33,595 nucleotides of DNA from a bacterium (GTDB lineage Bacteria > Pseudomonadota > Gammaproteobacteria > GCA-002705445 > GCA-002716945), in assembly GCA_029979505.1 (NCBI GenBank), contig JAPOHH010000010.1, forward strand, positions 1 to 33,595. The letters run 5' to 3'. A model generated the notes under the pieces. The model was given only the letters and a program-made list of their open reading frames with translations, was not told the DNA's origin and searched no databases. How positions within the stretch are numbered: position 1 is the stretch's first letter; each line of letters starts with the position of its first letter. Position numbers and translations under genes: made by a program. Of this stretch, positions 1-33,595 are shown piece by piece.

Positions 1-1
1 C

Positions 2-289
2 TCACAAATGGCAAAAGTTCCTGATGATGTAATTGAGTCTTTAAGGGACAATAAGCCGATTAAAGATAAAAAATTAGAAGCTTTGCGTAAATTTACTTCT
101 ATTATAAATGAGACGCGAGGTTGGCCAAGTGAAAATGAAGTAAGTGATTTTCTTGCTGCTGGTTACAGCAAAGAAGTAATATTAGATATTATTGTAGGAA
201 CTTCAATGAAAGTTATGTCGAATTATACTAACCATATAACAAATACAAAGGTTGATGAAGTATTTGAAACAAATGCATGGAGTAAATAA
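2..289 (+). CDS. Carboxymuconolactone decarboxylase/AhpD-like protein, C-terminal part
   Basis: The reading frame is open to the left edge of the window, so only the C-terminal ~95 residues are present. The visible part has the C-terminal helical pattern of the carboxymuconolactone decarboxylase (CMD/AhpD-like) family: a 'PDDVIESLRD' helix, 'KLEALRKFT', an 'ETRGWPS' turn, 'VSDFLAAGYSKE', and an ending 'SNYTNHITNT...WSK'. Members are small helical oxidoreductases, often with a CxxC pair acting in peroxide or alkylhydroperoxide metabolism; that region would lie left of the window and cannot be checked. An internal ATG at position 8 is unlikely to be the true start because it would remove half of the fold. 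The substrate is unknown. The next gene is more than 100 bp away and separated by a repeat, so no operon partner is seen on the right. Confidence 0.72.
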   Translation, partial: SQMAKVPDDVIESLRDNKPIKDKKLEALRKFTSIINETRGWPSENEVSDFLAAGYSKEVILDIIVGTSMKVMSNYTNHITNTKVDEVFETNAWSK

Positions 290-301
290 TTATCTTACAA
301 G

Positions 302-322
302 AAGACTACTCTAGCCACACAC
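302..322 (+). repeat. 21-bp direct repeat, copy 1
   Basis: This is a perfect 21-bp match (starts AAGACTACTCTAGC, ends CACACAC) to positions 762-782, in the same orientation, 460 bp apart. A shorter match (ATTATCTTAC) also precedes both copies, at 289-298 and 722-731. The copies bracket the single small membrane-protein gene at 398-685. The sequence is not part of the nearby tRNA and is unlike the surrounding A/T-rich spacer. Confidence 0.9.
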
Positions 323-348
323 CGCAAGGGGAACATAACAGTAATTGC

Positions 349-378
349 TTGTAATTTTAAATATAACCACAATATACT
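349..378 (+). promoter_or_regulatory. Probable sigma70-type promoter of the 95-aa membrane protein
   Basis: TTGTAA (349-354, 4 of 6 to the -35 consensus) is followed after 18 bp by TATACT (373-378, 5 of 6 to the -10 consensus). Transcription would begin near 385, just upstream of a G-rich ribosome-binding stretch (389-394). The call rests on consensus matching only. Confidence 0.4.
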
Positions 379-397
379 AATTGTAGCTAGGGGGTAT

Positions 398-685
398 ATG
401 ATGGGAAATTCGCATGTATGGTTTTTCAAACTTTTAACAAATATATGCTATGCAATTGGGTTTTTAGTTGGATTTGCTGCAGGTCATGAACTCTTAATAG
501 ACATCTATCCTGATTATGGAATATTTATTTTCTTAGCATGGTTTTTCTTTATGCTAGAACTGTTCTATGTAATACCTTTCTATCCAGCATTCATGCATGG
601 TGACTGGACTTATACTTATATATCAATTCCAGCTTTTTTAATAGGTATTATAATCTCAAATACTTTTGTAAAAAAAATGCATTAA
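398..685 (+). CDS. Small integral membrane protein, unknown function
   Basis: I do not recognise this 95-residue protein. It is mostly hydrophobic, with three likely membrane helices at about residues 9-28 (LLTNICYAIGFLVGFAAG), 40-62 (rich in Phe, with two Tyr-Pro turns following) and 73-90. It ends in a short basic tail (VKKMH). A GGGGG stretch 4-9 nt upstream is a better ribosome-binding site than most genes here have. Two ATG codons are adjacent (398 and 401); either may be used. The gene stands alone between a CMD-family gene and tRNA-Arg, is bracketed by a 21-bp direct repeat, and has its own likely promoter and a downstream stem-loop. This isolation, in a window where genes otherwise overlap, suggests an accessory gene. 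Confidence 0.6.
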   Translation: MMGNSHVWFFKLLTNICYAIGFLVGFAAGHELLIDIYPDYGIFIFLAWFFFMLELFYVIPFYPAFMHGDWTYTYISIPAFLIGIIISNTFVKKMH

Positions 686-699
686 CTATTAATAGCAAC

Positions 700-724
700 A
701 ATCTATACACACTTTGTATAGATT
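700..724 (+). other. Stem-loop after the small membrane protein gene
   Basis: A perfect 9-bp inverted repeat (AATCTATAC, 7-nt loop, GTATAGATT) lies 15 nt after the stop codon at 683-685. The stem is A/T-rich and no clear U-run follows, so it is a weak candidate for an intrinsic terminator; an mRNA 3'-end stabiliser is equally possible. Confidence 0.45.
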
Positions 725-761
725 ATCTTACTGCATTATTGTCGTGCTTTAACTTTATAAA

Positions 762-782
762 AAGACTACTCTAGCCACACAC
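762..782 (+). repeat. 21-bp direct repeat, copy 2
   Basis: This is the second copy of the repeat at 302-322, identical over 21 bp and diverging on both sides. It lies about 130 bp from the 3' end of tRNA-Arg. No open reading frame covers it. Confidence 0.9.
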
Positions 783-837
783 TCATACAGCTATATATTT
801 TATTTTTACTCTAGAGTTGAGTTGTATTTAGTGTTGC

Positions 838-861
838 TGGGGGCTTTATTGGGGGCTTATT
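838..861 (+). repeat. Two tandem 12-bp units TGGGGGCTT(T/A)(A/T)T
   Basis: TGGGGGCTT occurs at 838-846 and again at 850-858, giving a 12-bp period in otherwise A/T-rich DNA. From memory, short repeats with a GGGGGC core occur beside tRNA genes where tyrosine-recombinase islands insert, which fits the tRNA-Arg 55 bp away. That reading is inference, and no integrase gene is visible here. Apart from this motif and the repeats already listed, I see nothing in 725-914. Confidence 0.55.
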
Positions 862-914
862 TAAAATCAATATTTAATAGTTGTTTTAAACATTGATTAA
901 ACTCTTGACTTTTA

Positions 915-987
915 CCTCCCCGCCCGGACTCGAACCAGGAACTAAACCTTAGGAGGGTCCTGTTATATCCTGTTTAACTACGGGGAG
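915..987 (-). tRNA. tRNA-Arg (anticodon CCT)
   Basis: Reading the minus strand from 987 to 915 gives a complete cloverleaf. The 7-bp acceptor stem is CTCCCCG/CGGGGAG (987-981 with 922-916), followed by T8-A9, a D arm with GGATATAAC, and an anticodon stem GGACC/GGTTT with loop CTCCTAA. The anticodon CCT is at 953-951, and a T arm carries the loop TTCGAGT. Position 73 is G. CCA is not encoded (the next bases are TAA). It decodes AGG. The D and anticodon arms resemble gammaproteobacterial tRNA-Arg(CCT). Confidence 0.93.
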
Positions 988-1021
988 ATTTTTTTATACA
1001 TTCTATAGTATAGTATGCAAT
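988..1021. promoter_or_regulatory. Compact divergent promoter space between tRNA-Arg and tsaB
   Basis: Only 34 bp separate the divergent tRNA and tsaB. On the plus strand TATAGT occurs at 1004-1009 and 1009-1014; the second leaves just 7 nt before the tsaB ATG, implying a leaderless mRNA. On the minus strand TTGCAT (1020-1015) and TATAAA (998-993), 16 bp apart, would start transcription at about the tRNA 5' end. Both are consensus matches only. Confidence 0.4.
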
Positions 1022-1657
1022 ATGAATATACTTTCAATTGATACTTCTGCAAGTTCATTTTCTCTAACACTTGTTAAAGATGGCGAGAATATCACATATG
1101 TTGATTCGTCTGATCATATATCTAGTGAGACTATATTAGTGGAAATCAATAATCTTGTTACGAATTGTGAGCTTAATCCTAAAGATATCAATACAGTTAT
1201 TTATAATAATGGACCAGGTAGTTTTACTGGGGTAAGGGTTTCATCAGCTATTGTTCAAGCTATCGGGTTCAGCAATAATTGTCCTGTATATGGCATCAAT
1301 GCTTTAATGCTGACTGCTTATTCATGTTTTAAAAAAACTAATCAATCACAGATTCAGGTTATTAAAAAAGCATTTGGCGATAAGGTATTTCATGGTCTAT
1401 TTCATTTAACAAATAATTCATGTACTTCTAAAGGAAGTATTACAACTACTAATGTTTCTGATGTCGTAATTGATCAAAATTATATTTTATTATCTGATGT
1501 TAAAATCATACTCGATGAGCATAAAGAGGATTGTTTATTTATCTGTGACTTTATAGGGTCTGAACTTCTAATAGAGTACTATGATTCTTATTGTAGTAAA
1601 AAAAATAAGTTTGACTATAAGGATGCGCTACCTAGTTACGCAGGGCATACCATCTAA
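1022..1657 (+). CDS. tsaB: TsaB, t6A tRNA-modification subunit (YeaZ)
   Basis: TsaB is the inactive ASKHA-fold partner that dimerises with TsaD to make N6-threonylcarbamoyladenosine at position 37 of ANN-decoding tRNAs in the cytoplasm. The N-terminus 'MNILSIDTSASSFSLTLV' is the ASKHA phosphate-1 strand-turn. 'YNNGPGSFTGVRVSSA' (about residues 61-76) is the family's GPGSFTGxR signature. At 211 residues it is slightly shorter than E. coli TsaB (about 231), and the C-terminal half is poorly conserved, as is usual. There is no ribosome-binding site; the -10 element ends 7 nt before the ATG, which suggests leaderless translation. The stop (TAA 1655-1657) overlaps the opposite-strand psd stop (1654-1656). 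Confidence 0.92.
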   Translation: MNILSIDTSASSFSLTLVKDGENITYVDSSDHISSETILVEINNLVTNCELNPKDINTVIYNNGPGSFTGVRVSSAIVQAIGFSNNCPVYGINALMLTAYSCFKKTNQSQIQVIKKAFGDKVFHGLFHLTNNSCTSKGSITTTNVSDVVIDQNYILLSDVKIILDEHKEDCLFICDFIGSELLIEYYDSYCSKKNKFDYKDALPSYAGHTI

Positions 1658-2520
1658 ATTGTTACTCCTATTTTATTTCCAACTCTTATTGGTTGATTTA
1701 ATCTCAAATCATCTGACAATATTACTTCGTTTGTAAATAATAAAATAACTGTAGAGCCCGATTTAAACATTCCAATCTCTTCGCCTTTATTAAAGTTAAT
1801 ATTTTTATTTCCGTATTTAGTTGAGATTAATTTTTTTGGCATTGGTGGAGATACTTCACCTTTCCACTGTGTTTCTATCGATGAAACATTTATTGCTCCA
1901 ACAAATATTACAGAGAAATATGATTCTTTATTTTTAAAATGACATACCAATCTTTCGTTTTTAGAATAGAGATTATTTATGCACTCTACAGCGTGATCAG
2001 CAACACTGAATAATCTGCCCGGAACATGAAGTGTTTTCATAAGCTTTCCGTCAAATGGAATATGAACGCGATGATAATCTTTTGGTGAAAGATAGATTGT
2101 TAAAAAAGATCCATTTGAATAAATAGATGACAGTTCTTTATCATTTGATAATAATTCTTTGATAGGAGTATTTCTGCCTTTTACCTGTAAAATTGATTTA
2201 TCTGTAATTTTACCAAATTGTAATATTCTTCCATCACATGTCGATACTATAGATTTTTTTTCATTATCGATTACATGCACACCTTTTTTAAGTTTACGTG
2301 TGAAAAAATCGCAGAAAGTATGATAATTCTCTATTTTACTATCCTCGCATTCTTTAAGATTAATTTTAAAAATTCTTACATAAAGATTAATTAAAAATCG
2401 CGTTAAAGGGTGGTGTGTTCTGGTTATGATATAAGTAAAACGCGACATCAAATGATGCGGAACTAGATATAGCCAGTATGACAGAATCATTTTTTTTATT
2501 TTTGTAAGCTTAATGTTCAT
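1654..2520 (-). CDS. psd: Phosphatidylserine decarboxylase proenzyme
   Basis: Psd converts phosphatidylserine to phosphatidylethanolamine at the inner membrane. The proenzyme cleaves itself at a Gly-Ser bond, the Ser becoming the pyruvoyl cofactor. Here the cleavage motif is 'FKSGSTVILLF' near the C-terminus (SGST in place of the usual LGST). Other family blocks are 'YHTFCDFFTRKLK', 'STCDGRILQFG', 'SPKDYHRVHIPFDG' and 'FVGAINVSSI'. I chose the ATG at 2520 (288 aa, close to Pseudomonas Psd). Longer in-frame starts would run into aroC on the other strand, and this one places 'LSYWLYLVPHHLMSRF' at the family's N-terminus. Convergent with tsaB, divergent from aroC. Confidence 0.93.
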   Translation of the reverse strand: MNIKLTKIKKMILSYWLYLVPHHLMSRFTYIITRTHHPLTRFLINLYVRIFKINLKECEDSKIENYHTFCDFFTRKLKKGVHVIDNEKKSIVSTCDGRILQFGKITDKSILQVKGRNTPIKELLSNDKELSSIYSNGSFLTIYLSPKDYHRVHIPFDGKLMKTLHVPGRLFSVADHAVECINNLYSKNERLVCHFKNKESYFSVIFVGAINVSSIETQWKGEVSPPMPKKLISTKYGNKNINFNKGEEIGMFKSGSTVILLFTNEVILSDDLRLNQPIRVGNKIGVTI

Positions 2521-2626
2521 TTTTATGTATGTTATATCTATGCTCAACCTATTAATACAAGCTACGGCTAAATTTATCAGCAAATATATGATATTTTGTC
2601 TATAATGCAATAAAAATATATTAATT
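2521..2626. promoter_or_regulatory. Divergent psd/aroC promoter region
   Basis: This 106-bp spacer drives psd leftward and the long aroC-to-YkuD gene run rightward. A perfect TATAAT (2601-2606) lies 20 nt before the aroC ATG, with a TG two bases upstream but no good -35. On the minus strand TATAAC (2536-2531) lies 10 nt before psd, with TTGTAT 18 bp upstream (2560-2555). No leader peptide or attenuator-like hairpin is visible. Confidence 0.5.
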
Positions 2627-3685
2627 ATGTCAGGAAATACATTTGGAAAGATTTTTAAGGTTACAACCTTTGGTGAAAGCCATGGGAAGGCTCTTGGGTG
2701 TGTCATAGATGGCTGCCCTCCTAATATCAAAATTGACGAATCTGATATACAAAAAGATCTTGATAGACGAAAACCCGGACAATCAAAATACACTACTCAA
2801 AGAAAAGAAGATGATAAAGTTGAGATATTATCTGGTGTATTTAATGGCGTAACAACTGGTACGCCTATTACACTGATTATTTTCAATAAAGATCAAAAAT
2901 CAAAAGATTATTCTGATATTAAAAATAAATTCAGACCAGGTCATGCTGATTTCACCTATCAAAAAAAATACGGTATAAGGGATTATAGGGGTGCAGGAAG
3001 ATCATCTGCTAGAGAAACAGTTGCGCGTGTTGCAGCAGGAGCTGTTGCAAAGAAGTTTTTAAATAAAATTAATAAAACTAGAATATTTGGTTATGTATCA
3101 CAACTTGGTGAAATTAAACCAGATAAATTTAAAATTACTGATATTGAAAAAAACCCTTTCTTTTTTCCTGACATAAAAAAAGTATCGGAATTAGAAACAT
3201 ATCTCATGGGTATAAGAAAATCTGGAGATTCTATAGGTGCAAAAGTTACAGTAGTTGGAAAAAATATACCCGTAGGTATTGGTGAACCTGTATTTGATAA
3301 ATTAGATGCAATTATTGCTCAAGCAATGATGTCTATTAATGCAGTTAAAGGCGTAGAAATTGGCGCTGGCTTTGATGTCGTTACACAAAGAGGCTCTGAG
3401 GCTCGTGATGAAATTACCCCTAGAGGGTTTTTGAGTAACTTTTCCGGAGGAACATTAGGTGGAATTTCGACAGGCCAAGACTTAGAAGTAAGTATTGCAC
3501 TCAAACCTACATCAAGCATTTTAGTGCCAGGTAAAACAGTAGATATTAGAAATAAACCTACTACTGTTCGAACAAAAGGGAGACATGATCCATGTGTTGG
3601 CATAAGAGCAGTACCAATAGCTGAAGCTATGATGGCTTTGACGTTGTGTGATTTGTATCTAAGGCATAAAGCTCAAAATTTATAA
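2627..3685 (+). CDS. aroC: Chorismate synthase
   Basis: AroC makes chorismate from EPSP using reduced FMN, the last step of the shikimate pathway and the branch point for Trp, Phe, Tyr, folate and ubiquinone. All three family signatures are present: '[19 protein letters not shown]' (N-terminal), '[20 protein letters not shown]' (about residues 124-143) and '[19 protein letters not shown]' (about 317-335). The length of 352 matches the family (361 in E. coli). It is the first gene of a 16-gene run and lies just behind a perfect TATAAT. The 10-bp gap to leuC leaves no room for a leucine attenuator, so leuCDB probably depends on this promoter. Confidence 0.97.
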
Positions 3686-3695
3686 CTCGATTAAA

Positions 3696-5099
3696 ATGAA
3701 AAATACTCTCTACGATAAAATTTGGGAAGATCACTGTATTCGAAAGAATGATGATAATTCCTCACTCATATACATAGACCGTCATTTAATTCATGAAGTC
3801 ACATCACCGCAAGCATTTGATGGTCTTGACATCAAAAAAAGAAAAATATGGAATAAAAACTCTATATTAGCTACTACGGATCATAATGTTCCTACAATTA
3901 ATAGAGATAAAGGCATAACAGACCCTGTCTCTAAAGTCCAAATTGAAACATTAAGAGATAACTGTAATAAGCATAGTATTGAACTTTATGATTTAGGAAA
4001 TATTAAACAAGGTATCGTTCATGTTATTGGTCCTGAACTAGGCCTAACCCAACCAGGTATGACTTTGGTTTGTGGAGATTCACATACATCAACTCATGGA
4101 GCGCTTGCATCTTTAGCATTTGGAATAGGAACGAGCGATGTTGAACATGTACTAGCTACTCAATGCCTTAATTTAACTAAAGAAAAAAACTTTAATATTA
4201 TTGTAAAAAATAAATTAAAACCTTTTATTACTTCAAAGGATTTAATTTTGTATATTATCGGTAAAATTGGCACATCAGGTGGAACCGGATTTACGATAGA
4301 ATATACGGGCGATGGAATCTCTTGTTTATCTATTGAATCAAGGATGACTATTTGTAATATGACGATTGAGGCTGGTGCTAAATCGGGATTGATGTCGTTT
4401 GATGAAAAAACACATAATTATCTGAAGGATAGAGAGTTTCTTCCTAATGTTAAGTATTATGATCAAGCTTTAAAATATTGGGAGACGCTTGTCAGTGATA
4501 AGGATGCAATATTTGATAGAACAGAAATTTTTAATGCTGAAGATATTGAACCTCAAGTATCTTGGGGCACCTCTCCAGAAATGGTTACATCAGTTGATGG
4601 CGCGATTCCAAGTTCTGATAAAGTATCAAACAAAGAGGAATATGAAAACACTCTTCAATATATGGGATTACAATCAGGAACTGATATCAAGTCAATTTCG
4701 CTAGATAAGATATTTATTGGTTCTTGCACAAATTCAAGAATAGAGGATCTTAGAGAGGCAGCAGAAGTTGTCAAAGGTGAAAAGGTAGCAAATAATATAA
4801 AACAAGCAATTGTTGTTCCTGGATCAGGGTTAGTGAAGGCTCAAGCTGAATCAGAGGGACTAGATAAAATATTTACTAAGGCTGGATTTGAATGGAGGGA
4901 TCCAGGATGTTCAATGTGTCTTGGAATGAATGATGACTTTTTACAGCCTTATGAAAGGTGTGCATCTACATCAAACAGAAACTTTCAAGGAAGACAAGGA
5001 GACAAAGGAAGAACACATCTTGTAAGTCCATCAATGGCTGCTTTAGCTGGGATAAAAGGGCATTTCTATAATGTTAGAGAATTTATGAATGAAAAATAA
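3696..5099 (+). CDS. leuC: 3-isopropylmalate dehydratase large subunit
   Basis: LeuC with LeuD isomerises 2-isopropylmalate to 3-isopropylmalate in leucine synthesis. It is an aconitase-family [4Fe-4S] enzyme. The cluster cysteines are visible: Cys344 in 'GSCTNSR', and Cys405 and Cys408 in 'DPGCSMCLG'. Other conserved blocks are 'ATTDHNVPT', '[11 protein letters not shown]' and '[13 protein letters not shown]'. At 467 residues it is full length. It overlaps leuD by 11 nt, so translational coupling of the two subunits is likely. Confidence 0.97.
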
Positions 5100-5727
5100 T
5101 AATTTCAAAGGTCAAGTGATACCAATAAACAGGGATAATGTAGATACAGATTTAATAATTCCTAAACAATATCTAAAATCTATCAAGAAATCTGGCTTCG
5201 GGCCTTTTTTATTTGATTCACTTAGGTATACATCTACAGCTACACTAGATAGCACTAAAATTAGAGAAGAAGATAAGTCATTTATCTTAAATAGAAATCC
5301 ATTTAGAAATGGAAATATATTAGTTTCAAAATCTAATTTTGGATGCGGCTCTTCACGTGAACATGCAGTTTGGGCTATTCAGAACTTCGGTATCAATACC
5401 GTTATAGCTGAGAGCTTTGCTGATATCTTTTCCAGAAATAGCTATACGAATGGCTTATTATTAATTTGTCTTAGCAACGAAAATATTTCTACAATAATTA
5501 ATAATGCATTATCATCTGATTCGTATAAAATCGAAATTAAATTAGAATCTAATTCTATAATCCTTCCTAATGGAGATGATATAATTTTTGATATAGATGA
5601 ATCATATAAAGATAGAATTTTAAATAGTCTTGATGATATTGAATTAACTCTCAGATATAAAAATGAAATTAATAGTTATGAGAATAAAATGAAATCAATG
5701 AAACCTTGGTTATTTGGAAATGAATAA
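5089..5727 (+). CDS. leuD: 3-isopropylmalate dehydratase small subunit
   Basis: This is the swivel-domain partner of LeuC. It carries the substrate-specificity loop and the family blocks '[16 protein letters not shown]' near the N-terminus, '[16 protein letters not shown]' (about residues 84-99) and '[15 protein letters not shown]'. At 212 residues it is typical (201 in E. coli). The start ATG lies inside the end of leuC (11-nt overlap), and the stop overlaps leuB. Confidence 0.96.
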
Positions 5728-6796
5728 ACAAAATATTGTAATATTTCCTGGTGATGAAATTGGACCTGAAATAACAACTGAAGCAATAAAGATTATTGAT
5801 TTTTTAAACGAATCTAAATTGACTAACATTTCATATGAATTTGCTGATATTGGTGGAGCTGCACTAGATAAATATAATTCTCCAATTAGTACAGATGATT
5901 TGGAGAAAGCAAAAAATTCGGATGCTGTTTTATTAGCATCAGTGGGCACACCCAAATATGATAATAATGTACGGGATCAAAAACCAGAATATGGCCTATT
6001 AACTTTAAGAAAGCATCTTAATTTATACATTAATATTAGACCAATATTTGTATTTAATTCATTGTCTAGCTATTCTTCATTGAAGCCAGAACTTATTAAT
6101 GATCTTGATATTGTCATTATTAGAGAATTGATTGGCGATGTATATTTTGGTGAACCTAGAGGTTTTAAAGATATAGGCGGTGATCGTATTGGTTATAATA
6201 CAATGCTGTATTCTGAATCTGAAGTCAAACGCATCACTCAGTTTGGAATCGAAACAGCAAATAAAAGAAAAAAACAAATAACGTCTGTCGATAAAGCTAA
6301 TGTTCTTGAATGTTCACAATTGTGGAGACAAACTGTTGATCGTATGATGAGTCAACATCCAGACATTAACCTTCAACATATGTATGTAGATAACGCTGCA
6401 ATGCAAATTATAAAAAATCCAAAACAGTTTGATGTAATTTTAACACCAAATCTATTTGGTGATATTTTATCTGATGCTGCTTCAATGTTAACAGGCTCGA
6501 TTGGACTATTGCCTTCTGCATCCTTATCTGATTCTGTGGGAATGTTTGAGCCTATACATGGTTCCGCTCCAGATATAGCTGGTCAAGGGATTGTAAATCC
6601 GCTAGCAATGATACTATCCTTGGCAATGATGTTTGAGTATACTCTTCAAAAACCTGAAATATCAAAAATGATCAAACAGGCTGTAGATGACGTTTTGAAT
6701 GAAGGCTATTTCACTAAAGATTTATCTTCAAATGATTTTGTTACTACATCACAGATGGGCGATAAAGTATTGTATAAATTAAAAAAATTATGTTAA
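5720..6796 (+). CDS. leuB: 3-isopropylmalate dehydrogenase
   Basis: LeuB oxidatively decarboxylates 3-isopropylmalate with NAD+ and a divalent metal, giving 2-oxoisocaproate. Conserved parts are 'PGDEIGPEI' near the N-terminus, 'PEYGLLTLRKHLNLYINIRP' (substrate-binding Arg residues), 'NLFGDILSDAASMLTGSIG' (metal-binding Asp residues) and 'EPIHGSAPDIAGQGIVNP' (NAD site). I use the ATG at 5720 (358 aa); an in-frame TTG at 5714 would add two residues. It overlaps leuD by 8 nt and asd by 7 nt. Confidence 0.96.
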   Translation: MNKQNIVIFPGDEIGPEITTEAIKIIDFLNESKLTNISYEFADIGGAALDKYNSPISTDDLEKAKNSDAVLLASVGTPKYDNNVRDQKPEYGLLTLRKHLNLYINIRPIFVFNSLSSYSSLKPELINDLDIVIIRELIGDVYFGEPRGFKDIGGDRIGYNTMLYSESEVKRITQFGIETANKRKKQITSVDKANVLECSQLWRQTVDRMMSQHPDINLQHMYVDNAAMQIIKNPKQFDVILTPNLFGDILSDAASMLTGSIGLLPSASLSDSVGMFEPIHGSAPDIAGQGIVNPLAMILSLAMMFEYTLQKPEISKMIKQAVDDVLNEGYFTKDLSSNDFVTTSQMGDKVLYKLKKLC

Positions 6797-7812
6797 ATAA
6801 AAAAGATAAATATAATGTTGCTGTTGTAGGTGCGACAGGTATAGTTGGTGAGTCACTACTGAGTATTATTGATAGCAGAGATTTTCCAATCAATGAAATA
6901 CATGCTGTTGCTAGTCAAAACTCAAAAGGATCAAAAGTTAAATTTGGTAATGAATTAATTACTGTTGAAGCTCTTGATGAATTTGAATTTCAAAATATAG
7001 ATATTGCTTTTTTTAGTGCTGGAGGATCTATATCAAAAATCTATGCACCTAAAGCTGCATCGCAGAACTGCATAGTAATAGATAATACATCAGAATTTAG
7101 ATATGTAGATAATATTCCACTGATTGTTCCTGAGGTAAACTCTGAGGAGATATTTAGATATAAGGATACAAATATTATTGCTAACCCTAATTGTTCTACA
7201 ATTCAAATGCTCGTTGCTTTGAAACCATTACATGACATGTTCCACATTAAAAATATTAATGTGTCTACTTATCAAGCTGTCTCAGGTTCAGGCAAAGATG
7301 GGGTAGAGGAACTTCTTGAGCAATCATCATCATATATAGATCAAAGATCTATAGAGAAAAAAGTATACCCTAAACAGATAGCTTTTAATGCAATACCATT
7401 TGTCGATTGTTTTCTTGATAATAAATACACACGTGAAGAAATGAAAATGGTTTGGGAAACACAAAAGATTTTGGATAAAAATATTAAAGTTAATCCAACT
7501 GCCGTTAGAGTTCCAGTTCTTGTTGGGCATGCAGAGAGTATCTATATCGAAACTGATAAAGATATTAATTTTGATGATGCATTTAGCGCTCTGAATAACT
7601 TTGATGGTATATCAGTCATTGATGATACTGAATCGTTAGATTTTCCTACACCTTTTGAGCAAGGTCACGGAACTGATGACGTATATGTAGGGAGAATTAG
7701 AAAGGGACTAGATAAAAATAATTCTTTAAATCTATGGGTAGTAGCTGATAATGTAAGAAAAGGAGCTGCTTTAAATAGTATACAAATCGCTGAGGTGTTA
7801 ATTAGGAGCTAA
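6790..7812 (+). CDS. asd: Aspartate-semialdehyde dehydrogenase
   Basis: Asd reduces aspartyl phosphate to aspartate semialdehyde with NADPH, feeding Lys/diaminopimelate, Thr and Met synthesis. The N-terminal 'VAVVGATGIVGESLL' is the NADP-binding turn. 'IANPNCSTIQM' carries the catalytic Cys. 'VSGSGKDGVEEL', 'VRVPVLVGHAE' (acid/base His) and 'WVVADNVRKGAALN' are typical of the family. Length 340 is normal. The overlap with leuB and the gap of only 2 nt to the next gene place it inside the operon. The asd, fimV-like, truA order is that of Pseudomonas-type genomes. Confidence 0.96.
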   Translation: MLNKKDKYNVAVVGATGIVGESLLSIIDSRDFPINEIHAVASQNSKGSKVKFGNELITVEALDEFEFQNIDIAFFSAGGSISKIYAPKAASQNCIVIDNTSEFRYVDNIPLIVPEVNSEEIFRYKDTNIIANPNCSTIQMLVALKPLHDMFHIKNINVSTYQAVSGSGKDGVEELLEQSSSYIDQRSIEKKVYPKQIAFNAIPFVDCFLDNKYTREEMKMVWETQKILDKNIKVNPTAVRVPVLVGHAESIYIETDKDINFDDAFSALNNFDGISVIDDTESLDFPTPFEQGHGTDDVYVGRIRKGLDKNNSLNLWVVADNVRKGAALNSIQIAEVLIRS

Positions 7813-7814
7813 TA

Positions 7815-8534
7815 ATGAAATTCATACTATCAATTTTAATCATATTAACCATTGTAGGAGTTCTAGAATATAATGCGATTATTCCAATTACACAATTTAG
7901 CATCATAGAGAATCTTAAAATCATTGGTAACTTCATAAAATCACTTCATATTCATAGTTATTATTTAATTCTTCCAGATATAAAAATTACCGTTGAATTA
8001 ATACTTACTGTTTTTTTAATTCTTTTTATTGTTGGTTATATATCTGACAAATTTATAAACCTTGAGCAGAAAATCAAGATGTTGAATAAAAGAATTGACG
8101 CATCAAAGACTAGTGAATCTATTCAAATTCAAGATAACTCTAAATCTGACGATGAAATGAAAGAAATAGCGAGAGATATAAAAGATTTCTTAGAGAAACT
8201 CACACAATCTATTACATCTAATCCTGCATTACCAATAAGATCAAAAAAAATCAGGCGTGTTTCATCAGAGTCTATGATGAATGAAGGAACTGAGGATATA
8301 GTAGATAAATCAGAACAAATTCAAGAAAATATTAATCCAACACCAGAGCCTGAAAATATTGAAAAAGAGAATCTTATAATTGGAGATGATAATTTATCGA
8401 ATATTGATTTAGCTAGAGCATTAATCCAAAGCGATGAAAAAGAAAAAGCAAAAGAAGTTTTGAGAGATATTATAAGAAATGGTTCTGCTAGCGATGCACA
8501 TGAAGCGAGAATACTTAACCTACAAATAAGTTAA
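7815..8534 (+). CDS. Miniature FimV-like membrane protein
   Basis: This 239-residue protein occupies the asd-truA position where Pseudomonas carries the ~900-residue peptidoglycan-binding FimV. Two hydrophobic helices (about residues 3-19 and 59-77) are followed by a short charged, helical region (about 80-130) and a Glu/Pro-rich linker. The last ~45 residues, 'SNIDLARALIQSDEKEKAKEVLRDII', match the FimV C-terminal domain pattern (LDLARALIEMGDxxGAxxLL). I see no LysM domain. FimV organises polar type IV pili, cAMP signalling and chemosensory arrays in Pseudomonas; which role survives here is unknown. Family assignment rests on the C-terminal motif plus gene position. It overlaps truA by 1 nt (TAATG). 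Confidence 0.7.
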   Translation: MKFILSILIILTIVGVLEYNAIIPITQFSIIENLKIIGNFIKSLHIHSYYLILPDIKITVELILTVFLILFIVGYISDKFINLEQKIKMLNKRIDASKTSESIQIQDNSKSDDEMKEIARDIKDFLEKLTQSITSNPALPIRSKKIRRVSSESMMNEGTEDIVDKSEQIQENINPTPEPENIEKENLIIGDDNLSNIDLARALIQSDEKEKAKEVLRDIIRNGSASDAHEARILNLQIS

Positions 8535-9316
8535 TGAGACTAGCTTTATCTATTGAATACATAGGTAAAAAATACTATGGATGGCAAAAACAAAATTCTA
8601 AATCAACAAATACAGTTCAACACTACGTTGATTCTGCGCTATCTAAAATAGCAAACCATAAAATTAATTCAATTTGTTCTGGAAGGACTGATACTGGAGT
8701 AAATGCATTAAACCAAATTATACACTTTGATACTTTTTCTCGAAGGTCAGATAAAAATTGGATAGATGGTGTCAATTCAAATCTACCTGATGATATAAGG
8801 CTTAAAAAAATATATCATGTAGATGATAATTTTCATGCTAGGTTTCATGCTAAATCTCGCACTTATAAATATTTTATAAACACAGATTCAAATAGTACTA
8901 TTTTTAATAATGCATATACATATGTTGTGAATGATAAAATTTCTATTTCTAAAATGAAATCATCTTTAAAATATATACATGGTATTCAAGATTACTCATC
9001 ATTTAGATCATCCGGTTGTCAAGCAAATACTGCAATACGAAATATAATTTCAACATCATTAATAAAAAATAAAAATATAATTACTTTCACAATTACAGCA
9101 AACGCATTTTTATATCATATGGTCAGAAACATAATAGGCACGCTTGTTGACATAGGTATTGGCAAGATACCTCCGAGTCAGATTAAGATAATACTAAAAC
9201 ATAAAGATCGTAAATATTGTAGTAAAATGGCACCACCTAATGGGTTATTTCTTTGGAACGTGTCATACCCTAGAAAATACAGAATTAAATACAACAGTGA
9301 ATCTGTCTTGTTGTAA
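8534..9316 (+). CDS. truA: tRNA pseudouridine(38-40) synthase
   Basis: TruA isomerises U38, U39 and U40 in tRNA anticodon stems to pseudouridine. The catalytic Asp53 lies in 'CSGRTDTGVNAL', the TruA-family active-site motif. Other matching blocks are 'IEYIGKKYYGWQKQ' at the start, 'FHARFHAKSRTYKYFI' and 'FLYHMVRNIIGTLVDIG' near the end. Length 260 is normal (270 in E. coli). The stop-start overlap with the preceding fimV-like gene suggests coupled translation. Confidence 0.96.
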   Translation: MRLALSIEYIGKKYYGWQKQNSKSTNTVQHYVDSALSKIANHKINSICSGRTDTGVNALNQIIHFDTFSRRSDKNWIDGVNSNLPDDIRLKKIYHVDDNFHARFHAKSRTYKYFINTDSNSTIFNNAYTYVVNDKISISKMKSSLKYIHGIQDYSSFRSSGCQANTAIRNIISTSLIKNKNIITFTITANAFLYHMVRNIIGTLVDIGIGKIPPSQIKIILKHKDRKYCSKMAPPNGLFLWNVSYPRKYRIKYNSESVLL

Positions 9317-9319
9317 CAT

Positions 9320-9952
9320 ATGTGTATGAAAGTAAAAATTAAATTATGCGGGTTTAAAAATATAGAAGATATTATATTTGCGTCTTCGCTAAATATAGAT
9401 TACTTAGGAATGATTTTTGTGAAAGATATGCCTAGATCTATTAATATCAAAACTGCATGTAGAGCAGCTGACATTTGTAAATCTAAAAATATTAAATCTA
9501 CAGGAGTATTTTTAAATCAAAGTAAAGATGAAGTAAGTGAAATATTAAATCAAGTTGACTTGGATGTAATACAGCTACATGGTAGTGAGGATATTCATGA
9601 ATATTCTTGTTTAAAAAAAGAAATTATTAAGACGATACATGTCTCTAAGGACTTACCCGCTCAACTGAGTAATATTAATTTAGAAAAATATAATTATTTG
9701 ATTGACGCGACTGATAAACATATGCGCGGTGGAACTGGAGAAGTATTTGACTGGGATATTATGTCTGACATGCCATATGATAAGTTATTTATTGCTGGTG
9801 GCTTGAAAGCTGATAATATATTAGACTTACTCAATAAATTCTCACCTCACTGTGTAGATGTCAGTAGTGGAATAGAGAGGAAAGTTGGTTATAAAGACCA
9901 TAAATTAATGAGTGATTTTGTACATAAAATAAATACATTTAATGAAAAATAA
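9320..9952 (+). CDS. trpF: Phosphoribosylanthranilate isomerase
   Basis: TrpF converts N-(5-phosphoribosyl)anthranilate to CdRP, the third step of tryptophan synthesis, in a TIM barrel. The catalytic Cys is in 'KIKLCGFKN' and the general acid Asp in '[19 protein letters not shown]'. Phosphate-binding segments are '[11 protein letters not shown]' and 'VDVSSGIE'. Length 210 is normal. Starting at the second ATG (9326) would put the Cys at residue 8, as in most homologues, so that start is equally likely. It is a separate gene, not fused to trpC, and overlaps trpB by 11 nt. Confidence 0.95.
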
Positions 9953-11147
9953 AATTAATTTAAAAAACTATCCAAATAAAACTGGTCATTTTGATAAGTT
10001 CGGGGGTGTTTATGTATCTGAAACATTAATACATCCTCTCAAGGAATTATTTCAAGCATATAAGAAAATTGCAACATCACCATCTTTTAAAAAAATTTTA
10101 AAAAGAGAATTAAAAGATTATGTTGGTAGACCTACGCCAATTTATTATGCTGAATCTCTTAGTAACTTTCTAGGCAATTCACATATATATTTAAAAAGAG
10201 AAGATTTAAACCATACAGGTGCACATAAAATTAATAATGCGTTAGGACAAGCTTTACTAGCAAAGAAAATGGGTAAAACTAGAATAATAGCCGAAACAGG
10301 TGCGGGACAGCATGGTGTAGCAACCGCAACTGCTTGTGCTAGATTAGACCTTAAATGTGTTGTTTACATGGGAGAACAAGATATCCAAAGACAGTCTGTA
10401 AACGTATATCGTATGAAACTTTTAGGTGCAGAAGTAAGATCTGTCGATTCTGGTACCAAAACACTCAAAGATGCACTTAATGAAGCGCTGAGAGATTGGG
10501 TTACAAATGTCGATGATACTCATTATATTATTGGTTCTGTAGCAGGTCCTCATCCATATCCAATGATAGTCCGTGACTTTCAATCTATAATTGGAGACGA
10601 GGCTAAAACTCAATTTAAAAAAGATTATGATTGTTTACCAGATTATTTAGTCGCATGTGTTGGAGGAGGCTCTAATGCCATTGGTTTATTCCATCCTTTT
10701 TTAAATGAAAATGTAAAGATTGTTGGTGTAGAAGCAGGTGGTTTTGGTATCAATACTGGCAAGCATGCTGCACCTCTTACTGCAGGCACCCCTGGTGTTC
10801 TTCATGGCAATAGAACATATATTATGGAGGATAAAAACGGTCAAATTAAAAATACTCATTCTATATCTGCAGGACTAGATTATCCGGGCGTTGGACCAGA
10901 ACATTCATGGTTAAAAGACAAAAAAAGAGTTCAATATACATCAGTGACAGACAAAGAGGCGCTTAATGCATTTTTTACCCTAACTGAAAAAGAAGGAATC
11001 ATACCTGCATTAGAGACTGCTCATGCGCTAGCATACGCATTCAAACTTGCTAAAAAACTCAAAGATAAAAAAATACTAATAAACTTATCTGGAAGGGGTG
11101 ATAAAGATATAGACACAATTGCTAAATTAAAAAATATAAAATTATGA
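9942..11147 (+). CDS. trpB: Tryptophan synthase beta subunit
   Basis: TrpB condenses indole with serine using PLP. The PLP lysine is in '[14 protein letters not shown]' (about residues 87-100), and the catalytic Glu in 'AETGAGQHG'. The phosphate loop is '[12 protein letters not shown]', followed by '[13 protein letters not shown]'. Length 401 matches the family (397 in E. coli). The sequence shows a standard TrpB1-type enzyme paired with trpA, which it overlaps by 4 nt (ATGA). No trp attenuator lies upstream. Confidence 0.97.
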
Positions 11148-11950
11148 CTTCAAGAATTCCATCTATTTTTAAAGATAATGCTGATAAGGATAAAAAAACA
11201 TTTATTAGTTATCTAGTGTGCGGCGATCCTTCAGAGAAACATACATTACTTGCTATGCATACTATGGCTGAATCAGGTGTTGATATTATCGAACTTGGGA
11301 TACCATTCAGTGACCCAATAGCCGATGGACCAATTATTCAAAAAAGTATAGATAGAGCACTCAAAAACGATATTTCACTTAGAGATGTTATTTCTGTTGT
11401 AAAAAAGTTTCGAAAAAAAAATAAGTCAACTGCTGTTGTTCTTATGGGTTATATGAATCCTGTTCATAAAATGGGTATTAAACTATTTTCAAAATCTTTA
11501 AAAGAAAACGATGTTGACGGTGTTTTGATTGTTGACTCACCACCTGAAGAATCTTTAGCTTTAAACAATGAACTAAAAAAATATAATAAATCACATATTT
11601 ATCTTGCATCACCTACTACAACTGATTCACGCATGAAAGACATTACTAAAATGTCATCAGGTTACGTATACTACGTTACAGTTAAAGGGATTACAGGATC
11701 TAAACTTACTGATTTAAATAGTATAAATATAAATGTTAAAAAAATTAAAAACTATTCTAAGAACAATATACCTGTTGCTGTGGGATTTGGTATCAAAGAT
11801 AGTAAGTCAGCAAGGCAAATGGCTAAATTTTCTGATGGTATTATAATTGGTAGTTCTATAGTAGAATTAATGCATAAGTACTCTAATAATAAGAAGAATA
11901 TGGAAAAGCATCTGTCTAATTATCTCTCATCTATATCAAGGGCAATATAA
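11144..11950 (+). CDS. trpA: Tryptophan synthase alpha subunit
   Basis: TrpA cleaves indole-3-glycerol phosphate to indole, which is channelled to TrpB. The catalytic Glu and Asp are in '[19 protein letters not shown]' (about residues 46-64). '[13 protein letters not shown]', '[10 protein letters not shown]' and the phosphate-binding '[13 protein letters not shown]' follow. Length 268 equals the E. coli protein. It overlaps trpB by 4 nt and accD by 1 nt (TAATG). Confidence 0.96.
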
Positions 11951-12816
11951 TGAGCTGGTTAGATAAAATATTACCTTCTAGGATTCGCGCAACCAAAGAT
12001 GAAAAGGGTTCTGTACCAGAGGGCTTATGGCATAAGTGCTCAAGTTGCGGATCTGTTTTATATACAGCTGAATTTGATAAAAATAAACATGTTTGCCCAA
12101 AATGTAACCATCATGAGAGAATATCAGCCAGAAAAAGAATCAGTATTTTTCTGGATAAAGGAGATCATGAAGAGATGTTTATTAATCTTTCTCCAAAAGA
12201 TATGCTTAAATTTAAAGATAAACAAAAATATCAAGACAAATTCGAACAGACTCAAAATAAAACTGGTGAAAAAGATGCCCTTTTAGTTTTCAAAGGAGAA
12301 TTAAAAAAGATACCAGTAGTGGTTTGCGCTTTTGAATACTCTTTTTTTGGAGGCTCCATGGGGTCAGTGGTTGGAGAGAAATTTGTTAGAGCAGTAAATC
12401 TTTCAATAGAACTAAATAGACCTTTAATCTGTTTTTCTGCGAGCGGCGGAGCAAGAATGCAAGAATCTCTCTTTTCTCTTTTTCAAATGTCAAAAACTAG
12501 TGCAGCTTTAGCGCAGTTGTCAGAAAACACTATACCTTATATTTCTGTTCTTACTGACCCTACAATGGGAGGTGTTTCTGCAAGCTTAGCTGTTTTAGGT
12601 GATATAAATATAGCTGAACCTAATGCACTTATTGGATTCGCTGGGCCAAGAGTAATAGAACAAACGGTCAGGGAAAAGCTTCCAGAGGGTTTTCAGCGTA
12701 GTGAATTTCTTCAAGAACATGGAACTATAGATATGATTGTTGACAGAAAAAATCAACCTGAAAAAATAGCCAGCATTTTAAGAGTTCTTGGATTTTCAGA
12801 TGAAAAGACGATTTGA
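11950..12816 (+). CDS. accD: Acetyl-CoA carboxylase carboxyltransferase subunit beta
   Basis: AccD pairs with AccA to move the carboxyl group from biotin to acetyl-CoA, making malonyl-CoA for fatty acid synthesis. The N-terminal zinc ribbon is intact, with Cys30, Cys33, Cys49 and Cys52 ('CSSCGS' and 'CPKCNH'). The crotonase-fold core has '[16 protein letters not shown]', '[13 protein letters not shown]', '[12 protein letters not shown]' and '[21 protein letters not shown]'. Length 288 is close to the E. coli protein (304). The trpA-accD-folC order is common in gammaproteobacteria. The stop lies 17 nt inside folC. Confidence 0.97.
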
Positions 12817-14095
12817 TACAGTTAACGAATGGCTTGATTGGCAACAAACTGTTCATCCATTAAATATAGACTTTAAATTAGAAAGGATTTTGAGTGTATA
12901 CGAACAGTTAAATATCACATCTATTGCTAAGAAAATTATTACGGTTGCTGGGACGAATGGAAAAGGTTCTACCGTATCTTTTCTAGAATCCATACTAAAA
13001 AAAAATAACTATAATGTCGGAACTTTTACTTCACCACATATATTAAGATATAACGAACGTATAAAAATTAATCAAAAAGAGATTGATGATGAATCTTTGC
13101 TTGATGTTTTCGAGTTGATAGATAAAAAAAGAGGATCTACAACTCTTACATATTTTGAGTTTGCAACACTAGCTGCTTTTTACTTATTTAGTAAATCTAA
13201 TCTAGATGTCGCAGTATTAGAAGTTGGCTTAGGCGGAAGATTAGATGCGACTAATATCATAGATTCTGATGTGTCAATCATTACATCTATAGGTATAGAT
13301 CACACAGAGTTCCTAGGTAGTACAATAGATAGTATTGCTTTGGAGAAAGCAGGTGTAATGAGGCCATTTAAGAAATCAATATTTGCTCAAGATAAACCGC
13401 CAGCTGTATTATTTCAGTATGCTAAGAATAAATCTGTAAACTTATTGACACACAACAATGATTATCTAGTTACTAGAAAAGATAAATCATGGGATATAAA
13501 TTATAAAAACATCAAAATAGACAATATTCCAAATTTAAAAATGATAGGGGATTATCAGTATAATTATGCAGCTGCGTCTGTTATAGCTTTAAGTGAAGTG
13601 TTACCCGATTGCATCTCAAATAGCGATTATATTAGAGACGCGCTGTGTGATACTCAAATTTCTGGCAGATTTCAATATCTCCAGAAATCACCTGATATTA
13701 TTTTGGATGTTGCTCACAATGAAGACGCTGCAAAAAGTCTCTCTAGAAATATCAAAAATATAGGATATAAAAAAATCATTGCAGTATTAGGAATTCTTGC
13801 TGATAAGGATGTGTATAGTATTGTAGAGCCATTCTGCTCATTAATCAGTCACTGGTATATTGGTACTATTGATAGCCAAAGAGGTATGAATGCTGATGAA
13901 ATTAAGTATAGAATAAATTCTTTATTTAAAAATAAACTTTCAATTGGAACATACTCATCAGTATCTTCAGCATTTATATCAGCACTTCGAGCACAAGATA
14001 AAGATACTCTACTTTTAGTGTATGGTTCATTTTATACTGTTTCTGAAGTTTTAAAATCAAATATCATCAGGCTTGATAAAGACGATGCGATTTAA
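12800..14095 (+). CDS. folC: Bifunctional dihydrofolate synthase/folylpolyglutamate synthase
   Basis: FolC adds glutamate to dihydropteroate and then further glutamates to folates. It is an ATP-dependent Mur-ligase relative. The P-loop is '[18 protein letters not shown]' (about residues 47-64). '[18 protein letters not shown]', '[15 protein letters not shown]', '[12 protein letters not shown]' and 'ISGRFQYL...[11 protein letters not shown]' are characteristic. I use the ATG at 12800 (431 aa); an in-frame TTG at 12788 is the alternative. It overlaps accD by 17 nt and the SPOR gene by 11 nt. Confidence 0.95.
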
Positions 14096-14489
14096 AGTAC
14101 TATTATTTTTAGCTTTATTAATATATATATTTTCTAGTTCTTTTATGAACATGTCAGAATTTAATCAAGATATCTATTCCAAAGAAATTTTAAAAGAAAT
14201 TACAATTGATAAGAAAGAAATTGATGTTTTTGAAAATAAATCTTTAGAGGATATTAATGTAACTCAAAAGAAAGTTAAGGCATGGATTATAATCATAGGT
14301 TATGAAAAGGAGTCTCAGAAAAAAATAATATCTAAATTAAATAACAGCGGTTATTCAACTAAACACAACGCAAAGAAAATGTATTATTCATTAGGCCCAT
14401 TCGTTGACTCTTCTCATGCAAAAGAAGAATCTAAGAAATTAAAAAATATACATGGTATTAATAACAAAATTATTGACTTTATTTTCTAA
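14085..14489 (+). CDS. Small SPOR-domain membrane protein (DedD-like)
   Basis: This 134-residue protein sits where dedD lies in other gammaproteobacteria (folC-dedD-cvpA-purF). It has one N-terminal membrane anchor (about residues 3-20), a short linker, and a C-terminal ~70 residues starting 'KAWIIIIGYEKESQKKIISKL' that fit the SPOR pattern (beta-alpha-beta, with a 'YYSLGPFVDSSHAKEESKKL' repeat). SPOR domains bind glycan strands lacking stem peptides at the division septum. It is shorter than E. coli DedD (220), mainly because the linker is reduced. The match is weak at residue level, so gene order carries much of the assignment. I use the ATG at 14085; TTG at 14073 is the alternative. Confidence 0.7.
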   Translation: MRFKVLLFLALLIYIFSSSFMNMSEFNQDIYSKEILKEITIDKKEIDVFENKSLEDINVTQKKVKAWIIIIGYEKESQKKIISKLNNSGYSTKHNAKKMYYSLGPFVDSSHAKEESKKLKNIHGINNKIIDFIF

Positions 14490-14968
14490 TGTTAATTATT
14501 GATTATATTTTTATTTTTATTACAGTTTTATATTCGGTATTAGGATATATAAAAGGTTTCTCTAAACAGCTTATCTCGGTCTCTGTTTGGTTAATATCTC
14601 TTTATATTCTATTCAATTATTTACCTAATATAAAAGATATAGTTTATTCATATATTCAATTAGATGATATTTACATAAGAGTTATTTCTATTTCTTTATT
14701 AATAATATCGTCTATTACTTTAATTTTTGTTTTGCATTTAACTTTAGCAAAGATTATAGCTTCTATATTATTCGAAAACTCTAACCGTATTCTCGGTTTT
14801 GTTGTGTCATTAATAAAATCCCAAATATATATTCTTATATTTATTCTCTTGATATACGATACAACGATAGCTAGTCATATTATAAATGACTCTGTATTTA
14901 TGCCATATTATATTAATTTTTTTGAATATATCTCTAATTTTGATGATTCTCTCTTTAATACTTTCTAA
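14489..14968 (+). CDS. cvpA: CvpA-family inner-membrane protein
   Basis: CvpA homologues are four-helix inner-membrane proteins needed for colicin V production in E. coli plasmid systems and implicated in envelope tolerance to bile salts. Here 159 residues contain four hydrophobic segments at about 3-22, 28-45, 63-90 and 101-124. The N-terminal 'IDYIFIFITVLYSVLGYIKGFSKQLISV' matches the family's 'D..I..I...S...G...G...E' start. Position directly before purF is the classic arrangement. It overlaps the SPOR gene by 1 nt (TAATG). Confidence 0.85.
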   Translation: MLIIDYIFIFITVLYSVLGYIKGFSKQLISVSVWLISLYILFNYLPNIKDIVYSYIQLDDIYIRVISISLLIISSITLIFVLHLTLAKIIASILFENSNRILGFVVSLIKSQIYILIFILLIYDTTIASHIINDSVFMPYYINFFEYISNFDDSLFNTF

Positions 14969-14989
14969 ATATAAATATAATGTGCTTAT

Positions 14990-16501
14990 ATGTGTGGCAT
15001 AGTAGCTGTATCTGGTAATAAAGATGTAATTCATGATATTTATGAATCTTTGACTGTGTTACAACATAGAGGTCAAGATGCTTCTGGAATTCTCACAAAT
15101 CATAAAGGTAAAATTACACTTAGAAAATCTCTAGGCCTTGTTAGAGATGGTTTTTCAAAAAAACATATTGATCGATTAAAAGGGAATGTTGGTATTGGCC
15201 ATGTTCGTTATCCTACTGCTGGACATGCTGATAATTCATCCGAAGCTCAACCTTTTTATGTCAATTCACCTTATGGTATTGCATTGGCCCATAATGGCAA
15301 TCTTATAAATTCTGAAAGGCTTAAATCTGATTTATTTAAAGAAGATCTTAGACATATAAATACTAAATCTGATTCTGAAATTTTACTTAATATATTCGCA
15401 CATGAACTTTACTTACACAGCAAAGATGCTTTTACGCCAGACAGTATATTTTATGCTGTAGCTGGTGTTCACAGAAGGGTTAAAGGTGCATACGCTGTTG
15501 TTTCATTGATTACTGATAAAGGTATAGTGGCGTTTAGAGATCCCTATGGTATCCGTCCATTATGTTATGGACAAAAAATAGCAGATGGTAAAACTGAAAC
15601 AATGATAGCATCTGAGTCAGTTGCTCTAGATTCAGCAGGTTACAAATTAGTAAGAGATATAATGCCTGGTGAAGCTATCTTCATTGATACAAACGGGAAT
15701 GTCCATACAAGGTTATGTGCTGAAGTTAATAGCTTCAATCCATGTATCTTTGAATATGTTTATTTTGCAAGACCCGACTCTATTATTGATGGTATTTCTG
15801 TATACAAAGCTAGAATGAACATGGGAACTGCACTTGCAAAAAATATTGAAAAGATATTCCCTGATAACGATATAGATGTGGTTATACCTATCCCAGATAC
15901 TAGCAGAATATCTGCATTAGAATTATCGACTAAATTAAAAATACCATTTAGAGAGGGATTTATAAAAAATAGATATATAGGACGAACATTTATTATGTCA
16001 GAGCAAAATGAACGATTTAAGTCTGTTAAAAGAAAACTCAATGCGATTAAATCTGAATTTGAAAATAAAACAGTTTTACTCGTCGATGATTCAATTGTAC
16101 GCGGAACCACATCAAAACAAATTGTAGAAATGGCAAGGGAAGCAGGTGCTAAAAAAGTATATATGGCATCTGCAGCTCCACCTGTAAAATTTCCTAATGT
16201 TTATGGTATCGATATGCCAGCTAGTAAAGAATTCATAGCTGATAATCGATCTATAGACGAGATAGCTGAATTTATTGGGTGCGATAAAATATTTTATCAA
16301 GAAATAGATGACCTTATAGAGGCAGTTAAATCTGAAAGCTCAAAAATTAATTCATTTGATTCTTCTTGTTTTACAGGTAAGTATGTCACAGGTGATGTCG
16401 ATAAAGATTATCTAGCAGCTCTCGATGAGCTTAGAAATGATGCAGAGAAAATTAGAAAAAATCAAGCAGAGCAAACTTTTGATGAAGTTGTAGTTTATTG
16501 A
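14990..16501 (+). CDS. purF: Amidophosphoribosyltransferase
   Basis: PurF makes 5-phosphoribosylamine from PRPP and glutamine, the first committed step of purine synthesis. The N-terminal nucleophile glutaminase is clear: 'MCGIVAVSG' exposes Cys2 once Met is removed, with 'QHRGQDASGI', 'GHVRYPTAG' and 'AHNGNL'. The C-terminal phosphoribosyltransferase domain has the PRPP loop 'VLLVDDSIVRGTTS' (about residues 363-376). Length 503 is almost that of E. coli (505). No propeptide precedes Cys2, as in Gram-negative PurF. It lies 21 nt after cvpA. Confidence 0.97.
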   Translation: MCGIVAVSGNKDVIHDIYESLTVLQHRGQDASGILTNHKGKITLRKSLGLVRDGFSKKHIDRLKGNVGIGHVRYPTAGHADNSSEAQPFYVNSPYGIALAHNGNLINSERLKSDLFKEDLRHINTKSDSEILLNIFAHELYLHSKDAFTPDSIFYAVAGVHRRVKGAYAVVSLITDKGIVAFRDPYGIRPLCYGQKIADGKTETMIASESVALDSAGYKLVRDIMPGEAIFIDTNGNVHTRLCAEVNSFNPCIFEYVYFARPDSIIDGISVYKARMNMGTALAKNIEKIFPDNDIDVVIPIPDTSRISALELSTKLKIPFREGFIKNRYIGRTFIMSEQNERFKSVKRKLNAIKSEFENKTVLLVDDSIVRGTTSKQIVEMAREAGAKKVYMASAAPPVKFPNVYGIDMPASKEFIADNRSIDEIAEFIGCDKIFYQEIDDLIEAVKSESSKINSFDSSCFTGKYVTGDVDKDYLAALDELRNDAEKIRKNQAEQTFDEVVVY

Positions 16502-16523
16502 TAGCTATTAATTTAAGTACTAA

Positions 16524-16985
16524 ATGATTTTTATAAATACATCAAAACAAAAACTATATTTACTTGAAAAAAATACAATTAAATGTGATTTTAATGTGTC
16601 CACTGCTTTAAAAGGAACAGGCTGCAAAATTAATTCAAATAAAACTCCTATCGGTCTCCATACAGTTGTCTCAAAAATTGGAGACGGATTACCCCCAGGA
16701 ACGTTATTCCAAAACCGAGTTTCAACAAATAAAATAATTCATAAAAATCCTAAAGATAAAAAAGATTATATTACCTCTAGAATTATAAGACTTGGCGGAT
16801 TAGAGGAAGGTATAAATAAAGGTGGAGACGTCGATACTTTTGATAGATTTATATATATACATGGCACACCGCATATTGATAAGTTAGGACATCCTGAATC
16901 TCATGGATGCATTAGAATGAGTGATTATGATGTGATATATCTATTCAAGCTGGTAAATTGCAAGATGCTTGTATTGATTTATTAG
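16524..16985 (+). CDS. YkuD-family L,D-transpeptidase/carboxypeptidase without signal peptide
   Basis: YkuD-fold enzymes act on the L-D bond of peptidoglycan tetrapeptides through a Cys nucleophile. The motif is complete: His113-Gly114 in 'IYIHGTPH' and Ser126-His127-Gly128-Cys129-Ile130-Arg131-Met132 in 'ESHGCIRMS'. The protein is a bare 153-residue catalytic domain, starting 'MIFINTSKQKLYLLE', with no signal peptide, lipobox or membrane helix. It may therefore be cytosolic. Signal-less YkuD proteins such as Acinetobacter ElsL act as cytosolic L,D-carboxypeptidases in muropeptide recycling; that role is an inference here. It lies 22 nt after purF and converges with a HAD phosphatase, the stop codons overlapping. 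Confidence 0.85.
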   Translation: MIFINTSKQKLYLLEKNTIKCDFNVSTALKGTGCKINSNKTPIGLHTVVSKIGDGLPPGTLFQNRVSTNKIIHKNPKDKKDYITSRIIRLGGLEEGINKGGDVDTFDRFIYIHGTPHIDKLGHPESHGCIRMSDYDVIYLFKLVNCKMLVLIY

Positions 16986-17647
16986 AAACAATCTTTTATT
17001 TCTAACGGGTCCTTAATAATTAAATCAGCGTTCCATGATGAGATATTAATGTCATCATTAATAAATCCAAAATCTGCTGCAACTGTTTGCATTCCTGCAT
17101 CGCGGCCAGCAATGATATCTCTCTCGTCATCGCCAACATAAACAATTTCATCAGATTCACACTTTATAGATTCTGCCGCTTTAATTAGACCATCTATCGC
17201 TGGTTTTGCATTTAATACCATATCACCAGTTATTACACAGCTTAATTTATCATTTAGACCAAGCCCATCAATAATATTTGTTACATATCTGGAATGCTTA
17301 TTTGTAACCACGCCAACCAGGATATCTTTCTCTAATAAATAATCAATTAATTTATCCATATTATTATTAAGCTTTGTATCAACAAATACATTATGTTTGT
17401 AGTCCTCCAAAAACTCTGCTCTAAGCAATGATGAATCTATATTTCTTTGATTGATTTCGGATGCATGCTCAATTACACCTAGTGCACCACGAGATATATG
17501 TTTTTTTAGCTTGAAACAGTCAACCGTTTTAAAGTTATGCTCCTTAAGTACTCTGTTTAAAGAAGCACACATATCTGGCGATGTATCAGCAAGAGTACCA
17601 TCTAAATCGAATAAAATTGATTTTATTTTATGTGTATTTTTGAGCAT
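16982..17647 (-). CDS. gph: HAD phosphatase of the Gph/MupP group
   Basis: This is a haloacid-dehalogenase phosphatase with motif I 'LFDLDGTLADTSPD' (Asp14, Asp16), motif II 'VGVVTNKH', motif III Lys in 'NAKPAIDG' and motif IV 'YVGDDERDIIAGRDAG'. The family includes phosphoglycolate phosphatase (Gph) and MupP, the N-acetylmuramate-6-phosphate phosphatase of Pseudomonas peptidoglycan recycling. MupP sits next to ubiG in Pseudomonas, as this gene does, so MupP is plausible; sequence alone does not decide. I use the ATG at 17647 (221 aa), which overlaps ubiG by 20 nt. Starting further upstream would add residues that do not fit the HAD N-terminus. Confidence 0.88.
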   Translation of the reverse strand: MLKNTHKIKSILFDLDGTLADTSPDMCASLNRVLKEHNFKTVDCFKLKKHISRGALGVIEHASEINQRNIDSSLLRAEFLEDYKHNVFVDTKLNNNMDKLIDYLLEKDILVGVVTNKHSRYVTNIIDGLGLNDKLSCVITGDMVLNAKPAIDGLIKAAESIKCESDEIVYVGDDERDIIAGRDAGMQTVAADFGFINDDINISSWNADLIIKDPLEIKDCF

Positions 17648-18320
17648 ATAAGAAATAATTAATATCTGTATTTTTTGATAAAGAAAATGATTCATCTAAA
17701 GGATTAAAATCTAATCCATCTATATTTTTAATTTTGAAATTATGGCTTTCCAATAATGATGTAACCTCATATGGTGTTATGAATTTTGAATATTGATGCG
17801 TTCCTTTTGGAACATAATTTAGTATATATTCAGCTACAATTTTCGCTAAAAGGAAAGACTTAAGATTTCTATTTATAGTCGATAGAAATAATTTAGAATC
17901 CTTTTTAGTTATTTCGTCGATTTTCTTAATCAACATATTAGGATCATTAATATGTTCAATCATTTCAAAGCAGACTACATAATCAAAGCTCATAGTACTT
18001 GCTAAATCAAATATAGATTCATTTTTATATTCGATATCAAGGCTTTGTTCTTTAGCATGTTGTCTAGCTATTGATATCGATTTCTTAGATGAATCAATTC
18101 CTGTAACATTAGCGCCTTTTTTGCAGAGCTCTTCACATAAGAGTCCACCTCCACACCCTATGTCTAAGATATTTTTTCCACTAAGACTACATTTGGACAA
18201 TATATATTCAGACCTAATCGGATTTAATTTATGTAATAACTTATAATGCCCAGACTTATTCCACCAATCATATGCATATTCGTTAAAATGAGATTCTTGA
18301 TTTTCTTCTTTTTTTTTCAT
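17628..18320 (-). CDS. ubiG: Ubiquinone biosynthesis O-methyltransferase
   Basis: UbiG performs both O-methylations of the ubiquinone ring. The start 'HFNEYAYDWWNKSGHYKLLHKLNPIR' is the UbiG signature (E. coli: FxxxAxxWWdpxGxfkpLHxiNPlR). The SAM-binding motif is 'ILDIGCGGGLLCEELCKKGANVTGID' (about residues 51-76), with 'VVCFEMIEHI' and 'STINRN' following. Length 230 is near E. coli (240). It implies a ubiquinone-based respiratory chain. It overlaps the upstream amidohydrolase-like gene by 4 nt and the HAD phosphatase by 20 nt. Confidence 0.96.
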   Translation of the reverse strand: MKKKEENQESHFNEYAYDWWNKSGHYKLLHKLNPIRSEYILSKCSLSGKNILDIGCGGGLLCEELCKKGANVTGIDSSKKSISIARQHAKEQSLDIEYKNESIFDLASTMSFDYVVCFEMIEHINDPNMLIKKIDEITKKDSKLFLSTINRNLKSFLLAKIVAEYILNYVPKGTHQYSKFITPYEVTSLLESHNFKIKNIDGLDFNPLDESFSLSKNTDINYFLYAQKYT

Positions 18321-19396
18321 TTTATATCCATTTTCTTACCAGATGACCATACATGAGTTAAGCTTTCCTTGTCAAGGTTACAAATATTTAGGTTAATATC
18401 ACTATTTTCAATAAAATGCGATTTCTTATAATTGAACAGATTAAATGAAGCCTGGTTACCTTTTTTTATACATCCAGATGATAAGTAATTTGAGAATAGA
18501 TTAGAGGTATTAGTAGTAACACAATCCATTATTTTATTTATAGTATTAATATTTGTACTGTTACCCATTACAGCATTTATAAGGTTGATTACCTTATAAA
18601 ACTGATATGATTCACAGTCATTAGAGACTAATACACACCTGAATTTTTTTTCTAGTAGTGATATAAAATATTTTAATTTCTCTATATCACTAATCTCTTT
18701 ATATGAAATCATTAAAGTTGAATTATTTCTTTTAACACATAACAACCATTCTTTGCTAAAGCTTGAAAAGCCATGAAAGTGACAATTATTTATAAGATTT
18801 ATGTCTTCCCAATATTCGATATAACCATTTATTTCTTTTTTGTCAGTCATATTTTTAAGTTCATCTAAGTTAATGTGTAAATTAATATTTAATTCATTTG
18901 TTATTGATGAAATCTTTTTTATAAATTCATTTTTAAAGCTACAAATATTCTTTAAGCTAATACTTAATGACTTAGTCGGATCTGATTTAAAACTATCAAG
19001 TAAAGATGTAATATTATTTATATCTAATTGGCTAATAACTTTTCCATCTAATTCTAAAACTTGTCCAAGTTCTAGATGACCATCAAAATTATATTTTATA
19101 GTATTGTTATTATCAGTTAAGAGATTTACTCTCGTAACACCATATCTTAATAATTTATTTAGTTTAATATCTAAATGATCAGTACCAATACAGTCATCTG
19201 TATTAATGTAACTTTCTGTCAAAGACGGCATAAGTACATGATCAGAATATTCAATTATTCTCAGATTTGTATATTTTTTTTCGATACTAGCTTTGTCAAT
19301 GACCTCCCTAATTACTGATTGATCAATTAGCAATGCTTTTTCTTTTTCAAACTTTTTGTTATTTAGATAAATCCATTTTGGTGAAATTATAAACAT
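18317..19396 (-). CDS. Degenerate TRZ/ATZ-type amidohydrolase-fold protein
   Basis: In Pseudomonas the gene between gyrA and ubiG encodes a TRZ/ATZ-family deaminase (5'-methylthioadenosine/S-adenosylhomocysteine deaminase-like). This 359-residue protein keeps the layout: an N-terminal beta part, 'HVLMPSLTESYINT' where homologues have PGLxNxHxH, 'INLHINLDELK' where they have HxHxxET, and 'NNCHFHGFS' where they have AHCVHL. The metal-binding histidines are replaced (Tyr63 and Asn65 for HxH, Asn in the third and fourth ligand sites); an Asp remains in 'VSNDCES'. It is also shorter than usual (about 440). The frame is intact and the gene overlaps ubiG, so it is probably expressed but not a conventional deaminase. 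Family assignment relies on alignment by eye plus gene order. Confidence 0.65.
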   Translation of the reverse strand: MFIISPKWIYLNNKKFEKEKALLIDQSVIREVIDKASIEKKYTNLRIIEYSDHVLMPSLTESYINTDDCIGTDHLDIKLNKLLRYGVTRVNLLTDNNNTIKYNFDGHLELGQVLELDGKVISQLDINNITSLLDSFKSDPTKSLSISLKNICSFKNEFIKKISSITNELNINLHINLDELKNMTDKKEINGYIEYWEDINLINNCHFHGFSSFSKEWLLCVKRNNSTLMISYKEISDIEKLKYFISLLEKKFRCVLVSNDCESYQFYKVINLINAVMGNSTNINTINKIMDCVTTNTSNLFSNYLSSGCIKKGNQASFNLFNYKKSHFIENSDINLNICNLDKESLTHVWSSGKKMDIK

Positions 19397-19451
19397 TATA
19401 AAATTCTATACTGTTAGGACTTTAATTTATATCGTTTATAGACAGTATTTA

Positions 19452-19460
19452 TGCTAAAAT
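19452..19460 (+). promoter_or_regulatory. gyrA: Extended -10 promoter upstream of gyrA
   Basis: TGCTAAAAT (19452-19460) is an extended -10 element (TGn plus 5 of 6 to TATAAT) in the 98-bp divergent spacer between gyrA and the amidohydrolase-like gene. Transcription from about 19467 would give a 28-nt leader. Lack of a strong -35 fits an extended -10 promoter. Apart from a 9-codon upstream frame at 19473-19502, I see nothing else in the spacer. Confidence 0.45.
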
Positions 19461-19494
19461 ACAGGCTTAAATATGGCACAAAAAATAACCATTA

Positions 19495-22023
19495 ATGTCT
19501 GAATATTCACAAATTAAGCTCGATGACGAGATGCGTCATTCATACATAGAATATGCTATGTCTGTAATAGTAGGAAGAGCTTTGCCTGATGTGCGAGATG
19601 GCTTGAAACCAGTACATAGAAGAGTTCTATTCTCAATGCATGAGTTAAATAATGGCTATAATAAGGCTTATAAAAAATCAGCTAGAATTGTTGGTGATGT
19701 AATTGGTAAATATCATCCTCATGGAGATACAGCTGTATACGATACAATCGTAAGACTTGCTCAACCGTTTTCAATGCGCTATCCGTTAGTAGATGGACAA
19801 GGTAACTTTGGTTCTATTGATGGCGACTCACCAGCAGCTATGAGATATACCGAAGTAAGGATGTCACGTCTATCTCATGAACTTCTCTCAGACATTGATA
19901 AAAACACTGTAGACTTTAACCCCAACTATGATGGTTCTGAAAATGAACCAACAGTATTACCCACAAGAATACCTAATTTATTAATAAATGGTGCATCCGG
20001 TATAGCTGTTGGTATGGCAACAAATATCCCACCTCATAATTTAAATGAAGTAATTGATGGAGTAATAGCCATTATAAAAAACCCATCTCTTGCAAATGAT
20101 GAGTTTGTAGATGATTTTATAAGAGAAACTGGTTTCAGTGGACCGGATTTTCCAACAGGAGCTGAGATAAAAGATAATGGTGGAATTTATCAAGCGATTA
20201 AAACAGGAAGAGGCTCATTTAAAATTAGAGCTATTCATTCTGTAGAAGAAAAGCAAGATAAAAATTCTATCATCATTCACGAATTGCCATATCAAGTTAA
20301 TAAAGCAAAGTTAATTGAAAATATTGCATTATTAGTAAGAGATAAAAAAATTTCAGGTATCAATCATCTACGTGATGAATCAGATAGAGATGGATTAAGA
20401 ATTGTTATAGAGCTTAAGAAAGGTGAGCAACCAGATGTAATTTTGAGCAGCTTGTATAAGCAGACTAATCTTCAGACTTCTTTTTCTGTAAATATGGTTT
20501 GTCTTGTAGATGGAGAACCATGCACAATAAGTATTCCTTCTGCTCTATCTGAATTTATTAAACATCGAAGAGAGGTGATTACAAGGAGAACTCTTTACCA
20601 ATTAAACAAAACGTATAGCAAAGCACATATTCTTGAAGGTTTAAGCATAGCCTTAAACAATATTGATGAAATAATAAATCTTATAAAAAAATCTAAATCT
20701 AGTAATGATGCAAAAAAACAAATAACTAATAAAGCATGGTCAACATCTAAAAATAAATGGATATTATCTAAACTTATAAATGATTGTAAAGATTATATGA
20801 CAGTCGATACGGCTGTTGGATTAGTTGGAGATAAATACACAATAAGCGATGAGCAAGCACAAGCAATTTTAGACATGAAACTTAATAAGCTTACTAATCT
20901 AGAACAAGACGCTGTAATTCAGGACTATAACGATTCTATCAAATCAATTAAAGAATACCTGAGTATATTATCTAATCCTGATGAGTTGAATAGTTTAATG
21001 ATAAATGAACTTTTAGAAATCAAAGATTCTTATGGGCAGACTAGAAGATCTAAGATATCTGATGATGAAGGACTTCTAAATAGAGAGGACATGATAAAAA
21101 AAGAGGATGTTATCGTTGTTCTTACAGAGGCAAATTATGTAAAAAGAATGCCTGTCACAGAGTTTAGAAGTCAGAAACGTGGTGGTCGCGGTGTAAATGC
21201 TGCTAATTTTAAAGAAGGAGATAAGGCAAAGCTATTAGTATGTGCACATACACATGATACAATCTTGTGTTTTTCTACAAAAGGTAAAGCATTCTCCATA
21301 AGAGTATTTGATATTCCTGATACAAGTAGACAAGCAAGAGGTAAGTCAATAAATAATATACTTCCACTTGAATCAGATGAATCAATATCAGCTATTTTGG
21401 CAGTCAAAAACTTTGAAGAGGATAGTTATCTATTTTTAACAACAAGGGATGGAATGGTAAATAGAATTTCTTTATCATCATTTAAGAAAGTTCGAAACAG
21501 TGGTCTAAAAGCAATTCTATTGAAAGATGATGATTATTTATTTAATGCATTGCATACAAGCGGCACTGATAGAATCATACTTTCATCATCAATGGGTAAG
21601 TCAATTATGTTTCATGAGTCTCAGATTAGAGAAAGATCTAGAGGCACACAAGGCGTTGTAGGAATTAAGCTAAATAATGACGCTAAAATAATCTCTTCAC
21701 TTAATATTATGTCCGAGCAGGTGATTTTTGTAACTGAAAATGGCTATGGGAATAAGATTTCTGTTGATTCTTATAATGAACAAAATAGAGGTGGTCAGGG
21801 TGTTATATCTATAAAAACATCAAAGAGAAATGGATTTGTGGTTGGTGCTGTTAATGTTAACAATAATGATTATATAATTCTAATAACGAATAAAGGTAAG
21901 ACAATTAAAATATCAGCTTCTGACATGAAGACTATCAATAGAAATACTCAGGGCGTTCGTTTGCAAGATATGACTGATGATGAGAAAATAACAGCGGTTT
22001 CATTTGAACGTACAAGTGATTAG
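19495..22023 (+). CDS. gyrA: DNA gyrase subunit A
   Basis: GyrA cuts and rejoins DNA in the A2B2 gyrase that introduces negative supercoils. The catalytic Tyr118 is in '[11 protein letters not shown]'. The quinolone-resistance region reads '[11 protein letters not shown]', with Thr79 at the place of E. coli Ser83 and Asp83 at Asp87; Thr occurs naturally in Pseudomonas. The C-terminal beta-pinwheel starts with a GyrA box 'QKRGGRG' (canonical QRRGGKG), which marks it as GyrA rather than ParC, and 'RGGQGV' and 'NTQGVRLQ' blade motifs follow. Length 842 compares with 875 in E. coli; the acidic C-terminal tail is short. First gene of an 11-gene plus-strand run. Confidence 0.97.
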
Positions 22024-22026
22024 ATT

Positions 22027-23094
22027 ATGTTAAAGAAATATAGAGATAATATTGACGCTATAGATATAAAAATACTTAAACTCTTAAATCAAAGAGCTGA
22101 GATTGCCAAAAATGTAGCTGAATATAAAAAAGCATCTAATAATACACTTATATTTAGACCAGACAGAGAATCTCAGATTATAAAAAAATTAAGACTTCTT
22201 AATGATGGCCCGCTTAATGCAAGTCATATACATAATATTTATAGAGAAATAATTTCTTCATGCTTGTCACTGGAAACTAATCTAAAAGTATCATTTCTTG
22301 GCCCAGAAGGTACTTATAGCCAAATAGCAGCAAGAAAATTTTTTGGAAACAGTGTAACAAAAGACAGTAAAAAAAACCTATCAGAAGTATTTGATGCTGT
22401 AAAAAATAATACAAGTGATTATGGAGTAGTGCCAGTAGAAAATTCAAATCAAGGTAGCATTAAAGCAACAATTGATTTCCTTCTAAAGTACAATGTAAAA
22501 ATTTGCGGGGAACAGAATATGCCTATTAGACATACACTTATGTCAAAAAGCACATCATTAAAAGCAATAAAAAAAATATATGCTCATAATCAAACTTTAT
22601 CTCAATGTTCAGAATGGATTAATAAAAACCTTCCGAACGCTGAATGTATTTCTACAGATAGTAATGCTCAAGCAGCACTTCATGTAAAAAAAGAAAAAAA
22701 CTCATCATGTATTGCTAATGAAGTATGTAGCAAATTATATAAACTTAATATTATCGCTCGTAGCATCAATGACTCTTACGATAATACAACAAGATTTCTT
22801 GTTATAGGAAATTCAGAAATAGCTGAATCAAAAAATGACAAGACTACTTTCGTCATGTCATTACAAAATAAATCAGGATCGCTATCAAAAGCATTGCAAG
22901 TTCTATCGGACAGTAAAATATCTATGACAAAAATTGAATCCATTCCAACAAAAGAAAAAAACTGGGAATACTTATTTTTAATAGATATATCAGGGCATAT
23001 AAATAATAAAAAAATATCTGATGCTCTAAATAAAATAAAAAAACAATCTAGATATTTTCAACTACTAGGATCTTATCCAAAGAGCATAGATTAA
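22027..23094 (+). CDS. pheA: Bifunctional chorismate mutase/prephenate dehydratase (P-protein)
   Basis: PheA converts chorismate to prephenate and then to phenylpyruvate. Domains: AroQ chorismate mutase (about residues 1-85; 'RDNIDAIDIKILKLLNQRAEIA'), prephenate dehydratase (about 87-265; 'FLGPEGTYSQIAA', 'GVVPVENSNQGS', catalytic 'NTTRFLVIG' at 253-261) and a C-terminal ACT domain (about 272-350). The ACT phenylalanine-binding motifs GALV and ESRP of E. coli appear here as GSLS (284-287) and ESIP (304-307), so feedback inhibition may differ. Length 355 is slightly below E. coli (386). It follows gyrA after 3 nt; the serC gene that often lies between them is absent. Confidence 0.96.
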   Translation: MLKKYRDNIDAIDIKILKLLNQRAEIAKNVAEYKKASNNTLIFRPDRESQIIKKLRLLNDGPLNASHIHNIYREIISSCLSLETNLKVSFLGPEGTYSQIAARKFFGNSVTKDSKKNLSEVFDAVKNNTSDYGVVPVENSNQGSIKATIDFLLKYNVKICGEQNMPIRHTLMSKSTSLKAIKKIYAHNQTLSQCSEWINKNLPNAECISTDSNAQAALHVKKEKNSSCIANEVCSKLYKLNIIARSINDSYDNTTRFLVIGNSEIAESKNDKTTFVMSLQNKSGSLSKALQVLSDSKISMTKIESIPTKEKNWEYLFLIDISGHINNKKISDALNKIKKQSRYFQLLGSYPKSID

Positions 23095-23096
23095 TA

Positions 23097-24200
23097 GTGG
23101 CCAATATAATCAAAAAATATACACCTGGTTTTAACATACATGATATCCAGAAAAAGTATAATCTTAAAAAAGTTATAAAACTAGCATCTAATGAGAATCC
23201 ATTTATTTCAAAAAATGTTTTATCATTTATAAATAACTCAAAACATAATTTAAACCTTTATCCAGACAGTAATCCACACAATCTCCATTCTGAAATAGCC
23301 AAAAGCATTGGTTATCGTATGACTGATAAAAACATTATTCTTGGTAATGGTAGTAATGAAATATTAGAGCTCATTGTGAGGTCAAATATTGATAATAAAT
23401 CTGAAGTTATTATACCTAAACATTCTTTTTTAGTTTATGAGATTATTTCTAAGCTCCAGAATGCTAAAATTATCATAAGTAAACCAGAAAATGATAAAAA
23501 TAATAAAAACTACTTAGGGGTAAATCTCACTGCAATATATGAAAAAATTTCAAAAAATACAAAGTTAATATTTATTGCAAATCCAGCTAATCCTACTGGG
23601 ACCTATATATCTATAAAGCATATTGATGATTTTCTTAAATCAATTCCTAAGAAAATATTAGTAATTATTGATGAAGCATATTTTGAATATCTAGATTCAA
23701 ATATTGACAAATCTGCTATTAGTTTGATTAAAAAATACAAAAATATATATGTTACAAGATCATTTTCAAAAATATATGGATTGGCATCTTTAAGAGTTGG
23801 ATATGGAGTTTCTAACCCGGAAAATATTAATAAACTTAAATTATATAAACAACCTTTTAGTACAAATTATTTTGCTCAAAAAGCAGCTAGTATTGCTTTA
23901 AAAGATTCTAGTTTTATAAAAGAAAGTAAAAAAAATAATCACGATGCATTACAACAATTTAAAAAAATATTTGATGAATTAAAGATAACCTATCTAGGTA
24001 CTTATTGTAACTTCATTACTTTTAGAGTCGGCAATAATTCTAGTTCATTATTCAATTATTTATTAACTAAGGGCGTAATCGTGAGACCATTGACTAACTA
24101 CAAATTACCAGAATACTTAAGAGTGTCCTTAGGCTCTCCTAGTGACAATAAACTATTTATAAAGCATCTAAAAGGATTCTATAGTGAAAATACTAAATAA
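23097..24200 (+). CDS. hisC: Histidinol-phosphate/aromatic aminotransferase
   Basis: This PLP-dependent fold-type I aminotransferase converts imidazole acetol phosphate to histidinol phosphate. The pheA-hisC-tyrA context suggests it also serves, or mainly serves, in Phe/Tyr transamination. The PLP Lys225 is in 'TRSFSKIYGLASLRVGYG', with 'ANPANPTGTYIS' and 'IIDEAYFEYL' upstream and the N-terminal 'KLASNENPF'. Length 367 is standard. The start is GTG at 23097, 2 nt after pheA stops; the end overlaps tyrA by 17 nt. Confidence 0.94.
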   Translation: MANIIKKYTPGFNIHDIQKKYNLKKVIKLASNENPFISKNVLSFINNSKHNLNLYPDSNPHNLHSEIAKSIGYRMTDKNIILGNGSNEILELIVRSNIDNKSEVIIPKHSFLVYEIISKLQNAKIIISKPENDKNNKNYLGVNLTAIYEKISKNTKLIFIANPANPTGTYISIKHIDDFLKSIPKKILVIIDEAYFEYLDSNIDKSAISLIKKYKNIYVTRSFSKIYGLASLRVGYGVSNPENINKLKLYKQPFSTNYFAQKAASIALKDSSFIKESKKNNHDALQQFKKIFDELKITYLGTYCNFITFRVGNNSSSLFNYLLTKGVIVRPLTNYKLPEYLRVSLGSPSDNKLFIKHLKGFYSENTK

Positions 24201-25032
24201 AATATTAGTAATTGGTCTCGGAATGATGGGCGCATCTTTATGCGCATCTATCAGAAAGAATAAGTTATCGAAAAATATTGTCGGTTACGATATTAATAAA
24301 AAAAACTTAAAGTATGCGATGAAAGAGAAACTCGTTGATGATACTTTATTTGACATATCTAAGATTGATAATCCTGATTTGATAATACTATGTACTCCTA
24401 TAAGTACTTATTTAGATATTTCATCTGAGATTGTAAAATACACATCAAAAAAGATAATACTGACAGATATTGGCAGTTCAAAAGGTAAGATTAGCAAAGA
24501 TTTATATAAGCTCATAAGTAAAACTAATATTGATTATCTAAGTTCACATCCCATGGCCGGCTCAGAAAAGTCGGGTGCAAGTAACAATTTACAAGATATG
24601 TTTCATAATAAGGTAGTATTTCTTATAGATAAGAGGAAATGTAGTAAATCCACGTATAATCGATTGTCTTCATTCTGGAAATCATTAGGATGTCATGTGC
24701 ATGACTTAAATCAAAATGAACATGATATTTTAATGTCGGAAACAAGTCATATATCTCATCTCATGTCATACATATTCATGTATTCTTTGCCAAAAAGAAT
24801 CATGGATAATAATTTATCATTATTACTAGGTGGAGGCATAAAAGAACATGTCAGATTAAGTCAGAGTAACTCGAAAATGTGGACTGATATATTTATTAAT
24901 AATAAAAATAATCTTAAAAAATCTATCAGCCGGATAGAAAAAAATCTTAAGATATTTAGAAAGCTTATTGATGATTCTAATGATAAAAAAATAATATCCA
25001 CTTTAGAGAAGATAAATAATAAAACCAAATGA
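24184..25032 (+). CDS. tyrA: Prephenate dehydrogenase
   Basis: TyrA oxidatively decarboxylates prephenate to 4-hydroxyphenylpyruvate (or arogenate to tyrosine). The NAD-binding motif is 'VIGLGMMGASL' at the N-terminus. 'DIGSSKGKI', 'HPMAGSEKSGA' and the catalytic-His segment 'SETSHISHLMSY' identify the family. There is no chorismate mutase or ACT domain; at 282 residues it is the monofunctional core. In Pseudomonas tyrA is fused to aroA; here the two are separate and overlap by 4 nt (ATGA). The start is GTG. Confidence 0.95.
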   Translation: MKILNKILVIGLGMMGASLCASIRKNKLSKNIVGYDINKKNLKYAMKEKLVDDTLFDISKIDNPDLIILCTPISTYLDISSEIVKYTSKKIILTDIGSSKGKISKDLYKLISKTNIDYLSSHPMAGSEKSGASNNLQDMFHNKVVFLIDKRKCSKSTYNRLSSFWKSLGCHVHDLNQNEHDILMSETSHISHLMSYIFMYSLPKRIMDNNLSLLLGGGIKEHVRLSQSNSKMWTDIFINNKNNLKKSISRIEKNLKIFRKLIDDSNDKKIISTLEKINNKTK

Positions 25033-26333
25033 TTTCTTCTAATAACCTTTTAGTCAATAAATCTAATCCATTTTTGGGAACAATAATTATCCCAGGTGAC
25101 AAATCAATTTCTCATCGGAGCGTTATACTTGGATCTCTTGCTGATGGAAAACTCACAGTGAGCAACTTTCTTAATTCAGAAGATTGCCTATGCACAGTAT
25201 CAGCTATGCAACAGTTAGGTGCTCAGATAGATATTGACAATACTTCATTAAGTATTAATGGTATGGGATTAACACAGCTTAAAGCTCCTAAAAATGTTAT
25301 AGATGCAGGTAATTCTGGCACTCTAATTCGTTTATTGTCTGGTGTACTAGCTACACAAAATTTCGATTCGATAATTACTGGAGATTCTTCGTTGAAGAAA
25401 AGGCCTATGAGGAGAATTATCGAGCCACTCAGTGACTGCGGAGCATATATATCATCAGAGAATTACATGGCACCTCTTAATATTCAAGGTAATGCCAATC
25501 TGAAACCAATAAATTACCAGCAGAAAATAGCGAGTGCTCAGATTAAATCTTGTTTGATGTTAACTTCACTATTTATAGATGGTACATCGTATTTCAAAGA
25601 GAATATTACAACACGTGATCATACTGAGAACATGCTCGAACACTTTAATTATAAAATAACTAGATCAGATAACTGTTCATCTATTATAGGTAGACAGGTA
25701 CTTACTGCAAAAGATATTGTTATTGGCTCTGATATTTCTTCGGCTGCATTTTTTATAGTTGCAACATTAATTACAAAAGGATCTAGAATTACATTACCTA
25801 ATATTAATATTAATAAATATAGAATTGGTATTATCCAAGTGCTGAAGAAAATGGGTGCTAACATTAACATAAGTAATGAACGATTAGAATCTAATGAATT
25901 GATAGGCGATTTAGATGTTTCATCATCAAAACTTAAAGCTATAAATCTTGATGGGAGTATAATTTCAACTCTTATTGATGAGTTTCCCATATTGTTCATC
26001 GCATGTTCTGTAGCCTCAGGGACATCAAAAATTAGCGGCATTGAAGAATTGAGACATAAAGAAAGTGATCGTATTAAATCTATGGAGGAAGGGTTGAAAG
26101 CAGTAGGTATAAATGTCTCATCTACTAACGACTCAATCGAAATTGAAGGTAGTGAAATATTTGGTGGTAAAGTTAATAGTTTTGGTGATCATAGAATAGC
26201 CATGTCATTTGCGATTGCAGGGCTAGTCTCTAAAAAATCAATTACCATTACTGATACAAAAAATATACGTACATCATTTCCGTCATTTGTGAAAATCATG
26301 AGAGAGCAGGGAGCTGAAATTTATGAAATCTAA
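25029..26333 (+). CDS. aroA: 3-phosphoshikimate 1-carboxyvinyltransferase (EPSP synthase)
   Basis: AroA joins shikimate 3-phosphate and PEP. Key parts are 'IPGDKSISHRSVILG' (Lys25), 'DAGNSGTLIRLLSGVLA', 'GDSSLKKRPMRR', the catalytic Asp region 'DEFPILFIACSVASG', 'ELRHKESDRI' and 'GDHRIAMSFAIAG'. Length 434 is normal. The PEP-site loop reads GNSGTLIRL rather than the enteric GNAGTAMRP, so it is unlike E. coli class I AroA. It overlaps cmk by 11 nt, repeating the aroA-cmk-rpsA order of gammaproteobacteria. Confidence 0.96.
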   Translation: MISSNNLLVNKSNPFLGTIIIPGDKSISHRSVILGSLADGKLTVSNFLNSEDCLCTVSAMQQLGAQIDIDNTSLSINGMGLTQLKAPKNVIDAGNSGTLIRLLSGVLATQNFDSIITGDSSLKKRPMRRIIEPLSDCGAYISSENYMAPLNIQGNANLKPINYQQKIASAQIKSCLMLTSLFIDGTSYFKENITTRDHTENMLEHFNYKITRSDNCSSIIGRQVLTAKDIVIGSDISSAAFFIVATLITKGSRITLPNININKYRIGIIQVLKKMGANINISNERLESNELIGDLDVSSSKLKAINLDGSIISTLIDEFPILFIACSVASGTSKISGIEELRHKESDRIKSMEEGLKAVGINVSSTNDSIEIEGSEIFGGKVNSFGDHRIAMSFAIAGLVSKKSITITDTKNIRTSFPSFVKIMREQGAEIYEI

Positions 26334-27003
26334 AAATACATTCATTATAACCATAGATGGAACTAGTGGCTCAGGCAAATCTACTATATCTAGATTACTT
26401 GCAAAAAATCTTAAGTTTACATTATTAGATAGCGGTAAACTTTATCGATCAGCTGGATACATAGTTTCTAAATCCTCCAATCTATTAGATTCATCTATAG
26501 ATTATAAAAAATTAATCTCTCAGTTATCTTTAAAGCCTAATGACACTACAAACGAATATGAAGTATATTTTAATAATCAATCAATAGATAACTACTTATA
26601 TACTGAGGATGTTGGAAAAGCTGCATCAGTTGTATCTAAAGTTGCTGAAGTTCGTAGATGTATGTTTGAACTACAACATTCGTGTGTAAGAGGAGATGGA
26701 CTTATAGCAAATGGACGTGATATGGGGAGTGAAGTATTTCCTAATGCACCACTTAAGATTTATATAGATGCTGACTTGGAGATAAGAGCCAAGAGAAGAT
26801 TTAACGAATTACTTGAAAAAGGTGAAAATGTAACTTTTGCTAATATTTATGATTCTCTTAAGAAAAGAGATGATAGCGACATGAATAGAGAGATATCTCC
26901 ACTAAAAATACCTAATAATGGGCATATATTAGACACATCTCAGCTAAAACCTGATGCAATTGTTGATAAAATATTAAATTTGTATACTATATCAACCAAT
27001 TAA
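26323..27003 (+). CDS. cmk: Cytidylate kinase
   Basis: Cmk phosphorylates CMP and dCMP with ATP. The P-loop is 'IDGTSGSGKSTISRLLA' (Lys19), followed by 'LLDSGKLYRSAGY', the CMP-binding 'IANGRDMGSEVFPNAPLKIYI' and 'RAKRRF..L' and 'KKRDDSDMNREISPLK'. Homologues usually read DTGAxYR where this has DSGKLYR, a small deviation. Length 226 matches the family (227 in E. coli). The start lies 11 nt inside aroA; rpsA begins 13 nt downstream. Confidence 0.95.
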   Translation: MKSKNTFIITIDGTSGSGKSTISRLLAKNLKFTLLDSGKLYRSAGYIVSKSSNLLDSSIDYKKLISQLSLKPNDTTNEYEVYFNNQSIDNYLYTEDVGKAASVVSKVAEVRRCMFELQHSCVRGDGLIANGRDMGSEVFPNAPLKIYIDADLEIRAKRRFNELLEKGENVTFANIYDSLKKRDDSDMNREISPLKIPNNGHILDTSQLKPDAIVDKILNLYTISTN

Positions 27004-27016
27004 TTAAATATAACAT

Positions 27017-28591
27017 ATGACAACAACTTCTGAATTCGAACAATTACTGGAATCTAATATTTCGCAATTAAATATGACGCCTGGTGAAATCATTCCAGCA
27101 ACTGTCATTGATATAAAGAATGATTTCGTTATTACAAGTGTTGGACTAAAATCGGAAGGTATAATTCCAAAAAGCCAGTTTATTAATTCTAACGGTGAGT
27201 TAGAAGTTGCAATAGGTGATATAGTTGAGGTTACGCTTGATTTAGTAGAGGATGGTTATGGCGAAACAATTCTATCAAGAGAAAAAGCAAAACGAAAAAA
27301 AGTTTGGTCTACATTAGAAAATCTTTTAAAAAACCAGGAAGTTGTATCCGGAAAAGTCTGCGGTAAAGTAAAAGGCGGCTTTACTGTCGAACTAATGGAT
27401 GTGAAAGCATTTCTTCCAGGTTCATTAGTTGATGTAAGACCAACAAAAGAGACAGACTACCTTGAGGGCAAAACATTAGACTTTAAAATTATTAAAATGG
27501 ATAAAGTTAGAAATAACATTGTCCTATCCAGAAAAGCAGTATTACTAGACCAAAATTCAAGTTCAGAAGAGATTAAAGAAAAATATGCAGAAGGTAACAT
27601 AACTAAGGGATTTGTTAAAAACTTGACAGACTATGGCGCATTCATTGATCTTGGTGGCATAGACGGTTTGTTACATATTACAGATATATCATGGAAACGT
27701 ATTAATCATCCTCAAGAAATACTTAAAGTTGGAGATGAAATAGATGTAAAGGTTCTTAAATTTGATGAAGAAAAAAATAGAGTTAGTCTTGGAATGAAAC
27801 AACTGACTGATGATCCGTGGGAAAAAGTCGAGGGAAATATTGAACTTAACTCTGTTTATGAAAGTAAAGTTGTCAACATTGCTGATTATGGCGTTTTTGT
27901 AGATTTAGGCGACAGCATTGAAGGTCTTATAAGAACATCTGAGTTAGACTGGACTAATAAAAATATTAGTCCGAAAAAAGTACTAAACTTAGGAGATAAA
28001 GTAAATGTTAAAGTGATAGAAATTGACGAGGAGAAAAGAAGACTTTCTTTAAGCTATAAGCAATGTTTACCTAACCCATGGGAAGAATTCTCAAGTAAAC
28101 ACAATAAAGGTGATTTGATTAAAAGTGAAATTAAATCTATAACCGACTTCGGTATTTTTGTTGGTCTAGACGGTGGCATTGACGGATTAGTTCATATATC
28201 TGATGTCACTAATATAGGTAAGCCAGAAGATTTTATAAGATCATATAAAAAAGGTAATCTAATCGAAACAATCGTTCTCTCTATTGATGCTGAAAGAGAG
28301 AGAATATCGCTAGGTTTGAAGCAAAATCTTGAGTCAAACTTTGAATCACTTACACAAGATTTGGAGTCTGGTTCTGAAATATCTGCTGAAGTTGTAAGTG
28401 TATCTGATACAGGTGTATATCTTAAATTAGATAATAACATTACTGGTTCACTTAAACTTCTCCAAAAAGAGCTTCGAGATATTCTTGAAAATAAATCATT
28501 AGAAGTTAGTCAAAAAATACAATGCAATATCAAATCTATCGACAAAAAAAACTACCAAGTCATTTGCATACTTACAAGTAATAGTGAATAA
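27017..28591 (+). CDS. rpsA: 30S ribosomal protein S1
   Basis: S1 binds mRNA on the 30S subunit and helps recruit messages lacking strong Shine-Dalgarno sequences, which is relevant here since few genes in the window have one. Six S1 (OB-fold) repeats can be traced at about residues 22-87, 105-170, 192-260, 277-347, 364-434 and 450-520. Repeats 3-5 carry strong 'DYGAFIDLGGIDGLLHITDISW'-type cores (e.g. positions 206-226), while the last is divergent, as in other S1 proteins. Length 524 against 557 in E. coli; the C-terminal tail is shorter. It overlaps ihfB by 8 nt. Confidence 0.97.
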   Translation: MTTTSEFEQLLESNISQLNMTPGEIIPATVIDIKNDFVITSVGLKSEGIIPKSQFINSNGELEVAIGDIVEVTLDLVEDGYGETILSREKAKRKKVWSTLENLLKNQEVVSGKVCGKVKGGFTVELMDVKAFLPGSLVDVRPTKETDYLEGKTLDFKIIKMDKVRNNIVLSRKAVLLDQNSSSEEIKEKYAEGNITKGFVKNLTDYGAFIDLGGIDGLLHITDISWKRINHPQEILKVGDEIDVKVLKFDEEKNRVSLGMKQLTDDPWEKVEGNIELNSVYESKVVNIADYGVFVDLGDSIEGLIRTSELDWTNKNISPKKVLNLGDKVNVKVIEIDEEKRRLSLSYKQCLPNPWEEFSSKHNKGDLIKSEIKSITDFGIFVGLDGGIDGLVHISDVTNIGKPEDFIRSYKKGNLIETIVLSIDAERERISLGLKQNLESNFESLTQDLESGSEISAEVVSVSDTGVYLKLDNNITGSLKLLQKELRDILENKSLEVSQKIQCNIKSIDKKNYQVICILTSNSE

Positions 28592-28862
28592 GTCTGACAT
28601 CATCAATCTAGTAAGCGAAAATAATAATTTAGGCTTGTCTGATGTTGAATATTCAATAAAAAAAATTATTGATTATATGAGTGCAAACTTATACCAGGGT
28701 GAACGAATAGAAATAAGAGGCTTCGGCACATTCTGTCTCCATACACACCAATCACGGATAGCAAGAAACCCTAAGACTGGAGATAAAATTGCATTAGAAA
28801 GAAGAAACACTGTTCATTTTAAGCCGAGCAAAGAACTTAAATCTAGAGTTAATAATATCTAA
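28584..28862 (+). CDS. ihfB: Integration host factor subunit beta
   Basis: IhfB with IhfA forms the sequence-specific DNA-bending protein IHF. The 92-residue sequence shows the HU/IHF fold with 'ERIEIRGFGTFCLHTHQSRIARNPKTGDKI', including the intercalating Pro in 'RNPKTG', and ends 'VHFKPSKELKSRVN'. Position right after rpsA is the conserved location of ihfB, which favours this subunit over HU or IhfA. The GTG start at 28584 lies inside the end of rpsA. Confidence 0.95.
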   Translation: MNKSDIINLVSENNNLGLSDVEYSIKKIIDYMSANLYQGERIEIRGFGTFCLHTHQSRIARNPKTGDKIALERRNTVHFKPSKELKSRVNNI

Positions 28863-28899
28863 TCTATTCAATCTAATAAAATTGCTCTAGAATATACGA

Positions 28900-29196
28900 A
28901 TGGGAAGGTTATTTTTTCTAATATTTACTACTATATTGATAACTATTTCAGTAGTAATAACTACACATAATACTCAGTCTATTAATTTTGATATATATTT
29001 ACATAATTACGAACTCCCTTTATCTCTACTTATACTGTATTTCTTCATTGCTGGAATTATTACAACTCTCATCTATCTTATAAGTATTATTATTTCTTAC
29101 AAAAAAAGAATTAGAGAAATGAAAAATGCATTACAAAATAATCAAGAAGAGTTAGATAATCTCCGAAGAAATCCATTACGAGATGGCACTGAATGA
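28900..29196 (+). CDS. lapA: LapA, lipopolysaccharide assembly protein A
   Basis: LapA (YciS) is a small inner-membrane protein working with LapB in regulating LPS synthesis through LpxC proteolysis by FtsH. The 98-residue protein has two membrane helices (about residues 4-23 and 40-65), with an 'HNTQSINFDIYLHNYELPLSLLI' periplasmic segment between them, and a charged cytoplasmic helix at the C-terminus ('YKKRIREMKNALQNNQEELDNL'), likely a short coiled coil. It overlaps lapB by 4 nt. The 37-nt gap after ihfB is the largest in this run and could hold a weak internal promoter. Confidence 0.9.
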   Translation: MGRLFFLIFTTILITISVVITTHNTQSINFDIYLHNYELPLSLLILYFFIAGIITTLIYLISIIISYKKRIREMKNALQNNQEELDNLRRNPLRDGTE

Positions 29197-30350
29197 TAGA
29201 AATACTTATTTTCTCAATCATAGCGTTATTAATAGTTATTTACGGTATTAATAAAAATATAAACAGTTCTAATACTACTCATAATATTTATAGCTCAGAA
29301 TATTACCGAGGTTTAAATTATCTTTTAAATAATGAAGATGATAAAGCTTTAAAAATATTCACTGATCTCATAGATGTTGATAGCTCTACAATTGAAACTC
29401 ATTTAGCACTGGGTGGGGTATATAGAAGAAGAGGTGAGTTTGATAAAGCAATACTTATTCACCAAAATTTACTATCAAGACCTAAGTTGGATAAAAGTAT
29501 TAAAAATCAAACTTTATATGAACTTGCAAAAGATTTTTTCTCAGCTGGTCTATATGATAAATCTGAAAAAATTTTAATAAATTTGAAAGAAAATAAATCA
29601 TACTCTGAATCATGTAATGAGTACCTATTATTGATTTATGAGCTTTCAAAGGACTGGGATAGTGCAATTAAATTTACTAAAAATCTTAAACAAAAAAATA
29701 TTAGAAATTCATATATTGATGTAATCATTTCTCATTATTATTGTGAGAAAGCTAAGGACTACAAAAAAGATAATCAATTAAACAAATCTATAACTGTGTT
29801 AAGAAAAGCTATTGATATTAATGATCATTGTAAACGCGCCTATGTAACTCTGTTTGAGTTGAATGCACAATCCAATCCAAGCTCAGCATTAGATAATCTC
29901 AAAATATTACTAGAAATTGACTCACAATACTTGATAATTTTATCTGATGAAATTGTCAAACTATCTACAACGCATCAAGATAATAAAATTGATAAAATAA
30001 TATATGATATTATTCTCAAGTTTTCAAATGATCATAACTTTTCACCTATACTTTATGAATACATGTTTAATTTAAATGGTTTTGATTCACCTGAAGAATA
30101 CATTAATTTGACCAAAGACAATATATTCACAAATATATTTAATAATCTTTATCTAACAAAAAACTCTAATGATAATACTTCTCTGAGTAACAATGACCTT
30201 CTTGCATTAATAAAAAATAATTTCTTGACATATAATTGTACAAACTGTGGTTACACAGCTAAGAATCATATCTGGCAATGTCCATCATGTAATCATTGGG
30301 AGACAATTAAGCCAATCACAATCAGCGAGAGGGTTACATATAATGCATGA
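29193..30350 (+). CDS. lapB: LapB, lipopolysaccharide assembly protein B (YciM)
   Basis: LapB couples LPS levels to LpxC degradation by FtsH. An N-terminal membrane anchor (about residues 3-19) is followed by TPR repeats ('YYRGLNYLLNNEDDKALKIF', 'LALGGVYRRRGEFDKAILIH', 'YELAKDFFSAGLYDKSEKIL' and further weak ones). A C-terminal rubredoxin-type zinc/iron knuckle has Cys349, Cys352, Cys363 and Cys366 ('CTNCGY' and 'CPSCNHW'). Length 385 agrees with E. coli (389). The final codons overlap pyrF by 8 nt, as in the conserved lapA-lapB-pyrF cluster. Confidence 0.95.
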   Translation: MIEILIFSIIALLIVIYGINKNINSSNTTHNIYSSEYYRGLNYLLNNEDDKALKIFTDLIDVDSSTIETHLALGGVYRRRGEFDKAILIHQNLLSRPKLDKSIKNQTLYELAKDFFSAGLYDKSEKILINLKENKSYSESCNEYLLLIYELSKDWDSAIKFTKNLKQKNIRNSYIDVIISHYYCEKAKDYKKDNQLNKSITVLRKAIDINDHCKRAYVTLFELNAQSNPSSALDNLKILLEIDSQYLIILSDEIVKLSTTHQDNKIDKIIYDIILKFSNDHNFSPILYEYMFNLNGFDSPEEYINLTKDNIFTNIFNNLYLTKNSNDNTSLSNNDLLALIKNNFLTYNCTNCGYTAKNHIWQCPSCNHWETIKPITISERVTYNA

Positions 30351-31020
30351 TGATAAAAAAATAATAGTTGCTTTAGATTATGATAATATTGATTCAGCTC
30401 TAAAATTTATCGAATCTATTGATCCTTCTTTATGTAGAATCAAGATTGGCAAAGAGCTTTTTACTAAGTACGGTCCAAATATTATTAATTGTATCCATGA
30501 AAGAGGATTTGAAATCTTTTTAGATTTAAAATTTCATGATATACCTACAACCGTTTATAAAGCATGTGTGTCTGCATTTTCACTTAATATTTGGATGTTA
30601 AATATACATTTATCTGGTGGTTATGATATGGCTAGTTCAGCCATGAAAGCCAAGAAAGACTGTCAATCTGATTCAAAACTGATTGGCGTTACTGCACTGA
30701 CTAGTCTATCTGATAATGATTGTATAAAGATTTATGGATGTAAAAGATTAGAGCAATTAAAAAGACTAAGAGATATTGGGCTAGACGCAAATATTGACGG
30801 TTTTGTCTGTTCACCGCATGACATCAATACTTTAGAAGCAAACACCAAAATATTTGTAACACCAGGTATCAGAATTAAAAATAATGCTCATGACCATTAT
30901 AAAGTATTAACACCAGTAGAAGCATTGCAACTAGGATCCACCTACCTTGTTATAGGAAGAAGCATTACAGAGAGCTTAAATCCAAGCGAAGAACTAAAAG
31001 GAATTTATCAATCTTTATAA
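30343..31020 (+). CDS. pyrF: Orotidine 5'-phosphate decarboxylase
   Basis: PyrF makes UMP from OMP. It is a TIM barrel with 'VALDYDNIDSAL' at the N-terminus, Lys36 in 'CRIKIGKELF', the catalytic charge network Asp61-Lys63-Asp66 in 'FLDLKFHDIPTT', and the phosphate-binding 'VTPGIRI' and 'YLVIGRSIT'. I chose the ATG at 30343 (225 aa, close to the E. coli 245). An in-frame ATG at 30247 would overlap lapB by over 100 nt and precede the family's usual N-terminus. The stop abuts the opposite-strand kinase stop. Confidence 0.95.
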   Translation: MHDDKKIIVALDYDNIDSALKFIESIDPSLCRIKIGKELFTKYGPNIINCIHERGFEIFLDLKFHDIPTTVYKACVSAFSLNIWMLNIHLSGGYDMASSAMKAKKDCQSDSKLIGVTALTSLSDNDCIKIYGCKRLEQLKRLRDIGLDANIDGFVCSPHDINTLEANTKIFVTPGIRIKNNAHDHYKVLTPVEALQLGSTYLVIGRSITESLNPSEELKGIYQSL

Positions 31021-32007
31021 TTCAGACTTAAGTTTTAAGTACTCATCTTCGCTATCGAATTTGGCTCCATACGTTTGAATAATTTGTCCTGCACACTTAT
31101 TGGCAAACTCAATGGATTCGGTAATCGTATTGTTATTTGTCTTTGATAAAATATACGCTGCTAAAAACATATCTCCTGCACCTGTGAGATCAACAGGAGT
31201 AACATTTTTACACATCACATAGTCAAGATTACCATCATAATAAACATAAGCCCCTTTACTACCTGAAGTAACTACTATTTCGTTTGAAAAATCACTTAGG
31301 AACTTTATTGCATCATTGATATTATCTGTCGAAGAAATATTATATGCTTCTTGCTGATTACAAAAAATAATATCAAATCTTTTATAGATTAGCTCTAACA
31401 TATTATCTTTAAAGAAATTTACTACATTAGGGTCTGATAAAGTGATAATCTTTTTTATATTATTTTCATTAGCAACTTCGAGACAGTACTTAGCGACATC
31501 ATTAGCACTGTTGGAGGTAACTAGATATCCCTCAATTAATAGATATTCAGAACTTAATATTAATTCTTTAGAGATATCCTCTATTGCTAAATCAGAGGAC
31601 ACGCCGAGGTAGGTATACATCGTTCTCTCATAATCTGGAGTAATTAAAACTATGCATTCACCAGTTGTGCCTTCTTGAACTTGATTGATAGCCGAATGCA
31701 TACCAACAAATTTCAATGACTCCTCAAAAGTAGCGCCAACATTGTCTTTTGAAACTCTTCCTGTAAAAGATACATTTTCTCCAAACTGGGCAAGAGCATA
31801 CAAAGAATTTGCAACTGATCCGCCAGGCATCATTTTTACAATTCCATGTTTTTTCTTAAGTTCATTACTTAATCTACTATGATTTTCATAGTCATTTAGC
31901 TCCATACATCCTTTTGTCAAGTTTAGCTGTTTAAGTTCATCATTTGAAACTTTGTATTCACTATCGACAAGTGCATTTCCAATTCCATATATAAGCATTT
32001 TTTCCAT
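31015..32007 (-). CDS. PfkB-family kinase, adenosine-kinase-like
   Basis: This is a ribokinase-superfamily sugar/nucleoside kinase. 'MPGGSVANSLYALAQFG' (about residues 60-76) is the PfkB signature 1 glycine motif. 'DLTGAGDMFLAAYIL' (about 273-287) holds signature 2 with the anion hole and catalytic Asp279. The overall pattern ('YGIGNALVDSEYKVS', 'GRVSKDNVGATF', 'TMYTYLGVSSDL') resembles the adenosine-kinase-like branch common in marine bacteria, so nucleoside salvage is the best guess; the substrate cannot be read from sequence. Length 330. It is separated by 1 nt from zapE upstream and meets pyrF end to end (overlap of 6 nt). Confidence 0.85.
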   Translation of the reverse strand: MEKMLIYGIGNALVDSEYKVSNDELKQLNLTKGCMELNDYENHSRLSNELKKKHGIVKMMPGGSVANSLYALAQFGENVSFTGRVSKDNVGATFEESLKFVGMHSAINQVQEGTTGECIVLITPDYERTMYTYLGVSSDLAIEDISKELILSSEYLLIEGYLVTSNSANDVAKYCLEVANENNIKKIITLSDPNVVNFFKDNMLELIYKRFDIIFCNQQEAYNISSTDNINDAIKFLSDFSNEIVVTSGSKGAYVYYDGNLDYVMCKNVTPVDLTGAGDMFLAAYILSKTNNNTITESIEFANKCAGQIIQTYGAKFDSEDEYLKLKSEL

Positions 32008-32008
32008 T

Positions 32009-33064
32009 TTATTCCTTCATATTTGTTAAATAATTTATACTTTGCATTTCATTCACTCTACTTTGACATCTAGACCAAAGACTTTTTAGTTTATCACCTG
32101 TATATAAACTATTACATGTATAGTCTTTGAAAAAAAACTTAATTTTCATTTTATTCCTATAACAAATATCAATGAATGATATAAACCTTCTTATGAGATC
32201 CGCTGAGTTATCATCACACTCAATGAAATCATTAATAAAAATCCACTCAGTCTTCTCAGATATTTCTATGTATTCTTTATCACCTCCTGCTTCTTTAAAA
32301 AAATCAGCAAAAGAAATCCATAAAAAATCACTTGATACAGCCTTACAGCTAAATACTCTTGAGTTAATTTTACATTCTTTATGAAAGCTTAAATTTTCAA
32401 AATTATCTTCTAAAAATTCTCTAATGCTGTTGTCGTCATAGATGCGATTAGCGTTATTATTCAAATTTACAATATTTCTCGATCTGTAGTCTATCAACCC
32501 CTCAATTTTGTGAATATTAAGTGATTTTTTCATTATTTCTATTTCATTTATGAATATTTCTCTTTGTAGTCCATCTTCATACAAATCATCAGGATGTGCG
32601 TTTGAAGTTAGATACAGTGTGACATTTAATTTAATGAGCTGATTTAGAAGATTTCCAATAATCATTGCATCTGTAATATCTTCAACTTGAAATTCATCTA
32701 TGAAAATGACCTTAGATTTTTTACTTAAATCTCTAGCTATGATATTCAAAGGATTCTTCTTACCTGATAAGTATGTTAAATCTTGATGTACACTCTGCAT
32801 GAATTCCATATAGTGATATGATGCCTTTCTTTCAGTTAGTAAATTAAAAAAAGATTTTGTAATTAAAGTCTTTCCTCTCCCTACATCACCCCATACATAA
32901 AAGCTTCTTTTAGATGATTTAGCTTCTAACTTGTTGTTTAGATTCTTTTCAGGCTGTATTGATTTTATTAGTGCATGAACTAAATTTAACTGTGCAGAAT
33001 CTAAATTTATTCTTCTTTTCTCTAAATTTTTTATAATATAGTCAATCATTATCTTTTTAAGCAT
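32009..33064 (-). CDS. zapE: ZapE, AFG1-like cell-division ATPase
   Basis: ZapE is an AFG1/LACE1-type AAA+ protein that interacts with FtsZ during constriction. Walker A is 'YVWGDVGRGKTLI' (about residues 56-68), Walker B is 'KVIFIDEFQVEDITDAM', and the sensor is 'LYLTSNAHPDDLYEDGLQREIF'. The C-terminus 'SRCQSRVNEMQSINYL' is characteristic. I use the ATG at 33064 (351 aa); the ATG at 33049 is also possible. The frame is open further upstream, but that extension would run into the tRNA-like sequence and has no family counterpart. Confidence 0.94.
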   Translation of the reverse strand: MLKKIMIDYIIKNLEKRRINLDSAQLNLVHALIKSIQPEKNLNNKLEAKSSKRSFYVWGDVGRGKTLITKSFFNLLTERKASYHYMEFMQSVHQDLTYLSGKKNPLNIIARDLSKKSKVIFIDEFQVEDITDAMIIGNLLNQLIKLNVTLYLTSNAHPDDLYEDGLQREIFINEIEIMKKSLNIHKIEGLIDYRSRNIVNLNNNANRIYDDNSIREFLEDNFENLSFHKECKINSRVFSCKAVSSDFLWISFADFFKEAGGDKEYIEISEKTEWIFINDFIECDDNSADLIRRFISFIDICYRNKMKIKFFFKDYTCNSLYTGDKLKSLWSRCQSRVNEMQSINYLTNMKE

Positions 33065-33089
33065 TACTAATAATGTGTAACTTTTTAAT

Positions 33090-33140
33090 ACCACTGATCG
33101 GACTCGAACCGATACTTTCTTGCGAAAAAGGGATTTTGAG
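33090..33140 (-). tRNA. 3' half of a class II tRNA, probably tRNA-Leu(CAA) remnant
   Basis: On the minus strand, 33113-33097 forms a perfect T arm (ATCGG, loop TTCGAGT, CCGAT), followed by a 7-nt acceptor strand CAGTGGT and A73. Upstream of it are a variable-arm hairpin (CTTTTT-CGCA-AGAAAG, 33130-33115) and CTCAAAATCCCT, which looks like the anticodon loop and 3' stem of tRNA-Leu(CAA) (anticodon at 33138-33136). The matching 5' half is missing: the sequence before the anticodon does not pair with TCCCT, there is no leucine D arm, and no ACCACTG acceptor strand is found (only ACCACAG, 106 nt away). I read it as a tRNA fragment, possibly an attachment-site scar. Confidence 0.5.
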
Positions 33141-33263
33141 AACTTCGAGTTCACCAACCCCACATTTCAATTATTCTAACATAAACTACTGTGGTATATT
33201 TTAACTTATCAGAATACTAAATTTGTGTTGTCTATCAAAACATAACATAATCAAGGAATTAAT

Positions 33264-33272
33264 TGTTATAAT
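33264..33272 (+). promoter_or_regulatory. Extended -10 promoter of the 62-aa ORF
   Basis: TGTTATAAT is a perfect extended -10 element (TGn plus TATAAT). It ends 6 nt before the ATG at 33279, so transcription would begin at about the start codon and the mRNA would be leaderless. Confidence 0.5.
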
Positions 33273-33278
33273 CAATAT

Positions 33279-33467
33279 ATGAAACTCACAGATAATGAAA
33301 AACGAGATGTAGTAAAACTCATTGAAGAAGGTAGGGTTCTACCTGAAAAATATCGCTTTCTACTATTTGATGAATCTAAACAAATTGAACTAACCTGGAA
33401 AGAGGGACGGAGATCACCAACCATGATGCAACCACATTACAGTCGTCCAACGTTGGATCAAATATAA
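33279..33467 (+). CDS. Short protein resembling the N-terminus of a DNA methyltransferase
   Basis: The frame encodes 62 residues. The first ~40 ('KLTDNEKRDVVKLIEEG', 'LPEKYRFLLFDESKQIELTW') resemble, from memory, the N-terminal segment of some site-specific DNA methyltransferases (pattern: LIExGKPLPxKYRxxLFxDxxEVELxWNGK). The remaining 20 residues (ending HYSRPTLDQI) do not continue that family, and no methyltransferase motif (DPPY, FxGxG) follows in any frame before the window ends. It may be a truncated remnant or a free-standing small protein. It has an excellent extended -10 element and likely a leaderless start. It lies next to the tRNA fragment, so it may belong to an integrated element. 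Confidence 0.45.
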   Translation: MKLTDNEKRDVVKLIEEGRVLPEKYRFLLFDESKQIELTWKEGRRSPTMMQPHYSRPTLDQI

Positions 33468-33586
33468 GTTTTGATTATTTTGATGCACAATCTTTTTTTG
33501 AAATCGAAAATTTTTCAGTTCAGCAGGGGCGTTCAAACATCGAGTTTTGACTGAAAAGTTTTTGAGTCAAACCCAAGATCTATTAA

Positions 33587-33594
33587 AAGGAGGT
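33587..33594 (+). promoter_or_regulatory. Strong Shine-Dalgarno sequence at the right edge
   Basis: AAGGAGGT at the end of the window is a full-length Shine-Dalgarno sequence, so a plus-strand gene probably starts just outside. Most genes in the window have weak or no such site. From 33468 to this point I see no coding frame of convincing length. Confidence 0.45.
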
Positions 33595-33595
33595 C

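Follow-up and report, generated by a model that had tools for sequence, protein, structure and literature searches.

A putative pseudoenzyme descended from the MTA/SAH deaminase MtaD between ubiG and gyrA in a gammaproteobacterial order

The window, a stretch of 33,595 nucleotides that forms one contig of a 917-kb genome in 15 contigs, carries between ubiG and gyrA a gene (positions 18317–19396, hereafter gene X) whose product is, on balance, probably a non-catalytic pseudoenzyme of the amidohydrolase fold. Sequence comparison suggests that it was retired from the deaminase MtaD and that its fold has been kept under selection. The protein combines what characterizes an amidohydrolase pseudoenzyme: the metal ligands are lost, and the predicted fold and purifying selection are retained. 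Below, g1 denotes the genus of the window, and g2 and g6 are other genera of the order. The order is a small one with streamlined genomes; as sampled, it consists of one family of 25 genomes, and the relatives are of marine origin, sequenced as single-cell genomes and MAGs.

Locus, ancestry and predicted fold

The genes of the slot are located in the window as follows:

16982–17695, minus strand: HAD phosphatase, mupP/gph-like, next in the slot (best NCBIfam match MupP, 159.8 bits, below its cut-off of 359)
17628–18320, minus strand: ubiG (TIGR01983, 252 bits, cut-off 103), overlapping gene X by 4 nt
18317–19396, minus strand: gene X, putative non-catalytic MtaD-descended amidohydrolase-fold protein of 359 aa (intact frame; family by transitive profiles; fold search of models)
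19495–22023, plus strand: gyrA (NF004043, 1114.8 bits), divergent from gene X over 98 bp

The frame of gene X runs unbroken from 19396 to 18317 (359 codons, TGA stop), and its overlap with ubiG reads ATGA. An earlier note on this DNA had described the place between ubiG and gyrA, the intact frame and the 4-nt overlap; all three are confirmed, and the order mupP-ubiG-X-gyrA is conserved. The open frame is not due to chance because neutral redraws almost never stay stop-free (0 of 1000 simulated copies at 0.25 changes per site or more, 0.4% at 0.1 per site). A scan of 191 bases around the gap between gyrA and gene X detected no sigma-70-like promoter. The wider surroundings are ordinary, with purF upstream and pheA, hisC, a prephenate dehydrogenase gene, aroA and cmk past gyrA. 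Two short frames of the window (16524–16985 and 14489–14968) have no NCBIfam match at E 1e-40. On contig C7 of G000, L157:821-1396 encodes a nucleosidase-like protein of 192 aa, which scores best against a "nucleosidase" model (91.5 bits, below its cut-off); the frame after it, judged by eye, resembles a radical-SAM protein.

The homology of the window protein itself is weak, and its relatives were therefore needed for the assignment to a family. It scores 13.5 bits against Pfam Amidohydro_1 (cut-off 25 bits), alongside three unrelated weak Pfam rows, and a PDB sequence search with it returned nothing relevant. Scores against the TRZ/ATZ hydrolase model NF006549 step down from 208–262 bits in g2 through about 78–111 in g6 to 18–23 in the window protein, where the match covers N-terminal residues 3–61 only. 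The curated cut-off of this model, 540 bits, is passed by none of the 25 order genomes (best 262 bits) versus 195 of the 276 genomes sampled across the class. Profile–profile comparison supplies a chain: the g1 profile reaches active MtaD directly at E 9.5e-4 only, while it matches g2 at E 2.5e-20, and g2 matches active MtaD at E 9.1e-64 over 419 columns.

The slot points the same way. Five of 11 outgroup stretches have mupP-ubiG-mtaD with a divergent gyrA close by, three have mupP-ubiG-mtaD with gyrA outside the stretch, in two, from small genomes, mtaD directly adjoins gyrA, and in the last mtaD and ubiG are several kb apart. Judged by position and the profile chain, gene X is orthologous to MtaD, the MTA/SAH deaminase of gammaproteobacteria, and belongs to that family by common descent, so the amidohydrolase-fold call made earlier from the window protein is borne out through the profiles of its relatives.

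The structural models are weak. AlphaFold2 with eight sequences gave a mean pLDDT of 55.9 for the window protein and of 60.2 (pTM 0.59) for the relative L119. The L119 model displays the eight barrel strands in order, with a pLDDT per block of 64–95 over residues 61–260 and below 50 in the sandwich part. Foldseek ranked a guanine deaminase and three MtaD chains at the top for the window protein model. VIA-align of the L119 model gave Z 14–15 to triazine hydrolases and guanine deaminases, Z 13–15 to many members, and Z 14.2/14.0 to P. aeruginosa MtaD (PDB 4dyk/4gbd; 294–296 residues, rmsd 5.2/5.1 Å). The comparison with MtaD structures that had been proposed as a check was made with the L119 model, in which the ligand places lie on strand ends; the predicted fold is that of an amidohydrolase, a (beta/alpha)8 barrel plus a sandwich.

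The former metal site

Active members of the family carry H, H, H, E, H and D at six places (HHHEHD) in all 41 outgroup loci (38 genomes), a sample that was not chosen by an HxH pattern but favours intact sites since 30 of the loci are the best-scoring matches in the class; two 0.9–1.0 Mb genomes are among those with the full set. Which of the six places bind metal we assume from solved relatives. The corresponding codons of gene X are as follows:

19202–19210, minus strand: Tyr63-Ile64-Asn65, place of the beta-1 HxH metal motif
18869–18871, minus strand: Asn176, place of the beta-5 ligand histidine (profile alignment to g2, strand ends)
18860–18862, minus strand: Glu179, place of the catalytic glutamate of HxxE, retained
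18773–18775, minus strand: His208, place of the beta-6 histidine, retained
18620–18622, minus strand: Asn259, place of the beta-8 ligand aspartate (profile alignment to g2, strand ends)

The residues were mapped by profile alignment to g2, in agreement with the barrel strand ends of the L119 model; for g1, a MAFFT alignment assigns the beta-6 and beta-8 places differently and was not followed there. All four metal ligands of an MTA/SAH deaminase (HxH, His and Asp) are replaced in the window protein, by Tyr63, Asn65, Asn176 and Asn259. The earlier note was right about the lost site and the HxH substitution and half right about the two remaining histidines, both of which it read as Asn: that of beta-5 is Asn176, but that of beta-6 aligns to His208 and is present.

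The relatives do not keep the beta-1 histidine pair either, as none of the 20 full-length order copies has both. The second alone is kept in G020 and the first alone in G013, and in G015 the first is kept and the second is unreadable. The six places of the eight intact g1 copies read YNNEHN in G000, CKSDYN in G008, YNKCHE in G001 and G002, YNHEHD in G004 and G007, and YDHEHD in G003 and G005. In that order of listing, the beta-5 place is N/S/K/K/H/H/H/H and the beta-8 place N/N/E/E/D/D/D/D, and the beta-6 His is kept in seven of the eight. Among the seven g2 copies, Gly stands at the beta-8 place throughout and Asn mostly at the beta-6 place; g6 is variable. Each of the six residues survives in some copy of the order, but no copy holds all six. 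Because the losses differ between lineages, the site was probably intact in the ancestor of the order and inactivated more than once; this is the simplest reading of the sequences, to which regain may be an alternative.

Selection, deletion and a probable change of phosphorylase

A homologue of gene X occupies the slot in 21 of the 25 order genomes (profile match), including all eight other g1 genomes (35–63% identity). Of these 21 surviving copies, 20 are open over their full length, and the eight in g1 measure 358–360 aa. The exception, in G006 (a MAG record; L121, about 6440–6540), is frameshifted at an A-rich run between intact neighbouring genes, possibly by real decay or by sequencing error. 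Gene X is absent from G010, G011, G012 and G019, where the ubiG and gyrA matches lie about 184–229 bp apart and leave no room for it. On the gyrA tree these four losses map to no fewer than three separate positions, perhaps four (support is 63 for the clade in which G019 groups with the other g6 genomes to the exclusion of G012). Since four of 25 genomes lack the gene, its role is dispensable in some lineages. The earlier note had argued that a dead enzyme kept in a compact genome suggests a role for it; retention in place in 21 genomes agrees with this argument, and the four deletions weaken it. G019 carries two full gyrA copies, on contigs C2 and C12; by the C12 copy only 45 ubiG residues match, with a stop, and the pair may reflect duplication or mixed assembly. 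Viral contigs searched with the active and dead alignments contained no relatives. A family profile search of ten class genomes that are small or gave weak NF006549 matches found no dead copy in another order (one of the ten matched, weakly).

Codon models give an omega of 0.122 for the eight g1 copies (lnL −6308.5 versus −6603.8 at omega 1, a cost of 295 units), 0.054 for g2 (seven copies) and 0.075 for g6 (four of five copies), with omega 1 rejected by 412 and 228 lnL units in the latter two; all of these values are rough because synonymous change is near saturation on deep branches. In the close pair G001/G002, 26 changes are replacements and 21 are silent, which gives a dN/dS of 0.276 (Fisher P 3.4e-5 versus equal rates). 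These models and the alignments exclude the broken G006 copy; the g6 profile and codon model also exclude the G015 copy (L035), which has ambiguous residues, and the gyrA and pheA models exclude G003, where the genes lie on another contig. The proposed dN/dS check reveals purifying selection in three genera; a frameshift, named beforehand as a sign of decay, occurs in the single G006 copy.

The constraint is unevenly distributed. With barrel and sandwich boundaries set by hand and 21 of 28 outgroup sequences chosen by their HxH pattern, mean pairwise identity in the barrel and the sandwich is 71.6% and 58.6% in active MtaD versus 46.0% and 56.4% in g1, where invariant positions make up 14% of the barrel and 29% of the sandwich. 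Both parts are conserved nearly equally in g2 and g6. The reversed order in g1 suggests that the dead protein is constrained away from its former pocket.

A candidate cause for the loss of chemistry lies in methionine salvage. In P. aeruginosa, MTA is deaminated and the resulting methylthioinosine is then phosphorolysed, as stated in part of the source (PMC6302742). The sampled gammaproteobacteria with an intact MtaD would process MTA in the same manner, through MtaD and then methylthioinosine phosphorylase. Two phosphorylase models were compared across the 25 order genomes and 22 outgroup genomes, 47 in total. The methylthioinosine phosphorylase model scores 365–400 bits, above the MTAP model and above its cut-off of 223, in 20 of the 22 outgroup genomes; the remaining two, both of about 1 Mb, match both models weakly. 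All 21 order genomes with a phosphorylase match score higher to MTAP (250–316) than to the methylthioinosine model (175–232); 13 of them pass the MTAP cut-off, and four also pass the lower inosine-type cut-off. The phosphorylase of the window genome scores 268 bits to TIGR01694 (cut-off 275) and 343 to another MTAP model. In G180 and G273 (0.9–1.0 Mb; L163, L164), an intact MtaD site is found beside gyrA, and a good inosine-type phosphorylase is lacking.

An MTA phosphorylase cleaves MTA directly and makes a deaminase unnecessary. The difference in gene content suggests that this pathway swap was the likely trigger for the loss of MtaD chemistry, a reading in which the enzyme specificities, the cause and the direction are all inferred. 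The swap is not the full story because four genomes, the g1 sisters G003, G005 (92% complete) and G006 together with G012, match neither phosphorylase model; MTA may be recycled there by a different route or may go unrecycled. Under the preferred explanation, an enzyme of the MTA phosphorylase type would have made MtaD chemistry redundant in the order, and the metal ligands would then have been lost in lineage-specific ways. The protein would not have been discarded, and its predicted barrel and its sandwich, formed by the N- and C-terminal parts, would have been kept. The likeliest reason for retention would be a non-catalytic job performed through the sandwich and the outer surface, for example that of a subunit or of an interaction partner, and gene X would have been lost again where that job became dispensable. 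The lost metal site, the retained fold and the purifying selection agree with the reading in the earlier note; the binding or structural role proposed there is, in any specific form, inference. A broader version, in which the order turned a methionine-salvage enzyme non-catalytic several times in parallel after the swap and the sandwich is a conserved interaction module, perhaps a side function of the active enzyme, is a tentative possibility.

Slow decay, in which the gene lost its purpose when the MTA phosphorylase arrived and has since been eroded or deleted without any new function, is unlikely but deserves the most attention among the alternatives. It would explain the deletions in several parts of the gyrA tree, the G006 frameshift and the scattered, lineage-specific ligand losses, as well as the fact that gene X evolves fastest of the five g1 genes compared (omega is 0.055 for ubiG, 0.037 for mupP, 0.024 for pheA and 0.015 for gyrA). 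However, decay does not predict full-length open frames in almost all surviving copies, the near-constant size of those in g1, omega values well under 1 in each of the three genera or the excess of silent change between G001 and G002.

We consider it distinctly improbable that gene X encodes an enzyme with an altered site, using either one-metal chemistry like that of E. coli NagA or metal-independent chemistry on the remaining Glu and His, with the beta-5 His and beta-8 Asp in one subclade. Loss of HxH is by itself not sufficient proof of a dead enzyme: part of one source (PMC6016474) describes NagA of E. coli and V. cholerae as having QxN at the HxH place and a single metal, which shows that such enzymes can be active. 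Judged by strand position, G003, G004, G005 and G007 keep the beta-5 His, the Glu, the beta-6 His and the beta-8 Asp, and all eight g1 copies share an invariant Asp117 at the end of beta-3 and an invariant Cys69 after beta-1. The one-metal set of NagA-type enzymes, which we take to be a Glu on beta-4, a His on each of beta-5 and beta-6 and an Asp on beta-8, all conserved, is nevertheless missing: the end of beta-4 has Asn150 and neither Glu nor Lys, the retained beta-5 and beta-8 residues vary within g1, and the barrel is the less conserved part there.

That the frame is kept only for translational coupling to ubiG is very improbable, for although the ATGA overlap recurs in several relatives, it is lost in its exact form in G008, G001, G002 and G007, coupling would preserve a stop-free frame and not the amino-acid sequence that the low omega reflects, and ubiG persists in the four genomes without gene X. 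The presence of ubiG in all 25 genomes also argues against gene X as an obligate UbiG subunit; since ubiG is moreover the ancestral neighbour of active mtaD, the overlap loses its value as a sign of partnership.

Comparison with known amidohydrolases

The gene X protein is closest to MtaD (PDB 4gbd/4dyk, 4f0r; NF006549), with which it shares the slot by ubiG and gyrA, homology through the profile chain and the predicted fold. Unlike MtaD, it has all four metal ligands replaced, falls far under the family cut-off and is ~80 residues shorter, without most of the beta-1/beta-2 loop and the C-terminal tail. E. coli-type NagA resembles it as an amidohydrolase with a replaced HxH (QxN, in the part of PMC6016474 cited above), but NagA is active with one metal, whereas the window protein lacks the beta-5 and beta-8 ligands too.

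Pseudoenzymes of the amidohydrolase fold are a known kind, of which the gene X protein would be a new member. Literature on amidohydrolase pseudoenzymes and on pseudoenzymes of streamlined marine bacteria yielded nothing on this protein. Pseudoenzymes have mostly been studied singly; here, active relatives stand beside variously inactivated and deleted copies in one clade with a candidate cause, so that one can test directly whether a non-catalytic function of the shell predates the loss of chemistry. G180 and G273, equally small genomes with an intact MtaD site, are a useful contrast. The best-described parallel is the pseudo-dihydroorotase (pDHO) of P. aeruginosa aspartate transcarbamoylase, which, according to part of the source (PMC7053772), is inactive yet needed for the activity of the transcarbamoylase; a related fungal pseudo-domain described there has no zinc ligands. 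By analogy and not by membership, the gene X protein appears akin in kind to pDHO as an inactive amidohydrolase-fold protein kept for a non-catalytic purpose, but pDHO has a proven partner that requires it, while the gene X protein belongs to another subfamily and is deleted in some genomes.
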